IMG/VR virus record: IMGVR_UViG_3300008110_000071
Location: 1 to 54,883 of that record
Length of the DNA: 54,883 nucleotides
Strand: one strand, 5' to 3'
Source of the DNA: a virus
The notes beneath the pieces were generated by a model. That model saw only the letters and a program-made list of their open reading frames with translations, did not search any database and was not told the origin of the DNA. The position numbers and the translations under genes were made by a program. Of the stretch, positions 1 to 54,883 are shown piece after piece. Positions within the stretch are counted from its first letter, which is position 1; each line of letters opens with the position of its first letter.

Positions 1-414
1 CACGCCCTGCTGTAGCCATTTAGGTAGATTTTCATAGGATAACTGCAATCTGGATAGAAGTTCCCTTGAGGTCTCCGCTTTGTTTGCAAGAATCGCTATT
101 TTTACGTTTGGGTTGAAAAGAGCATAGTGAAGTAGGTAAGAAACCACAGTTGTTGACTTACCAGTTTGCCTAGGAAGCTTTGCAATATTGAATCTATGCT
201 TGTGAAAATTATCAATTAATTTTTCCTGAAAGTCCCACATTTTAAATGGAACCAAACCTTCGTCAAGAGAAACAATTTTGATATATTTTTTAGCAAAATA
301 AATTGGATCCTCTTGACACTTTAAATATTCTTCTAACTGTTCAGACGTAAATTGCATCTGAACGTTAGAAGGTTTTAGGTTAGGATTACCTTTATAACTA
401 GATCTTTCACTCAT
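1..414 (-). CDS. 17: Terminase large subunit, N-terminal part (gp17-like), cut by the window edge
   Basis: This is the ATPase-nuclease motor that packages DNA into the prohead. Only the first 138 codons are present; the gene runs off the left edge. The start is the ATG at 414-412. A Walker A P-loop, PRQTGKST, lies at about residues 81-88. It is followed by LLHYALFNPNVKIAILANKA, the strand-helix pattern of T4 gp17 and its cyanophage relatives. The gene is last in the order gp13-14-15-16-two small genes-17, which matches T4-type neck and packaging clusters. The nuclease domain lies outside the window and could not be checked. Confidence 0.93.
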   Translation of the reverse strand, partial: MSERSSYKGNPNLKPSNVQMQFTSEQLEEYLKCQEDPIYFAKKYIKIVSLDEGLVPFKMWDFQEKLIDNFHKHRFNIAKLPRQTGKSTTVVSYLLHYALFNPNVKIAILANKAETSRELLSRLQLSYENLPKWLQQGV

Positions 415-422
415 AGTAATAA

Positions 423-1007
423 TTATGCGTTTTTACTTCTTGGTATAAACACTGTTTTTTGTGGTACTGGTTTTTGATACTGTGGCCCTGTTGTCATTTT
501 TCGTGCCACTTCTGCTTCATGAGGGTTATTAGTTTCATCTCCGAGTTTTCTAATCTTTGCTTGTTTTTTGCGTCGGTTGTGATCTGGATCAATTTCAAAA
601 CTTACTGAATCTGCTTCAGCCATAAACTGTGCGAATGATTTACCTTCTTTCATTGTACGGAGTCTCCTTGAATTCATTTCCCATGCCTCTGGTCCATATG
701 AACATTGAGATTTAGTTTCTTCTTTTTCACACAGATGGCAATAGCGTACCTCTTCCTTTTCTTCTTTGACGGCTTTTTTGCCGTTTCTCCATTCTCCTTT
801 AAGTTTTTTTTCCATCTTGAGTAAATGCTTGTAGTAATCTGGAAATTCTGCTATATGCTGAAGTGCAATATTGTAGGCTTCGTCATGCTTGGTGACATGC
901 TCTCTTTCTACAGTAGAACCAATTTCAGCTTGTCTGATAACGTAATCTACTGAGACGCCATGCTTTTTAGCGATCTCTTTTTCTGTAGGAACTCTTTTGT
1001 GTGCCAT
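423..1007 (-). CDS. Conserved hypothetical protein between gp16 and gp17, possible zinc-binding
   Basis: This 194-aa, charged, lysine-rich protein has no function I recognise. The N-terminus (VPTEKEIAKKHGVSVDYV, about residues 6-23) looks like a short helix-turn-helix-like segment. A Cys cluster, CHLCEKEETKSQC (about 90-102), could bind a metal. The C-terminus is basic. It starts at an ATG overlapping the stop of the 183-aa upstream gene and ends 8 bases before the terminase start, so it is translationally coupled inside the packaging cluster. A role in packaging or head assembly is inference from position. Confidence 0.8.
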   Translation of the reverse strand: MAHKRVPTEKEIAKKHGVSVDYVIRQAEIGSTVEREHVTKHDEAYNIALQHIAEFPDYYKHLLKMEKKLKGEWRNGKKAVKEEKEEVRYCHLCEKEETKSQCSYGPEAWEMNSRRLRTMKEGKSFAQFMAEADSVSFEIDPDHNRRKKQAKIRKLGDETNNPHEAEVARKMTTGPQYQKPVPQKTVFIPRSKNA

Positions 1008-1558
1008 TATCCACCTACAATCTGCACTTCAGTAATGTGTCCTGTAGCAGCGCCATTTCCATCAGGTTTTACAGAAAACTTGATTGAATTGGAAAGAGTT
1101 GCAGTTCCAGTGAATGCAGCGTATGCAGATGAATCTAGCGCAACTGTAATTGAAGTATCGGTAACTGCTGTAACTGCTAAGTGTGCAATCCCAGTATTGT
1201 ATGCAGCAACGGAAGATCCAGTAAGAGTTACATAATCACCAACTGCAAAAGGATGCCCAGGAGTACCAGTATCAAGTGGAATATTCATTACAGTATTTGT
1301 TGCTCCTTTAGTGATTGAAGTAATTCTTACCTTTTTAGGAGTTGCACACTTTACAATTTCAGAATTTTCTTTTGGAATATGAAAATCATTTCCATCTACT
1401 GCAGTTGGATTGCCACCCCAAGCAACATGAATTGCGTCACTTGCATCAGCAGTGAAACGATAGATTCCACTTCTAACAATGACAGCTGCAGATTGAACAG
1501 CATTGCCACCAGTGCAAGCTACTGCAGAAATATTTTGCACAACTTTAAGTACAGACAT
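1007..1558 (-). CDS. Probable virion structural protein, 183 aa
   Basis: The protein is rich in Thr, Val, Ala and Gly with alternating hydrophobic residues, which suggests a beta-sheet virion protein. The segment HPFAVGDYVTLTGSS, followed by YNTGIAHLAVTAVTDTSITVAL (about residues 105-145), resembles the small beta-barrel modules (GDxVTLTG...V.AVTDTSFTV) repeated in phage tail and capsid decoration proteins. An AATAAATAAT late-promoter-like motif lies about 25 bases upstream, supporting late expression. It sits between gp16 and the pre-terminase gene. Its location in the particle cannot be told from sequence. Confidence 0.78.
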   Translation of the reverse strand: MSVLKVVQNISAVACTGGNAVQSAAVIVRSGIYRFTADASDAIHVAWGGNPTAVDGNDFHIPKENSEIVKCATPKKVRITSITKGATNTVMNIPLDTGTPGHPFAVGDYVTLTGSSVAAYNTGIAHLAVTAVTDTSITVALDSSAYAAFTGTATLSNSIKFSVKPDGNGAATGHITEVQIVGG

Positions 1559-1568
1559 TAAAATACTC

Positions 1569-1982
1569 CTATTCTTCTATATTATTTATTTTTGATTGTT
1601 TTAGAAATTTTTGAAGTTCTGCAGTAGATCCAACAAACATAGTATTATTAATAGTAGATGGACCCTTCTGAGGAACATCTCCTTCAATAGTTTTCATTTT
1701 CTTTTGGAGATCAATGAGTTTATCAGTCATATCTGACACATGTTTCATCCCCTGGAAAGCAACTTCATATGCTCTTGGGTGATCACTACTTGAAGCTACG
1801 TCTATAATTCCGTCTATAGCTTTTTGACCTTTTTGAATTAACTTGTATAGTTGATTTCTGCTATACTGATAATCGGATTCAATATGATCCAAGTCTGAAT
1901 CTACTTCTACAATTTCTGTAGAGTCATCAAAATCTTTAGGGATTATATTAAAGGCATCGTCTAAATTATCGTATGTTGGCAT
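1569..1982 (-). CDS. 16: Terminase small subunit (gp16-like)
   Basis: This 137-aa acidic protein is predicted to be mostly helical. The core, SRNQLYKLIQKGQKAIDGIIDVASSSDHPRAYEVAFQGMKHVSDMTDKLIDLQKKMK (about residues 42-98), follows the T4-type gp16 pattern of paired helices that oligomerise, recognise DNA and stimulate gp17. Length is close to other gp16 proteins (T4 gp16 is 164 aa). It is directly downstream of gp15, as expected for this phage group. The C-terminal FVGSTAELQKFLKQ is also typical of cyanophage versions. Confidence 0.88.
   Translation of the reverse strand: MPTYDNLDDAFNIIPKDFDDSTEIVEVDSDLDHIESDYQYSRNQLYKLIQKGQKAIDGIIDVASSSDHPRAYEVAFQGMKHVSDMTDKLIDLQKKMKTIEGDVPQKGPSTINNTMFVGSTAELQKFLKQSKINNIEE
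1581..1590 (-). promoter_or_regulatory. Late-promoter-like motif AATAAATAAT
   Basis: On the minus strand the bases read AATAAATAAT. T4 late promoters are a lone -10 box, TATAAATA, recognised by the gp55-type sigma factor. The same decamer occurs before other structural genes here (14015, 15662, 30519). It lies inside the 3' end of the gp16 gene, 23 bases from the start of the 183-aa gene. Confidence 0.5.
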
Positions 1983-1984
1983 AA

Positions 1985-2782
1985 TTAGTTAGTCCAAATT
2001 TCATTAAATCCAAAATTGTCATCTGCTTCAACTAATAAATCATCTGCAGAATTAATTTGACCATCATCATTTAAATCTTCCAATGCTTTAGGAGTCACAC
2101 TATAAGTCACATACCTATTAGCATTGATAGCAGTTCCGATATCAATATTGACTTTTTTGATAACATCAGAAGTAGTGACGGGACCGTAAATATAACTTTT
2201 GGCGGTAAATGTTAAAGTATAAATAATTGTTCTTCTTTGAGTAAAGTCTCCTTCATAATCATCTTGAATAGAAACATTATTCAATAAAATTGGAATATCT
2301 TTCTTCTCACTGGTTTCTGCTACCATGTTAATAGTAATTGAAAAGTATGGCTGGAAGAAAGGTAAAATTTGTTCTATAATTTGAACAGCATCATCATTAT
2401 TTTTACTAATAATTCCGACTTCAAAATCTAAATTGTATGGAACCGGTAAGTAATGTGAATAACTTTTTTCAGTTTCACCTGATTTTGCAGTTCTGCATAC
2501 TTGAGTTGGTCCAAGTTTTCTTGATGCATCATATGAAATTGACTTTAGCTCAAAAGAAATTCTTGGTAACTGAATTTGAGTTGGTCTCCTCTTATCTAAA
2601 TCTGATTCTGCTTCTACTCTTGCAAGAAACTTTTCCATGGGTCCGTATGCAAGAGGAACCTTAATTGTTTGTTTAACAACTCCATCTTTATCTTTACGAC
2701 GAAGTTCTATATTGTTGAACAAAGTTCCAAATCCAATAATAGTTTTACGAATAGATTCGTTATAAAAATGTGTACCTAACAT
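1985..2782 (-). CDS. 15: Tail sheath stabiliser / tail terminator (gp15-like)
   Basis: This protein caps the tail tube and sheath and joins the tail to the neck. At 265 aa it matches T4 gp15 (272 aa). The N-terminus, LGTHFYNESIRKTIIGFGTLFNNIELRRK, and the mid-region RVEAESDLDKRRPTQIQLPRISFEL are hallmark gp15 segments. The C-terminal tail contains DLNDDGQINSADDLL, a dockerin or EF-hand-like calcium loop (Asp-x-Asp-x-Asn pattern) added after the gp15 core. The start overlaps the gp14 stop, and order 13-14-15-16 is conserved. Confidence 0.93.
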   Translation of the reverse strand: MLGTHFYNESIRKTIIGFGTLFNNIELRRKDKDGVVKQTIKVPLAYGPMEKFLARVEAESDLDKRRPTQIQLPRISFELKSISYDASRKLGPTQVCRTAKSGETEKSYSHYLPVPYNLDFEVGIISKNNDDAVQIIEQILPFFQPYFSITINMVAETSEKKDIPILLNNVSIQDDYEGDFTQRRTIIYTLTFTAKSYIYGPVTTSDVIKKVNIDIGTAINANRYVTYSVTPKALEDLNDDGQINSADDLLVEADDNFGFNEIWTN

Positions 2783-3879
2783 TAAAAATCTCCCATATTT
2801 GAATATTCACCAAATGGATTTTTTTCAGACCAGTCAATAATTTGATCTGCCTCATCTTCAAACCATTTGTTTTCATTGAAATCATCATTATCATTTTCTA
2901 TAGAACTGAACGAATAAATTGCCCATTCAGCTCCACTGGATTGTCCAATTAATAAATCATTATCAACAAACGTTCCTACTATATCTATAACCTCAATCTG
3001 TTTAGCACTAACATCATAACGTACTACTTCCGCAGTTGCACCACTAACAGAACCAACTACAGTTTCTTTATATAAATAAGTTCCTTTTGGTACTAATATT
3101 GCCTGTGCAGTTGCCCCAGTTCCTGCTCCATTGATTGCAATTCCTGGAACTGTATTGTATCCTAATCCTGGATTAGTTACATTTATAGCAACAACTTTTC
3201 CAGCAGATATAGTTGCAGAAGCAGTAGCCATAACAGTTTGTCCAACTGAACCAAACGCTACTGTAGTAGATGCAGCAATGTAATTATTTCCTTGATTTGT
3301 AACATTAATTTGTTTAATTCCATCACTAAGTTGAAATGTAATAGAATATCCTTCAGATCTTCTAATTTTATCTATTTCAGATACTCCAGTATCTAACCTT
3401 TCACTGGAGTCTTCCATAACTTCACAGACCAATTGATATGTTGCAATTTGTCCTAATTGCCTAAATGGTTTATTGTGCTCTACAAATTTAATTTGAAATA
3501 ATTGATTTGTCAGTGGAAAATAAATTACATCGCCCTCATTAGGTCTTTTATTAGTAATTAAATTGTTTGAATTATCTATTAAATCTTCCCATCTTCTTTT
3601 TGAAATTATAAACGTAGCTTCTTCTGCAATTCTTACTCCAAATTTAGTTAATAATGTTCCTTCTCCCGTAAATCCTTCATAGTTTGATAGGTACATTTCA
3701 ATCATATAATTTTCATCAAACTTAACTAATGTATCTTCTCCGAATAAGCGATCTGATATGTCAACTTCTCTTGGTAAATAATAAACATCAAATCCATATA
3801 TTTTCAAAGACTCTATGATTAAATCTTCATAGAGTCTTTGTTCAGATGAAGTTCCGTGGGAAAAGTAAACGTTTTTCAT
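2782..3879 (-). CDS. 14: Neck protein gp14-like, with an inserted beta module
   Basis: Neck protein that joins the finished head to the tail. The N-terminal SSEQRLYEDLIIESLKIYGFDVYYLPRE, then GEGTLLTKFGVRIAEEATFIISKRRWEDL, are diagnostic of gp14. At 365 aa it is longer than T4 gp14 (256 aa). The extra length is a beta-rich insertion (about residues 180-310) with GxGYNTVPGIAINGAGTGATAQAIL and a SGATAEVVRYD segment, modules also seen in the large tail proteins of this window. The C-terminus regains the family ending (DFNENKWFEDEADQIIDWSEKNPFGEYSN). Confidence 0.93.
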   Translation of the reverse strand: MKNVYFSHGTSSEQRLYEDLIIESLKIYGFDVYYLPREVDISDRLFGEDTLVKFDENYMIEMYLSNYEGFTGEGTLLTKFGVRIAEEATFIISKRRWEDLIDNSNNLITNKRPNEGDVIYFPLTNQLFQIKFVEHNKPFRQLGQIATYQLVCEVMEDSSERLDTGVSEIDKIRRSEGYSITFQLSDGIKQINVTNQGNNYIAASTTVAFGSVGQTVMATASATISAGKVVAINVTNPGLGYNTVPGIAINGAGTGATAQAILVPKGTYLYKETVVGSVSGATAEVVRYDVSAKQIEVIDIVGTFVDNDLLIGQSSGAEWAIYSFSSIENDNDDFNENKWFEDEADQIIDWSEKNPFGEYSNMGDF

Positions 3880-4700
3880 TATCCTACCATATCAAGTGGT
3901 GGTAAGGAATAAGTTGTCATTAAACTTTCTTCCAATTTATCTATTTCTTGTGTTGCGTCATCATATAATTGACGACCATTAAATGTTACTCCACCTGGCA
4001 TTTGAATTCCTTCAAATTTTGATAAATTTTGGCCCCATTGTTTTTTTATCAATGCAGTAGTATATTTTTTAAGCCAGATATCATCATACATTTTAGTGAA
4101 ATCATTTGGATTCAAAGCACGATAACAATCTATTACAATAAAATCATCGACTGATTGCATACCCCAATCTAGATCTACGTATAATCTATTTTGAACTTTA
4201 GTATATCTAATATCTTTGTTTCCTTCTAACATAAAATCCAAGGTCTCAAGATATGTCAAAACCATATAATAATTCATAATATCATATGAATAAAAATTAT
4301 AAAAATCATTCAAAAAAAACTGATATCTAAAACCAAACATATTATTGACAAAGGCATTAGATACTTTAAAAATACCTTGAATTCCAATGACATGATCTGG
4401 AACTGTTAGATATCCTCTACCTTCTTCAAAATTTAATGTTCTTGAATTGTCAGAATCATTTGTATCAGTTTTAGTTGTAGTAAAATTACGTTTTTTGCCG
4501 TTATCAATATCTTCTTGAGTAAGTTTGTATTTTAGATACATTCTTTCCATGCCATCAAATGCTCTATTATTAAACATCTGAATAGCATCATCAATTAGGT
4601 CTTCAATTTGATCATCGTCCACATTAATTTCAATCACTGGCTTCCCAAGTTTACGAAGACAATATTCTTTTAATTGTGTTCTACTACTTGGTTTTGCCAT
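3879..4700 (-). CDS. 13: Neck protein gp13-like
   Basis: Neck protein that works with gp14 to close the DNA-filled head and let the tail bind. At 273 aa it is close to T4 gp13 (309 aa). The family start is present: SSRTQLKEYCLRKLGKPVIEINVDDDQIEDLIDDAIQMF (about residues 5-43). A Tyr/Phe-rich middle follows, and a C-terminal MPGGVTFNGRQLYDDATQEIDKLEESL that is typical of gp13. The stop overlaps the start of gp14 (shared ATGA-type junction). Confidence 0.93.
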   Translation of the reverse strand: MAKPSSRTQLKEYCLRKLGKPVIEINVDDDQIEDLIDDAIQMFNNRAFDGMERMYLKYKLTQEDIDNGKKRNFTTTKTDTNDSDNSRTLNFEEGRGYLTVPDHVIGIQGIFKVSNAFVNNMFGFRYQFFLNDFYNFYSYDIMNYYMVLTYLETLDFMLEGNKDIRYTKVQNRLYVDLDWGMQSVDDFIVIDCYRALNPNDFTKMYDDIWLKKYTTALIKKQWGQNLSKFEGIQMPGGVTFNGRQLYDDATQEIDKLEESLMTTYSLPPLDMVG

Positions 4701-4912
4701 TATTCTGACCTTTTAGATTTGGTTGGTTCTTTTTCAATTTTTGGAGGTTCATCAAATGATCCTCCATCCGAAACACTAGCTTCTTTAGACATATTATTAA
4801 TGACATTGGTGAGGTAAATTATTTTAGCCTCAAACATGATATTTTGTGATGTCAACTCAGTAATTCTTTTTTGCATCACTGATAATAAATTGCTTATTTC
4901 ATCTTGATTCAT
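4700..4912 (-). CDS. Small coiled-coil protein upstream of gp13
   Basis: This 70-aa protein is not recognised. Residues 5-47 (ISNLLSVMQKRITELTSQN..., then IYLTNVINNM) show leucine/isoleucine heptads of a coiled coil. The tail is charged (EPPKIEKEPTKSKRSE). It overlaps the gp13 start and follows the 595-aa structural gene, so it is probably co-transcribed with the neck genes. A chaperone or trimerisation role is only a guess. Confidence 0.75.
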   Translation of the reverse strand: MNQDEISNLLSVMQKRITELTSQNIMFEAKIIYLTNVINNMSKEASVSDGGSFDEPPKIEKEPTKSKRSE

Positions 4913-4922
4913 AATTTATCTC

Positions 4923-6710
4923 CTAGTAGCTTCCTCCATCAATAGTTGTAGTCCAAACTGGAACTCCAGAACTATTTACAGTTAAAATTTGATATGATGT
5001 AGTAACATCAGAACCTGTACCAGGGCTTGCCATATTTGCAGCTGCTGTTGAGGTTAAACGTTTATATGAATCAAAAAATGGAATTCCTTTATTTACGCCA
5101 TCATCTAATTTGACTGTCTTAAAATATGCACTCCCCTTTGTTCCAGAAAATACATTACTATTATTTGTAGCTTCTGGGATGTATGTAAAATAATATGTGG
5201 TCACATCCTCAGATTCTCCAGATTCATCATATCCAAAAAATCCAGTTTTCAAACTTTGATTATAGTATTTAAATTCAATACCACGATCCATATTATCGTC
5301 TGTTGCCTGGGTAAATGTAAATTCAGTTCCGCTTAAAATAGCTCCAGTAATTGCTGAACTTAATGTAATTTGAGTAGATGAATTTACTGTAATAGTAGTT
5401 CCATTTGCAATATTTGAATTTCCAGTAATTAAATCACCAGTATTTAATCCAGTAGTATTGTCTAAAGTTAAAGTTGTAGCTCCATTTGATGCATCAGCAG
5501 TAAGTACTTTATCACTAACTGAATCCCCTAATGTAATAGTTGGGTCATTTATAGTAATTGAATTTGAATTTACAGTGGTTGTAGTTCCACTAATTTTTAA
5601 ATTTCCTCTTACTACAACATCTCCTCCTGATGCACCTCCCGCAGGAAATGGGTCAATAACAATAGTTTGCCCATTAGCATCTCCAGAAATAGTAGCACCC
5701 TTTATTCTAATATCACCAAAATCTACTGTAGTTGATGATGTACCTAAATTTACTGTTGTGGCTGCACCAAACGCATTAATAGTAGTTGCAGTCGCATTTA
5801 GTAAATTAAATGTATTTGATCCTGTGGTCAAACTTGATCCATCAATATTTAAATTATTATCAATATCAACATTTGCGGTGGAAAATTGAATAAGTTCTGA
5901 ATTATCAGTTGTGATAATATTAATATATCTATTATTGCCCTCTTTAATAGAAAATGAATTTGAAATATTATCTTTTATATTTACATTAGTCGCAGAGTTA
6001 GATACGATAATATCTCCACCCTGAACAGTTAAATCTGCAGTTACAGTTAAATCAGAAACTGAAAATGTATTAAGAACACTTAAAGTATTAACAGTTGCAG
6101 TTCCACCTACATGTAAATTTCCTGCAATTCCAACTCCTCCACTTATAGTTAGTGCGCCTGTAGTTGATGATGTTGATGCTGTGATATCATTGATTTTAAT
6201 CGCAACATTATCTGCAAAATTCCAGTCTGCACCTGTAATTTCTAATCTATCATCAGTAGCTTCATCATACGTAATTTTTGTATCTTTACTTGTACCAAAA
6301 GTTAAAAATGTATTATCTGGTATTACTATTTCTCCGTTTCCATTTGGGGAAATATTAATATCTCCATCTGAATTAGTAGATGATATTACATTTCCATCTA
6401 ATCTAAGATTATCTACATTCCAAACATTAATTTTATTTGCGGAATCAACAATTACAGCAGAATTTGCAGTCAGTGTTCCATGCCCATGATCTAGTAAATC
6501 AGTGAAATATTTTCCTCCAATAGCTTCAATATTTGCTGCCAATCCACCAGTTTCTGTTCCAGTGCCAAGAAACAATTTTCCATATGATGTCACTGATGCG
6601 TTTTGTGCATCAGTATAAGTAGAAGTTCCCCAAGAATATCCTAATTCTCCTTGCCCCAAATTTGGAACATTAGAAGTACTGGATCTTTTTATTTTGATGA
6701 GAGTTGACAT
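4923..6710 (-). CDS. Tail-fibre-like structural protein, 595 aa
   Basis: This is a repetitive, Asn/Thr/Ser/Gly-rich beta protein of the cyanophage fibre type. The N-terminus, IKIKRSSTSNVPNLGQGELGYSWG, is the 'xIKRSxTxxxPxxLxxGELAYS' head that opens many T4-like cyanophage fibre proteins. The middle holds beta-helix-like repeats (LDGNVISSTNSDGDINISPNGNGEIVI; GALTISGGVGIAGNLHVGG; VVRGNLKISGTTTTVNS). The C-terminal part has a large domain with GSAYFKTVKLDDG. It is probably a trimeric fibre or fibre-like decoration. It is the first gene after the two small structural genes at 6730-7265. Confidence 0.85.
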   Translation of the reverse strand: MSTLIKIKRSSTSNVPNLGQGELGYSWGTSTYTDAQNASVTSYGKLFLGTGTETGGLAANIEAIGGKYFTDLLDHGHGTLTANSAVIVDSANKINVWNVDNLRLDGNVISSTNSDGDINISPNGNGEIVIPDNTFLTFGTSKDTKITYDEATDDRLEITGADWNFADNVAIKINDITASTSSTTGALTISGGVGIAGNLHVGGTATVNTLSVLNTFSVSDLTVTADLTVQGGDIIVSNSATNVNIKDNISNSFSIKEGNNRYINIITTDNSELIQFSTANVDIDNNLNIDGSSLTTGSNTFNLLNATATTINAFGAATTVNLGTSSTTVDFGDIRIKGATISGDANGQTIVIDPFPAGGASGGDVVVRGNLKISGTTTTVNSNSITINDPTITLGDSVSDKVLTADASNGATTLTLDNTTGLNTGDLITGNSNIANGTTITVNSSTQITLSSAITGAILSGTEFTFTQATDDNMDRGIEFKYYNQSLKTGFFGYDESGESEDVTTYYFTYIPEATNNSNVFSGTKGSAYFKTVKLDDGVNKGIPFFDSYKRLTSTAAANMASPGTGSDVTTSYQILTVNSSGVPVWTTTIDGGSY

Positions 6711-6729
6711 GGTTTGTACCTATGGTAAA

Positions 6730-6936
6730 TTAATAGTTTCCTGCATCAATAGTAAGACCAGATGCATCTAGTTTATTAGTTGCATTCCAAGTTTGAGTAG
6801 TGGCATCATATTGCAACAACGCTCCATTTTGAGCATTACTTGCATTAACATCACCCAAAAAATATAATCTTTGAGTAGTATTAGTTGCAATAGTAATAAC
6901 TTGTGGTTGGTTTAGAACTTCTATTTGGGCTCTCAT
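6730..6936 (-). CDS. Short structural protein, 68 aa
   Basis: This short beta-type protein contains RLYFLGDVNASNAQNGALLQYDATTQTWNA. The 'GALLQYDATTxTW' pattern is found in the fibre-associated repeats of cyanophage tail proteins. It starts by overlapping the stop of the 110-aa gene and precedes the 595-aa fibre gene. Probably a small fibre or baseplate decoration; the exact place in the virion is unknown. Confidence 0.75.
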   Translation of the reverse strand: MRAQIEVLNQPQVITIATNTTQRLYFLGDVNASNAQNGALLQYDATTQTWNATNKLDASGLTIDAGNY

Positions 6937-7265
6937 GTTACTCCTGGATTAATGGTAATGATTCCTTCTATTACTCTAACTTTTTTCCCGGAAGAATCTT
7001 CGATTACTATATCGTATAAATATCTTCCTTGCTCCATAGAAGAAGTTTGTGCCGAAGTAAGAGCAATTATAATAATACCAGTACTTCTATTTGAGTTAAA
7101 TGTCACATTAAATGTGACAGAAGTAGAACTATAATATGATTTTTTTATTTTTGCAGAAGCCGTATACCCAGTTAAATTCCACGGAGCATTGTTATCATCA
7201 TATACAGTAAGCTGTGCATTGAAATCAGTTCCCTGATCAACCGATAAATTTTTTACCGCTGCCAT
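6933..7265 (-). CDS. Immunoglobulin-like structural protein, BppU N-domain-like
   Basis: The 110 aa form one beta-sandwich. The pattern QGTDFNAQLTVYDDNNAPWNLTGYTASAKIK..., then SSMEQGRYLYDIVIEDSSGKKVRVIEGIITINPGVT, fits the N-terminal domain of phage upper baseplate proteins: 'GxDFxxxxxxxDxxGxPxDLTGYTAxxxIR', ending in 'WEGxxxIxPxVT'. A TATAAATA late-promoter-like box lies 32-39 bases upstream of the start. Likely a tail decoration or fibre-adaptor protein. Confidence 0.78.
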   Translation of the reverse strand: MAAVKNLSVDQGTDFNAQLTVYDDNNAPWNLTGYTASAKIKKSYYSSTSVTFNVTFNSNRSTGIIIIALTSAQTSSMEQGRYLYDIVIEDSSGKKVRVIEGIITINPGVT

Positions 7266-7296
7266 GAAGAAGCCACTAGAATATAGATTTCAATAT

Positions 7297-7304
7297 TATT
7301 TATA
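7297..7304 (-). promoter_or_regulatory. Late promoter-like box TATAAATA
   Basis: This is a perfect T4 late -10 octamer on the minus strand, placed 32 bases before the 110-aa structural gene, in the gap after the NblA-like gene. It would drive the 110-aa, 68-aa and 595-aa genes. Confidence 0.6.
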
Positions 7305-7312
7305 ATAATAGT

Positions 7313-7471
7313 TCATTTCTTAATTAACAAATTCATTACTACATGTTGTTGCATGTGATACAATCTAGCAAATTCCTTTGCGATTTGTTTGGCCCCTTCT
7401 TCATTCAATGTATCAATATCATTATAAATTTTCTGAAGAGTAAATTGTTTAGTGAGAGGTAGATCGTTCAT
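7313..7471 (-). CDS. NblA-like protein (phycobilisome degradation adaptor family)
   Basis: This 52-aa protein reads as PLTKQFTLQKIYNDIDTL, then AKQIAKEFARLYHMQQHVV, ending NLLIKK. Cyanobacterial NblA proteins (about 60 aa) share the pattern LxLExQFxxRxFxxQVxxMSxxQAKxFLVxLxxxMxxxxxxYxxLL. The match here includes LxxQF(T/S)(L/I), the AK in the second helix, and the final LL. NblA brings phycobilisomes to the Clp protease; phage copies are known from several cyanophages. It overlaps the coding end of the 77-aa gene by 23 bases. Its position in the late tail cluster, not among early genes, is unusual. Similarity was judged by eye and family membership is not proven. Confidence 0.55.
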   Translation of the reverse strand: MNDLPLTKQFTLQKIYNDIDTLNEEGAKQIAKEFARLYHMQQHVVMNLLIKK

Positions 7472-7682
7472 TTAATTCTAATAGCAAATTTTTAATTTGA
7501 GTCATTTCAGATTTTAAATTATGTAGATCATTTTCAATTTGATTAATTTTATCGAATTTGGTTTTTCGATTTTGATAACTTTTCATGTATGACTCATATT
7601 CATATAAGTTATCATTTATTATGGCACCACTTTCAACATCTCTATATAGACCTGGATGACCATCTACCATTAATTTTTTCAT
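7449..7682 (-). CDS. Small conserved cyanophage protein, 77 aa, coiled coil
   Basis: I chose the ATG at 7682, giving a start MKKLMVDGHPGLYRDVESGAI, because this segment is the typical beginning of a small protein widespread in T4-like cyanophages and because it follows the stop of the 2098-aa gene by 4 bases. A longer reading from further upstream would overlap that gene. The C-terminal 40 residues (KINQIENDLHNLKSEMTQIKNLL) form a leucine-zipper-like coiled coil. Function unknown. Confidence 0.78.
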   Translation of the reverse strand: MKKLMVDGHPGLYRDVESGAIINDNLYEYESYMKSYQNRKTKFDKINQIENDLHNLKSEMTQIKNLLLELNERSTSH

Positions 7683-7686
7683 AATT

Positions 7687-10600
7687 TTAAACTGCGAGAG
7701 AGATAGCTCTAAAGTTTCTAATTTTAATGATATTTGTTTGATCTTCTGCAATCATGCAAATTTTCACTGCGTATTGTTTAAATTCTGGTAAATTTTTCAA
7801 TTCAAATTCAAAGGCTTTATAATCATTTGAATTTGAAGATTTTGGATATGATAGGGATGGCACTTCAACATAACCACTCTGATTAAATGAAGTTAAATTG
7901 CCATCTCCAACAGCTTTAACAAATACTTTTATGTCAGAATAAGATCCATTTAAACCTTGAGTTCTAACTGCATCAAAGAATACTTTAATTGATGTAGAAA
8001 CTCCTTCTAAAGTAACTTTTTTAGTTATATATGATGAATAAAATCCAGATGACGGAGTTAATTCTGCTGAAATATCAATATCATTATCTATAAGTTTTTT
8101 ACTCAATCTGTTTGATACTGTATTAATAGAGGACCCATATAGTTCTATGATAGGACTTACATTATCAGAAGATGAAGACATATTTACATTTAATTTCAAT
8201 GTAGTCGGGGATCCTGGATAATATACTGCAGTATTTGGGGAAGAAGCAATCAATCTAGATGAATTCATTTTACAATATTTTTTATTTTCAATGGATTCTT
8301 GATTTAATTGACTAAATGAATTCTTAGGTCCATATAAAGAACTTCCACTTACACTAGTAAATGTTATAGACATATCCGTAGATGGAAGAACTAAATTATT
8401 TAAATTTGGATATAATTCTTCATATTGAATATTTCTAGAAGCTTTTGCAGTATCTCCTCCACTTCTTAAATCTAATGATGCTTTACTGATAGTTGAAATT
8501 TTATAATTATCAAAATCTATTACATCTACTATTTTATGTACTTTATTAATTTCTATTAATGGAATGCCATTTAAATTATAACACATTACAGGAGAATTTA
8601 AAGAATGGCCAGTTGCAACAGTACCGGCAATACCTCTTTCCGAAACACTTAATGTATTTCCTGATTTTGAAGTATATTTTATAATTTCATTATCTATCAT
8701 TAAATATCCAGGATTAGAAGCACTGACTGGAAATCCATTAACTGTTTGCCATGTAGTTGATGATGCATTTCCTACCGTAATATTTCCAATGTATGTGGAT
8801 GTAATTGAAGTATTTAATATTGTTGCAGGTGCATCTGAAGTAATACCTGAAATTCTAACATAATTTTGTGTAGTATTCATACAATGATTTGGCTGGAACA
8901 CAGTAATATCAGATGAATTTAAAGTCATTTGCAGCGGACTTTGAATTAAAGTCACATCTGCAACTGGATCATTATTTAAAACGCATGTATATGTTGAATT
9001 TGTAGCAAATTTTGCTCTATTGATAGTAAATTTAATATCTTCAAATTGATCTGGAGTCCATGTAGACATATTCTGAGATTTAAATAGTGATCCAGAATAT
9101 GGTTGTTTATCAATAGCGTATGAAGTAGTTACATCAGCTTCATTAAGTCTAGAAATCCAAATTTTGTATAATTTTGAATCACTTTTTACTACAAATGCAT
9201 AATACGTATCTTGATTTAAATATACTAAAGATGGAAATGTAAATTTGGTCGCACGAGAAGCATCGGAAGAAATGTTTACATTAGATGCCTGAACTATTGC
9301 AACTGAGTTTGGAACTACAGTATTAGTAAGTGTTCCGTTTTCCATTGTTCTAATTTCGATAGAAACTGGAGTTGTGGAATCTTTTGACTGAAAATATAAA
9401 TCAATTGAAGATAGGAACACTCCACCCTGAGAATCTACATAGAATGATTGAGCTACTGGATCTCCTCCACCAGCCGGTGGAGGTGGTGGTGGGAATGCAA
9501 TAAATCTTACTGTGGTTCCTCTAATTGGACCAGAAGAAATTTCTGGCAAATCCAGCGACATAACGTTACTGGTTAAATTCACAGTAGTTCCTAAAGTATC
9601 ATATGTAGCTACTGCACTAGTCTCGGAAATACCATAAATTGAAGTTCCAGTAACTTGGTCGCAAACTTTAAAGGATAAGTTGCCAGTCTCAAAAGTATCT
9701 GGAGGAATTACTAGAAATGCTTCCAAGCTACCAGCTGCATCTGTTTTAACTCTGGCTAAATTTAGTAAAGTTACTTTTCCAATTGCACCAGAAGTTTCTC
9801 CAATAATATAAAATGTAGAATTTAAAATTGTTGGATTTAACTGAGTTCCATCAGACGTAGTTGGTGGCTGTATTGATAGATATGTACTAGATGAAGTATA
9901 ATTTCCCAGCGATGAACTAATTACAGTAGTTTCTATAGTAGTTGATTCTGGAGGAGTAGTTACTGTATTAGTATTGGATAAAAATACCTTTTCTCCAATT
10001 ACAAAAGTTCCAGTCCTCTCGGTCATATCAATAATGTCCAGTGGAAAAATCATTTCATCATGTAGAACTTCATCAACAAAGAAATGAATTACAGTATTGG
10101 CTTTTAACTTATTGGCACTTAAATAAACTAGTCTAGAACGAACAAACCTGTTTACTTCAATATTATTAATACTATCTCCAACTTCAATATCTTGAGTAAA
10201 TGTTGTAAATGTATTGTCTACTTCTCCAACATTACTAACATTTAATGTTCCCCCTGCAACTTGAAGTCTAGGAACAATATTTCTATTCCAATCATTCCAT
10301 TGATCTGCTAATGCAGTTGTGCGATCAAATAGTGCTCTAAAAGGAGTGCTTAAATCTATTTGTTGAGTGTTAGTCTCAGTTCTAACAGTATCAAACCATA
10401 CATCTTTATTTGGTTGTAAATTAATTTCTCCATTCCATGAAATAACTTCAAATGGTTGTAGATTTTCTACTCTACTAGCGTATTGCTGACTAATATATTC
10501 ATTTTCAGTGTACGGTAAAGTTACTATAGATCCTGACTTTACTGTAGTTGATGCTTGATCATAATTTACTCCAATTTTAGTTGCATATGGATATGGCCTC

Positions 10601-13600
10601 AATATTGCATTATCAGTATCAATAGATGCAGTATAATTAACATTATTTAAATCTGCAAAATCAGTAGTTTTAAAATTATCTGCAATAAATCCAGTTTTAA
10701 ATCTATTATTTCCAAATTCATCTAGTATTAATAAACTGTTGGTTCCAATTTCTAGTAGATTTAATGATGTTAAATTTTCTACGGTTTCTAAACGTTTATC
10801 AATTGATGAAATATCTTTCATTGTATAACGTTTAAAATCACTAATTTTAACACTTGCCAGAGAAGCATCCTTCATGTATGGTGGAATTGTTACTGTAGCC
10901 AGTAACAATGAATTTTGAACTTCTTGAGGTTCTTGTGGAAAATTAGATTCGGATCCTTTTAGTACTAATAGATTGTTATTTTCATCTAAAAATATTTTAT
11001 CAATTCTTCCAAGATAATAATCATAATCTGCACTAATAATTTCACCTGGATATGTAAATGCAGTAATTGGTCTATTTGAAAGAGATATAGAATTAAACAA
11101 ATCAAATGCAGAATTAGTTTCTACAAAAGGAGATGATAATGTGCCAGAAGTTCCTGAAACTGAAGACGGTAGAGTTTCATATCTAAAATCTACAATATCA
11201 GTGTACGCAATCCCATTATATGTTGTGGGTGTAGTTGAAAATGGTTCTTCCGTAAAATTATATGAATTTGCAGTGTAAAAATCATTCGATGTATTGGAAT
11301 GAATATAATAATCAAATATTACAATAAATTTATTTGTTGGAATTGGCCTTCCATCGTTTCTAACTAATTTTGAAATATTATAAAATTCAGTGGAATCATT
11401 CTTAACTAAATTAAAATTGTTTGTAATATCTATGTAATTTCCATGTGTAACTGAAGTAATAAATTTACCTTGCACATTAGAATTTCCTGCGACTACAATT
11501 TCTAGAGGTTGAGTAAATGTAACTGGAAATTTATTGGATGTTAAATATTTAATATATAATGTATTTCCACTTATAGAAATAACTCTAGCATTAGCTAATT
11601 CATAATAAATTATATCTCCTACTTGTATTTGGCTTGAGCTATTTACTACAACTTTATCAAATAAAGATGTATTTGCATCTGATGCAGATGTAGCTTCATG
11701 TATTGCATGAATTCTATATACATCAGCAAATTTTAATGAAATTTCTTTATCTGAAATTCTAGTTCCATATTTGACGTTTGAACTATTTTTTTGCTTATCT
11801 ACCAATAAACATGTAAATTTATTTGCGGTTTTGAGTTTTAATGATGGATTATTTACTCTTACTTTATATGTAACTAATACTGAAGACCCAATTAATGTAC
11901 TATCAACGTCTAAACGCACACTATTTGACTGAGAAGATTCGTTTACTGTATAATTAATATTTCCTGTGGAACTATTTGAAACACTTATATCTCCGGTTGA
12001 TATAGAATAATCTGAAGTTGTTGAAATGATAATAGACGCACTTGAGCTGACAACTTTAAGTTCATTTACTATTTTATAATATGATAAATCTGTTGTTTCT
12101 TTAACCGTATTTGGAAATTTAGAAAAGAAATTTGCTCCAAAAGTTTTTAATTTTGGAACTAATTTTTTAATAGAATAATAATTTCCATTTCCAATACCAG
12201 GAGAAGATAGAGTTACCGATTCTCCTGAAATTGACTGTATTGTAACAATACTAGTTGCAATTTCAAGTTTCATTCCAGCTTTTAAATCTCTTGAAAAATT
12301 AGTAGAGATTCCAGTTAAAATATTATTTGATACTGTAAATGAAGATCCAGAAATTGAAATTTTTTCCAATTCTAATTCAGCAGTTGCTCCATTGGATGTA
12401 ATAATTGAAGTTATATTTTCAATTTTATAATTTACTGCACTATTAATAATGTATGATGCTGAATTATTACTATTAGTAAATGATACTCCACTGGAAAAAT
12501 CTCCAGTGGTTTGTCGCACAGTAATGTTGTTGCCAGTTATTCCATGAACAACGCCTTGATTTCCATTAGATCCAAAAATAAAATCTCCAACTACTAAAGC
12601 TGGATTTGTGTCAAATGTAGTGATAGTAGAAAATAACGTAACATCACAAACAAATAGTCTTCCACTAGAAATTAATCCCAACGATCTACACTGACCAATT
12701 TGAGTTCCTGAACTTAATAATTGAATTGTAGCTCCAAATGGAATTACTCCACCTGTAATGGTATTAACCTTTAATGTAAAATAATTACCAAAAATTGAAG
12801 AAATTCCTTGATTATTCAAAGATAAAAATGATCTAGGTTTTTCTACTGTTAAATATTTTTTACTTGTATTGGTAAGTTCATATCCTTTCACGTATGCCTT
12901 TAGTGGATCTAGTTCAATAGTATAGTAATCTAACCCATTAATTGCATTACCATCTTCTGCAGTTACAGGTCGATTTAATATTTTTTTTCCATCTGGAAGT
13001 GTATCATTTAATTTATAGACTCCATTATTCTTTCCAGTATTATAAGTTTCACGAATTCTAAGATTAATATCATTAAGAGTATAATTTCCAGACTCATCAT
13101 AAGTTCGTCTAGCTAAGTTTTTTTCTAATTCATCGTAAACTGAAACTTCAACTTGTTCAACTAACTTTCCTCCATCCAGTCTAAGTAATTCAATAAATGC
13201 CGAGTCAGTTCCAAAATTAATATCTTGTTTTGTCAGTACTGCATCTATTTGTAATCTGTCTGCACCCGGAGCAGTGTAGTTGGAAGAACCAACAGCATTA
13301 TCATACAAAGTAGAATCTGTTTCTGCAGTTACTATAGACTCTTGTATAGATAACCCAATTTTATAAGATGGATAGTTGGAATATTGATCTAATATAATAG
13401 TTTGTGTAGGTACAGTTACAAAAAATCCACGAATAAAAAATATTCCTTCTGTGATGTAAGCAGCACTTCCAACATAATCTGTAGCATTTTGAGATGCTGT
13501 CACTGCTACTGGATTATTAAATTCATCGACTAAAATTTCACCACTAGCAAATTTGGCAAACTGAGTTCCATTTACAATATTTCCAGATGAAATATATTTT

Positions 13601-13983
13601 ACATACAATGTAGCTACGGATTTTTCAGATTCTTCAGCACTAATACTATTAACTACAGTTGCAACTACATTACTTGTTAATCCTCTAACAGTCTTTTCAA
13701 CTAAATTTTCTCTAATAGTTTCAAAACTAATAGAGTTTACAGTTGGCTGTACTAATACTGCATGATATTGAGTATTATAACCTGTTTGGCCAGGAATAAC
13801 TACCGAACCTTCTTTAAATACATGCTGTCCAAATTTTTCAATTTGATATTGTAGCATAGACTGCAGAGTGGTTAACTCTCTAGCCTGCACAGGATAGTTT
13901 GGCTTGAATAATACCTTATAAAATTTTTTATTTTCAGTAAAATCATCAAAGTATGGTTGCAAACTAAGATCTGTATTTTGCAT
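7687..13983 (-). CDS. Giant tail protein with DUF4815-type N-terminus, 2098 aa
   Basis: The N-terminus (about residues 9-60: YFDDFTENKKFYKVLFKPNYPVQARELTTLQSMLQYQIEKFG) is the signature of DUF4815 proteins. These are large baseplate- or fibre-associated proteins of T4-like cyanophages. A long Asn/Ser/Thr-rich beta region follows. A proline hinge (FPPPPPPAGGGDPVAQSF) at about residue 1500 separates it from a C-terminal section with SFYVDSQGGVFLSSIDLYFQSKD, a jelly-roll-like domain. An 'EIIKYTSKSGNTLSVSERGIAGT' module at about residue 1760 is shared with other tail proteins here. Probably a host-contacting baseplate or fibre component. A late-promoter motif lies 32-41 bases upstream. Confidence 0.85.
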   Translation of the reverse strand: MQNTDLSLQPYFDDFTENKKFYKVLFKPNYPVQARELTTLQSMLQYQIEKFGQHVFKEGSVVIPGQTGYNTQYHAVLVQPTVNSISFETIRENLVEKTVRGLTSNVVATVVNSISAEESEKSVATLYVKYISSGNIVNGTQFAKFASGEILVDEFNNPVAVTASQNATDYVGSAAYITEGIFFIRGFFVTVPTQTIILDQYSNYPSYKIGLSIQESIVTAETDSTLYDNAVGSSNYTAPGADRLQIDAVLTKQDINFGTDSAFIELLRLDGGKLVEQVEVSVYDELEKNLARRTYDESGNYTLNDINLRIRETYNTGKNNGVYKLNDTLPDGKKILNRPVTAEDGNAINGLDYYTIELDPLKAYVKGYELTNTSKKYLTVEKPRSFLSLNNQGISSIFGNYFTLKVNTITGGVIPFGATIQLLSSGTQIGQCRSLGLISSGRLFVCDVTLFSTITTFDTNPALVVGDFIFGSNGNQGVVHGITGNNITVRQTTGDFSSGVSFTNSNNSASYIINSAVNYKIENITSIITSNGATAELELEKISISGSSFTVSNNILTGISTNFSRDLKAGMKLEIATSIVTIQSISGESVTLSSPGIGNGNYYSIKKLVPKLKTFGANFFSKFPNTVKETTDLSYYKIVNELKVVSSSASIIISTTSDYSISTGDISVSNSSTGNINYTVNESSQSNSVRLDVDSTLIGSSVLVTYKVRVNNPSLKLKTANKFTCLLVDKQKNSSNVKYGTRISDKEISLKFADVYRIHAIHEATSASDANTSLFDKVVVNSSSQIQVGDIIYYELANARVISISGNTLYIKYLTSNKFPVTFTQPLEIVVAGNSNVQGKFITSVTHGNYIDITNNFNLVKNDSTEFYNISKLVRNDGRPIPTNKFIVIFDYYIHSNTSNDFYTANSYNFTEEPFSTTPTTYNGIAYTDIVDFRYETLPSSVSGTSGTLSSPFVETNSAFDLFNSISLSNRPITAFTYPGEIISADYDYYLGRIDKIFLDENNNLLVLKGSESNFPQEPQEVQNSLLLATVTIPPYMKDASLASVKISDFKRYTMKDISSIDKRLETVENLTSLNLLEIGTNSLLILDEFGNNRFKTGFIADNFKTTDFADLNNVNYTASIDTDNAILRPYPYATKIGVNYDQASTTVKSGSIVTLPYTENEYISQQYASRVENLQPFEVISWNGEINLQPNKDVWFDTVRTETNTQQIDLSTPFRALFDRTTALADQWNDWNRNIVPRLQVAGGTLNVSNVGEVDNTFTTFTQDIEVGDSINNIEVNRFVRSRLVYLSANKLKANTVIHFFVDEVLHDEMIFPLDIIDMTERTGTFVIGEKVFLSNTNTVTTPPESTTIETTVISSSLGNYTSSSTYLSIQPPTTSDGTQLNPTILNSTFYIIGETSGAIGKVTLLNLARVKTDAAGSLEAFLVIPPDTFETGNLSFKVCDQVTGTSIYGISETSAVATYDTLGTTVNLTSNVMSLDLPEISSGPIRGTTVRFIAFPPPPPPAGGGDPVAQSFYVDSQGGVFLSSIDLYFQSKDSTTPVSIEIRTMENGTLTNTVVPNSVAIVQASNVNISSDASRATKFTFPSLVYLNQDTYYAFVVKSDSKLYKIWISRLNEADVTTSYAIDKQPYSGSLFKSQNMSTWTPDQFEDIKFTINRAKFATNSTYTCVLNNDPVADVTLIQSPLQMTLNSSDITVFQPNHCMNTTQNYVRISGITSDAPATILNTSITSTYIGNITVGNASSTTWQTVNGFPVSASNPGYLMIDNEIIKYTSKSGNTLSVSERGIAGTVATGHSLNSPVMCYNLNGIPLIEINKVHKIVDVIDFDNYKISTISKASLDLRSGGDTAKASRNIQYEELYPNLNNLVLPSTDMSITFTSVSGSSLYGPKNSFSQLNQESIENKKYCKMNSSRLIASSPNTAVYYPGSPTTLKLNVNMSSSSDNVSPIIELYGSSINTVSNRLSKKLIDNDIDISAELTPSSGFYSSYITKKVTLEGVSTSIKVFFDAVRTQGLNGSYSDIKVFVKAVGDGNLTSFNQSGYVEVPSLSYPKSSNSNDYKAFEFELKNLPEFKQYAVKICMIAEDQTNIIKIRNFRAISLAV

Positions 13984-14014
13984 CTATTTAACCTTCAAAT
14001 TTTTTGTTCTTTTT

Positions 14015-14024
14015 ATTATTTATT
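14015..14024 (-). promoter_or_regulatory. Late-promoter-like motif AATAAATAAT
   Basis: This is the same decamer as at 1581 and 15662, in the gap between the gp8 stop and the start of the 2098-aa protein. The spacing to the ATG (31 bases) fits a T4-type late promoter. Confidence 0.55.
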
Positions 14025-15629
14025 TTAAAACTCGATAACCAATTTAACATCTTCAATTTGATCATTAGAACGGAATACTGGTTTTCTATTTTCAACATAT
14101 AAAATATTGCCACTATATGGAGTTATTTCGGAAGTAAAATAACCATTTGTAAACTGAATTGCAGGTAGCCCTGCGATTGTACCTGTGAATGCAGAGTCCG
14201 GTGTAGCAGACCCAGTTGAGCTAGAAATTGCAGAATTTCCTTCAAATGCAATCAATTTATTTTTGCTGCCTACAGATTCTTGAGCTGCTGAAATATATTC
14301 ATTTTGATAATATCTTAAAACTTTGTTTATTGTATCCCAATGAATAACTCTTCCTTTTGCTTCATATGTAACTCCATTGACTGTTCTAGTTTGAGTTATA
14401 ATTTCACCATTTAAAAATGTAGTTGTTTCTGGTGTAGTGTCTAAAAATTTAACTGCTTTACACACTGTTCCAGTAGTTTCAACAAAATCTAAACTACTAA
14501 TTTGAGGATCTTCGATAAGTCCAAATCTTCTAAACTCCATGTTAACTGGAATATCACCATTGCCATCTAAGAATTCAATACTTTTATTAATCATCACCCT
14601 ATATCCACCTAATTCACTAAGTGCATTTTTGCCATGGCCCCCTGGAGGAGAAATAATTGGGATAATATTTGCTGTAGTTGCATTTATTCCCAATCCCACT
14701 ATAGAACCACTTAAATTACTTGTAGAATAGCATTTGGATAAATCAATATATCCAAATGTATATCCAGTACCTACTGCAGAAACGGATGCATTAGTAATTA
14801 CTCCTGAAGAGATTGTAATTTGAACAATACCTCCTGTTCCATTTCCATCAATACTAGTATAAACAGTTCCAGATGTAGTGCTGCCGTTAATAACAAGTCC
14901 AGAACCAGCATTTTGAATAAGTACTTGATCAATTGAACCGGAAATTGCAGCATTTACAACTGTAGATTCTATTTTAACTGGAATAAAATCTGTAGACACA
15001 AATTTGATATAATCTGCAACTCCTATAGTATACATATATTTCCATCTATATCCATCCCCAGTAGTTTGTATAGTTGGAGTAGTTGCAGATGGTTTTACGG
15101 TTGATGGTTTTCCATTAGGATATGCCCCCCCAGCTGGAGTCTGGCCATTGTAAATACATTTGTATACACGAAAATCGTCAGTCAGCACATAAAAACTAGA
15201 ATCATATAATTTTGGTTGTAGTGATGCTTTAGCTAAATTTGATGGTCCATAATCATGCCTATACATATCATATACAATTCCAGATTGCCAATTTCTTTTA
15301 CGAATTACATGAGAAACATCTGCTGGCTGAATTCGTTTAATTGCTATCATATCATCATAAATTTCATTTAGTTCATCTAAGTTATCGACTGGATTTGGGG
15401 GTGTTTGATCACTAACTGATGATAACGAACCATATTTTTCTTTGATTGTGCCATTCACATCATTCCAATTATAAGATCTTCCAATGAACAAATATATTTT
15501 ACTTCTATATGCCTGAGCACTAGTAGAAGAATCTACATCTTGAGTTTGGCCTGTAAAAGGCTCTGCAAGTGATTCTATAAATTGTTGTGCTGCAAACACT
15601 CTAAAATTATCAGTTACTAAAGAAGGCAT
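14025..15629 (-). CDS. 8: Baseplate wedge protein gp8-like
   Basis: Baseplate wedge component that binds gp7 in T4. The N-terminus, SLVTDNFRVFAAQQFIESL, and the segment KIYLFIGRSYNWND, then IAIKRIQPADVSHVIRKRNWQSGIVYDMYRHDY, plus FYVLTDDFRVYKCIYN and GDGYRWKYMYTI, are the classic gp8 blocks. At 534 aa it is longer than T4 gp8 (334 aa). The extra residues are a Gly/Ser/Thr-rich beta insertion (about 235-320). The order gp6-gp7-gp8 is preserved, as in T4. Confidence 0.92.
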   Translation of the reverse strand: MPSLVTDNFRVFAAQQFIESLAEPFTGQTQDVDSSTSAQAYRSKIYLFIGRSYNWNDVNGTIKEKYGSLSSVSDQTPPNPVDNLDELNEIYDDMIAIKRIQPADVSHVIRKRNWQSGIVYDMYRHDYGPSNLAKASLQPKLYDSSFYVLTDDFRVYKCIYNGQTPAGGAYPNGKPSTVKPSATTPTIQTTGDGYRWKYMYTIGVADYIKFVSTDFIPVKIESTVVNAAISGSIDQVLIQNAGSGLVINGSTTSGTVYTSIDGNGTGGIVQITISSGVITNASVSAVGTGYTFGYIDLSKCYSTSNLSGSIVGLGINATTANIIPIISPPGGHGKNALSELGGYRVMINKSIEFLDGNGDIPVNMEFRRFGLIEDPQISSLDFVETTGTVCKAVKFLDTTPETTTFLNGEIITQTRTVNGVTYEAKGRVIHWDTINKVLRYYQNEYISAAQESVGSKNKLIAFEGNSAISSSTGSATPDSAFTGTIAGLPAIQFTNGYFTSEITPYSGNILYVENRKPVFRSNDQIEDVKLVIEF

Positions 15630-15661
15630 TAGTTTTATCCTTGTAGTTAGTCTTTTGTATA

Positions 15662-15671
15662 ATTATTTATT
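15662..15671 (-). promoter_or_regulatory. Late-promoter-like motif AATAAATAAT
   Basis: Located in the short gap between the stop of the gp7-like gene and the gp8 start, 33 bases before the ATG. It matches the decamer at 1581 and 14015. Confidence 0.55.
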
Positions 15672-18600
15672 TAAATAAACCCATCAAAATACACGAGTGT
15701 ATTTTGCGTATGTGAAGTTGCATTTGACCCTCGTGTACATCCAAATAAACGTGGATATGCTTCATCTGTATTAATAATGGTATATTCTATTATTTCAGAG
15801 TCTATGATAACTTTATAACTATCATAACCTTCACCTTTATTCTTTAAATTTATAGATGTTATAGTTCCAGAAGAATTTAGTACAGGTTCGATAATACATC
15901 CAAATCCCCCACCTCCAACAACTTTAATTTCTATATCTTTCTCATTATAATTGCTGCCACCATTTATAAGTTGTACTTTAGTTACTCTGCCATTGCTAAC
16001 AAATGGTATAAATGTTGCGCCAGAACCAGTAGATGAATTTACAGTAATTTGAATATTACTAGATCCAAATCTATAGGAATTAAAAATTTTAACAAATTCT
16101 TGACTAGAATTCATTGTTTCATTCAATTTAGTTGCAAATGTAACAGAAGATTTACTAGTTAAATTTTGTTGCTCTACGTATGAGTATGCAGTAGCAACTA
16201 CTGTAGGATTAACATATTGATCATATCCTTCAATTTGAATTTTTACAGGTCCAACTACAGCATTTCCAGAATTTATATCTATGGTAGCACTTCCTACCGC
16301 ATTGTATCCAGAACCCTTTGCAACTAATATAACTGGGTCTGTATAATTATTTCCCCCAGCAGTAATATTAAAACTAGTAACTTTACCATTTGCTATAGTA
16401 GTATTTGCACTAAACCCAGAAGCTTTATTTCCGGTGTATGGCTCAGTTTTTAATACCGTAGGTGATAGTACCGAAGTTACTATTCTAGAATTTTCTTCTC
16501 CATCAATTGCTAATGTATCTCCTGGGGAAATTTGATATGAAATATCTGTTGTATTTACATCAGAATAAGTTCCCCTAAAATCTAAAATTGTTAACTTATT
16601 AGTTCCAGTGATATTATTAGTAAATACTATTTTGTTATTATCAATATAATAATCATACAATGGACTTTGAATATTTCCATTTTTAATAACTAAAATTTGA
16701 TTTTCATGTTTTCTTGGCCTTTCTATAACTGCATTTGGGTAATAATCTGTGGCATCTATTTTCTTTAAATTATATACTTTACCCCCAAACCCGGAAGTAA
16801 TGGTTTGTAATTTTAGGAATGACCCTACAGATTTAACTGAAATTATATCTGTACTAACTGGAGCAGTTGTAAACTGAATTTGACTATTATTATCTCCCTG
16901 TAATGTATAGTCTACACCAGGGTCAAGAATTTTGCCATTTTTAGTTATGATAATACTTGATTCAGAAGCTATTGAATCGTTTTCTATAGTTCCAACTGGG
17001 GTAAAGTTTTGCTCATTTAAGAACATATTGAATTTAGTGTTTACTCCATTATATGGAGTATTGATTTGATCAAGTAATTTTATGAGTCCTTCAAATTTAA
17101 TTCCAAATAGTGTGCTACTTATATTTTGAGTAATATTTAAATCTACATTGTTGGTATTTACATATGAGAAATTTTGTAGTTCTTCAAAACACCATTGTGT
17201 TGTGCCAAAAATACATAAATTTGATCTTTCTGCCGTAGAAATAGACTGACTCAGTGTATATCTATTAGCTGTTCCAGTTGCTGTTAAATTTACTACAGTA
17301 TTACCGTGCATTCTAACCATGAAGATAACATCAGTAGGATTTGGAGGTTGAGTAAAGTACACCATACCCCTTTGTGAAGATAACGTATATTGAACTCCAG
17401 GATGTTGAATTCTCCCATTTATTGATACTAAAATATCTGCATCTGTTACAATATCTGCAACAACTAAATTATTATTATTGTAATAGGTTCTAAATTTAGT
17501 TCTATATCCATCAGTATAATCGTCAAATTTATCAATAGTTGTTGTAGCTACAGTTTTTATAACAAATGCATTTGTAATTGGTATATTTTCACTTAAAGTT
17601 ATAGTATTTCCAGATATAGTAAAATTGTCGTTGTAAAATTGATTAGTTCCATCTAAGTATACAATTATATTTTTATATTGTTCTGGGGGAATTGATGATG
17701 CTAATGTAATTGTAGTTCCATTAATATTTGTAATTGAAATTTTATCATTTCCATGGCAATATAGTAGGTATATGTCATCCTCAACAGTTATGTTCGTAGT
17801 AAATGTAATAAATCCATTACCTGTAGTGTAATCAACTTCAGGATTTTGAACAATACCATTTCGTAGAAGTAGAATATCTGAAATTTCAACTGGATTTACA
17901 CTAGAATAATTTGAAAGTAATTTATAAGTTGATTTTGAATAATTATCATCAAAATCATCTATAATTTCTGTTTCATTAGAACCAATTTGATAAATGTGCA
18001 CTTCACTACCAGCTAATATTCCAGGAATAGTAATTAATGACCCAGATACAGAATATGAAGTAGTAGGTAATTGATATACACCATTTATACTGACAATTAA
18101 ATCTGAATTAATTGGAGGTTCGGTGGCTATCGGTGATCCATTTATTTGTAAACTATAAGTTTCAACTCCAGAAACAGTAGTAATCGTATCAAAAGTTCTT
18201 TTTTGATTTTGAAACGCTAATATTGTAACATTATCAAATGATAAACTAACAAATCCTGCAAAAATTAATCTATTTGTGCCACTATCAAAACTCCAAGAAT
18301 TTCCTACTTGTAGAGTTCCATTTACAAAAATTAAAAGTGTGTTAATATCTACTGCTGGAGTTTGACTTGTATATTGTAAAGTCGTAGTATTATATTGTGT
18401 AAATCTATTTGTAATATTAACTAAATCATTTGATTTATAATTTACAATATGCAATGGCTCTTGTGTGGTCAATGGAGAGTCAAATTGAATATATCTTGCA
18501 TTAGAATTTCCTCCAATAGTATAATCTACATCTGGTTTTTGATAAACTCCATTTCTAGTAATTATCAAATTACTAGAACTATACACTTGAGAACTAACAT

Positions 18601-21600
18601 AGTTTGTTGTTAATGCAAAAGTAGTTCTCACTCCATCTATCTGTTTAAATGTATCTATTGCAAAATTTTGATTTATACCATTATATGCATAATAGCAATA
18701 TATGTTATCAGTTAAAAGTGGAGCATCGGAGAAGGTAATATTTGAACCAGATATAGTATAATCAATTCCCGGTTTTTGATATACTCCGTTTCTAACAACA
18801 AACAAATGATATACTGAGATTGGAGTAAATAAAATTCCGTCTATTGAAATTGGCCAAGTAGTTCTTATTCCGTCAAAAAATTGTAAAGTGTCTAATAATA
18901 CATTTTTAGTATTTGCTGGAGATAATTGTCTATTAAAACGTAAAATATTATAAGTATCGGAATTTGCAGGCGCAGTTTGAAATGTTATTTTATTTTGAGA
19001 TACGGAATGAGTTTGTAAATCTGGTCTTAATAACGAATTATTTTTTATTGCAAATACATCACCAGTATTATTTGTATATTGTGGAACTCCTTTATCAGAT
19101 AAATTAAAAGTTTTTCTAGAAGAATTTTGAACTACATTTAATCTATCAAGGTTAGCCCCTTTAGATGTTAAATTATTTGCAAAATATTTGCTGTTAAAAT
19201 CAATAATAGTACATTTATTTGATGATGTGTACGTTTGCACAAAAGTAATAGACGAACCAGTAACTGAATATTGATCATGATCTAAAACATTATTATCAAT
19301 ATTAACTATTAAATTAATTTCTCCATTAATTGGAGTGTATGTAAGACCATTTCTATATGTTAAATTAAATGTTTTTGAAAACCCATTAAATATAATAGGA
19401 TTCAAAACTTCAACATAACTGGTTGAATATTCAGGGCTAGAATACATAAATTTAGTATCTATGCCATATACAGTATCTGAATTTTCAGTATATACTGTAC
19501 CATCAAGTAAATTTTTTGTTATTTCGTATGTTGATTTTGGAGATTTACTTGAATTGGCTTCAAGGTATTCGGTTAATTTTTGTAAATTTATTGGCTTTAC
19601 ATCAATAATTTTGCGGGTATTAATATCCCCTATATCTACAATTGAACAAGTTACATTTTCATCAATATACCATCCTACTAAATTTACAAAAGGATTATTA
19701 ATTAAATTGCTAAAGATTAACTGATTTCCGCTTAAAGAATAATTGGCTAATGGAGATAAATGAGTTTGATACACTCCATTAACAAATATCATCAAATTAC
19801 ATGTTGTTGATGGAGTGTAATTTATAGTATAATTAGCACCAGCTCCTGTAAATGTTAAAGCTTTTAAATTTGGATGGTATAAAACATTAAGATTATCAGC
19901 TTCTGATAATGTAATTGAATTAAACGTTAAAATATTTCCACTGAGAGTAAACGCTGTTTGTGCTTGTACAACACCATTAATTGAAATTATAAGTTGTTCT
20001 TTAGACGATGGAACTACTGGACTTGAATTCGCAGTTAATGTTACTTGATTTGAAAATAAAGTAGTTGTTAAAATTTGAAACGGACTTTGAATCCTTTGTA
20101 ATATAATATTATCACTGGAAGATACTGTAAACCTTGGAATATAATCTGACTCAGTTAAATAATATGATTCATATGGAAGTTGATATACACCATTACAAAA
20201 AGAAATACCATAATTAGTTTCACTGGCATTTTGATTAATAAATTCTAAGGGTACTTTAAATATATACTCTCCCAATTCAAACTCTACATCACTAATTACA
20301 TTAATCGTGATATAATTTTCATTAATTGCTGTAATAATACCAAATGATTTACTAAAACTGCCATAAACAATATCAGATACTAAAAATGATGATGCATCAA
20401 ATACTGCAATTTTTAATAAATTGGACTTCGGTAAATTTACAGTTAAATCAATTAAATTATTTAATGTAGACTTAAAAATAACTGAACTATTAAATACTTC
20501 TTCTTTTGTCTCAAAAAATTCTCGTTTGTTTTCAATTCTATGTTTTCCAAATACCTTAAATCCAGATACATGAGTATTATCAAGTACTTGATTTTTCCAT
20601 TCGGAAGTATTTCTATTTGATGTTATTGTATATGACCAATCTTGAGTATAATCACTATCAATAATTTTTTGACTTGAATCGCTAACAAAACCAAGATTAT
20701 CTAAAAATTTTGGTGTGTATTTAATATAAGGAGATCTTTTGCAATAAACTGAAGCATTACTAATACTTTGAATATTTCCATATAACACCCCAAGTGGGTC
20801 ATAAATCGCATCCCCATTTGAGATAGTTCCAGATATCACATAGTACTCTAATGTAGATGATTGCGAATCAAATTTTACAACTTCGGCTTTAACATTAGAT
20901 GTGGGAGTTCCAAATGTTAAAATATCACCCTGATTGAGCTGTTTTCTTTTTAATTTTGAATTAAAAGTTGCCCCAAAACCAAATTGGCTTTGGACACCAA
21001 TTGTAGGAAATGAAGTTAAATTATATTTACTTTTTAAAACATTAACTTTTCTAATAATTCCAGAATCAGCTATTATCTCAAACTCATAGTTTAAATCTAT
21101 TACACCATTTACAGTTATTTTATCCAATGAAGAATTATAATTGTTGCCACCATCTAAAACTTCAATAGAGTCCAATTCAAAATTATTAATAAGTTTGGCA
21201 CTGTTTGGAATTTTTAACTGATACTTAGTATTTTTATTACCAATTAGTTCATTGCCAACCGAATCATATGTAAACTTCGTAAGCTTTCCTACCTCAGACG
21301 AATTTAGTTGAATAAGTGCTCCAGTGCCAAATTGAGAATTTATTCCGATTACTTCCGGCAATTTAGAATAATTTTTTCCATAATTTGAAATATTAATGGT
21401 ATTAATAGGACCTAATGCGGTAAGTGAATTAGTAATATACGATATGTTTTCCAATGATAATGTTGTCAAATTTGTTAAATTTTCTACTGCAAATTTAGTA
21501 GTTGATATTACACTGAAAACTGTTTGATTTCCTAAATTAGCATTAAACTTTACCTTGTCTCCAACTAATAAACCATGATTTTCACTAGTCGTAAATACTA

Positions 21601-23713
21601 TACAATTTTGCTCATTAATTTCACTAAAATTAACTAAAGTTAATTGCTTTCCAACAATGCTAGAAATTTGTGCAGAAAATCCACTACCAATATTTCCCAC
21701 ATTGCTTATAATTAATTTATCATTTACTTTATAGTTAGTTCCTGCGTTTTCTATAATTACACTATCTATTTTTCCACTATTATATTGACTAGATTTTAAT
21801 ATAGTTTTATTAAATTTTAACGATGGAACTTCTAACTCATATACATCATTTGAGTACAGTCTACCCCCATCTTCAATAATTGGAGCTGATGGTAGTGCAT
21901 GTAATCGTAATAGAACTGGAGTAGAATTTCTATCTCCATTAACATAACCTTTAATAAAATATGTAAGTTCTCCAGAAGTTAAACAATTTCTACCATATAG
22001 ATGGATATCACTGCCAGATACTACACTAACAGTTCCATTTCCCACTAAAGTACAATTTAAAAATTGAGTATTATTTTTACTTTGGTAGTTTATTATTGTA
22101 TTATTTACAAACAATTTCCCATTAGTCTTTGGAAAATTGAAAGTTGATTCTACTGAAATAGTAGAATTTGATGATGATGTAATATTATTAGTAGTAGAAG
22201 TAACTTTTGTTGATGATGGAAGATATAAATTTTTATACTTTAGTGATTTTTGTAATTCAAACTCATATAAAACATCACTTATTTTTGAAATTTCAGAAAC
22301 TACTAATGATGTACCTGGAATATTATTAGCAGAATCTTTAGATTGCACCAATTCAATTAAATTTATACCATCTAAATTTGATATTGGACTATAATTAGAT
22401 ATCAACTCACAACGTACAGCTATTTTTTCGTAAAATACTGCAGAAGATGGTTTAAATACATAATTTTTTGGATATTCTATAGTAGGATTTTCAGAAATAA
22501 TCTCAATAGCAGGATTTCCTTCTTTGTTGATATCTGTTACTGGATATGCTTTTGAAATAAATGCTCTTGGATTTTCCCCACCTTCTCCAATAATTTTGTC
22601 ATCAATTTTAAAATATCCAATAACATCATACAAAATTAGTTCATTTGTGCCAGAATCCCAGGTATCTACTTTTGCAGTTCCGGTAGTGACTCCATTTGAA
22701 TCTACATTATAAATTTGTTGATCTTGAATAAATGTTCTTGGTCTTATTCTTGCACTAATTGGACCAATATAATTTTCTCCTTCATTTATAACTGAGACCT
22801 GAGTAATAGCACCAGATGAATTCATCTGAGTTACTTTCATTTGAGCTGAAACTGGCACAACAACTTCACCTGGCATTTTTTTACCAATACCAGAACCAAT
22901 AATTTCAATTAATGGTTCGGCAACCAAGTTGCCATTGTCTAATTCGTAATAATAATTATTGCCGCCAGAAATTAAAGTAAATGTATCAATTTTTCCTGTG
23001 TAATTTAAAATATCAATGACCGCACCAGAACCTCTAGGCGTGAGACGTATCTTTACCTTCTTATCGTTAAATAAAATTCTGAATAAAATTTTATGAGATT
23101 CTTCACTTCCTTTAGCGGAATAAAAAGATTTTATATTTTTTAAAAATGTGATTAAATTTAGATCTTTTGCTAATACTTCTGGTAGGATTGGAGAAATTTC
23201 AGATTTTATTCTCTTTAAAAATTCCTGAGTAAAATAATATGCAATATTAACTACTTGAGATCCACCAGCATGAGAAACAGCGACAGAACCTTGTTTATAT
23301 ACTACCTGATTATATGGAACACTTTCAAACACAAACGCAGAAGTTCCACGAACACAGTCAATAAATTGAGTTGCGGTTTTTTCCTTGTAAAAAATTATTT
23401 CTCCATCAATTGAAAGATACCCATTTTTGTCGGGAAATCCTTTAGTGGATATTACGGTGATAATATCAGAACTATCTGTTAAATGAGATTGTAAATTTGT
23501 ATATTGTGTTAAACTAGCTAGAGTATAACTTCCAATATTATAATAATTAATTAAGTTAGTAACTAAATCTAACGAATTATACTTGGTTTCCTGAGATTCA
23601 TAATATGAATTTAAAAATGAAATGAATTTTGGATTATCTTGGGAAACAAAGTTTGGTAACTGCTTTTCAATCAGTGAAGAAATATTTACAATTTTTTCCT
23701 TTAGACTGTTCAT
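15671..23713 (-). CDS. 7: Giant gp7-like baseplate wedge protein, 2680 aa
   Basis: The N-terminal 230 residues carry the gp7-like pattern: QLPNFVSQDNPKFISFLNSYYES..., LPEVLAKDLNLITFLKNIKSFYSAKGSEESHKILFRILF. Position between gp6 and gp8 supports the call. T4 gp7 has 1032 aa, so this is about 2.6 times longer. Most of the excess is a tandem array of units of the type 'xxxNGxxQxPxxDYTxxGxxIxFxxxPxxxDxI', about 75-80 residues apart, from about residue 1170 to 2370. Three 'GxLxIxxExIxYxxKxxTQFxxCxRG' modules occur near residues 98-125, 540-565 and the C-terminus. It ends overlapping the gp8 promoter region. Likely a baseplate initiator decorated with adhesion modules. Confidence 0.82.
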   Translation of the reverse strand: MNSLKEKIVNISSLIEKQLPNFVSQDNPKFISFLNSYYESQETKYNSLDLVTNLINYYNIGSYTLASLTQYTNLQSHLTDSSDIITVISTKGFPDKNGYLSIDGEIIFYKEKTATQFIDCVRGTSAFVFESVPYNQVVYKQGSVAVSHAGGSQVVNIAYYFTQEFLKRIKSEISPILPEVLAKDLNLITFLKNIKSFYSAKGSEESHKILFRILFNDKKVKIRLTPRGSGAVIDILNYTGKIDTFTLISGGNNYYYELDNGNLVAEPLIEIIGSGIGKKMPGEVVVPVSAQMKVTQMNSSGAITQVSVINEGENYIGPISARIRPRTFIQDQQIYNVDSNGVTTGTAKVDTWDSGTNELILYDVIGYFKIDDKIIGEGGENPRAFISKAYPVTDINKEGNPAIEIISENPTIEYPKNYVFKPSSAVFYEKIAVRCELISNYSPISNLDGINLIELVQSKDSANNIPGTSLVVSEISKISDVLYEFELQKSLKYKNLYLPSSTKVTSTTNNITSSSNSTISVESTFNFPKTNGKLFVNNTIINYQSKNNTQFLNCTLVGNGTVSVVSGSDIHLYGRNCLTSGELTYFIKGYVNGDRNSTPVLLRLHALPSAPIIEDGGRLYSNDVYELEVPSLKFNKTILKSSQYNSGKIDSVIIENAGTNYKVNDKLIISNVGNIGSGFSAQISSIVGKQLTLVNFSEINEQNCIVFTTSENHGLLVGDKVKFNANLGNQTVFSVISTTKFAVENLTNLTTLSLENISYITNSLTALGPINTINISNYGKNYSKLPEVIGINSQFGTGALIQLNSSEVGKLTKFTYDSVGNELIGNKNTKYQLKIPNSAKLINNFELDSIEVLDGGNNYNSSLDKITVNGVIDLNYEFEIIADSGIIRKVNVLKSKYNLTSFPTIGVQSQFGFGATFNSKLKRKQLNQGDILTFGTPTSNVKAEVVKFDSQSSTLEYYVISGTISNGDAIYDPLGVLYGNIQSISNASVYCKRSPYIKYTPKFLDNLGFVSDSSQKIIDSDYTQDWSYTITSNRNTSEWKNQVLDNTHVSGFKVFGKHRIENKREFFETKEEVFNSSVIFKSTLNNLIDLTVNLPKSNLLKIAVFDASSFLVSDIVYGSFSKSFGIITAINENYITINVISDVEFELGEYIFKVPLEFINQNASETNYGISFCNGVYQLPYESYYLTESDYIPRFTVSSSDNIILQRIQSPFQILTTTLFSNQVTLTANSSPVVPSSKEQLIISINGVVQAQTAFTLSGNILTFNSITLSEADNLNVLYHPNLKALTFTGAGANYTINYTPSTTCNLMIFVNGVYQTHLSPLANYSLSGNQLIFSNLINNPFVNLVGWYIDENVTCSIVDIGDINTRKIIDVKPINLQKLTEYLEANSSKSPKSTYEITKNLLDGTVYTENSDTVYGIDTKFMYSSPEYSTSYVEVLNPIIFNGFSKTFNLTYRNGLTYTPINGEINLIVNIDNNVLDHDQYSVTGSSITFVQTYTSSNKCTIIDFNSKYFANNLTSKGANLDRLNVVQNSSRKTFNLSDKGVPQYTNNTGDVFAIKNNSLLRPDLQTHSVSQNKITFQTAPANSDTYNILRFNRQLSPANTKNVLLDTLQFFDGIRTTWPISIDGILFTPISVYHLFVVRNGVYQKPGIDYTISGSNITFSDAPLLTDNIYCYYAYNGINQNFAIDTFKQIDGVRTTFALTTNYVSSQVYSSSNLIITRNGVYQKPDVDYTIGGNSNARYIQFDSPLTTQEPLHIVNYKSNDLVNITNRFTQYNTTTLQYTSQTPAVDINTLLIFVNGTLQVGNSWSFDSGTNRLIFAGFVSLSFDNVTILAFQNQKRTFDTITTVSGVETYSLQINGSPIATEPPINSDLIVSINGVYQLPTTSYSVSGSLITIPGILAGSEVHIYQIGSNETEIIDDFDDNYSKSTYKLLSNYSSVNPVEISDILLLRNGIVQNPEVDYTTGNGFITFTTNITVEDDIYLLYCHGNDKISITNINGTTITLASSIPPEQYKNIIVYLDGTNQFYNDNFTISGNTITLSENIPITNAFVIKTVATTTIDKFDDYTDGYRTKFRTYYNNNNLVVADIVTDADILVSINGRIQHPGVQYTLSSQRGMVYFTQPPNPTDVIFMVRMHGNTVVNLTATGTANRYTLSQSISTAERSNLCIFGTTQWCFEELQNFSYVNTNNVDLNITQNISSTLFGIKFEGLIKLLDQINTPYNGVNTKFNMFLNEQNFTPVGTIENDSIASESSIIITKNGKILDPGVDYTLQGDNNSQIQFTTAPVSTDIISVKSVGSFLKLQTITSGFGGKVYNLKKIDATDYYPNAVIERPRKHENQILVIKNGNIQSPLYDYYIDNNKIVFTNNITGTNKLTILDFRGTYSDVNTTDISYQISPGDTLAIDGEENSRIVTSVLSPTVLKTEPYTGNKASGFSANTTIANGKVTSFNITAGGNNYTDPVILVAKGSGYNAVGSATIDINSGNAVVGPVKIQIEGYDQYVNPTVVATAYSYVEQQNLTSKSSVTFATKLNETMNSSQEFVKIFNSYRFGSSNIQITVNSSTGSGATFIPFVSNGRVTKVQLINGGSNYNEKDIEIKVVGGGGFGCIIEPVLNSSGTITSINLKNKGEGYDSYKVIIDSEIIEYTIINTDEAYPRLFGCTRGSNATSHTQNTLVYFDGFI
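16600..20200 (-). repeat. Array of about 14 tandem ~78-residue beta repeats inside the gp7-like gene
   Basis: Recurring coding units contain NGVYQKPxxDYTxxGxxIxF or close variants. Clear copies are near residues 1174, 1243, 1311, 1474, 1564, 1638, 1724, 1800, 1879, 1948, 2024, 2103, 2263 and 2344. The two larger gaps (1311-1474 and 2103-2263) are about twice the period, so each may hide a decayed copy. The repeats are diverged in DNA sequence. Confidence 0.8.
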
Positions 23714-25878
23714 GAGCAGATATCTGGGGTAACTGGAGTAAAGTCTTCAATAGTTGGATCTGGTGGTGGACATCCATATTCTGCAAGCTTTTGCTTGGTA
23801 TCATTATCCATGTAGTTTTGAGCTTGAATTTTATTATATAGTGCAATGCAAGGATCTACTGGATCTGTTGGTTGCTCTATAGTTTGGCTACCATCTGGAT
23901 TTGTTGTTGTCGCAGTTCCATCATCACCAACTACTGTAACACTTCCATCTGGATTGTTAGTTGTAGTTCCAGGAACATTAGAAACTGGAGGAATTCCTAA
24001 TGGATCACCAATTGGCGTTGTAGGTGGAACTAAAGTATCTGGAGTTGGTAATGGCTGAACAGTACTAGTTTGGGATCCAGTAGAAGATCCTATATCAATA
24101 TAATCCACTTTAATTGGAGTAACTACTGGATATGTGTCGGCTCCTGTGGTTATATCTGGATTATCTGGAATAACATAGATATTTATCGGGGAGGTCTGAC
24201 ATGCAGTTAGGGAAAATTCTACTAATCCAAGTTCATAATCTATAGTTCCTACAATTGCTACGACTCTTCCCTTTTCGGTCATTAAGTATACTGTTCCATC
24301 TTTTTCACAACCAGAAAAATTATTGGAAAATCCAACTAAAAATAGCGGAGTATTATACCCCTTAACGCAGAATGGATCACTGATTAAAGTATACTTACTA
24401 TCAATATTATTTTTTAGTCTAGTATAGTAATCTAAGGTATACCTATAGCGTACATTTTCAAATAACTGAACGATTCTTCTAAATATTGGCTTTACAACGA
24501 CAAACTTAACTGCTGGTTCGATATCTCTAATAAGACAAATTAATTTAGATGATGAAAATAGACCATTGAAATTTTTAAACTCATCATCTAAATTATAATC
24601 TGATATAATTTGTCTTGTTAAATTGATAAGAGTTAATTTATCTTTATTTGTTTTACTCTGATCATAAATGACATCAATGTATAAGTCAATGAAGAATGGA
24701 ATAGCATCTTCTATAACTGGAGTTACAGAACCTACTGCATATTTCTTCAATTCATTGACAATTTTGGTTTTTTCTACAATTGAAATAGTGGAGCCAATCT
24801 TTGGCTTGATTGAGATGAAAACTTTACCAAATTCTGGAGGTGATTTAGTTTCTCCGCCAATAACCCTAATCAAATCTGCATTTGAGTAAATATTTTGCAG
24901 GATGCTTTCATAGTCACTATTTACTACTGCTCTTTGCTGAGATGCATAATATCTAGGGGCTCTATATTTTATTGATTTGATTGATTCAAACTCGGATCCA
25001 CCATCAGTTTTTGCACTGAGTGCAGTTACTGCAATATTTGTAGGAGATATAACTGCGGAATCGCCAGTTATAGTACCAATGAATTTTAATTGTGAAGTTG
25101 CAATCTGATTTGCGACAGATCCACTAGACACAATATATCTAATAATAACAATTTCACCGTTTTGTAGTTTTCTTCCAATTATATCGTCTCCAAAAATAAT
25201 TTCGTATTTTTGATCTTGAACTTCTTCAACAAAAAATACTCTATCTGATGCAGTTATACCTACAATACCAAGTTTTCGTTGATATTCAACTTCTAAATTT
25301 GTTGATGGATCTGAAATTATAAAAACTTTAATAGAATCTGCATCTACAAAGTTATTTGGGACAAAAAAACGTTGGTTTTCGTTGGCATCATTTACAGTGT
25401 ATCTAATGCTAAATTCGGAGCCCTCGACTAACTCTATATTTTGAACTGTTACTGAAGAACTTCCTTGAGTATTTACATTCAGCGCATTTCTAAGTAAAAA
25501 TGTATATACTTTATTATTTTGAGTTGTTGAAAATAGTGGCCCAGCACTAATATTTACTGATTGATAATTTTGAACATTATTTACTGTAATATTATAATTT
25601 ACTTTTGCTGAAGTATATGAATTTGGTGTATATCCTAATCTCTTTGCATGTGAAACTACATTATCACGAAGAACTGCAGTATCTAAGTTAAGTTCATTAG
25701 CCGCCATATTGATGTTATATGACGAATACATGCTATTATACGCTAAAATATCCACTAACATGGATAAGTTAGATCCTTCAAAATCGTAATCTTGGAAATC
25801 AGTCTTACTTCTGATAAAATTTTTAATGGATTCTCTGATTTGATTAAATTCTAAAGCAGAGATAGTAGGTAGTTCCAT
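23710..25878 (-). CDS. 6: Baseplate wedge protein gp6-like
   Basis: Structural ring protein of the baseplate. At 722 aa it compares with T4 gp6 (660 aa). The N-terminal block, IRESIKNFIRSKTDFQDYDFEGSNLSMLVDILAYNSMYSSYNINMAANELNLDTAVLRDNVVSHAKRLGYTP, is diagnostic. A J-like core follows (KSIKYRAPRYYASQQRAVVNSDYESIL). The C-terminal 130 residues are a Pro/Thr/Gly-rich tail with a NPDGSVTVVGDDGTATTTNPDGSQTI beta-repeat and short cysteine-containing ends, not part of the core fold. The stop overlaps the gp7-like start. Confidence 0.93.
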   Translation of the reverse strand: MELPTISALEFNQIRESIKNFIRSKTDFQDYDFEGSNLSMLVDILAYNSMYSSYNINMAANELNLDTAVLRDNVVSHAKRLGYTPNSYTSAKVNYNITVNNVQNYQSVNISAGPLFSTTQNNKVYTFLLRNALNVNTQGSSSVTVQNIELVEGSEFSIRYTVNDANENQRFFVPNNFVDADSIKVFIISDPSTNLEVEYQRKLGIVGITASDRVFFVEEVQDQKYEIIFGDDIIGRKLQNGEIVIIRYIVSSGSVANQIATSQLKFIGTITGDSAVISPTNIAVTALSAKTDGGSEFESIKSIKYRAPRYYASQQRAVVNSDYESILQNIYSNADLIRVIGGETKSPPEFGKVFISIKPKIGSTISIVEKTKIVNELKKYAVGSVTPVIEDAIPFFIDLYIDVIYDQSKTNKDKLTLINLTRQIISDYNLDDEFKNFNGLFSSSKLICLIRDIEPAVKFVVVKPIFRRIVQLFENVRYRYTLDYYTRLKNNIDSKYTLISDPFCVKGYNTPLFLVGFSNNFSGCEKDGTVYLMTEKGRVVAIVGTIDYELGLVEFSLTACQTSPINIYVIPDNPDITTGADTYPVVTPIKVDYIDIGSSTGSQTSTVQPLPTPDTLVPPTTPIGDPLGIPPVSNVPGTTTNNPDGSVTVVGDDGTATTTNPDGSQTIEQPTDPVDPCIALYNKIQAQNYMDNDTKQKLAEYGCPPPDPTIEDFTPVTPDICS

Positions 25879-25881
25879 TTA

Positions 25882-26298
25882 TTAACTTTCTCTTACGAGG
25901 ATAAAATCTACGGTTTGTACTATAGGTGGTAATCCAACAATAAAATAATCTATAATTACTTCAAACTCATTAGAGTCATCTTCTACATTAACTGTAATAT
26001 TATTAAGTGTTATTCTAGGTTCATAGCTGAGTAGTACAGTTTCAATTTCTTCAATCAATGAATTTGCAGAGAATGTAGTAGTTAACTCAAATAGGTAACT
26101 GGTGGTATCAGTTCCAATGAGAGGATTAAACAGTCTTTCTCCCAATTTAGTCAATACTAAATTTTTGACTGATTGCTTAATTGCCTCTTCATTTTTTAAT
26201 ACTACAAGGTCTTTAGTCACAGGATTTAGTCCAAAATTTAAACTAATGTCCTTAAATGACCTAGAAATTTTGCCTAACTCTTGTGAAACAGTTGACAT
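25882..26298 (-). CDS. 25: Baseplate wedge protein gp25-like
   Basis: This 138-aa protein is close to T4 gp25 (132 aa), the conserved 'lysozyme-fold' core of contractile baseplates. Family markers are DLVVLKNEEAIKQSVKNLVLTKLGERLFNPLIGTDTTSYLFE (residues about 30-71; EAI...N.ll...GER.fnP..G.). The C-terminal PPIVQTVDFILVRES is also typical. It stands 3 bases from gp6. Confidence 0.94.
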   Translation of the reverse strand: MSTVSQELGKISRSFKDISLNFGLNPVTKDLVVLKNEEAIKQSVKNLVLTKLGERLFNPLIGTDTTSYLFELTTTFSANSLIEEIETVLLSYEPRITLNNITVNVEDDSNEFEVIIDYFIVGLPPIVQTVDFILVRES

Positions 26299-26323
26299 TT
26301 AAATAAAGTACTATAATTATAAA

Positions 26324-26479
26324 CTATTTAGATGTATCTTCAAAGTATTCACAGTAATCTACAGAGTAGATTTTCTTCTTTTTCTTTGGCAAAGGAGCAT
26401 AATCTGTAATTAATCTTGTAGTTCCCCACATTTGCTTCATATATGTGGTATCCCTATCGGGATTTGGATGAATCGCCAT
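26324..26479 (-). CDS. Small hypothetical protein, 51 aa
   Basis: The ATG at 26479 opens MAIHPNPDRDTTYMKQMWGTT, followed by a lysine run (PKKKKKIYSVDY) and an acidic end (CEYFEDTSK). It is not recognised. It is placed between the 47-aa gene's terminator and gp25, after a CATAAATA late-like box, so it is probably the first gene of the gp25-gp6 transcript. Coding is supported by the clean frame and position. Confidence 0.6.
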   Translation of the reverse strand: MAIHPNPDRDTTYMKQMWGTTRLITDYAPLPKKKKKIYSVDYCEYFEDTSK

Positions 26480-26540
26480 CTGTTTTCTCCAAAAAATGGG
26501 TCTAACAGAACTTTTAAAGGGGTTGCTATCCCTTCGGTAG

Positions 26541-26548
26541 TATTTATG
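26541..26548 (-). promoter_or_regulatory. Late promoter-like box CATAAATA
   Basis: This is one mismatch from TATAAATA. It lies on the minus strand just downstream of the terminator at 26552-26574 and 62 bases before the 51-aa gene. It could restart late transcription for gp25, gp6 and gp7. Confidence 0.45.
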
Positions 26549-26551
26549 GAC

Positions 26552-26574
26552 AAAAAAAGGGGTCTTTCGACCCC
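26552..26574 (-). terminator. Rho-independent terminator
   Basis: On the minus strand a 6-bp stem GGGGTC/GACCCC with a 4-base loop (GAAA) is followed by seven T residues. It lies 10 bases after the stop of the 47-aa gene and ends the transcript of the PAAR and 1081-aa genes. Confidence 0.85.
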
Positions 26575-26583
26575 GTTTTAATA

Positions 26584-26727
26584 TTATTTTCCTTGTCCTC
26601 GGTAAGCTTTCTTGCGTCCATTACGACTTGAAGCAGAAAGTCGAGTGTTCTTTGAGCGCCCTTGACGGGTCATCTTGGGATTTCCTGGTGTGTAGCTAGA
26701 TTTGTTGAAACTGGGTGCTTTTGCCAT
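26584..26727 (-). CDS. Small basic protein, 47 aa
   Basis: The ATG at 26727 gives MAKAPSFNKSSYTPGNPKMT followed by a very basic end (RQGRSKNTRLSASSRNGRKK, then AYRGQGK). No function recognised; the pattern is like small basic cyanophage proteins located near the baseplate genes. It begins 2 bases before the PAAR gene's stop region and ends just before a strong terminator. Nucleic-acid or virion binding is possible given the charge. Confidence 0.7.
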   Translation of the reverse strand: MAKAPSFNKSSYTPGNPKMTRQGRSKNTRLSASSRNGRKKAYRGQGK

Positions 26728-26728
26728 G

Positions 26729-27052
26729 TTAGTTCACGAAAACGTTGGTGGGTACAGGTAGTATTGTACGTGGAGAAACGGTATTTGTCAAGTCCCCTAC
26801 GTGTGCGGATGGCCGACCATTAATAAAGACCTTGCTGGGGGCAATGATAGCCCTGGCAAGAGGAACACAAGTAGTGTCTGGGCATACAGGAAAGCCTGGA
26901 GCAGGGGTTAGAACGTCCCCTGCTTTGGCTCTGGGGCGGCCATTGGCAAATACCGTCGCCACGATAGGAGTGACGATATTTGGGGGGTAGACACAGCATG
27001 GTCTGAATGAAATGGAATCTGGATTTCCTAATCCTGCTATGGGTCTTGTCAT
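26729..27052 (-). CDS. PAAR-motif tail spike tip protein (gp5.4-like)
   Basis: PAAR proteins form the sharp tip of contractile tail spikes. In T4 this is gp5.4. This 107-aa protein has the PAAR signatures: TVFANGRPRAKAGDVLTP (about residues 33-50) and KVFINGRPSAHVGDLTN (about 73-89), with Pro-Ala-Ala-Arg-type turns and Cys residues (CCV, CPDTTC) that may bind a metal with nearby histidine. The gene overlaps the start of the 1081-aa gene's end and precedes gp25, in the central-hub part of the cluster. Confidence 0.88.
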   Translation of the reverse strand: MTRPIAGLGNPDSISFRPCCVYPPNIVTPIVATVFANGRPRAKAGDVLTPAPGFPVCPDTTCVPLARAIIAPSKVFINGRPSAHVGDLTNTVSPRTILPVPTNVFVN

Positions 27053-30000
27053 ACGTTTTTGTTCTGAATTGAAATTGGCCAGAATTGAGACAAGTAATTA
27101 TTTTTTTCATAACTATGGTAGGAATAATTGCTGTTTTCAAAAGGAGTCATTGTACTTTCAAACAAGTATACTTCTCCACTTTCTACAGCCCCTGATCCAT
27201 CAGATGTAGCAGTAAACACTGTTCCAACTGTATATCCATCTGGAGCACCATAATCTTTCCAGTTCACAGATCCAAGAGTCTTAATTATATATCTCACATT
27301 GGTTTCAATATCTCCAGTGTTTGCAGTTTTCACAAAAGCAGATGTGGTATCAAACATCTCTCTGGTACATTGTAAAAATTCTGTCTCAGTTTTATCTCTG
27401 TAATAGATAATCTCTTCACCCAGGTAATAATGATATAGGGTTTCATTTCTAGTTTCTGGGTTAATCTCTTTCTTTACAATGTATTTGGGAATAATCAAAT
27501 ATCCTGCAGAAATAAATTCGCTTGTACTATCAACTTTAATTGTAGTATCAGTTGATTTTAGCTCTTGTGTTAGCTTTGCATATGGAGGTTCATCCATATA
27601 TGGATTACCTTTATTCTTGACTGCACTAGAAAGATTCTTACTAACCTCGTTAACTCTAAAGTTTAAGATCTTCTTAAAGGTAACTTGATAGTTAGTATCA
27701 TCTCCATGCCAGAATGTAGTAGGAGCTGGTCCTGCTGCCCATGAAGTAATACTTCCACCTAGTGGTGGAGCAGGGAAAGGTACTGCAGAAATTGTTACTG
27801 TAGTGATAAAACCTTCACTATCAGTGTTAATATTTGCTTGCCAACCAGTTGCACTTGATGGAGTTACAGATCCAGTCCATCTAGGAATAGACTTAATTTG
27901 AATTTCAGTATTGTTTTCATCAGAATCTGGAAAAAGACCTGAATCACTAACGAAGCTAAAGTCTTCAATAATGTATTCAAGTGACTTGAACCTTGGTGGA
28001 ATACGATATGCAGCTTCAGTTTTATAGACTTGGCTTGATTTGTCCTCTCCTTCAATTAGTGGAGGTAGATTTGGAATGGTAGTTTGCTTTGGAACAGAAG
28101 CACCAATAGTAGAAATTGCTTTCAGTAGGGTATTTTGTAGTGAATTTTCATTGGAGATTATTTGTTTGTACATCTCTTCAGGCAAATTAATGCTAGAAAA
28201 GTCAAAACTACCACCAAGATTTGAGGTAACTATAGAGTCTAACTCTTCTTTACTGTAAGTTTTAGGTGTTTTTACGTCAATGCATGGGTCATACTTAGTA
28301 TCATTTTGTATCGGAGCGATATATTCATTAAAAGTATTGAATTCACTATGTGGATAGTAGACTTTTGAGTAGTCTGGGGTGACATTACTATCACATTCAG
28401 AGTCTTTAACTGCTAAAACAGTCTTATTACCAAGCTTTAGCTTCTCAGATTCAATGATTTCCTTCTGAACCGTAAGAAAATCAGAAGCAGTTAGGCGATC
28501 TATCCAACCTTTTAGCTCATTAATCTCTGCTGGTCTACTAAAATAAGTCCAGAAGATGTTGTTTAGTTGATATGCAGTGTCATTTGCAGCTGATACACAT
28601 AAAAACTTCTGCTGAATGTAGTTAGAACCATCATTTAAGACAACATTACCAAGTGTAAATTTACCTAAATCGTCTTCTAGGTAAGTAGATTCGCAGAATC
28701 CATCCCTAGAATAAAATAATGGAGTGTAAGTATAGAACTTTTTATCATTACTAACATAAACACCACAGACTGCAGACCTATCAATGATGCCTCTACCAGC
28801 AATAACTTGAATTCTATTGACTGGAATTAGTGCTTGACCTTGAACTCTAGTGACTGACCAGCCACGAACAAAGGTATTGACCTTATTACTGTCTCTTTTG
28901 AACCATACTTTGAAGCTTTTAGTGTTGACAAATTCAACTTTAGAAGCAAATATGAAAGAGTTTTCCACTCCAGATGCACTTTGATCATCTGTAATAGAAA
29001 TCTGAACATCATTTTTGCTGGTAATTGTAGTATTGTCTAGGAAAGTGACTAAGTAATACTTCCTACTTTCACTATCATTGGAACCACCTTCGTCGTTTTT
29101 ATTGATAGTTTCTACTTTAATATCCTTTGTTGTGGTCAGTTGTATGTTTTTGTTCTTTTTGTCATCAAAAACATGGTAAATCGTGCTTGTATACTGGGGA
29201 GTTGAGGGGGTAGACTTGGAATAGTACTGGTCTTTAACAAAAGGAGCACTACCGCCACTGATCTCAGCATAGCAAAGAATCTGGTTTGAGATATTATTAG
29301 CAAGACCAGTATTAGTAAACTTGACGTTTCTAACCTTTCTCTTGTTTTTATACTTCAGAGGTTTAGTAAGAAAGATCTTAAGTCCCTGAATACTCTCTAC
29401 GTAGGTATCACTCTGAATACCGTAGCCAGTTACTAAGTCTCCGATGTTGATAATTCTATCCTCTGCTCCATCGTTTTTGTTAATAAAGATAAACCCAGGA
29501 GTCTTGTTCTTCTCAGAAACCTTAGAGACTCTTCTTCTAACAGATTCTGTGGTTCTCAAAGACTTCTCATCAAAGTGCTCAGAGTTATAGTTGACTACTT
29601 TGTTGACTGTCCAGCCATTGATGACATCACCAACAGCAATCATATCTTTATTGGAAGTATTCTCATAGTAGAAGAATATCTTATTATCGAGTGTACCTCC
29701 ATGGTAAGCAACGCTTCCTTCAGGTAGGCCAATTACTTGACTGTCCACTCTATTGAGTGTGAATGTACCACTAACGCTGGTACTGGATGTTGCATAGACT
29801 GGGCATTCTGTAGTTTCTGTATTTCCATCATCAGGGGGAGTAGTTACAGTAATACCTCCCACAGGTCGTGCAGGAAGTGTGTGAGTTAAAGGCCACTCAA
29901 AAATATGGTAAAAGTATTGCTCATCATATACTTTGTCTGCCTTGCAGAATCGTTCATAAACTGGCTTACTCTTGATATTATCACCAGAACCAACAATTTC

Positions 30001-30294
30001 ATATTCTGGTTGATAAAATACTTGGTCAACAAAGTTTACATTATCACCGTTAGCGTTCTCTGCATCTAGAGCAGGAACTTGAATTACAGTGCGACGAAGC
30101 TTTTGCTGTTTACTTCCATTCTGAATAGTTTTATTTGCTAAACTAGGTGGCCTGACTTCGTACCAATATGGATCAATATATGGAAATTCTATCGTAATCT
30201 GAGCTGGTGGCCCTTCTTCTGGTGGAGGGCACTCTGGATATGTAAATGTAAGCTTTTTATTTACTGGGTCTTTCTTTGGACTACAATTAGTCAT
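27049..30294 (-). CDS. Large tail/baseplate protein of unknown role, 1081 aa
   Basis: This long mixed beta protein lies immediately upstream of the PAAR gene, where T4-type phages often keep hub genes, but I see no gp5 OB-fold or lysozyme signature. The segment AYQLNNIFWTYFSRPAEINELKGWIDRL (about residues 585-612) resembles the DUF4214-type helical repeat. Near the C-terminus is an 'EEIIYYRDKTETEFLQCTREMF' module like those in gp7 and the 2098-aa protein. It is followed by YIIKTLGSVNWKDYGAPDGYTVGTVFTAT, a module common in phage surface proteins. Base composition is less AT-rich than its right-hand neighbours. Probably a hub-proximal structural protein. Confidence 0.75.
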   Translation of the reverse strand: MTNCSPKKDPVNKKLTFTYPECPPPEEGPPAQITIEFPYIDPYWYEVRPPSLANKTIQNGSKQQKLRRTVIQVPALDAENANGDNVNFVDQVFYQPEYEIVGSGDNIKSKPVYERFCKADKVYDEQYFYHIFEWPLTHTLPARPVGGITVTTPPDDGNTETTECPVYATSSTSVSGTFTLNRVDSQVIGLPEGSVAYHGGTLDNKIFFYYENTSNKDMIAVGDVINGWTVNKVVNYNSEHFDEKSLRTTESVRRRVSKVSEKNKTPGFIFINKNDGAEDRIINIGDLVTGYGIQSDTYVESIQGLKIFLTKPLKYKNKRKVRNVKFTNTGLANNISNQILCYAEISGGSAPFVKDQYYSKSTPSTPQYTSTIYHVFDDKKNKNIQLTTTKDIKVETINKNDEGGSNDSESRKYYLVTFLDNTTITSKNDVQISITDDQSASGVENSFIFASKVEFVNTKSFKVWFKRDSNKVNTFVRGWSVTRVQGQALIPVNRIQVIAGRGIIDRSAVCGVYVSNDKKFYTYTPLFYSRDGFCESTYLEDDLGKFTLGNVVLNDGSNYIQQKFLCVSAANDTAYQLNNIFWTYFSRPAEINELKGWIDRLTASDFLTVQKEIIESEKLKLGNKTVLAVKDSECDSNVTPDYSKVYYPHSEFNTFNEYIAPIQNDTKYDPCIDVKTPKTYSKEELDSIVTSNLGGSFDFSSINLPEEMYKQIISNENSLQNTLLKAISTIGASVPKQTTIPNLPPLIEGEDKSSQVYKTEAAYRIPPRFKSLEYIIEDFSFVSDSGLFPDSDENNTEIQIKSIPRWTGSVTPSSATGWQANINTDSEGFITTVTISAVPFPAPPLGGSITSWAAGPAPTTFWHGDDTNYQVTFKKILNFRVNEVSKNLSSAVKNKGNPYMDEPPYAKLTQELKSTDTTIKVDSTSEFISAGYLIIPKYIVKKEINPETRNETLYHYYLGEEIIYYRDKTETEFLQCTREMFDTTSAFVKTANTGDIETNVRYIIKTLGSVNWKDYGAPDGYTVGTVFTATSDGSGAVESGEVYLFESTMTPFENSNYSYHSYEKNNYLSQFWPISIQNKNV

Positions 30295-30304
30295 ATTATT
30301 AGAA

Positions 30305-30487
30305 TTAATCTCCTACTTTATGTATGCGAATACCTGGAGTATCATGATGATCAAAATATTCAAATTCTAAAGTATCACCTTCTTGCCATTGCATTTCATC
30401 TACCAGCTCATCTGGAAATGTAATAAAATATTCACCTGTTTTATCGTCATATTGTACCTCAGTAGTAAACGAAGAAAATGTTGACAT
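30305..30487 (-). CDS. AbrB/SpoVT-like small DNA-binding protein
   Basis: In this 60-aa protein the segment GEYFITFPDELVDEMQWQEGDTLEFEYFD (about 18-46) fits the SpoVT-AbrB swapped-hairpin fold: 'hIxhPxELhxxLGhxxGDxLxh'. Such proteins act as antitoxins or transcription regulators. In cyanophages single-domain versions are common with no partner toxin. It is divergent from the plus-strand operon, with 60 bases between, and could regulate that shared promoter region; this is inference. Confidence 0.7.
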   Translation of the reverse strand: MSTFSSFTTEVQYDDKTGEYFITFPDELVDEMQWQEGDTLEFEYFDHHDTPGIRIHKVGD

Positions 30488-30518
30488 ATGTGTATTTAAA
30501 ACTACAGTATATAGCCGA

Positions 30519-30528
30519 AATAAATAAT
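30519..30528 (+). promoter_or_regulatory. Late-promoter-like motif AATAAATAAT on the plus strand
   Basis: The decamer is identical to those before gp8 and the 183-aa gene, but here faces right, 18 bases before the plus-strand operon. The matching orientation change supports it as a real promoter element. Confidence 0.6.
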
Positions 30529-30546
30529 TAAAAATTTTTTAACCTA

Positions 30547-31722
30547 ATGACTAATCTATTAGAAGCCTATCAATCTATGTATGAAGATCAAGATTGGAAG
30601 GAAAGAAATTTTAGATCAATGCCAGATAAAAGTATTCCTAAGGTTGCAGATAAAGCTAGAAAGTTGCAGGCAGATATCAAGTCTCAGAAATCAAGACCAT
30701 TAGCAAGATTTCGCCCTGGAATTAGAAAAGACGTAAAGAATAAGAATAATCAGCTTAGAAATATTATACATTCACTTAGAATGAAACAAGGTGATGTAGA
30801 AGCTAGAAAAAGAGCACATGATAGTAAAATTGATCATATTAGACAAAAAGCACACGAACTAGGAGTTAGGATTCACAATCTTAATAAACCACAAAGTGTT
30901 ATTGCACCTGGACCAAAAAACTGGAATAGACCCTCAAATAAAAAGGTAAATGCATCAAATACAATCAAGAGATTTCGTAGAGAAGATATTGAGTATATTC
31001 TAGATTATCTTGTAAATGAAGGCTATGCAAACTCCTATGAAAGTGCTGCAGGAATTTGTGAGTCTATGTCTGATGCCTGGGTAAATTCAATCTTAGGTGA
31101 AGTTATTGTAGAATCTTCTAGAAGATCACAAGTTGCATCAAAGCAAGGTAGAACACCAAAGCCAGGTGCAAAGAGTGGCAAATCTAGTGCACCATTGGAT
31201 ATCAAGATGGCTGGAATGCCTGGCTCTGGTAAATCAACAATGGCAAAAAGGCTAGCCAAAAAGACTGGCGGAACTGCAACTGGATATGACGATGCACGAG
31301 AAACAATTCATGGTAATAGATCTAATCAATCTAAGTTTCCTGAAGTCCACAAACTTACAATGGATCGACTAAGAGACGCAAATAAATCTAAGCCAAGAAT
31401 TCAAGACAACACTAATGTTAATCCAAAGTTCAAACAGAGTACTGATGATAGTCTAAAGAAAGATGCTGGATTTAGATCAATTACAACAGTATCACCTAGA
31501 ACATCACAGAGGAGATCATTTGCACGAAATGCAAAGAGAGATCAGCCAGTTCCAAGATTTGTGATGAAAAGTATGGCATCACAAGAAAAAGAGTTTAGAA
31601 AGTCTAGAGAAGGTAAAGGTGCAGTTAAGACAGGTAAGGACCTGACTAAGAGATTCAGATTAAATCGTAGATCTGCAAGAGCAAGACTAGGAGTTGAAAA
31701 TCCAAAGAGAGGTCAAGCATGA
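30547..31722 (+). CDS. Basic protein with C-terminal polynucleotide-kinase-like P-loop domain
   Basis: Three parts can be seen in the 391 aa. Residues 1-135 are basic and helical, starting MTNLLEAYQSMYED. Residues 147-185 hold EYILDYLVNEGYANSYESAAGICESMSDAWVNSIL, a helical motif common in T4-like cyanophage proteins. From 222 to about 310 is a P-loop kinase: Walker A GMPGSGKST (223-231), GYDDARE (246-252) and an IQDNTN motif (285-290). That D-x-T-N signature is shared with T4 Pnk-type kinases and with the kinase at 50987 in this window. The last 90 residues are again very basic. It is the first gene of a late operon with capsid-targeting-like proteins. It may phosphorylate nucleic-acid ends or a small substrate; unproven. 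Confidence 0.78.
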   Translation: MTNLLEAYQSMYEDQDWKERNFRSMPDKSIPKVADKARKLQADIKSQKSRPLARFRPGIRKDVKNKNNQLRNIIHSLRMKQGDVEARKRAHDSKIDHIRQKAHELGVRIHNLNKPQSVIAPGPKNWNRPSNKKVNASNTIKRFRREDIEYILDYLVNEGYANSYESAAGICESMSDAWVNSILGEVIVESSRRSQVASKQGRTPKPGAKSGKSSAPLDIKMAGMPGSGKSTMAKRLAKKTGGTATGYDDARETIHGNRSNQSKFPEVHKLTMDRLRDANKSKPRIQDNTNVNPKFKQSTDDSLKKDAGFRSITTVSPRTSQRRSFARNAKRDQPVPRFVMKSMASQEKEFRKSREGKGAVKTGKDLTKRFRLNRRSARARLGVENPKRGQA

Positions 31723-32354
31723 AAACGTACTCTGAATTTTTAGTAGAGTCTGAACGTAGAATTGGAAGGGCATTGAGCCCTAGAGGGCCATCTTCAACTA
31801 GAGGGTTTATGGCTCGTAATAGAACTTATGGTGAATATGATAATACTCCTCCAACACAACAAAGAACTCAACGAAGAGCTATGCTCAGAAGGCATGGACT
31901 TCCAAAAGGATCTGCAAACTTAAAAACTCCCGAAACCAAATCCATCAAAAATGATGGAATGGAAACGAAAGTTACAACCCATAAAAACTCTGGACACTTT
32001 GCAAACGAAAGACTTCGTACTATGCAAATGTTTAAGTCACCAAAGAAAGATCAACATCAAGTTGTTAAGAGTATTACAAAACACTTAGGAAGAAACCACA
32101 GAAAACCATTTTCTGATGTTGATATCTACAATACAAACAAAGATGACTCTAAGATGACAAGTGGTAGAAAGTTTATGAAGGCAGTGAAAAATGTTCCAAA
32201 GGATGTTAGGTCTGTAGGTGGAAAATCTTTTGGTGGAGTTCCAACAGATATGAATACTGGAAGACACTCTCCAAGTCGTGAGAAGTTATATCGTGATAAA
32301 CTTAAAATGACTAGACAAGATAAAACTACTCGATATCAATTCAAAAGAGGTTAA
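31719..32354 (+). CDS. Putative internal head protein with capsid-targeting-like N-terminus, 211 aa
   Basis: The first residues, MKTYSEFLVESERR, closely match the T4 capsid targeting sequence MKTYQEFIAEA carried by internal proteins IPI-IPIII. T4 protease gp21 cuts it off after Glu inside the head. The remainder is strongly basic (Arg/Lys/His-rich, e.g. TQQRTQRRAMLRRHG), fitting a DNA-associated packaged protein. A compact segment, KMTSGRKFMKAVKNVPKDVRSVGG, precedes a charged tail. The ATG overlaps the stop of the kinase-like gene (ATGA). Expected fate: packaged and injected with DNA. The activity is not identifiable. Confidence 0.72.
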   Translation: MKTYSEFLVESERRIGRALSPRGPSSTRGFMARNRTYGEYDNTPPTQQRTQRRAMLRRHGLPKGSANLKTPETKSIKNDGMETKVTTHKNSGHFANERLRTMQMFKSPKKDQHQVVKSITKHLGRNHRKPFSDVDIYNTNKDDSKMTSGRKFMKAVKNVPKDVRSVGGKSFGGVPTDMNTGRHSPSREKLYRDKLKMTRQDKTTRYQFKRG

Positions 32355-32356
32355 GC

Positions 32357-32962
32357 ATGAAAACATTTGCTCAGTTCCTAGAAGAAGCAAAGCAACATAC
32401 TCAACTTTTAGATGATGCTTGGATTCCACCTGCATCAAAGAAATTGAGAGCTGGAACAGAAAGTCCATTAAGTCTTGCAAGAAAGAAGGGAACGGATGTT
32501 AATAAAGTAAGAGCATCAGTTGGAAAATTCGCAGAACCAATCAACAATCCAAGGCATCCTGATATTGATTATAAAAAGGATGAAAAGTCAGGAACTCATA
32601 CATTCACACACAAAAAACATCCAATTCAAGTAACCTATACCCCAGGAGATAAACCAAATACATTTATTCAGAATACAACTAAAACTGGAGAAACAACTGA
32701 TAGAATTGGTGCAGGTAAAGCAATGCAGGATATTAAAAAGAAAGTATCATCTTCAGCAAGACCTGGAACTACATTAGTATCACAACCAGTAGGAGATCGT
32801 AGGGCATCATTGAATACAAGATCCCAGGGAATGAGTGAACCAAATGAAAAGGGAGTACAAGCAGGAATTACAAGAAATCGTTCACCAAAACAAAAGGCGA
32901 GAGGTGCAAAGCCTTTAGATCCAGTGAAACATACTGGGACATTTATTGATCCTAATCATTAA
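32357..32962 (+). CDS. Putative internal head protein with capsid-targeting-like N-terminus, 201 aa
   Basis: It starts MKTFAQFLEEAKQH, the same pattern as T4 MKTYQEFIAEA. The following protein is basic and low in hydrophobic residues. A possible beta segment is DEKSGTHTFTHKKHPIQVTY (about 76-95), which resembles short 'toxin-like' or nuclease folds but has no clear catalytic set. The end is basic (RNRSPKQKARGAKPLD). It follows the 211-aa gene by 2 bases and is closed by a terminator, so the three genes form one unit. Confidence 0.72.
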   Translation: MKTFAQFLEEAKQHTQLLDDAWIPPASKKLRAGTESPLSLARKKGTDVNKVRASVGKFAEPINNPRHPDIDYKKDEKSGTHTFTHKKHPIQVTYTPGDKPNTFIQNTTKTGETTDRIGAGKAMQDIKKKVSSSARPGTTLVSQPVGDRRASLNTRSQGMSEPNEKGVQAGITRNRSPKQKARGAKPLDPVKHTGTFIDPNH

Positions 32963-32988
32963 ATCTACAAACTCAAATAAATTATTTT

Positions 32989-33023
32989 TTCCGAGGATCT
33001 AAACGGTTCTCGGAATTTTTTTT
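32989..33023 (+). terminator. Rho-independent terminator of the plus-strand operon
   Basis: A stem TTCCGAG (32989-32995) with CTCGGAA (33009-33015) is followed by eight T residues. It begins 27 bases after the stop of the 201-aa gene. Confidence 0.85.
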
Positions 33024-33322
33024 GTTGAAAATTTTTTCCGAGATTATTTTGATACACTCGGTAAGACAAAGGGCGATATATGTGAATTGCTCGGAATATG
33101 TTGTGCGGGTTGGGAGGGGCATATGGGGAAACCTTGGATGGGCTTGGAGATTGGTGGAAAATTTTTGAGTTGATTGAGTATCTCTCTGGCTTTCTGGGTA
33201 CGTTATAGCTTAGGGTAGTTAGACGTTTTTCACGGGTACGGGCCGGGGCGACCCATAAGGGCCGTTTATACTGCCCCTGCCCACTGATAAGGACTGCTGA
33301 TCGATCAGGATTGCTGATCAAA
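33024..33322. other. Gene-poor junction between late and early regions
   Basis: I see no convincing gene in these 300 bases. The base composition changes from AT-rich to GC-rich across them. Further CCGAG/CTCGG half-sites occur (33037, 33058, 33089). A perfect 12-bp palindrome, CTGATCGATCAG, lies at 33297-33308, flanked by two TGCTGATC copies. A TTTATACT -10-like box points right near 33266-33273 without a good -35. It could hold regulatory or recombination sites. Confidence 0.45.
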
Positions 33323-33324
33323 GG

Positions 33325-33344
33325 GGGAGCCCCGGAGGGCTCCC
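33325..33344 (-). terminator. Terminator-like hairpin
   Basis: A 7-bp stem GGGAGCC/GGCTCCC with a 6-base loop lies 8 bases after the stop of the 58-aa gene. The trailing T tract is short (CCTTT), so strength is uncertain. Confidence 0.5.
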
Positions 33345-33352
33345 GCTGCGGG

Positions 33353-33529
33353 TCAGTGGAACACCACAGAAGTGCAGTGGCAGCCGAAGCTCTCAAACCA
33401 CTGATCCAGCTCCTCCCACGTGGGGAAGGACACCTGCCCGCCTTCCGTGGGGGACAGCATGTAGCTGGCGCTGTAGGCCACACGGGTGACCGTGGTGTTC
33501 TGAGCGGTGACGGTGACGGCTTTAGTCAT
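33353..33529 (-). CDS. Small GC-rich early gene, 58 aa
   Basis: ATG at 33529; the protein begins MTKAVTVTAQNTTVTRVAYS and contains FPTWEELDQWFESFGCHCTS. Not recognised. The 'PTWEEL..WF' helix and a CHC motif are the only notable features. The leader contains the GCGGGC/GCCCGC hairpin repeated before two other genes, and an AGGA ribosome-binding site (GAGGATC before ATG). A terminator-like hairpin follows. This organisation supports a real gene. Confidence 0.65.
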   Translation of the reverse strand: MTKAVTVTAQNTTVTRVAYSASYMLSPTEGGQVSFPTWEELDQWFESFGCHCTSVVFH

Positions 33530-33543
33530 GATCCTCAGGCAGT

Positions 33544-33563
33544 GCGGGCACCGATCGGCCCGC
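33544..33563 (-). repeat. Leader hairpin repeat, copy 1
   Basis: This 20-base inverted repeat (stem GCGGGC/GCCCGC around the palindrome CCGATCGG) lies between promoter and ATG of the 58-aa gene. Identical copies are at 34173 and 34521, also in 5' leaders. Confidence 0.8.
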
Positions 33564-33624
33564 TTGAGATAATCCTACAGGATGGGCGGGCCAGCCGTGG
33601 CTGAGCTGGCCCTAAAGTTCATAT

Positions 33625-33813
33625 TCAGTAACCTAGCCAGACCAGCCACTCCCCGGCGTCAACCCCATTGGGCCAGCCTATGGCTGAGCCATACAGGGCC
33701 AAAAACTCTTGCCCGACACCGTGGCTGATCGATTCACTGAAAGCATCCTGATAGGGGATGCAGCCCTGCTCGTTCATGCGGGCTTCTGTGGCTTCCCTAA
33801 GGGTTTCGTACAT
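33625..33813 (-). CDS. Small GC-rich early gene, 62 aa
   Basis: The protein MYETLREATEARMNEQGCIP... continues with YQDAFSESISHGVGQEFLALYG and ends VDAGEWLVWLGY. An acidic, helical protein of unknown role. The ATG is preceded by a leader and the 31-base repeat with a GGGGACC/GGTCCCC hairpin. Unknown function; possibly a host-directed early protein. Confidence 0.65.
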   Translation of the reverse strand: MYETLREATEARMNEQGCIPYQDAFSESISHGVGQEFLALYGSAIGWPNGVDAGEWLVWLGY

Positions 33814-33845
33814 GGTGCTTGTGCTTGTGGGGTGTAGGTAGGAAG

Positions 33846-33876
33846 GGGGACCCCGTAGGGTCCCCGGCTGGGCTCA
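33846..33876 (-). repeat. 31-base direct repeat, copy 1 (hairpin plus stop codon)
   Basis: These bases are identical to 35148-35178. The repeat includes the TGA stop of the 94-aa gene, the next codons of the 3' end and a GGGGACC/GGTCCCC terminator-like stem, so the identity crosses from coding into intergenic DNA. Confidence 0.85.
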
Positions 33877-34158
33877 CCAGTCGCTGGGATCGTACTGATC
33901 GCAGCGCCAATCCTCACGCTCCTCATCTGTCATGGGCCGGGTGAGGCTGAGCGGGCCACATGCCCACAGTTCTACTTCCTCGCCGTGCTCGGGCTCACAA
34001 GCCCAGCTCAGAACCAACCCAGCTGGCAGATACAGCCAGCCCCGTGTGGGCTGGTTTGCTGCTGTATCTACGTACAGCACGTGAAGTATCGTCTGGAACT
34101 TAGGCGGGAGGCGCAGGTCGCCTACCGAGCAGGGAGTGAAAAGGTCAGAGCTTTGCAT
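33874..34158 (-). CDS. GC-rich early gene, 94 aa
   Basis: Protein not recognised. It has LRLPPKFQTILHVLYVDTAANQPTRGWLYLPAGLVLSWACEPEHGEEVELWACGPLSL, a likely small beta domain, and an acidic end (TDEEREDWRCDQYDPSDW). Four Cys residues occur. Its promoter is at 34202-34231 and its leader carries the 20-base hairpin followed by an AAGGA ribosome-binding site two bases from ATG. It ends in the shared 31-base repeat. Confidence 0.7.
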   Translation of the reverse strand: MQSSDLFTPCSVGDLRLPPKFQTILHVLYVDTAANQPTRGWLYLPAGLVLSWACEPEHGEEVELWACGPLSLTRPMTDEEREDWRCDQYDPSDW

Positions 34159-34172
34159 GGTCCTTAAGCGGT

Positions 34173-34192
34173 GCGGGCACCGATCGGCCCGC
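34173..34192 (-). repeat. Leader hairpin repeat, copy 2
   Basis: Identical to 33544-33563 and 34521-34540. On either side the match with copy 3 extends through CTTAAGGACC before the ATG. Confidence 0.85.
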
Positions 34193-34201
34193 TTGAGATT
34201 A

Positions 34202-34240
34202 AGTGTACAGCATGGTGGGGCAAGCCGTCAAGCTTGCCCC
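34202..34240 (-). promoter_or_regulatory. Hairpin-promoter cassette: -35 box in the loop
   Basis: A 9-bp perfect stem, GGGGCAAGC (minus strand 34240-34232) with GCTTGCCCC (34225-34217), encloses exactly TTGACG, a -35 hexamer. An 18-base spacer leads to TACACT (-10, 34207-34202). It lies just after the stop of the 85-aa gene and before the 94-aa gene, so one element can end one transcript and start the next. Confidence 0.75.
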
Positions 34241-34248
34241 GGTTGGGT

Positions 34249-34506
34249 TTAGAGGTTGAACGCCAGCTCTAGGGCATTGGCATAGCCTTGTGCCGTATTC
34301 GCCAGCTGCAGCAGCGCCTTCCGTTCGGGCGACATGTAGTGTCCCCGTTCCATCTCACACCACTGTGCAACCCAGGCCCAATCGGCTTGCTGCTGCCAGC
34401 CACGGCAGGCCATAGCCTCATCACTCCACCCCCAACGGGTGTACTGCTCGACTTGCTGGGAGTCGAGCTTGCGGATGCCAGCGTAGACAAGCTCAGTCAG
34501 GGTCAT
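34249..34506 (-). CDS. GC-rich early gene, 85 aa
   Basis: The helical, Trp-rich protein starts MTLTELVYAGIRKLDSQQVE and continues YTRWGWSDEAMACRGWQQQA. The opening resembles the 'MTLAELIYSAQDARKAEQ' stretch of the 69-aa protein at 35871, so the two may be distant paralogues. Unknown role. The leader has the 20-base hairpin and an AAGGACC ribosome-binding site. The promoter is at 34550-34579. Confidence 0.7.
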   Translation of the reverse strand: MTLTELVYAGIRKLDSQQVEQYTRWGWSDEAMACRGWQQQADWAWVAQWCEMERGHYMSPERKALLQLANTAQGYANALELAFNL

Positions 34507-34520
34507 GGTCCTTAAGCGGT

Positions 34521-34540
34521 GCGGGCACCGATCGGCCCGC
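34521..34540 (-). repeat. Leader hairpin repeat, copy 3
   Basis: Identical to copies at 33544 and 34173. It is the 5' leader of the 85-aa gene. Confidence 0.85.
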
Positions 34541-34549
34541 TTGAGTTCA

Positions 34550-34588
34550 ATAGTAGAGGGTGAAGGGGCAAGCCGTCAAGCTTGCCCC
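34550..34588 (-). promoter_or_regulatory. Hairpin-promoter cassette: -35 box in the loop
   Basis: The 9-bp stem and TTGACG loop are the same as at 34217-34240 (here 34565-34588). The -10 is TACTAT (34555-34550), spacer 18. It drives the 85-aa gene. Confidence 0.75.
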
Positions 34589-34596
34589 GGCTGGCC

Positions 34597-34797
34597 TCAG
34601 GCGTCGAATAGCAGTTGGGAGCCGATCTCCAGCTCGACTGCTCGCCGATACTGAGCGAGCGCCAGCCGCTTGGCTTGCCGGTCGCCCCGGTAGCCAGCGT
34701 TACAGGCAAGACACCACCACATCTCCCACCTACCGGTAGAGGGGGGCAGCCCTTCCGGGCGATCGTAGGCGGTGTGTGTGCTGATGGTGCTGATCAT
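34597..34797 (-). CDS. GC-rich early gene, 66 aa
   Basis: The protein has a single C-x-x-C in EMWWCLACNAGYRGDRQAKR, then a helix LALAQYRRAVELEIGSQLLFDA. Not recognised; a small metal-binding fold would need a second pair. A TACACT -10-like box lies at 34826-34821. The start at 34797 is chosen for its 23-base distance from that box. Confidence 0.6.
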   Translation of the reverse strand: MISTISTHTAYDRPEGLPPSTGRWEMWWCLACNAGYRGDRQAKRLALAQYRRAVELEIGSQLLFDA

Positions 34798-34835
34798 CGT
34801 TCTAGTGGGTTGGCTTGTGCAGTGTAGGGAGAGAT

Positions 34836-34857
34836 GGGGCCACCAGCTGGTGGCCCC
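34836..34857 (-). terminator. Perfect 22-base palindrome, terminator-like hairpin
   Basis: GGGGCCACCAG followed by its exact complement CTGGTGGCCCC, 9 bases after the stop of the 79-aa gene on the minus strand. There is no clear T tract, so it may instead protect the 3' end or pair with the promoter just downstream. Confidence 0.5.
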
Positions 34858-34865
34858 GGTGGTGA

Positions 34866-35105
34866 TCAGCCAGCCTCGCCGGGCTGGAATCGGATGCTGC
34901 CATCCGCTAGCACGTCAGCCTGCCTCCCAGGCCGGCGCTGCAGCCAGGCCATGGCACCCCGTAGGGCAGCCATGCGAACCTCGGCCATGGCCTGCCAGCC
35001 GGTGAGCCGAAGGCACGAGTCGCCTCCGGCAGCCGGAACGGCGTAGTAGGTCAGCAGCTGACCCTCACGGGTGGTGTGCTGGCTGATCAGGATCGGAGAA
35101 GGCAT
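34866..35105 (-). CDS. GC-rich early gene, 79 aa
   Basis: The protein opens MPSPILISQHTTREGQLLTY. The middle, GGDSCLRLTGWQAMAEVRMAALRGAMAWL, suggests a beta hairpin plus an amphipathic helix. The end is DVLADGSIRFQPGEAG. Not recognised. A GCTAAGAT -10-like element lies about 30 bases upstream. Confidence 0.65.
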   Translation of the reverse strand: MPSPILISQHTTREGQLLTYYAVPAAGGDSCLRLTGWQAMAEVRMAALRGAMAWLQRRPGRQADVLADGSIRFQPGEAG

Positions 35106-35147
35106 TGGTCTGGGTTGGTTTGGGACTTGAGAATCTTAGCAGGTGGT

Positions 35148-35178
35148 GGGGACCCCGTAGGGTCCCCGGCTGGGCTCA
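35148..35178 (-). repeat. 31-base direct repeat, copy 2
   Basis: Identical to 33846-33876. It includes the stop codon of the 84-aa gene and a GGGGACC/GGTCCCC stem. Confidence 0.85.
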
Positions 35179-35430
35179 GATGCAGTTGTCAGCCAGCCAA
35201 TCCCGGATCTCGTTCGGGTAGGTGGCCCATGCCTGCAGGGCTTGTGCGAGCATGTCGCACTCTAGGTAGCCTCTGTCAAAAGCCCATAGTGTGCCGCCGT
35301 TTCCGGTGAGGGAACACCAGATAGAAAAGGTGCTCGGCTTGCGATCATCCTCGCTATCGGCCCAGCTCAGCAGCCTCTCCACGGCGTAGGTGGCCTGTTC
35401 AACGGTGAGGCGGGTCTCGGTGGTTGCCAT
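35176..35430 (-). CDS. GC-rich early gene, 84 aa
   Basis: An acidic, helical protein beginning MATTETRLTVEQATYAVERL, with SEDDRKPSTFSIWCSLTGNGGTLWAFDRGYLECDMLAQALQAW. Not recognised. A -10-like TACACT lies at 35461-35456, 25 bases upstream of the ATG. Its 3' end shares the 31-base repeat with the 94-aa gene, though the proteins are unrelated. Confidence 0.65.
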   Translation of the reverse strand: MATTETRLTVEQATYAVERLLSWADSEDDRKPSTFSIWCSLTGNGGTLWAFDRGYLECDMLAQALQAWATYPNEIRDWLADNCI

Positions 35431-35497
35431 GGTGGGTTCCGTTTGGGACTTCTACAGTGTACAGCATGGTGGGGCCAGCTTGTGGCCCCGGTGGTGA

Positions 35498-35704
35498 TCA
35501 GCCGATCAGCTCACCCAGGCGCTGGGCCATGGCCCCGCTTTGACGCCACAGGCGCTCGATTGCCTCCCGGTCACGACCGTTGGCGGGGTCTTGAAAAGCT
35601 TCCTGCAGGATGCCAAACCAGTAGGAGCTGGAATCAAAAGCCATACGGCGCAGGGCCTCGGCCTCCCAGGCGGTGAGGGTCAGGGTGACGGTTTCGGATT
35701 GCAT
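35498..35704 (-). CDS. GC-rich early gene, 68 aa
   Basis: Small helical protein: MQSETVTLTLTAWEAEALRR, then DSSSYWFGILQEAFQDPANGRDREAIERLWRQSGAMAQRL. The opening 'TVTLTxxEAxAL' resembles short N-terminal strands of phage-encoded ribbon-helix-helix-like proteins, but the fold is not certain. Unknown function. Confidence 0.65.
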   Translation of the reverse strand: MQSETVTLTLTAWEAEALRRMAFDSSSYWFGILQEAFQDPANGRDREAIERLWRQSGAMAQRLGELIG

Positions 35705-35870
35705 CGCTGTAGTGCGGTGTACGTAGGGAACACTAGCAGGCCGCTGCTGCAGCTTGCAAGGGGTCAGAGTGACAGCTTAGAAAGTGGCACAGCTGTGGCA
35801 GTTCTAGAACTGGCCCACTAGGGTTTAGCGTGGGCCAGTGTGCCAGCAGGCCAGCTGGCCCTGTGCCAGC

Positions 35871-36080
35871 TCAGGCCCTGGCCCTGCGACGCCTGATCTC
35901 GTCACCATACGTGCTTGCTTCATCGCTGTAGCGGCCCTCGGCGATGGGGTTCCAGCCTCGCATCGCCTGCTCGGCCTTGCGTGCATCCTGTGCACTGTAG
36001 ATCAGCTCAGCCAGGGTCATGGCCTTTGCCTTGGCTTCCCAACGGGCGAAGTCTTGTGGAGTGGCGTGGTTGGCGATCAT
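35871..36080 (-). CDS. GC-rich early gene, 69 aa
   Basis: MIANHATPQDFARWEAKAKA, then MTLAELIYSAQDARKAEQAMRGWNP, ending YGDEIRRRRARA. The MTLAELIYS segment is like the start of the 85-aa protein at 34249. The start is set by the -10 box TATACT at 36108-36103, 22 bases upstream, which matches the spacing at other early promoters. Function unknown. Confidence 0.65.
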   Translation of the reverse strand: MIANHATPQDFARWEAKAKAMTLAELIYSAQDARKAEQAMRGWNPIAEGRYSDEASTYGDEIRRRRARA

Positions 36081-36102
36081 GGCCTTTGGCTGAACTGAGA
36101 TC

Positions 36103-36108
36103 AGTATA
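36103..36108 (-). promoter_or_regulatory. -10 box TATACT before the 69-aa gene
   Basis: A TGCTATACT element (extended -10 style) lies 22 bases from the ATG. No good -35 was seen at 17-18 bases upstream, so it may rely on the extended -10. Confidence 0.5.
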
Positions 36109-36268
36109 GCAGGTGGGCTGGCGTGGTGTGGGCCAGCTGGTGGCCAGCCCTTGGATTGTCACAATGTGAAATGTATGTACATTGTGCCCCTACGTGTGTG
36201 TGGGGGAATGTATGGTTAAGTATTACCTATTACGGTTAATAATTTGTAATACTGTTAATAATTTTATA

Positions 36269-36418
36269 TTATTGATAATAATTCTTGTCTACCAGAATAT
36301 CATTCTCCCAAACTACATTGGTAGTATTAAATATAACGCTTAATAATTCTTCAGTCAATTCAATGTAACCCATAGTGTTCAATTCTTCCACTTGTGCGTT
36401 GGTGAGAAAGGGATTCAT
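36269..36418 (-). CDS. Small AT-rich gene in the GC-rich island, 49 aa
   Basis: ATG at 36418; the protein is MNPFLTNAQVEELNTMGYIE, then LTEELLSVIFNTTNVVWENDIL. Acidic, not recognised. In base composition it resembles the genes right of 38.2 kb, not its neighbours. A TATAAA box lies about 20 bases upstream. Confidence 0.6.
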   Translation of the reverse strand: MNPFLTNAQVEELNTMGYIELTEELLSVIFNTTNVVWENDILVDKNYYQ

Positions 36419-36709
36419 GGGGTTGCCTTTGTTTGACCTTTATATAGTCCCATAGATCCTGGCCAGAGTCTAGTGGTCTTGTGCCAGTGGTCAAACTGGT
36501 TCTAGGACTTGACTGGGGGCCGGACGGCGTGCTAGAGTGAAGGTAGACTCTATTTGTCTGTGTGACGATTTGTATACTGTCTGTAATTTGGCTCTGTTGG
36601 GGGGTGGTGCCGTGCTAGGATGTGATCACAACCGAGAGAGGGCTGGGGTAAGCCTGATGATGAAATGGTCGCCACGCCCCCTGCCATAAAATAGTTAATA
36701 AAAAAAGAC
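36419..36709. other. Gene-free stretch with plus-strand promoter-like elements
   Basis: No gene is visible on either strand. On the plus strand there are TTGACT (36509-36514), 18 bases, TAGAGT (36533-36538); then TGTATACT (36571-36578) and TAGGAT (36616-36621). A plus-strand RNA running toward 36.7 kb would be antisense to the start of nothing known, so a small RNA is possible but not shown. Confidence 0.35.
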
Positions 36710-36734
36710 AAAAAAAGGGCTTGCTGTCAAGCCC
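36710..36734 (-). terminator. Rho-independent terminator after the 104-aa gene
   Basis: On the minus strand a GGGCTTG/CAAGCCC stem with a short loop is followed by seven T residues (36716-36710). It lies 14 bases after the stop of the 104-aa gene. The stem also contains TTGACA, but no -10 follows at the right distance. Confidence 0.8.
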
Positions 36735-36748
36735 CGGTGTGCCACTTG

Positions 36749-37063
36749 TCAAACTGCGCTAGGGCGATCCTGGCTCCACTGGCGCAAGCGACGGGTGCTG
36801 GCCTTGCTGTAGACACGGTTGGTGATCGGGTCGCCGTTGGCCTTGGTGGCGATATTGCGGCCTGCAGCGTCAGCAGCAGCCTGCAGTGCCTTACGGCCCA
36901 GCTTGCGTTCAGCCTCTAGGGCGTTCTCATTGGTGGCCAGGTCAAACAGCCATTGTGCACGGTGGCGGCCAACGATGTGGGGCTGACGGATGGTGATCTT
37001 GGCAACAGCCACAGCAACCACGGTGGGGATGCTGGTGCGGGTCAGGCGATCGTTGCGGGTCAT
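36749..37063 (-). CDS. Basic hypothetical protein, 104 aa
   Basis: An Arg/Ala-rich protein with RTSIPTVVAVAVAKITIRQPHIVGRHRAQWLFDLATNENALEAERKLGRKALQAAADAAGRNIATKANG. The C-terminus is basic (YSKASTRRLRQWSQDRP). It has the look of a small DNA- or RNA-binding protein but no family is recognised. A TATACT -10 box lies at 37111-37106. It ends in a strong terminator. Confidence 0.65.
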   Translation of the reverse strand: MTRNDRLTRTSIPTVVAVAVAKITIRQPHIVGRHRAQWLFDLATNENALEAERKLGRKALQAAADAAGRNIATKANGDPITNRVYSKASTRRLRQWSQDRPSAV

Positions 37064-37105
37064 TGTCTCGTGGGGTGTGTGGGGGATCTCTGCCCCCGTG
37101 ATCTA

Positions 37106-37111
37106 AGTATA
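37106..37111 (-). promoter_or_regulatory. -10 box TATACT before the 104-aa gene
   Basis: CTATACTTAG on the minus strand, with a leader of about 40 bases that contains a GGGGGCAGAGATCCCCC hairpin. No clear -35. Confidence 0.45.
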
Positions 37112-37168
37112 GGGCACCGGGTAGACCCTGGCTATGGGTCAGACCCGGTTTGTTGCAAAGCTTAATCT

Positions 37169-37927
37169 TTACACTTTAGCGGTCAGAATAGCCTGGCGCT
37201 CTTTAGCGTAACCACTAAACTGTCCAGCCTTGCGACGTGCCCACACTGCTTTGCCATAGGTTGAACCTTTAGGCTGGGTTGAATGCACGAGAAGTGCAAA
37301 CGGTTTGTCACCAAAACAATGCGAATCGTCGTGATCAACCTCTAACCCAAGCGCTGCAGCTTCTTCATCGTTGTGCACAACTTTACTGTAGCGGGAGAAC
37401 ACACCAGCATCAATGTAGTGGTCAAACTTACCACCATAGCTGGCAGTAAAGTAAAAGTTGGAGGGAAGCTCCAAACCTACAAACAGTGGCAGATTCTTGC
37501 TGTAGCAGTAGAACTTAAGATCAGGGTTCAGCTTAGCTACTTCAATCCAAGCATCCAGATAGGCACCCGAGAAGAAATCACCAGACTCGTGGATTCTCAC
37601 CAGCTTGCTGTTCTTCTTGCGAGCATTCTGCAAGCTTCGATCAATTAAACCTACCAAATTGTTGGCTTGCATCGCTTCCACAACCATTTCAAGGTTGCGA
37701 GCCCGAGCATAGAAAGGGCCATCGTATTGTGCCTCGCTAGTTGCAGCAAAGCAACGGAATTGAGTCTGTGGGCCATCCTGAACTTTACGTTTGCCGTCTT
37801 CAGTAACAACAGCAAAGGACAAACAGAACAGAGCGCCAGGGCAGGTTTTACCAGCTGGCAGACTAAAGATCAGTGTGCCCTTGCCAAGCTTGGCGTTACC
37901 GTGGGAGAAGGTGAGAAGGTCGGTCAT
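37169..37927 (-). CDS. GP88-family protein
   Basis: This 252-aa protein reads LTFSHGNAKLGKGTLIFSLPAGKTCPGALFCLS, then GPQTQFRCFAATSEAQY, VRIHESGDFFSGAYLDAWIEVAKLNPDLKFYCYSKNL. This matches the 'gene product 88' family, first named from mycobacteriophages and present in other phages and plasmids. Conserved features are SFGNAKL-like and FSLPAGxxCPGAxxC near the start, and H/ESGDF...YLxAW in the middle. The biochemical role is unknown. It has its own leader with a TAGGAT -10-like box about 25 bases upstream and a GC-rich hairpin element. Confidence 0.78.
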   Translation of the reverse strand: MTDLLTFSHGNAKLGKGTLIFSLPAGKTCPGALFCLSFAVVTEDGKRKVQDGPQTQFRCFAATSEAQYDGPFYARARNLEMVVEAMQANNLVGLIDRSLQNARKKNSKLVRIHESGDFFSGAYLDAWIEVAKLNPDLKFYCYSKNLPLFVGLELPSNFYFTASYGGKFDHYIDAGVFSRYSKVVHNDEEAAALGLEVDHDDSHCFGDKPFALLVHSTQPKGSTYGKAVWARRKAGQFSGYAKERQAILTAKV

Positions 37928-37967
37928 TGGTTCGGGTGTTGAACTTGAGTGAATCCTAGCAGCTGGT

Positions 37968-37986
37968 GGGGGCTTGGGAAGCCCCC
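37968..37986 (-). terminator. Terminator-like hairpin
   Basis: An 8-bp stem GGGGGCTT/AAGCCCCC with a 3-base loop follows the 54-aa gene. It lies next to the GATAAGC-type stop-proximal hairpin (37991-38007). No T tract follows on the minus strand. Confidence 0.55.
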
Positions 37987-38005
37987 GACTGATTAGCGTT
38001 GCTTA

Positions 38006-38170
38006 TCAGTACCCGTTCAGAAACTCGTGCAGGGCTTCCTGATACTGCTCCTCGGTGTGGAAGGTCCGAGTCCCGATGGTGCAAGGGAAGGTGCGACGGG
38101 GAGCGGCAGCCTTGCTGGGCTCTTTGCCCTGCTGCTGCAGCTGCTGAACATAGGGGTTCTGGCTGGTCAC
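38006..38170 (-). CDS. Small early gene with GTG start, 54 aa
   Basis: The start is GTG at 38170; no ATG is available in frame. The protein runs (M)TSQNPYVQQLQQQGKEPSK, then AAAPRRTFPCTIGTRTFHTEEQYQEALHEFLNGY. The C-terminal half ('TxGTRxFxxEEQYQEALxxFL') looks like a folded helix-hairpin of small phage proteins. The N-terminal half is a Gln-rich linker. Function unknown. A TAGGAT box lies about 20 bases upstream. Confidence 0.6.
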   Translation of the reverse strand: MTSQNPYVQQLQQQGKEPSKAAAPRRTFPCTIGTRTFHTEEQYQEALHEFLNGY

Positions 38171-38249
38171 GGTGTCGTTTGTGGTTGACTCTGGAATCCT
38201 AGCAGCTGGTGGGGAGCCCTGAGCCCCCCTTCGTTACAAATCGAAATAA

Positions 38250-38441
38250 TTACATCACCAGTAGCCAATCCTGGTCATTGTGTACATTAACCCAGAAGAA
38301 GTTCTTGCCATTCATAGAACGCAAGAATACTCTATCACCTTTGTGCTGTTCAATGATACAATGTGGGCAGGATTGCATTTGGTTAGCCATCCTGTTTTTA
38401 GCCTTTTTGCTGATGGGTTGAACTGAAATCATCGGAGCCAT
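38250..38441 (-). CDS. Small protein with C-x-x-C, 63 aa
   Basis: The protein contains SCPHCIIEQHKGDRVFLRSMNGKNFFWVNVHNDQDWLL. A CPHC pair and a later His could bind zinc. Not recognised. The upstream gap carries a weak TTGCAC and TACTGA pair. It is the first gene right of the GC-rich island where base composition falls. Confidence 0.65.
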   Translation of the reverse strand: MAPMISVQPISKKAKNRMANQMQSCPHCIIEQHKGDRVFLRSMNGKNFFWVNVHNDQDWLLVM

Positions 38442-38531
38442 GATGTTAGTTTGCGGTTAGCAACACTCAGTAGCTTAGCAATAACCAGCAGTGCAATGAG
38501 TTCGGCTGTCACAATCTGTAATAATGTAGTG

Positions 38532-38553
38532 AAAAGGGGGAATTGCTTCCCCC
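38532..38553 (-). terminator. Terminator hairpin after the 87-aa gene
   Basis: A GGGGG/CCCCC stem (38553-38549 with 38540-38536) extended by AA/TT pairs, then TTTT. It lies 10 bases after the stop. Confidence 0.65.
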
Positions 38554-38562
38554 TAGATCCTA

Positions 38563-38826
38563 TCACACGGTGACAGGCTTCAGTTCTTCAGTCTTGCGAG
38601 CGTCTGCAATAGTAGAACCAATGCTTACAGTCTTCAGGATCTCATCGTTAGTCATAAGATCACTCAGGAACTGAGCATATGACTCGGTAGCAGTAAAGTT
38701 ATAGGCTTTGTCAGGATTGCTGTGGTAAGTGATAATAATATCAGTGTTGTCTACAGTGATAGAGTTAATAGCACTGGACTGTTCTTTGGTGAATGAACGA
38801 TGAACAGAAGCGATTGCAGTTGCCAT
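38563..38826 (-). CDS. KTSC-like small protein, 87 aa
   Basis: The core SSAINSITVDNTDIIITYHSNPDKAYNFTATESYAQFLSDL (about residues 17-57) resembles the KTSC fold: 'SSxIxxVxYDxxxxxLxVxFxxGxxYxYxxVPxxxYxxLL', a small domain often joined to nucleic-acid proteins. The match is loose and by eye. The promoter TTGACA-17-TAAATT lies at 38882-38854. Early gene. Confidence 0.6.
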   Translation of the reverse strand: MATAIASVHRSFTKEQSSAINSITVDNTDIIITYHSNPDKAYNFTATESYAQFLSDLMTNDEILKTVSIGSTIADARKTEELKPVTV

Positions 38827-38853
38827 GATGTTTGTGCTTGGTGTACGGTTAAT

Positions 38854-38887
38854 AATTTACAGGATGGGGCTCAGTCTGTCAAGCCCC
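38854..38887 (-). promoter_or_regulatory. Sigma70 promoter with hairpin
   Basis: TTGACA (38882-38877), 17-base spacer, TAAATT (38859-38854), 28 bases before the 87-aa gene. A GGGGCT/AGCCCC stem spans the -35. Confidence 0.75.
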
Positions 38888-38907
38888 TGATTGATTAGTA
38901 ATACTAA

Positions 38908-39042
38908 TCAGAACTCGATTTCGTCTAGTGTGGGTTCCGACATAGTATCATCAGACTCATCTGCTAGCATGTTGAGAATACTAAGAATCTCGTTGCCAGT
39001 TTGACCCTTACGAAGCATTGAAATTAGCAGTGCTTTAGACAT
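38908..39042 (-). CDS. Small conserved cyanophage protein, 44 aa
   Basis: MSKALLISMLRKGQTGNEIL, then SILNMLADESDDTMSEPTLDEIEF. The 'LLSMLxxGxTGNEILxILDxL' pattern is found in tiny proteins of T4-like cyanophages. Function unknown. It is followed on the genome by the stop-proximal hairpin GATTAGT/ACTAATC, which overlaps the TGA. Confidence 0.68.
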   Translation of the reverse strand: MSKALLISMLRKGQTGNEILSILNMLADESDDTMSEPTLDEIEF

Positions 39043-39048
39043 AATAAT

Positions 39049-39177
39049 TCAGAAGTCGATGTTAGAGTTAATAAATTGACGAAAGTTTGCTTCACTTTCA
39101 TCATCATCAGCAGCAGGAATTAGTAAATCATCCTGCCACTCAGTTTCAAGATCAACAAAGTCGTAGGTGGTTTCCAT
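39049..39177 (-). CDS. Small acidic protein, 42 aa
   Basis: METTYDFVDLETEWQDDLLI, then PAADDDESEANFRQFINSNIDF. Very acidic, no family seen. Tight spacing (6 bases) to the next gene supports an operon of three small genes, 39360 to 38908. Confidence 0.6.
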   Translation of the reverse strand: METTYDFVDLETEWQDDLLIPAADDDESEANFRQFINSNIDF

Positions 39178-39186
39178 TGTTAATAA

Positions 39187-39360
39187 TCAACCTTCAAGAA
39201 GTTCAGGGTAATGATCACTAATTTCAGTGATCAGTTCTTCAGCAGTATAACCCTCAAAGCAATTCACCAGCATGTCGTATGCGTACTGTTCAAGAGTTTT
39301 CATGTCCATGCTGTCCAGAATTTGCTGGGCGTAGGCATCAATCAGATCAGAACGGTTCAT
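39187..39360 (-). CDS. Small conserved protein, 57 aa
   Basis: MNRSDLIDAYAQQILDSMDM, then KTLEQYAYDMLVNCFEGYTAEELITEISDHYPELLEG. The 'YTxxELIxEVxxxYPELL' end is common in small T4-like cyanophage proteins. First gene of a promoter-driven set (TTGACT-17-TAAATT), leader 24 bases. Confidence 0.68.
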   Translation of the reverse strand: MNRSDLIDAYAQQILDSMDMKTLEQYAYDMLVNCFEGYTAEELITEISDHYPELLEG

Positions 39361-39383
39361 TGGTTCAGGTGGTGAACAATAAT

Positions 39384-39417
39384 AATTTACCAGGGCTGGG
39401 GGCTGGAGTCAACCCCC
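39384..39417 (-). promoter_or_regulatory. Sigma70 promoter with hairpin
   Basis: TTGACT (39412-39407), 17-base spacer, TAAATT (39389-39384). A GGGGG/CCCCC stem (39417-39413 with 39402-39398) contains the -35 hexamer. Confidence 0.75.
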
Positions 39418-39424
39418 TGATTGA

Positions 39425-39604
39425 TTAGTGTTGCTTATGGTTAATATCTAAGGCACCATATTTGTTTAGTTTGCCTGCACAAGGCTTGTTGTCATAAACT
39501 CCAAAATAATACTTGCCGATACTAATACCGAATTGTTCGTCGCCTTGATTAGCCTTGGTGTTTGCACCAATGTAGAAGAGTTTGGAATCAAGTGAGAATT
39601 TCAT
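39425..39604 (-). CDS. Small early protein, 59 aa
   Basis: Start at the ATG 39604, 23 bases after the -10 box; a longer reading would begin inside the promoter. The sequence FSLDSKLFYIGANTKANQGDEQFGISIGKYYFGVYDNKPC suggests a small beta protein. Not recognised. Its stop is followed by the GATTAGT-type hairpin. Confidence 0.65.
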   Translation of the reverse strand: MKFSLDSKLFYIGANTKANQGDEQFGISIGKYYFGVYDNKPCAGKLNKYGALDINHKQH

Positions 39605-39626
39605 GGGTTCGGTGGTGAACGAGTTA

Positions 39627-39660
39627 AGTATGGCATGGATGGGGGCTGGAGTCAACCCCC
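39627..39660 (-). promoter_or_regulatory. Sigma70 promoter with hairpin
   Basis: TTGACT (39655-39650), 17-base spacer, CATACT (39632-39627). GGGGG/CCCCC arms enclose the -35, as at 39398-39417. Confidence 0.7.
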
Positions 39661-39684
39661 TGAATGATTAGCGTTGCTTATCGG

Positions 39685-39882
39685 TTAAGCTTCATTGTAA
39701 ATGATAGTGCTAATACACCAACCAAAACAATCAGAGATTGCATCAGTCAGGTATTCTTCATCATCAACTTCCCATACTTTTTGCTTTGCTTCTTCAACAA
39801 TAGCCTGTTGATAATCCACAGAAGGAAACTCATCGTCTTCCATCTCAAAATCAAACTCAATGTGAGCGACTTGGAACTGCAT
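39685..39882 (-). CDS. Acidic early protein, 65 aa
   Basis: I use the ATG at 39882 because it lies 24 bases after the -10 box; upstream codons would overlap the promoter. MQFQVAHIEFDFEMEDDEFP opens the protein, with VWEVDDEEYLTDAISDCFGWCISTIIY at the C-terminus. The pattern '(V/I)xxIEFDFE.D(D/E)..' is common in small acidic cyanophage proteins. No function known. Confidence 0.65.
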   Translation of the reverse strand: MQFQVAHIEFDFEMEDDEFPSVDYQQAIVEEAKQKVWEVDDEEYLTDAISDCFGWCISTIIYNEA

Positions 39883-39905
39883 GGGTTTGGGTGGTGAACG
39901 ATTCA

Positions 39906-39934
39906 AGTATGGCCTGAATTGGGTCAGGAGTCAA
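39906..39934 (-). promoter_or_regulatory. Sigma70 promoter
   Basis: TTGACT (39934-39929), 17-base spacer, CATACT (39911-39906). A GGGCTTGACTCC-type arm partly pairs with the downstream CCC. Confidence 0.7.
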
Positions 39935-39955
39935 GCCCTGGAATGATAATAATCT

Positions 39956-40177
39956 CTAATCAATCATATTAGTACTGATAAGTGATTCTAATAGATTGGC
40001 ATTGATAAAGCTTTCTAGATGGGTCAGCTGTTCGCCATCCATAGAGGTTACATATTCCTCAATGATTTGTTCCATTAGTTTATAGTTATTACTATAAAGT
40101 TCTTCTGTTAATACTTCAATCATCTCATCTTGTTTCATGGATGGGCTGAAGAATTGTACCACGTCAGGGTAGTGCAT
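39956..40177 (-). CDS. Acidic helical early protein, 73 aa
   Basis: MHYPDVVQFFSPSMKQDEMI, then EVLTEELYSNNYKLMEQIIEEYVTSMDGEQLTHLESFI. I favour the ATG at 40177 over the internal one at 40138 because it sits 25 bases from the -10, the spacing seen at neighbouring early genes. Helical; function unknown. The segment is similar in style to the 57-aa protein at 39187. Confidence 0.62.
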   Translation of the reverse strand: MHYPDVVQFFSPSMKQDEMIEVLTEELYSNNYKLMEQIIEEYVTSMDGEQLTHLESFINANLLESLISTNMID

Positions 40178-40201
40178 GTGGGGTGTCTCAGTGACATATG
40201 T

Positions 40202-40230
40202 AATATACCTGATCCTGGGCGGCCTGTCAA
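40202..40230 (-). promoter_or_regulatory. Sigma70 promoter
   Basis: TTGACA (40230-40225), 17-base spacer, TATATT (40207-40202): near-consensus. Drives the 73-aa gene. Confidence 0.8.
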
Positions 40231-40554
40231 GGGGTCTTTGATTAGTAATGCTAATGGATGGCCTCGGAGGGATTTGGAATGCTTATATTAGTGATACTTA
40301 TCGGTGGCCTCGAAATGATTTGGAGTTCTTATGAGTTTTTTGGGCCGGGGGGCTTGACAATTTCGGCGGGGTGTGATATACTGCGGGCCAAGACCGCTGC
40401 ACCTCCGAACATTTCAGATACTTTCTCTGACATACTCGGAAACATAGGATATAAGGTTAATAATTCTAGGCATACAGGGTATAAGGTTAATAATTTCTAA
40501 CTCATACTCACTACGTATAACACACAAACATATATTTTTTATTACATTTAATAA
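40231..40554. other. Gene-free stretch with repeats and a rightward promoter
   Basis: No convincing gene. Two imperfect direct repeats begin GGCCTCG, with a common core GATTTGGA (40261-40290 and 40305-40333). A second pair, ATAAGGTTAATAATT, occurs at about 40450 and 40480. A GATTAGTAATGCTAATGG hairpin-like element lies at 40240. A consensus promoter points right at 40354-40382, listed separately. Confidence 0.55.
40354..40382 (+). promoter_or_regulatory. Near-perfect sigma70 promoter pointing right
   Basis: TTGACA (40354-40359), 17-base spacer, TATACT (40377-40382). It is the best consensus promoter in the window, but every gene near it is on the other strand. No plus-strand gene follows. 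The transcript would be antisense to the 204-aa gene at 40555. Confidence 0.75.
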
Positions 40555-41169
40555 TTACACTAAATCATACATACCATTCCGCAATACATCTATCCATCTA
40601 TTCAATCCATCAATAATTCTTTGATCTGTTTCCTTTGTTAGATAATAATCTTGAATATACTTTATCTTTGCTTGTACATATACTTCATGTGCTTCTTCTG
40701 GTGTTTGATAATAACCTAGTGAAACATACTTACCATTCATTTTAATGCGTGATCGAAAGAGTTTAACTTGTTTACCTTTATTAGGATGTTTAACTACTCC
40801 AATAGGATATTTTCCTCTATTTGCAGTTGATTTAATTAGTAATTTATTTAATTCATCTGATACGTATACACATTTATCTGGTCCATAGACTTTATTCCCT
40901 GGATAGATAATATCTTTATCTAATTCTAATCCCTCTGTATAATTTTGTTGATTATGCCAGGCTTTGAAGTTAGAGAATTTGTGCCATTCTGGTGCTACAG
41001 TACAACCAGCATAGGTTGGTCTAGTCATTTGGTATTCTTCAGAATAACAACGCCTGAGCATTCCATGCCAATTAGCATATTCTCTACGTACTATTATTTT
41101 TGCATTGATTTTAGAAGTCACTGTGCAGTCAACATCATTGATTCCTACACCATAAACTAATTTTGTCAT
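40555..41169 (-). CDS. HNH/AP2-type homing-endonuclease-like protein, 204 aa
   Basis: The pattern fits phage-encoded HNH/AP2 proteins: WHGMLRRCYSEEYQMTRPTYAGCTVAPEWHKFSNFKAWHNQQ (about 34-75), DKDIIYPGNKVYGPDKCVYVSDELNKLL (84-111), then an AP2-like DNA-binding region, YPIGVVKHPNKGKQVKLFRSRIKMNGKYVSLGYYQTPEEAHEVYVQAK (about 121-168). Such genes are common in cyanophages and T7-like phages. Nuclease action needs His and Asn residues; the block DKD...N..GP..CV is present. It could be mobile; its AT-rich, low-bias sequence is unlike the flanking GC-rich DNA. Confidence 0.78.
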   Translation of the reverse strand: MTKLVYGVGINDVDCTVTSKINAKIIVRREYANWHGMLRRCYSEEYQMTRPTYAGCTVAPEWHKFSNFKAWHNQQNYTEGLELDKDIIYPGNKVYGPDKCVYVSDELNKLLIKSTANRGKYPIGVVKHPNKGKQVKLFRSRIKMNGKYVSLGYYQTPEEAHEVYVQAKIKYIQDYYLTKETDQRIIDGLNRWIDVLRNGMYDLV

Positions 41170-41180
41170 AATAATAATAA

Positions 41181-41534
41181 TCAGTGTTTGTTTTGGTTCA
41201 TTTTTTCGATTCTTCGGATGATTTCTGCTTGTTCATCCTCTCTATCTGCATCTTGTCTTCTCTTTTTCTTATAGTTCTCTACTCTATCTCTTTCTGCTTG
41301 TAGTCTTTCTGCTTGTCTTTGATTCAGTTGTTGTTGTTTCTGTTGTACATCTTCACCTAGCTTATACTCTCTTGGGCCTTGGTTTGGATTCTCTTCATTG
41401 TACTTTCTGATTGCTTCAGCACCATGGCCTCCTTGTTTCTTTATAAGATCCATGATATGCTTCTTAGAGTACAGTGGCTTTGGTTTCTTATCCTTCTTCT
41501 TTGCTTCTTCTAGGAACTGTTTAAACGTAATCAT
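41181..41534 (-). CDS. Putative internal head protein with capsid-targeting-like N-terminus, 117 aa
   Basis: I place the start at the ATG 41534 so that the protein opens MITFKQFLEEAKKKDKKPKP. This matches the T4 capsid targeting sequence (MKTYQEFIAEA) and the two proteins at 31719 and 32357. The rest is a long charged coiled coil (QQKQQQLNQRQAERLQAERDRVENYKKKRRQDADREDEQAEIIRRIEK). An AATAAATAG late-like box lies 25 bases upstream, although the flanking genes have early promoters. Probably packaged in the head. Confidence 0.68.
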   Translation of the reverse strand: MITFKQFLEEAKKKDKKPKPLYSKKHIMDLIKKQGGHGAEAIRKYNEENPNQGPREYKLGEDVQQKQQQLNQRQAERLQAERDRVENYKKKRRQDADREDEQAEIIRRIEKMNQNKH

Positions 41535-41558
41535 GATTGATCTAAACATGGTTAATTC

Positions 41559-41567
41559 TATTTATTT
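41559..41567 (-). promoter_or_regulatory. Late-promoter-like motif AATAAATAG
   Basis: One base short of the AATAAATAAT motif, in the same place relative to the ATG as those before structural genes. It marks the 117-aa gene as late. Confidence 0.5.
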
Positions 41568-41608
41568 TCGGGTTTAGGTTAGGTTGGGTGGAGGTGGGGG
41601 TTTTAGGG

Positions 41609-41749
41609 TTAAAAAGTGGGTTTTTTCTGTGATGGATACTTGGCTTTGATATGGTTCAGTGATTGTCTACGTGCCTTGAGTTTGGCTTTTGACATGCCTT
41701 TGGTGGTTTTTGGCTTGTTAGAGTGGTGTTGCCAATTTGGAGTGTTCAT
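41609..41749 (-). CDS. Small very basic protein, 46 aa
   Basis: MNTPNWQHHSNKPKTTKGMS, then KAKLKARRQSLNHIKAKYPSQKKPTF. Strongly basic, likely nucleic-acid binding. No family recognised. It follows a terminator and lies upstream of the 117-aa gene. Confidence 0.6.
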   Translation of the reverse strand: MNTPNWQHHSNKPKTTKGMSKAKLKARRQSLNHIKAKYPSQKKPTF

Positions 41750-41769
41750 TAGTCTGCTGAATATAAAAA

Positions 41770-41796
41770 TGCGGAACTGAAAGTATCAATTCCGCA
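41770..41796 (-). terminator. Rho-independent terminator
   Basis: TGCGGAA (41796-41790 on the minus strand) pairs with TTCCGCA (41776-41770), then TTTTTATA. Six bases after the 45-aa gene. It ends the operon that starts near 42536. Confidence 0.85.
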
Positions 41797-41801
41797 GATG
41801 C

Positions 41802-41939
41802 TTATTTAGTTGGAGTAGAGATCATTTCTAGTCCATCTTCCAGTGATGTATTCTTTGGAAACTTAATATAGGTATGAAGTGTGCCAAAGATTTTGATGGT
41901 CTTGGGCTTTGGATTGTGGTGATAGGGTTTCTTGCTCAT
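41802..41939 (-). CDS. Small protein, 45 aa
   Basis: MSKKPYHHNPKPKTIKIFGT, then LHTYIKFPKNTSLEDGLEMISTPTK. Not recognised. The ATG overlaps the stop region of the 90-aa gene. Last gene before the terminator. Confidence 0.6.
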   Translation of the reverse strand: MSKKPYHHNPKPKTIKIFGTLHTYIKFPKNTSLEDGLEMISTPTK

Positions 41940-42208
41940 AGTGCTTGTACCTCTTCTAGAATGTTGTTAATGTCTTGTTCATCACGATGACCTAATACAT
42001 CATCAGTGATTGGTGTATCATAGGTGAGTTCCCAATCATCTTCTGTGCCTTTTAGAATGGCAACTTCATACAGATCATCTTGGAAACCATAGGAACCAGG
42101 AAACCTGACTACAGAAACACCATAACCATTAGGGAAAAAGTGTTTAGCTTGAATACCATCTTCTTTGTAGTGAGGATGAGGCTGGAAGTTCAGTTCAGTG
42201 AAGTTCAT
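41936..42208 (-). CDS. Conserved cyanophage-type small protein, 90 aa
   Basis: I use the ATG at 42208 (MNFTELNFQPHPHYKEDGIQ), which overlaps the previous gene by ATGA. The protein continues AKHFFPNGYGVSVVRFPGSYGFQDDLYEVAILKG, typical of a small cyanophage family where the segment 'FPNGYGVSVVR.PgSYG...gLYEvAVL' is conserved. Probably a compact alpha/beta domain. Function unknown. Confidence 0.75.
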   Translation of the reverse strand: MNFTELNFQPHPHYKEDGIQAKHFFPNGYGVSVVRFPGSYGFQDDLYEVAILKGTEDDWELTYDTPITDDVLGHRDEQDINNILEEVQAL

Positions 42209-42363
42209 TTGCAGTGATGATGATTGGGGTACTTGGTGCAATACAGTTTGTGTACTGCTCTGTATTCAGTGTCGATTAGTTTGCCATTGTCACGAAGGAT
42301 TGCAAGTACATTCCATCCAATAATAAAACTGATTCCGCATAGAATAACTGGTACGTATTTCAT
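42205..42363 (-). CDS. Small membrane protein, 52 aa
   Basis: A single transmembrane segment, YVPVILCGISFIIGWNVLAI (residues 3-22), is followed by a short charged tail with a His-rich end. Stop and start overlap with both neighbours (ATGA). Not recognised; an early inner-membrane protein. Confidence 0.65.
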   Translation of the reverse strand: MKYVPVILCGISFIIGWNVLAILRDNGKLIDTEYRAVHKLYCTKYPNHHHCK

Positions 42364-42536
42364 GCGTTGTAGCCTTCTGATTTGAGTAGTGCACGACGTG
42401 CATCATAAGCATCAAATTGTGACTTGAATGTTGCTACCTTTTGGAATGGTTCTAGTCTGTAAATAGACCATTTAGTTGAACCAATCTCTTGCATAATCCT
42501 GTACGGATTATCAATGCCAAGTGGGTAGGGTTTCAT
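42360..42536 (-). CDS. Small early protein, 58 aa
   Basis: MKPYPLGIDNPYRIMQEIGS, then TKWSIYRLEPFQKVATFKSQFDAYDARRALLKSEGYNA. The 'AYDARRALL' helix suggests a compact alpha/beta fold. The start is 24 bases from a TTGACA-17-TAATCT promoter. First gene of the operon that ends at the 41770 terminator. Confidence 0.65.
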   Translation of the reverse strand: MKPYPLGIDNPYRIMQEIGSTKWSIYRLEPFQKVATFKSQFDAYDARRALLKSEGYNA

Positions 42537-42559
42537 TTGGGTCCCTTGACTACCTTTAC

Positions 42560-42588
42560 AGATTAACCGATTTGCGGTGGCATGTCAA
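42560..42588 (-). promoter_or_regulatory. Sigma70 promoter inside the upstream gene's 3' end
   Basis: TTGACA (42588-42583), 17-base spacer, TAATCT (42565-42560). The -10 overlaps the TAA stop of the 61-aa gene. Leader 24 bases to the 58-aa gene. Confidence 0.8.
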
Positions 42589-42748
42589 CCTCTGACTCAT
42601 TAGCTTTCCTGATGCGTGCGGAACGTTTCCGCATTTCATACTGATGGTTCCGTGTGAAAGAGTAAACAATCACAACAAGTGCTCCAGCTAATCCAGCAAC
42701 TGCTGCGATTGCATTCACTTCAGTCGGAAAAGTAGTAGCTTCAATCAT
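42563..42748 (-). CDS. Small membrane protein, 61 aa
   Basis: I take the ATG at 42748. One hydrophobic segment, NAIAAVAGLAGALVVIVYSF (about residues 10-29), is followed by a basic, cytoplasmic-type tail (RNHQYEMRKRSARIRKANES). Overlaps the 73-aa gene. Unknown role; its -10/-35 sequence for the next gene is embedded in its C-terminus. Confidence 0.65.
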   Translation of the reverse strand: MIEATTFPTEVNAIAAVAGLAGALVVIVYSFTRNHQYEMRKRSARIRKANESEVDMPPQIG

Positions 42749-42962
42749 TAGTAATCGTTTCGATGTGGTCAAGACAGAGTGTAACATAGGTTTGATCTTC
42801 TTCGATCAATTCACGATACTCTGCATACAGAGCATCAGCGATTCGGAAGTTCTTGTGCTTTGTTTTGTAGGTCTTAGCCTTTACTGCACGTTTGTTGAAC
42901 TTTTCCAGTCTATCTAGTGCATTCATATGAGAAAGATAGATTGAAAAATCAGTGTCGTTCAT
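42741..42962 (-). CDS. Small early protein, 73 aa
   Basis: Start at the ATG 42962 (MNDTDFSIYLSHMNALDRLE), because the longer reading overlaps the 51-aa gene too far. The rest, KFNKRAVKAKTYKTKHKNFRIADALYAEYRELIEEDQTYV, is basic then helical. Not recognised. It overlaps both neighbours. Confidence 0.6.
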   Translation of the reverse strand: MNDTDFSIYLSHMNALDRLEKFNKRAVKAKTYKTKHKNFRIADALYAEYRELIEEDQTYVTLCLDHIETITND

Positions 42963-43104
42963 AATGTGGGTCTCCTTTCCCCTCAAGTGATTTTGCAAGA
43001 AGTTCAGCATACTTCTCCAGATATGCTGTATCATAGGCTGCTAGATGGTTCTTTGTCAACTCATTGTGCATGTTGCTAAGGTTGATCCAGTCTTCATCGT
43101 TCAT
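42949..43104 (-). CDS. Small acidic protein, 51 aa
   Basis: MNDEDWINLSNMHNELTKNH, then LAAYDTAYLEKYAELLAKSLEGKGDPHYE. Predicted helical, no family. Its ATG overlaps the TGA of the phosphoesterase gene, and its end overlaps the next start by 14 bases, so translation is coupled. Confidence 0.6.
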   Translation of the reverse strand: MNDEDWINLSNMHNELTKNHLAAYDTAYLEKYAELLAKSLEGKGDPHYERH

Positions 43105-43733
43105 AGTTCTAGGTCTACGTAATTTAACTCACCCAAACCAATATATTCTACATCATTGTGTATGGTGTGATGATTAACATGCCAATGACCATGAATGAAT
43201 AGATCTGGTTTGTGGATGTGTATGATATTATCAAGAAACTGACGAGTGATTGAAGTATCGTCAAATTTCGTTATGTTATGATTCGCACACACTATGTATG
43301 TTAGGCTTTCTGGCATTTCATGTGCAACAATGACAGCTGGCTTGAGCTTTTCATACTCATCATACATCTTTAATAATTTTGAATATGATAATTCTTCATC
43401 GGGCCACCAGTCATAACCTTCTGTTCGGTAGTGAGAATCAATAGACTTTGCACCACCAACACAGAAGATCTTATCATGGACTATAGTACCATCAGGTATC
43501 CAGAATGGATGTGTGTTACATACATTTGGATTATCATGATTGCCACGAATAAAGCGATGATCACCTTTCTTCATGGAATCATATGGTGGATTGGAGTGAA
43601 CTGCCTCAGTGATCTTACTAATAAAGCCCACTCCAAAGTCACCAACCTGAATAGAAGTATCGCAGTCATTGATGATCTTCTTGTATTGTTTCCATTTACC
43701 ATGAACATCACCAATGAAGCGAATACTTTTCAT
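43101..43733 (-). CDS. Calcineurin-like metallophosphoesterase
   Basis: This 210-aa enzyme has all metallophosphoesterase motifs in order: GDVHG (8-12), GDFG (31-34), RGNHD (63-67), VAHE (136-139) and HGHWH (181-185). The metal ligands Asp, His, Asn and His are all present. The family hydrolyses phosphomono- or diesters; substrate is unknown. Comparable small phage enzymes are found in many T4-like cyanophages. It sits in an early operon, with a small membrane protein upstream and the 51-aa gene downstream, both overlapping by 4 bases. Confidence 0.88.
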   Translation of the reverse strand: MKSIRFIGDVHGKWKQYKKIINDCDTSIQVGDFGVGFISKITEAVHSNPPYDSMKKGDHRFIRGNHDNPNVCNTHPFWIPDGTIVHDKIFCVGGAKSIDSHYRTEGYDWWPDEELSYSKLLKMYDEYEKLKPAVIVAHEMPESLTYIVCANHNITKFDDTSITRQFLDNIIHIHKPDLFIHGHWHVNHHTIHNDVEYIGLGELNYVDLEL

Positions 43734-44059
43734 TTCTTAAACCATTTGTAGATACAATAGATGACAAAACCAATGATAGCAATCAAGATTACATATCGAA
43801 ATACATAAACTGCCATCATTGCACCGAAGAGCAATATCCAGAACATGCCACCATCAGATGAACCAGAAGAATAACTGGATCCAGAACTGGATGATGAAGA
43901 AGGTGAACTGATAGGATTACAGGTAACAACCTCCTTTGCACCATAAGTTGATTTAACTTGTGCAATAGCATCTTGTCGTACAATGCCTGGTGTCTCAATC
44001 TCAACATTCTGTAGAACATTAGATTGAGTTCGGATTGTTGCTCTCCAGAGTTGTGCCAT
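43730..44059 (-). CDS. Membrane protein with Ser-rich linker, 109 aa
   Basis: Residues 1-50 form a soluble domain: MAQLWRATIRTQSNVLQNVE followed by the segment DAIAQVKSTYGAKEV. Then comes a linker with serine runs (ISSPSSSSSSGSSYSSG...). The last 40 residues hold two transmembrane helices, MFWILLFGAMMAVYVFRYVI and LIAIIGFVIYCIYKW. Similar small proteins ('VxVxApxxxxARxxxExxYG') occur in cyanophages. Function unknown. Confidence 0.72.
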   Translation of the reverse strand: MAQLWRATIRTQSNVLQNVEIETPGIVRQDAIAQVKSTYGAKEVVTCNPISSPSSSSSSGSSYSSGSSDGGMFWILLFGAMMAVYVFRYVILIAIIGFVIYCIYKWFKK

Positions 44060-44060
44060 G

Positions 44061-44237
44061 TCAGCGACTCATGCGATAGATGATACAACGCTTGAACTCT
44101 TGCCATTCAGTATCACTAAAATTGTCGCTAGCATAAGGAATGCCAACATCAGAGGCACATTGCTTTGCAACACTTTCAGGAACAGGAGTCGATAGGAAAT
44201 CATACTGAACGATTGTAGCCAGGAGAAAAGGAAGCAT
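44061..44237 (-). CDS. Small early protein with hydrophobic N-terminus, 58 aa
   Basis: MLPFLLATIVQYDFLSTPVP, then ESVAKQCASDVGIPYASDNFSDTEWQEFKRCI. The first 18 residues could be a signal sequence or a membrane anchor. Two Cys residues follow. It lies one base before the 109-aa gene start. Unknown role. Confidence 0.62.
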   Translation of the reverse strand: MLPFLLATIVQYDFLSTPVPESVAKQCASDVGIPYASDNFSDTEWQEFKRCIIYRMSR

Positions 44238-44239
44238 GA

Positions 44240-44473
44240 TCAGACAGCGTATTCGGAAGGTTCAAAACGATCAACCCAAAGAGTAAAAAACAACTCTTGA
44301 AGGGTATCTAGTGTTGCTTGCCGTTGGACAATTTCATTATCAAGAGTAAGAGATGCAAATGATTCAGAAGAAGGAATTGCAAAGTTGAATGCTTCTTGTG
44401 CATTTGTCAGAACCTCAACCATCATTTCATGTTGAGATTCAGTGAGTGTAACCGTGATGTTGCCAGTTTCCAT
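44240..44473 (-). CDS. Small acidic protein, 77 aa
   Basis: METGNITVTLTESQHEMMVE, then VLTNAQEAFNFAIPSSESFASLTLDNEIVQRQATLDTLQELF. The start pattern 'ITVTLTESQHxxMxxVL' suggests a helix-rich small protein of early phage type. No known family. It follows the membrane protein gene by 6 bases. Confidence 0.66.
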   Translation of the reverse strand: METGNITVTLTESQHEMMVEVLTNAQEAFNFAIPSSESFASLTLDNEIVQRQATLDTLQELFFTLWVDRFEPSEYAV

Positions 44474-44479
44474 GATAAA

Positions 44480-44716
44480 TCAGTTTTTGTTTACAGTAAC
44501 AAGGCCAGAGAATACAAGTCGAACACCTAGAATGATGCCCCAGACTTGCCAAAGAGTGAGTACAGTGTAGTTGAACAAGTTCACTAGAATCCAGTGAACA
44601 ATCCATGCTACAGGAATCATGAGCAGTGCACTCAAAGCGAATGCAAATACTGCAACGATAATGATTCCTATGAATGTACCTAGCAATTCTGGCCAGGTAT
44701 AGTTTTGGTTGTCCAT
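44480..44716 (-). CDS. Small integral membrane protein, 78 aa
   Basis: Two hydrophobic stretches: LLGTFIGIIIVAVFAFALSALLMIPVAWIVHW (about 11-42, likely two helices or one long) and VLTLWQVWGIILGVRLVFSGL (about 52-72). Its promoter is at 44795-44767, leader about 50 bases. Unknown function. First gene in the operon that leads to the phosphoesterase. Confidence 0.7.
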   Translation of the reverse strand: MDNQNYTWPELLGTFIGIIIVAVFAFALSALLMIPVAWIVHWILVNLFNYTVLTLWQVWGIILGVRLVFSGLVTVNKN

Positions 44717-44766
44717 GCGTTTGCGTCGTCGTGTGTAGGTCAGAGAACCTCCGTGTCAACAAAGAC

Positions 44767-44795
44767 ACAATAGGTCAAATTGGCTGGGCTGTCAA
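44767..44795 (-). promoter_or_regulatory. Sigma70 promoter
   Basis: TTGACA (44795-44790), 17-base spacer, TATTGT (44772-44767). Located after the helicase gene's stop. Confidence 0.75.
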
Positions 44796-44822
44796 GTGGT
44801 ATGTGACAGCCCGTGAACTGGC

Positions 44823-46064
44823 TCAGTCAACATAGTACTCAGGTGGGATGCCCTGCCTGAATACGAAGTCTACCACACTCTGGAGCCGCTGCTGGGTGTT
44901 CTTGCCATAGTTCTTGTGAACTGGCACAGTCACGAAGCCATATGATTTCCGATAGGATAGATAATCACCAGGAGTGAGTACACCATTGGCCATATCTTGT
45001 GCATCTTCTCTATCCACACGAATAACTCGGCCAATAGTTTGACACATTTCAATGACGTTGAGATTTCGCAGCAGCACAGAGTGGGTGAGCCCTGGGCAGT
45101 TGATGCCTTCACTCAAAATAGAATAGTGAAATAGTACAAACTTCTTATGCTTGTCTTGACCCCATTTAGTCATGGTATCAAAGAATACTTCACGATTCAC
45201 TTTCTTGTCATTGACATATGCACCTTCCTTTGATGTGATGTGCATAATCTCATAGCCACGTTGCTTGAATTGATTCATGACATCAGTTCGGAATAGCATC
45301 TGGCATAAAACCTTGGTACTAGGTGCAGCAACTAGTACTTTTTGAGCTTTATTTTCGTCTAGGCCATCAAGGATAGATAATAACGTTTTAGCATCATGTT
45401 TTGCTGCATTATCTTTGTCACGCTCACCATCTACTTCATGGATTTGCACCATAGGAGGAATGATGCTACCATTCTCGATCAGTTCAGGTGCAGGTACATT
45501 CTCGATCACCTGACCAAACACAATAGAGTTATTCATGCCACGACCTTTAGGACTTTGTGACAGTTTAGGTGTAGCAGTAAAATAATATGCAGACTCTGCA
45601 TGTTGTGACATCATTGCAGTAGAAACAAAGAAGTCTCGCTTACAGGCATTGTGAGCCTCATCGAAGTAGACTGTATCAATGTGTATTCCACTATCGACAA
45701 CACGATGAAGAGAATGATAAGTAGTGAAAAGTAATTGGTGTTCATTGTTAGATTTAACCATGTTGTGGAACATGGTGAGATGATCAGGATTGGTTGTAGA
45801 ATAATGCTTGGTCTCACCAGAATGAATGTGAGCAACTACAGCATTTTTAATATCTTGTGTGAACTCTGCACATAATTGATTCGCAAGCAAGATGCGAGGA
45901 GCAACAATCAGTGCAGTGAATGGTTTGTCTGATTCTTCTAATCTACGCATGAGATCACGAATCATAATCAGAGTTTTGCCACCACCAGTGGGAACGTAGA
46001 CCTGGCCCATACGAACCAGTTCCATCTTGGTGAGGCTTCGGGCTTGGTGGGGACGGAGCTTCAT
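44823..46064 (-). CDS. SF2 DEAH-type helicase
   Basis: I start at the ATG 46064 (MKLRPHQARSLTKME), 22 bases after the -10; the longer reading would include the promoter. Motifs in the 413 aa: Q-like LRPHQ (3-7), Walker A VPTGGGKT (24-31), Ia VAPRILL, DEAH (135-138), FTATP (162-166), and motif VI QTIGRVIR (342-349). This is the RecG/UvsW-like style of phage SF2 helicases that act in recombination, fork reversal or RNA unwinding. The exact role is unclear; T4 UvsW is a possible functional analogue. Confidence 0.88.
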   Translation of the reverse strand: MKLRPHQARSLTKMELVRMGQVYVPTGGGKTLIMIRDLMRRLEESDKPFTALIVAPRILLANQLCAEFTQDIKNAVVAHIHSGETKHYSTTNPDHLTMFHNMVKSNNEHQLLFTTYHSLHRVVDSGIHIDTVYFDEAHNACKRDFFVSTAMMSQHAESAYYFTATPKLSQSPKGRGMNNSIVFGQVIENVPAPELIENGSIIPPMVQIHEVDGERDKDNAAKHDAKTLLSILDGLDENKAQKVLVAAPSTKVLCQMLFRTDVMNQFKQRGYEIMHITSKEGAYVNDKKVNREVFFDTMTKWGQDKHKKFVLFHYSILSEGINCPGLTHSVLLRNLNVIEMCQTIGRVIRVDREDAQDMANGVLTPGDYLSYRKSYGFVTVPVHKNYGKNTQQRLQSVVDFVFRQGIPPEYYVD

Positions 46065-46085
46065 GGGTGATGAACGAATGGGTCT

Positions 46086-46114
46086 ATCGTACCATGGAGC
46101 CCCAGCCCTGTCAA
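46086..46114 (-). promoter_or_regulatory. Sigma70 promoter overlapping a stop codon
   Basis: TTGACA (46114-46109), 17-base spacer, TACGAT (46091-46086). The TGA in the -35 box is the stop codon of the 606-aa gene. Confidence 0.78.
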
Positions 46115-47931
46115 GACATATAGAAGTGTGGCACCGTATCAAACTCTTTTATATTTTTGATCATACTCTTTGTAACTTGTGCTCTAATTGCACTTACAAT
46201 TTGAGTTGATTTAAATATTCCATTTGGATTCTTTTGAAGATATACTTTATATGCTTTCTTTGTAATTACACCAAATACAGTTAGAAATATTCGTTGCTTT
46301 AAGTATCTGTGCATTTTCATACCACCACGAGTTAAAAAGTATGATATTTGTGCATTTTCATAATGAGTTTTAATCATAGCAGAATCTGTATTATTCATGC
46401 CTGATGTAATTGGATTCTTTAAGATTAAATTGACAACTGCAACTCGATATGTATCTAATACTCTTTGATTTTGAGTAATCTTTTCATATTCTGATATGAA
46501 TTTAACTAACTTATCTTGCCTACTAGCACCAACAGCAAATACTGGCTGTGATATTTCTCTTTTTGCTCTCTCATATAAAGTTTGAATGTTTCTAATTTGC
46601 ATCTTATAGGTTTTAGTTTTTGATGATGGTTTACGTCCATAATCATATTTTCCATAAGATCCCTTTTTGTATTCCATTCTGGAATACATTCCTTCATCAG
46701 TATATGGTGTGATTGGATCTTTATTCTTTCCTGTCGTTTTCAATTTTCTATATTTTGCTTCTCGCCCAGCTCCATATGGTTTACTTACATCAACTTCAGT
46801 ACTTATTTGTTGATTTAAGTTTGGAGTTTTGTTTATACTTCCAGTTAGTGCATAGTTTAATGCTTTTCTTCTAATGGAAATAAGTTCATTGTTTATTTTG
46901 TTAAATTGTGGATATTGGAATAAAAATTCCTCAAGAGTTTTTACACCAGTCCCTCCAACCCATTGAGTGCTGTATCCTGGAGTATTGAAAAATTGACCAT
47001 TAAATCCAGCAGAGCCTCCACCATCATCTTGTGACTTTGGCCATGCCATTAGATTAAATTTAACATCTGTTTGATGTATTCCCAACCTTCTATATCTAAA
47101 AGTTACAGGAAATTTCCATTGGCCAATTCTATTCACATCAATGTTAGTATGTAAAAATACAGTTTCATCTATCACCTTGTCTATGTCTGTCTTTGGATCT
47201 GAAAGCATTGCCATAAACTTACTATATGGATCCACCGCCTTTAACATTTTCTTTGCCACTGCATTTTTTGGCTTTCCAACTACCTTGATATTCTTTGTTC
47301 CATTAGTTGAAGGTAGTTTCAATGATACTCCAAACAATGAATGTTTTTCCCAATACTCCTCCAATATTTGATTGTACTTATCAAAGTTATTGATTAGATA
47401 TATGTCAGACTTTGATAATATCTCGTCCTGAAAATCTTTTTTAATGGTATTCTTTTCTGCCTTTTTTACAATATAGATATCAGCACTTGATAAAATATCT
47501 CCTTTGATTGGAAGCTTTAAAGCTTTAATTATTTTATCCAAGCAGTTGGTCTTTATAACTTTCATAAATGGATCTGTTTGATCCAAAAACTCATACATAT
47601 TAAAATTTTTGGATATTAAATTTCTTTCATATAAAGTCTTGGCTACATCATATACTATTTTAACAGCAATTTCTACACTCTTTTCATTTGTTGATGGAGT
47701 AACTGTAGTTTCCCAGTTATCAAACACTCTATCAAATTGGAAATTTTCTCCTAAATGATTTTGATACTTACGTAATTGAACTTCATCGTTTGGTATATCA
47801 GGATCAAACAAATCATAGAATGACTGCTCATGCTTTGCAGATTCTCTAACAGAATACTTATATACAGCAAAATGAGCTAATGCAATACACTGCATTAGCT
47901 CTTTACCTAAGTCCCATTTTTCTTTTGCCAT
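46111..47931 (-). CDS. Large protein of unknown function, 606 aa
   Basis: This protein has no family I recognise with confidence. The N-terminal 60 residues are helical. A duplicated motif, GDILSSADIYIVKK (144-157) and DEILSKSDIYLINN (169-182), is followed by LFGVSLKLPS (199-208). The order D-I-Y...S-L-K loosely recalls restriction-nuclease-type folds but the acidic residue before the Lys is not present, so I do not call it a nuclease. The C-terminal third is basic and helical with many Lys/Arg. A late promoter upstream suggests a virion or late role; cyanophage homologues of this kind are usually left unnamed. Confidence 0.68.
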   Translation of the reverse strand: MAKEKWDLGKELMQCIALAHFAVYKYSVRESAKHEQSFYDLFDPDIPNDEVQLRKYQNHLGENFQFDRVFDNWETTVTPSTNEKSVEIAVKIVYDVAKTLYERNLISKNFNMYEFLDQTDPFMKVIKTNCLDKIIKALKLPIKGDILSSADIYIVKKAEKNTIKKDFQDEILSKSDIYLINNFDKYNQILEEYWEKHSLFGVSLKLPSTNGTKNIKVVGKPKNAVAKKMLKAVDPYSKFMAMLSDPKTDIDKVIDETVFLHTNIDVNRIGQWKFPVTFRYRRLGIHQTDVKFNLMAWPKSQDDGGGSAGFNGQFFNTPGYSTQWVGGTGVKTLEEFLFQYPQFNKINNELISIRRKALNYALTGSINKTPNLNQQISTEVDVSKPYGAGREAKYRKLKTTGKNKDPITPYTDEGMYSRMEYKKGSYGKYDYGRKPSSKTKTYKMQIRNIQTLYERAKREISQPVFAVGASRQDKLVKFISEYEKITQNQRVLDTYRVAVVNLILKNPITSGMNNTDSAMIKTHYENAQISYFLTRGGMKMHRYLKQRIFLTVFGVITKKAYKVYLQKNPNGIFKSTQIVSAIRAQVTKSMIKNIKEFDTVPHFYMS

Positions 47932-47961
47932 TATTTTCTCTTGAGAATGGTTGGTGACAGA

Positions 47962-48240
47962 TTACATATTATTTGTCTTACCTGCTCTTCTGAATGCTTC
48001 TTCAAGGAACTGAGAGTATGACTTGCATTCTGCAAAGTTTCCAGTAGCTTGTGCTCTTCTGCGAAGTGCTTGAATCAATGGACTGTCACCAGGCGGCATT
48101 CCTGGTTTCTTCTTTAAATTTTCTCTTCTTTCTTTTTCAAATTTATATTGATTGGCTGCACTTCTTTTCTTTTTTGGAACTAAACCACCAGTTTTAGAAC
48201 CAATTTCTACTTCGTCTTTTTCTCTGATTATTTCGTACAT
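47962..48240 (-). CDS. Basic protein with internal FLEEA motif, 92 aa
   Basis: MYEIIREKDEVEIGSKTGGL, then a basic linker PKKKRSAANQYKFEKERREN, and an end SYSQFLEEAFRRAGKTNNM. The last part resembles a capsid-targeting motif but lies near the C-terminus (about residue 78-86). The gene is read just before the 606-aa gene and has a TATAAATA late box upstream. Function unknown; a virion-associated protein is possible. Confidence 0.65.
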   Translation of the reverse strand: MYEIIREKDEVEIGSKTGGLVPKKKRSAANQYKFEKERRENLKKKPGMPPGDSPLIQALRRRAQATGNFAECKSYSQFLEEAFRRAGKTNNM

Positions 48241-48262
48241 TGATCAGCTGATTGATTTTAAG

Positions 48263-48270
48263 TATTTATA
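48263..48270 (-). promoter_or_regulatory. Late promoter-like box TATAAATA
   Basis: A perfect T4 late octamer, 22 bases before the 92-aa gene and directly after the terminator of the early operon. Confidence 0.65.
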
Positions 48271-48293
48271 AAAAAAGGGGGCTTATAGCCCCC
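48270..48293 (-). terminator. Rho-independent terminator
   Basis: GGGGGC/GCCCCC stem with a 5-base loop, then seven T residues. It lies seven bases after the 136-aa gene's stop and separates the early operon from the late pair. It shares its T tract with the late box. Confidence 0.87.
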
Positions 48294-48299
48294 ATATAA

Positions 48300-48710
48300 T
48301 TACTTATTCATTTGTAGTGTTGGAACTGGCATTCCACCTTCAGTTGGAACATAGATTGTTACATTACCATTCTTGGCACCATCTTCAATACCAGTGATAT
48401 ACAGATACTGAAGATACTCACGATTGTCTTTTAGGCTATCACCAATGATTTGGTTTGCCTTTGCAACACCTTGAGCACGAATGATCTCTGCTTCAGCAAG
48501 TTGTGATGCAGAATCTTTCTTTGCTTGTGCTTCAAGAACTGCTACTTGGCGAGTGAATTCTGCCTTTTGCAGTTCTGCTTTACCAGCAAGAGATTGTTGC
48601 CACACATTGTATTGAGGCCCAACAATAAAGACGATGCCAAGAATAATAGCACCCCCACTGATAACAGCAAGAATAGCAGGGTCAATAAAGCCATTACGAT
48701 CAGTCTTCAT
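48300..48710 (-). CDS. Membrane-anchored SPFH/prohibitin-like protein, 136 aa
   Basis: The N-terminus has a transmembrane helix, PAILAVISGGAIILGIVFIV (residues 11-30). A long charged helix follows: GKAELQKAEFTRQVAVLEAQAKKDSASQLAEAEIIRAQGVAKANQIIGDSL. This is the C-terminal helix of stomatin/prohibitin proteins (EAEaiRaeGeAkAn). The C-terminal part, YLYITGIEDGAKNGNVTIYVPTEGGMPVP, is typical of short phage versions. T4-like cyanophages commonly carry it. It may alter the host membrane or protease activity, by analogy. Confidence 0.82.
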   Translation of the reverse strand: MKTDRNGFIDPAILAVISGGAIILGIVFIVGPQYNVWQQSLAGKAELQKAEFTRQVAVLEAQAKKDSASQLAEAEIIRAQGVAKANQIIGDSLKDNREYLQYLYITGIEDGAKNGNVTIYVPTEGGMPVPTLQMNK

Positions 48711-48891
48711 AAATCATTCCTTCCATTTGTGCAGAGAGTACAGTGAGTTCATTCTTGAGTTTTAGATTTTCTTCTTGAAGAATCTGGAGCTGTCGTTTCA
48801 GTTCCAGATTTTCAGAGTACAGACACATTGCATCAAGTTCTGCATCTGTGTATTTGTTTGGTACATTGGTGGTGATTGTGAAATCATTCAT
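48700..48891 (-). CDS. Small coiled-coil protein, 63 aa
   Basis: Residues 25-58 (LYSENLELKRQLQILQEENLKLKNELTVLSAQMEGM) form a leucine-zipper coiled coil. The N-terminus is MNDFTITTNVPNKYTDAELD. Overlaps the prohibitin-like gene by 11 bases and could pair with its helix. Role unknown. Confidence 0.68.
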   Translation of the reverse strand: MNDFTITTNVPNKYTDAELDAMCLYSENLELKRQLQILQEENLKLKNELTVLSAQMEGMIYED

Positions 48892-49055
48892 TTGATGCCA
48901 ACCTCTTTGAGATAATCATGATACCGCATGAATCTGGTGAGTGATGGATGGCCTGGCGGTTTCAGGCTCCAACAGCATTCAGTATAGGACAGAAACTCGT
49001 ACCAGGGAGTCGTTGGGTCCAGTACGTGAACTGGCACATCGTTAGAGTTTTCCAC
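48888..49055 (-). CDS. Small early protein with GTG start, 55 aa
   Basis: Start GTG at 49055, since an in-frame stop lies just upstream and an AAGGGG ribosome-binding site is 6 bases away. The protein is (M)ENSNDVPVHVLDPTTPWYEF, then LSYTECCWSLKPPGHPSLTRFMRYHDYLKEVGIK. The Trp/Tyr-rich core suggests a compact domain; not recognised. Its stop overlaps the next ATG and its start overlaps the previous gene's end. Confidence 0.58.
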   Translation of the reverse strand: MENSNDVPVHVLDPTTPWYEFLSYTECCWSLKPPGHPSLTRFMRYHDYLKEVGIK

Positions 49056-49278
49056 CTACCACCCCTTCGTAAAGTTTACTTTCTGAAAAACCTTCTTGCC
49101 TACCTTTGAGGATGAATCTGGTTGCAGAGATGCAAGATTCCCTTGTGAGAGAAGTAACAAGTGGGTCCCCATTCTTATGAAAACTCTTCCAAGTTTTCCA
49201 GCGAGATTCCTCGACACGGAATTGATCATCAATCCAATCTACCTCTGCAATTTCAGGATGCTCGTTTTGGTCCTTCAT
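49042..49278 (-). CDS. Small early protein, 78 aa
   Basis: MKDQNEHPEIAEVDWIDDQF, then RVEESRWKTWKSFHKNGDPLVTSLTRESCISATRFILKGRQEGF. The 'W(K)SFHKxGDPLVTSLTRESCIxATRFxLKGRQEGF' stretch is a compact conserved-looking domain of unknown function. It overlaps the 106-aa gene by 4 bases. Confidence 0.7.
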   Translation of the reverse strand: MKDQNEHPEIAEVDWIDDQFRVEESRWKTWKSFHKNGDPLVTSLTRESCISATRFILKGRQEGFSESKLYEGVVGGKL

Positions 49279-49405
49279 TCAAATTCTCCAGTGCGGTTCT
49301 TGATTGTGCCTGACGAATATACTCCGTCAATTCTGGTGTCTCCATCCATTCCCAGATGGTTCCGTCTTTCTGAGTAAAGCTTTTCGGCATAGTTTGAATT
49401 TTCAT
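49253..49405 (-). CDS. Overlapping small gene, 50 aa
   Basis: ATG at 49405 with a GAGG ribosome-binding site. The frame reads MKIQTMPKSFTQKDGTIWEW, then METPELTEYIRQAQSRTALENLNEGPKRAS. 'KDGTIWEWxETPELxxYI' is a recognisable small cyanophage protein pattern, so I believe this frame is coding. It lies wholly over the 3' part of the 106-aa gene, and runs into the 78-aa gene. Confidence 0.55.
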   Translation of the reverse strand: MKIQTMPKSFTQKDGTIWEWMETPELTEYIRQAQSRTALENLNEGPKRAS

Positions 49406-49595
49406 AGATTTCAACCTCAACGTTAATTTCTCTATCATTCCAGTGTCGAATAACACCAGCAACAATAAAGCAGTTTGTTACAAGATATGTAGTGAAAATA
49501 AGGGTACGCACAATTGCAACCTTATCAGCTACTTGATCTTTTTTGTGTGCTTTTTCTCCGAGTGCGAGTGCCCACAGGTGCCACAGGTGTTTCAT
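49275..49595 (-). CDS. Membrane protein of cyanophage type, 106 aa
   Basis: The first 60 residues, MKHLWHLWALALGEKAHKKD, then VADKVAIVRTLIFTTYLVTNCFIVAGVIRHWND, form the typical start of a small T4-like cyanophage membrane protein with one helix. The rest (NVEVEIYENSNYAEKLYSERR...) overlaps the 50-aa frame and may not be conserved. The annotated end could therefore be shorter in relatives, or the two frames are genuinely overlapping genes. Confidence 0.65.
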   Translation of the reverse strand: MKHLWHLWALALGEKAHKKDQVADKVAIVRTLIFTTYLVTNCFIVAGVIRHWNDREINVEVEIYENSNYAEKLYSERRNHLGMDGDTRIDGVYSSGTIKNRTGEFE

Positions 49596-49800
49596 CTGGT
49601 GTAAAGAATGTGTCTAGATCAGAGAACAGTTGCTGTTTCTTCTGTTTTTGTTTGATTGTTTGAATACTTGCATTTGTTGGTTTGTACCTGGCAATATACT
49701 TTTGAAGGTGATCTTCGCAAGTAAACCAGCAAACTCGTTCATCCTTTCCATCAATGTATTCTAGTCTGTATGGAAAGCCTTCGTATGGAAAATCACTCAT
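49525..49800 (-). CDS. Conserved cyanophage protein, 91 aa
   Basis: MSDFPYEGFPYRLEYIDGKD, then ERVCWFTCEDHLQKYIARYKP. The 'FPYRLEYxDGxDxRxCxFxCxxHLxKYIxR' segment (about 9-39) is conserved in T4-like cyanophages and may bind a metal (Cys, Cys, His). The C-terminus is Lys/Gln-rich and then RTRRKSTQKRSSS. It overlaps the next gene's start by 71 bases. Confidence 0.72.
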   Translation of the reverse strand: MSDFPYEGFPYRLEYIDGKDERVCWFTCEDHLQKYIARYKPTNASIQTIKQKQKKQQLFSDLDTFFTPDETPVAPVGTRTRRKSTQKRSSS

Positions 49801-50162
49801 CTAAGTATTTCAATGTGTGTAATCTTACCTGATTTAAAACATATACTACATCGTGGCCAGCATTCCCATTTTGCATTTGGATTTTGTTCTGGATATACTT
49901 CAATACAGTCAGTAATGTATTGAGGACGAACAACTCCATGATTACCATTAGGAACCCATTGAAATGTAGCCCAAGGTGGAAGTGATTCATCATCTAATTC
50001 TACAAAGTCTGCAGTCATAGATTCATCAATTTCAAATAGCTCACCAATAGGACTAATCCAATACTCTGACATTGTATTGGTTAATCCTTTGGTTTGTAGC
50101 ATATTATTATTGAAGTGTTCGTTGATTGGGTATGAACAACGAATCCGATCAAACATTCCCAT
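49797..50162 (-). CDS. Conserved cyanophage protein, 121 aa
   Basis: The MGMFDRIRCSYPINEHFNNN start, then MLQTKGLTNTMSEYWISPIGELFEID, belongs to a small family in T4-like phages that begins 'MGMFD.i.c.YPL'. The C-terminal CWPRCSICFKSGKITHIEIL may form a zinc-binding ending. Overlaps both neighbours by ATGA junctions. Function unknown. Confidence 0.75.
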   Translation of the reverse strand: MGMFDRIRCSYPINEHFNNNMLQTKGLTNTMSEYWISPIGELFEIDESMTADFVELDDESLPPWATFQWVPNGNHGVVRPQYITDCIEVYPEQNPNAKWECWPRCSICFKSGKITHIEILR

Positions 50163-50635
50163 TAGAAATCACCTCTATCTTGGGAGACATCAAAGGTAAA
50201 TATACCACGTTCCTGCCACATTGTCAAGACCCTCTTGCGATCATCAAAGACTGCAAAGATTTGATACTGTTTCTCGATCTCATCAGCGATCTCTGCTTTC
50301 ACAATGCCATCATCACGATGGTCTTGATACTTTCTCATATATAAGCCATTATGATCATATGGTGTGATACCATGTTTCTCAAGCCATTCTACAGTTACAC
50401 CACGATAGTCATCTGAGCGACCACTAACAAAGAATATAGGATACAGGTACTTCAATGCACAAAATATTTCAAGTACCTGTTCTACAGGTTTATCATTGAT
50501 GATTCCTTTGTTCCATGCATCCCAGTTACGAGGCTTGGTTGCAACAAACTGCCTACGATGTGACACATCGCAAAGTGTACCATCTAAATCAAAGATGATG
50601 CACTTTTGTTTAGGAGTATTCGTAGAGGAATCCAT
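50162..50635 (-). CDS. HAD phosphatase, polynucleotide 3'-phosphatase-like
   Basis: This 157-aa protein matches the C-terminal phosphatase domain of T4 Pnkp. Motif I is FDLDGTL (15-21), motif II VSGRS (70-74), and motif III/IV FDDRKRV (130-136). It removes 3'-phosphates in RNA repair; T4 Pnkp joins it to a kinase. Here the kinase is a separate gene (50987). The deaminase gene lies between. The start is the ATG at 50635, which overlaps the end of the deaminase gene. Confidence 0.82.
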   Translation of the reverse strand: MDSSTNTPKQKCIIFDLDGTLCDVSHRRQFVATKPRNWDAWNKGIINDKPVEQVLEIFCALKYLYPIFFVSGRSDDYRGVTVEWLEKHGITPYDHNGLYMRKYQDHRDDGIVKAEIADEIEKQYQIFAVFDDRKRVLTMWQERGIFTFDVSQDRGDF

Positions 50636-50987
50636 GGTTTGTGGTGTAGTGAACGTGAGTAATACCAGCTTCTTTGAGTGCTAGCTGGCAGATAGGACAA
50701 GGCCGAGCCATACGTAGTTTACCTTGGGGATTGACCCGTGCAACAATGATAGTATCAACTTCTTCACGACATTTAACAAGGGCTGCGATCTCTGCATGTA
50801 GATAGATCTTTTCTTTGAGACCAACACGCTCTGCAAACTTAGCTTGAATTGGGTGTGATTTGGTCTCAAGATTGGTTGCTGCTACAATTACCTTGTTTTT
50901 GTTAAGTAATAGAGCACCAACCTGTTTTTTAGATGGAGAAGACTTTGCAGTTACAATAGCCTGGTCAAATACCGAGTCAGAAATCAT
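50610..50987 (-). CDS. Cytidine/deoxycytidylate deaminase-fold protein
   Basis: This 125-aa protein has the zinc-site signatures HAE (64-66) and PCPIC (96-100), with Glu66 as proton shuttle and Cys97 and Cys100 as ligands. The best family match by eye is the CMP/dCMP deaminase group, which in phages such as T4 makes dUMP. However it is embedded between an RNA kinase and an RNA phosphatase gene, so an RNA-editing substrate is conceivable. It overlaps the HAD gene by 26 bases and the kinase stop by one. Confidence 0.82.
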   Translation of the reverse strand: MISDSVFDQAIVTAKSSPSKKQVGALLLNKNKVIVAATNLETKSHPIQAKFAERVGLKEKIYLHAEIAALVKCREEVDTIIVARVNPQGKLRMARPCPICQLALKEAGITHVHYTTNHGFLYEYS

Positions 50988-51487
50988 CAGGCCACCTGCA
51001 ATTTCAAATGCGACCCATCGTGAGTCATGATAACATCAAAACCTTCATCTTCAGTTGGCATTTCAAATTGATGATACATGCGAGTTATTACAGAACGTGG
51101 AATGAATTTGTTTGCTCGTTGAGAGTTGCGAACAATAGCTTCTTCAAGACTGATAGGAAGAACTACAGCAGTCTTGGTATAAGTATCAGGAATCTTTTTT
51201 AGTTTCTTGATACGAGACTTTCTAGAAACATTTGTTTGGTCCCAGATAATAGATTTACCTAGCTGAATAGCACGTTCTAGGTCTTTATACATCCTGGTGG
51301 TAGCTTCACCAATGACATCATCAAAGACTTCATTGTAAGTCTTGTTGTTTGCTTTAGCATACACTTCAATGTAATCATCTGTGGAGATGATTACATATTC
51401 ATCAAACACATCAGTGTTTTCGGTTCCTCTGCGAATGTAGCTTGATTTGCCTGCACAAGGAATGCCACACATCATAATCAGTTCCAT
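50987..51487 (-). CDS. Polynucleotide 5'-kinase (Pnk kinase domain)
   Basis: I use the ATG at 51487 with a GGAGGT ribosome-binding site upstream; the protein opens MELIMMCGIPCAGKSSYIRR. P-loop GIPCAGKS (8-15), acceptor STDDY (34-38), and WDQTN (81-85), then a lid region NVSRKSRIKKLKKI. This is the kinase part of T4 Pnkp (166 aa here), which re-phosphorylates 5'-OH RNA ends. It overlaps the RNA ligase gene by 10 bases and the deaminase by one. Confidence 0.85.
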   Translation of the reverse strand: MELIMMCGIPCAGKSSYIRRGTENTDVFDEYVIISTDDYIEVYAKANNKTYNEVFDDVIGEATTRMYKDLERAIQLGKSIIWDQTNVSRKSRIKKLKKIPDTYTKTAVVLPISLEEAIVRNSQRANKFIPRSVITRMYHQFEMPTEDEGFDVIMTHDGSHLKLQVA

Positions 51488-52644
51488 GAAATACCTCCGA
51501 ACATCCAGCGTGAATCGTTTAGTTTGGTTTGAGAAGTTAAAGACTTTTCGATTGAATCCATGAGCATTTGCTTGCATTCCTTACCCTGCTTCATGCCGAA
51601 CATGAATGGGCGATGAATAGGAAGAAGCATTCGGTTTACAAACTCAACGGCAAACTCCTTCTTGTCTGGATACATCTTATCACCACCATCAAAGATGGCG
51701 GTAAGGTCTTGTGCCACTTCATCAACTGCACTCCAGAACTCAGACTGGAACTTTCGCAGTCGAGTAGCATCATCCTCAGTGAGCAGTGGAATCATATCAT
51801 CCACTGTATCATTCAGAATAACTTGAATGATATTCTTCTCTGAGTTGATTTGTTCTTTGGAGCGATGGCGAAGAATATATTCATCTGCTTTGATTTTGAC
51901 CATGTGACCATCATCAAAGCGAATCACTACACCTTCATCATCATCCCATTTACGGATGTGATCAACAATTTTAGCGAGGTCAGTTTCATCACCAGCAATT
52001 GCTTTCACAAAAGGAATACTATAATGTTCTGCAAGTTCTACCATGTTAAAGTATGGTAGATAGTTACCTTTGGTGAGATTACGAATACCAGTGAGAATCA
52101 GCTGGTCTTTTGGATAATCTACAACAATACGATTCTTGCGAGAGCACCATTCAAATATAGGTGTCATGCCACCTTCAATCATGGCACGAATGAAAGTATT
52201 ATATTGTGGTTTATCACCAATGAACACTTCTGCATTCATTGCAACATCAGTAATACCAGCCTTCGTACCTAAACGGAATCCTTCTGGAGTTGGAATAGGA
52301 CGAATCATCGAACCATCTAGCTTCTCCAGAACTACATGTGCAGCACTCAGATCTAGTCTATCAATCTGAGTTTCTACTCGTTCACCTACATTGAAGAACT
52401 TGTGATATGGCCGGGAAATAAGTTGACCAGTGGCATTATCAAAGATGAGACCACGACATTCACGACGTACCCACATATTGTAATGTGTACGATGACGAAT
52501 GAGTGAGAATGTATCTTCAAATGCAACCATGTAGTTGATAACAGTGTACCAACCTTTGTCCATCACTTTGAATTCAGGACGATCCTCAATGTGAGGGATC
52601 ACATTATCAAGGTGAGTAATTTCAGGAAATGTGTAATTCATCAT
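51478..52644 (-). CDS. rnlA: RNA ligase 1 (T4 RnlA-like)
   Basis: A 388-aa protein, close to T4 Rnl1 (374 aa). Nucleotidyltransferase motifs in order: I EKLDGSM (Lys108 adenylated), IIIa FEWC (164-167), IV EGVVIRF (237-243) and V VKIKAD (249-254). The N-terminal RRECRGLIFDNATGQLISRPYHKFFNVGE segment is diagnostic of the family. It seals tRNA or other RNA breaks after end healing. I start at the ATG 52644; a second ATG at 52641 is also possible. It is the first repair gene in the row ligase-kinase-deaminase-phosphatase. Confidence 0.93.
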   Translation of the reverse strand: MMNYTFPEITHLDNVIPHIEDRPEFKVMDKGWYTVINYMVAFEDTFSLIRHRTHYNMWVRRECRGLIFDNATGQLISRPYHKFFNVGERVETQIDRLDLSAAHVVLEKLDGSMIRPIPTPEGFRLGTKAGITDVAMNAEVFIGDKPQYNTFIRAMIEGGMTPIFEWCSRKNRIVVDYPKDQLILTGIRNLTKGNYLPYFNMVELAEHYSIPFVKAIAGDETDLAKIVDHIRKWDDDEGVVIRFDDGHMVKIKADEYILRHRSKEQINSEKNIIQVILNDTVDDMIPLLTEDDATRLRKFQSEFWSAVDEVAQDLTAIFDGGDKMYPDKKEFAVEFVNRMLLPIHRPFMFGMKQGKECKQMLMDSIEKSLTSQTKLNDSRWMFGGISWN

Positions 52645-52807
52645 CAAAAGTAAAGTATTCGTAGATCTGAGACATTACAGCATCATTGATACGATCAATG
52701 ATTACATGTTCTTCTGGATTTTCTACATATTTGTGAGCAAGACGCCAACCACGGTTAACACCTTCTTCAATAGCTTGTTCTAGAATGACACGAGTTTTAA
52801 CTTTCAT
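52622..52807 (-). CDS. Small early protein, 61 aa
   Basis: MKVKTRVILEQAIEEGVNRG, then WRLAHKYVENPEEHVIIDRINDAVMSQIYEYFTFDDELHIS. It is a helical protein of cyanophage type ('ExAIExGxxRGWxRAHKHxExPxxxxIxxxIxxxVxxxIxExFDF'). Its end overlaps the RNA ligase start by 23 bases, so translation may be coupled. Confidence 0.72.
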   Translation of the reverse strand: MKVKTRVILEQAIEEGVNRGWRLAHKYVENPEEHVIIDRINDAVMSQIYEYFTFDDELHIS

Positions 52808-53004
52808 GATTTATCCTCCAGTTGTCGATAAGCAAACTCAACTTGTTCCCATGCCATTTCTTCACGTTGACGAAGGTTTGTGATGACAGCAGCAGCAATC
52901 TCAGGCCACTCATCTTTGCTATTCTGCCACCAATCTTTGAAGTCAGGTGGCATTACTTTGGAAAGCTCATCATCATAAGCTTTGAGTCGTTCAAGATCAG
53001 TCAT
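52804..53004 (-). CDS. Small acidic protein, 66 aa
   Basis: MTDLERLKAYDDELSKVMPP, then DFKDWWQNSKDEWPEIAAAVITNLRQREEMAWEQVEFAYRQLEDKS. Helical, Trp-rich. 'VMPxDFKDWWxNSKxEWPxVAAxVItxLReREexAWEq' looks like a known small cyanophage protein. Overlaps both neighbours. Confidence 0.7.
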   Translation of the reverse strand: MTDLERLKAYDDELSKVMPPDFKDWWQNSKDEWPEIAAAVITNLRQREEMAWEQVEFAYRQLEDKS

Positions 53005-53356
53005 TGTCCCAAGGTGCAGGTCGAGAGAGTAATTGTCGTAGAAATGGTGTGGGTGGATCTGGATTATTGATCTTCTCCATCATAGAGTCAAAAGCTTCTT
53101 CTGTCAAGTAGATGGTCTCTGAGAGGTCATCAGGAGAACTTATACCCATCATAGATTCTTCTGTGCCTGGGTCATTGATGAAAGCATCATACTCCATGGT
53201 CCACCAGCCATTGTTTAATTCATACCAAAAATCTGCATATAAATGTCTGTCATCAAGACGATAACCTTGATGACAGTACAGACGATACCAATACCAGAAT
53301 GGAGTGTACTTAATCGGTTTAAATCCGATTATCCATTTGTTTATTACTGTCATCAT
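52997..53356 (-). CDS. Protein with antitoxin-like C-terminal segment, 119 aa
   Basis: The N-terminal 60 residues are aromatic (TPFWYWYRLYCHQGYRLDDRHLYADFWYELNNGWW) and not recognised. Residues 78-118, LSETIYLTEEAFDSMMEKIN, then NPDPPTPFLRQLLSRPAPWD, resemble the C-terminal half of TacA/DUF1778 antitoxins, where 'FxLxxxxFxxhxxxLxxPPxPNxALxxLhxRxxPW' blocks the partner toxin. There is no DNA-binding RHH domain and no adjacent acetyltransferase. The name is a structural hint only. Confidence 0.62.
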   Translation of the reverse strand: MMTVINKWIIGFKPIKYTPFWYWYRLYCHQGYRLDDRHLYADFWYELNNGWWTMEYDAFINDPGTEESMMGISSPDDLSETIYLTEEAFDSMMEKINNPDPPTPFLRQLLSRPAPWDND

Positions 53357-54000
53357 AATGCATCATCAACCCAAAAGAATCCAAGACAAGTTTTCATAAA
53401 GAACCTCACCAAACGATTAGGTTTTTCAGGCATATAATACCTGAAATATCGTCGATTTCCAATCGTATAATAACCTTCGTGTTTGTTTCCCTGTTTGATT
53501 ACAAAAGAGGTTTCAGCATAAGGATTAGTACTCAATCCAGTTCCATAAGTAAGTTTTGCGTAAGGTGGAAACTCTCCGTGCTCTTTCGCATACTCAAAGT
53601 TATCACTAATTCTATCAAACTTATATTCGTAATTTCTCTCCGCAGTTAGTTTAGAGGCATAAAAGTTTCTCTTCGTTTTCTCTATTAGTGCATCAATCTT
53701 CTCATCAAACTCTTGTTGGATTTCGTCCAGAGTTTTGGGTTGCTCTGGAATATCCAAGTATGGTTTGATTACATCAAAATACTCATAATCTTCGTTGTAA
53801 TAAAATGCACCAAGAAACAAATAAGGAGTAATGTATTGAGGTGCTTTCGCAAGTTTCTTTGGGTCAAGTTTATATCCTGTTGGTCCTATTTTTAGGGTTC
53901 CTTGTGGTGGAATATAAGTGTTGTTTTGAATGCTTGCTGGGTAAGTATCCAATACTGGTTGTCCTATGTTTTGTTCTGTTGGTTTCCAATCGTTATTCAT
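53353..54000 (-). CDS. Unknown protein with C-terminal hydrophobic end, 215 aa
   Basis: A proline-containing N-terminus (MNNDWKPTEQNIGQPVLDTY) leads to a long charged helix (LDEIQQEFDEKIDALIEKTKRNFYASKLTAERNYEYKFDRISDNFEYAK, about 92-138). The end is YYMPEKPNRLVRFFMKTCLGFFWVDDAL, which could touch a membrane. Not recognised. It overlaps the 119-aa gene and the 155-aa gene by 4 bases each. Confidence 0.68.
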   Translation of the reverse strand: MNNDWKPTEQNIGQPVLDTYPASIQNNTYIPPQGTLKIGPTGYKLDPKKLAKAPQYITPYLFLGAFYYNEDYEYFDVIKPYLDIPEQPKTLDEIQQEFDEKIDALIEKTKRNFYASKLTAERNYEYKFDRISDNFEYAKEHGEFPPYAKLTYGTGLSTNPYAETSFVIKQGNKHEGYYTIGNRRYFRYYMPEKPNRLVRFFMKTCLGFFWVDDAL

Positions 54001-54464
54001 TTTTGTGATGCCTCAAATCCTCTTTTGAAAGATGCCCAACACTTATGGTCATCAACAGATTTCAATTCATTTGGATATACACCATAATTATCCTTAAATG
54101 CTTCCACTACTGGTGTTCGTTGAGAATAAGGTGAAACCCAGTTGGATTTTACAAAAATACTATAAGGTTCGGGTCTAAATCTATCATCAAGTTTATTTGA
54201 CCTAATATCCACAGAAACATCAAGATTGAGTTGTTTAGCAATCTTCTCAATCCTTTCTTTACAGAATTGTAGTTGTGCGTAATTTTGTGAATGGTGGTCA
54301 ATAAACTCCACTTCTGTTCCAGGATTTTCTACTGCTTTTCCAAGTGCTTGGAGCATCCTCCCCAATGTCCTTCCTGTTGCTCTTTTTGTTTCGTTTTCCA
54401 TTGTTGTATCTCCATAAACTTTAAAAACTTTACCAAAGATGGCATCTTTATCAGCACTATTCAT
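53997..54464 (-). CDS. Unknown protein, 155 aa
   Basis: The middle part, RTLGRMLQALGKAVENPGTEVEFIDHHSQNYAQLQFCKERIEKIAKQLNLDVSVDIRSN, has a strand-helix-strand order like that of small P-loop- or Rossmann-like phage proteins, e.g. 'GRTxxxxxxAxxxAxxxpGxxVxxxDHH'. No P-loop is evident. The C-terminal FKDNYGVYPNELKSVDDHKCWASFKRGF resembles small phage 'W..F..G' tails. An alternative start at the ATG 54402 would drop 21 residues. Confidence 0.66.
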   Translation of the reverse strand: MNSADKDAIFGKVFKVYGDTTMENETKRATGRTLGRMLQALGKAVENPGTEVEFIDHHSQNYAQLQFCKERIEKIAKQLNLDVSVDIRSNKLDDRFRPEPYSIFVKSNWVSPYSQRTPVVEAFKDNYGVYPNELKSVDDHKCWASFKRGFEASQK

Positions 54465-54625
54465 TTTGCCTCCCCAAATCTAAAATCATAAAGTCGTTTC
54501 ACACCACCAGAACCATACTTGATTTCATTTTCCAGTTGTTTGATATACACAAGAACATCGTCGGGAACCTTGTAGTGTTCCAGTTTTAGTGTTTCTTGAT
54601 TATAGCACGAAACATAAGAACTCAT
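54461..54625 (-). CDS. Small early protein, 54 aa
   Basis: MSSYVSCYNQETLKLEHYKV, then PDDVLVYIKQLENEIKYGSGGVKRLYDFRFGEAK. 'YVxQLExxIKxGSGGVKxLYxFRFG' suggests a small alpha/beta protein. Overlaps the next gene's ATG and the previous gene's stop by 4 bases each. Confidence 0.6.
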   Translation of the reverse strand: MSSYVSCYNQETLKLEHYKVPDDVLVYIKQLENEIKYGSGGVKRLYDFRFGEAK

Positions 54626-54801
54626 TTCCGTGCCTCCATAGCACTAATCACAGCATCACGAGCACTTTTACCTTTTGCTCTATTCATAGGAAATCCAGTA
54701 TTTATAAACACCCAATCACTCTCACCATTCATTTTGAGAGAATGTGGTTTGAACTGATTGAGTAGAAACTCAAGGATTTCTGTGTCTGTTGGTTCAGTCA
54801 T
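54622..54801 (-). CDS. Small early protein, 59 aa
   Basis: I use the ATG at 54801 (MTEPTDTEILEFLLNQFKPH), though two ATGs lie a few codons upstream. The rest, SLKMNGESDWVFINTGFPMNRAKGKSARDAVISAMEARK, fits a family 'F.M.G.h.Wxh....hxxxxGxtxRDAI.aAM'. Function unknown. Confidence 0.62.
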   Translation of the reverse strand: MTEPTDTEILEFLLNQFKPHSLKMNGESDWVFINTGFPMNRAKGKSARDAVISAMEARK

Positions 54802-54883
54802 TTTCTTCATCGGGTAGTTTTTCATTCAAATCAATACCATCTAAAACTTTATCAGACCATTTTAGCACATTCTCAATCAGTTT
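54794..54883 (-). CDS. Partial gene at the right edge
   Basis: Only the last 29 codons are present (ends NVLKWSDKVLDGIDLNEKLP then DEEND and TGA). Its stop overlaps the start of the 59-aa gene. Nothing can be said about function. Confidence 0.5.
   Translation of the reverse strand, partial: KLIENVLKWSDKVLDGIDLNEKLPDEEND

What the first reader, a model, noticed from the sequence alone, without database searches (positions are those of the whole stretch)
34202..40230. Hairpin-promoter cassettes: the -35 box sits in or beside the loop of a terminator-like stem
At 34202-34240 and 34550-34588 a perfect 9-bp stem has a loop that is exactly TTGACG; the -10 box follows 18 bases later. At 38854-38887, 39384-39417 and 39627-39660 GC stems again contain TTGACA/TTGACT with 17-base spacers to TAAATT or CATACT. 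Other gaps carry the same promoter without the stem (39906, 40202). T4-type phages are known to carry PeSL elements (promoter-early stem-loops) that shuffle with single genes; these look like cyanophage counterparts in which terminator and -35 are fused, so stem formation in RNA and promoter use in DNA share bases.
Basis: partly seen in the sequence, partly recalled or inferred. Interest (0 to 1): 0.75.

Follow-up and report, generated by a model that had tools for sequence, protein, structure and literature searches.

The report
Cyanophage hairpin-promoter gene-swap cassettes
In this freshwater cyanobacterial virus, most small early genes are separated by a short cassette in which a folded RNA hairpin (the end of one gene's message) overlaps the start signal of the next gene, and whole genes have been swapped between related viruses with the joints falling in or beside these cassettes.

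Summary
Five stems overlap TTGAC[GAT] promoters at the stated coordinates; 11 of 19 intergenic gaps in the early island carry a stem placed 6-10 nt before TANNNT, against 0.30 expected from shuffles. It is general: in 80 relatives' loci, 168 cassettes have the TANNNT 7-11 nt after a GGG-armed stem on the gene strand (56 on the other strand), and 148 lie between a stop and a start. Only 20 of the 168 keep a -35 box; the usual cassette is stem plus -10, which suits cyanobacterial promoters that often lack a -35. Stem sequences differ while pairing holds, and loops are RNA tetraloops (GNRA/UNCG) on the gene strand, so the stem acts in the upstream gene's RNA. Relatives swap single genes at these cassettes, with 92-97% identical flanks. 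This is the PeSL kind of T4-type phages. Stem/promoter overlap is not new: RB49 and KVP40 have it in other registers. What is new here is the register (loop over the -35 position), the density in cyanophages, and stems mostly without a U-tract. Termination and promoter activity are inferred, not shown.

The parts
34217..34240 (-). 9-bp stem, loop TTGACG (-35 at 34226-34231)
   Evidence: dG -18.4 kcal/mol
34202..34207 (-). -10 TACACT, 18-nt spacer
34565..34588 (-). 9-bp stem, loop TTGACG (-35 at 34574-34579)
34550..34555 (-). -10 TACTAT, 18-nt spacer
38866..38887 (-). 6-bp stem with TTGACA (38877-38882) at the 5' side of the loop
38854..38859 (-). -10 TAAATT, 17-nt spacer
39398..39417 (-). 5-bp stem with TTGACT (39407-39412) in the loop
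39384..39389 (-). -10 TAAATT, 17-nt spacer
39641..39660 (-). same 5-bp stem with TTGACT (39650-39655) in the loop
   Evidence: sequence
39627..39632 (-). -10 CATACT, 17-nt spacer
33588..33612 (-). 8-bp stem without -35; -10 TAGGAT at 33572-33577 (10 nt after stem)
33846..33865 (-). 8-bp stem, c(UACG)g tetraloop; imperfect -10 TACACC 9 nt after stem
34836..34857 (-). 9-bp stem, no -35; -10 TACACT at 34821-34826
35148..35167 (-). 8-bp stem, c(UACG)g tetraloop, no -35; extended -10 TGC-TAAGAT at 35133-35138
35471..35489 (-). 7-bp stem, no -35; -10 TACACT at 35456-35461
36117..36137 (-). 6-bp stem; extended -10 TGC-TATACT at 36103-36108
37968..37986 (-). 8-bp stem, no -35; extended -10 TGC-TAGGAT at 37953-37958
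   Evidence: orthologous position tested in 64 loci
38211..38229 (-). imperfect GGGG..CCCC stem; extended -10 TGC-TAGGAT at 38196-38201
   Evidence: sequence, (below the perfect-stem threshold)
38535..38554 (-). U-tract terminator-like stem with GCAA tetraloop; TACATT 6 nt after stem
36717..36734 (-). U-tract (T7) terminator-like stem with TTGACA across the 5' arm and loop, no -10 at the right spacing
39906..39934 (-). TTGACT-N17-CATACT promoter without a good stem
40202..40230 (-). TTGACA-N17-TATATT promoter without stem, upstream end of the island
33325..33344 (-). 8-bp stem, UCCG tetraloop, after the last gene of the island; 3' joint of a gene swap
34249..34506 (-). 85-aa gene replaced by an unrelated 65-aa ORF in L011, joints at the cassettes on both sides
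33353..33529 (-). 58-aa gene replaced by a 97-aa ORF in L011

Best explanation
Each cassette is a composite gene boundary of the PeSL kind. Read on the coding (minus) strand it is: stop codon of gene A, GC-rich stem-loop, about 9 nt, host-type -10 (TANNNT, sometimes with TTGAC[AGT] in the loop at the -35 position), 5' leader, start of gene B. In RNA, the stem is the 3' end structure of gene A's transcript: a terminator or a block to exonucleases. In DNA, the same stretch occupies the -35 to -10 region of gene B's early promoter, used by host RNA polymerase. The transcription start falls downstream of the stem, so the stem is not in B's own RNA. Because cyanobacterial promoters often need no -35, the stem can sit over that position; where a -35 is kept, it is placed in the loop. 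The similar cassettes also act as short homologies at which single genes are exchanged. Shown here: anatomy, strand asymmetry, pairing kept across many different stem sequences, RNA tetraloops, swaps with joints at cassettes. Inferred: promoter activity, 3' end formation, and homologous recombination as the exchange mechanism.
For: Window: 11 of 19 gaps against 0.30 expected; no stem with TANNNT at 8-10 nt seen elsewhere in the 54.9 kb. Relatives: the distance peak at 8-11 nt is on the gene strand only, 163 of 424 stems against 48 of 424 on the reverse strand and 0 of 118 in picocyanobacterial host DNA, which is GC-richer; 148 of 168 lie between a stop and a start, against 17 of 56; a -35 of at least 5/6 in 20 of 168, against 0 of 56. 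Promoter-anchored test: stem of 6 bp or more around TTGACN in 28 of 254 sites, against 2.8% of shuffles and 2 of 103 on the other strand. Upstream of one orthologous gene: stem of 6 bp or more in 39 of 64 distinct sequences, against 8.7% of shuffles, with many different arm sequences. RNA-level: UNCG 21 vs 2 and GNRA 43 vs 6 for gene strand vs complement; in U-poor cassettes alone 21 vs 2, with 81 distinct arms among 140 stems. Swaps: homology to L011 breaks in the stem at 34579 and resumes at 34247, replacing only gene 34249-34506; most homology ends lie in gaps for four relatives (p 0.0001 to 0.005). Cyanobacterial promoters: no strong -35 signature (PMC3219970); -10-only 'type 2' promoters exist (PMC2758279).
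Against: No RNA ends. Most stems lack a U-tract, so efficient intrinsic termination is not assured. TANNNT is a weak motif. Stems were found by perfect pairing, so kept pairing is partly built into the selection; the strand, shuffle and orthologous-position controls are the independent part. Homology breakpoints were read from BLAST ends, and joints at gene boundaries would also follow from simple selection against broken genes. Gene calls in the island are my own ORF choice.
Confidence: 0.78

Rival explanations
1. The stem is an operator. A dimeric host or phage repressor binds the inverted repeat over the -35 and switches early promoters off.
For: Inverted repeats centred at the -35 position, about -20 from the -10 start, are a typical repressor site.
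Against: Arm sequences vary widely (81 distinct among 140) with pairing kept, unlike a sequence-specific operator. Strand-asymmetric RNA tetraloops have no meaning for a dsDNA operator.
Confidence: 0.06
2. DNA role only: the stems are recombination or mobile-element sites (REP/IS200-like or cruciform hot spots) and the neighbouring TANNNT is incidental.
For: Gene swaps have their joints at the cassettes.
Against: TANNNT spacing peaks on one strand only; RNA tetraloops on the gene strand; no transposase among the ORFs searched against families; a homologous exchange does not need a stem.
Confidence: 0.05
3. Two independent elements only: an ordinary 3' hairpin of the upstream gene and an ordinary promoter of the next, pushed together by genome compactness, with no special role in shuffling.
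For: Gaps are short (most 60-95 nt). Other T4-type phages place the stem in other registers relative to the promoter, as expected if only compactness matters.
Against: The spacing is narrow (6 of the window cassettes exactly 9 nt), U-tracts are mostly missing, and swaps are bounded by the cassettes. The spacing could also be common descent.
Confidence: 0.1
4. Chance: GC-rich intergenic DNA folds and matches weak promoter motifs.
For: The island is 57-63% GC at 33-36 kb.
Against: Dinucleotide shuffles give 0.30 cassettes against 11 observed; the opposite strand and host DNA lack the peak.
Confidence: 0.01

Closest known systems
PeSL (promoter-early stem-loop) cassettes of T4-type phages RB49/phi1 (Arbiol et al. 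2010; Comeau et al. 2014; both not held, cited through PMC4503421)
   Same: Stem-loop fused to a sigma70-type promoter in the gap between single small early genes; several similar copies; single-gene shuffling. Sequences read directly in RB49.
   Different: RB49 stems lie inside the 17-nt spacer (TTGACA-GGGGATCGGTGATCCCC-TATAAT) or carry the -10 in the loop (GGGAGTAgtaagaTACTCCC), and a TTGACA/G is present in most of the stem-bearing gaps listed. In the window the loop lies over the -35 position and most cassettes have no -35.
KVP40 composite promoter-terminators
   Same: -35 inside the stem: GGGTATTGACAATAACACATCAATACCC-GATAAT, and AAAAGGGTTGCTTCGGCAACCCTTTTTGCG-TATTAT.
   Different: Only three clear or near cases in the gaps read; two of them have a U-tract as spacer. 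The window cassettes are dense and mostly U-poor.
Cyanobacterial type 1 / type 2 promoters (PMC2758279; PMC3219970)
   Same: -10 TANNNT with or without a -35, as in the two forms of the cassette.
   Different: In hosts no stem is tied to the -10: 0 of 118 host stems have TANNNT at 8-11 nt.
Lambdoid morons (as described in PMC1524935)
   Same: A gene bounded by promoter and terminator signals, with deviating GC content.
   Different: Here terminator-like stem and promoter are one overlapping element shared by neighbouring genes, repeated over a whole island of a T4-type phage.

Membership tests
PeSL | Stem-loop and sigma70-type promoter in one short intergenic element | tested here: met
   (promoter by sequence only)
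PeSL | Located in hyperplastic regions between small non-core genes of a T4-type phage | tested here: met
   gp6 33-36% to cyanomyoviruses, phrog_219; island genes mostly without Pfam match
PeSL | Bounds single-gene indels and replacements between close relatives | tested here: met
   joints at cassettes, flanks 92-97% identical to L011; the mechanism of exchange was not tested
PeSL | Promoter active early with host RNA polymerase | not testable with these tools
   no RNA ends available; sequence fits host type 1/2 promoters
PeSL | Stem-loop is an effective transcription terminator | not testable with these tools
   126 of 168 stems have fewer than 5 T in the next 8 nt
PeSL | -35 TTGACA present (as in RB49) | tested here: not met
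   only 20 of 168 cassettes and 5 of the window's stems. I do not treat this as defining for phages of cyanobacteria, whose promoters often lack a -35; but because of it I call the window's form a variant works-like-PeSL rather than the RB49 type itself
Intrinsic (Rho-independent) terminator | GC-rich stem followed directly by a U-tract | tested here: not met
   not met for most cassettes; met for 36717-36734, 38535-38554, 26559-26574 and 48277-48293

The most novel reading that the evidence does not exclude
The stem is functionally coupled to the promoter it overlaps: a polymerase that ends gene A's transcript at the stem, with its active site 7-10 nt on at the edge of the -10, is released directly over promoter B and restarts there, so that a run of single genes is expressed as a relay. 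(E. coli RNAP does stay on DNA after termination and can restart, PMC6978322, though mostly antisense.)
Probability: 0.08. Interest if true: 0.8.

Novelty: new variant of a known kind. Interest (0 to 1): 0.5.

Why it matters
It extends the PeSL idea from the coliphage and vibriophage T4-types to cyanophages, where the only report found described low density (S-PM2, PMC4503421). It suggests a rule for where the stem can lie: over promoter parts the host does not need. It also provides near-identical flanks with a single gene exchanged, which makes gene-by-gene shuffling of phage early regions directly testable. U-poor, tetraloop-capped stems raise the question of how 3' ends form in Rho-less cyanobacteria.

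Tried and rejected
Rfam scan of the window: no family. tRNAs: none. Search for the 85-aa gene 34249-34506 in IMG/VR: only one record, with a 100% identical match. Exact pattern GCAAGCTTGACGGCTTGC in viral contigs: 12 records, some the same phages, the others not examined further. The first pattern search with TTGACG-N17 found nothing relevant because the spacer is 18. The RB49-like register (stem as spacer, 0-2 nt before the -10) in cyanophages is not above the other-strand control (22 vs 29), so I do not claim it as a class, although single cases such as L063 and L068 look exact. The two PeSL papers are not held; what I say of their content beyond titles rests on PMC4503421, my own reading of the RB49/KVP40 sequences, and memory. 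Operator, mobile-element and chance readings were considered and rated low.
Full report
Where it lies. The window is a 54,883-base virus record. Its gp6 is 33-36% identical to that of marine and freshwater T4-type cyanophages and matches the baseplate wedge family phrog_219. Between 33.3 and 40.5 kb runs an island of about 20 small genes on the minus strand, 57-63% GC at 33-36 kb against 27-44% over nearly all the rest. Only one of nine island proteins tested matches a Pfam family (GP88 in 37169-37927).

Observation. The two 9-bp stems have loop TTGACG and an 18-nt spacer; three weaker stems (6, 5 and 5 bp) hold TTGACA/TTGACT with 17-nt spacers; two TTGAC promoters have no good stem. Reading every gap in stop-to-start order shows more: most gaps have the order stop, GGGG..CCCC stem, about 9 nt, TANNNT, leader, start, and in most of these the loop holds no TTGAC. 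Counting a perfect stem of at least 5 bp followed at 5-11 nt by TANNNT, 11 of 19 gaps qualify against 0.30 in dinucleotide shuffles; all 11 lie at 6-10 nt.

Relatives. The GP88-like gene gave 80 IMG/VR loci. On the gene strand TANNNT peaks 8-11 nt after the stem: 163 of 424 GGG/CCC stems, against 48 on the reverse strand of the same stems and 0 of 118 in 224 kb of picocyanobacterial host DNA (hosts are GC-richer, so this last control is weak). Of 168 cassettes with a 7-11 nt distance and a GGG arm, from 50 loci, 148 lie between an ORF stop and an ORF start, against 17 of 56 on the other strand; 20 carry a -35 of at least 5/6, against none. The independent test upstream of one orthologous gene, with no promoter requirement, found a stem of at least 6 bp in 39 of 64 distinct sequences (8.7% in shuffles) and of at least 7 bp in 31 (3.5%). 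Starting instead from TTGACN-N16-18-TANNNT sites, 28 of 254 have a stem of at least 6 bp around the -35, against 2.8% of shuffles and 2 of 103 on the other strand.

RNA or DNA. Four-base loops on the gene strand are often the stable RNA tetraloops: UNCG 21 against 2 for the complement, GNRA 43 against 6. The same holds for the U-poor cassettes alone: 21 of 35, against 2. These U-poor cassettes have 81 distinct arm sequences among 140 stems. Stem sequence is free and pairing is kept, so the stem most likely works as RNA of the upstream gene. The stem lies upstream of the expected start site, so it is not part of the downstream gene's RNA (inference from the -10 position).

Promoter. The hairpin centre lies about 20 nt before the -10, where a -35 would be (partly a consequence of the chosen distance range). 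Published maps of cyanobacterial starts show a -10 without a strong -35 signature (PMC3219970), and -10-only promoters are a recognised type, although SigA itself prefers a -35 (PMC2758279). That explains why the stem may cover the -35 position. Extended -10 (TGn) is present in 41 of 168.

Terminator? 42 of 168 cassettes have at least 5 T in the 8 nt after the stem and 126 do not. Ordinary U-tract stems exist in the same genome. Whether the U-poor stems terminate or only protect 3' ends is open.

Gene shuffling. Against L011, window 34819-34579 is 91.7% identical, the match stops inside the stem, gene 34249-34506 is replaced by an unrelated 65-aa ORF, and the match resumes at 34247 with 96.3% identity over 723 nt. 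That match ends at 33526, at the start codon of gene 33353-33529, which is replaced by a 97-aa ORF; identity (97.5%) resumes at 33345, one base before the next stem. Genes 39685-39882, 38006-38170, 35498-35704, 34866-35105 and 34249-34506 have no match at the threshold in any of seven relatives, although some of those loci do not cover the whole island. Of the ends of matching stretches, 11/13, 12/14, 8/10 and 9/12 fall in gaps, which make up 34% of the island (p 0.0003, 0.0001, 0.004, 0.005; BLAST ends are not exact and the choice of stretches was mine).

Comparison with known cassettes. Read directly, RB49 gaps carry TTGACA-GGGGATCGGTGATCCCC-TATAAT (the stem is the spacer) or a stem whose loop holds the -10; KVP40 has -35 boxes inside stems. 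So overlap of stem and early promoter is general among T4-types and only the register differs. The kind is known (PeSL); the cyanophage form is a variant not described in the papers I could search. S-PM2 was reported to lack a high PeSL density (PMC4503421).

Verdict. Function is inferred.

Noticed in passing
33527-33570, 34156-34200, 34504-34548 (minus strand): A near-identical 5' leader element, AAGCGGGCCGATCGGTGCCCGCACCGCTT, just before three start codons, with a GCGGGC/GCCCGC stem. Relatives show a changed but paired stem (L008 GCGGGG/CCCCGC). The leader fold is not much better than shuffles.
   Followed up: partly
37987-38005, 38891-38908, 39421-39438, 39661-39684, 40238-40255, 40284-40301: A repeated imperfect palindrome (ATTAGYRWTRCTWAT type) lies between stop codon and stem in several gaps (families D2 and D6); in L020, L066, L078 and L079 a similar AGCAACACTGATCA precedes the stem. 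Role unknown.
   Followed up: no
L014-L083, many cassettes: In more distant relatives the motif TGGCACA stands directly before the stem, and AAGTCAACC or CAGTTCAC follows the -10.
   Followed up: no
33000-38000: GC content of the island is far above the rest of the phage (50-63% at 33-38 kb against 27-46% elsewhere), closer to GC-rich freshwater Synechococcus/Cyanobium hosts (host GC from general knowledge).
   Followed up: no
36717-36734: A U-tract stem carries TTGACA across its 5' arm and loop (GGGCTTGACAGCAAGCCCTTTTTTT) but no -10 at the right spacing; possibly an intermediate between terminator and cassette. L008 and L011 have the same stem.
   Followed up: partly
40555-41169: HNH endonuclease family protein (phrog_953, weak AP2 domain) at the upstream edge of the island.
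   Followed up: no
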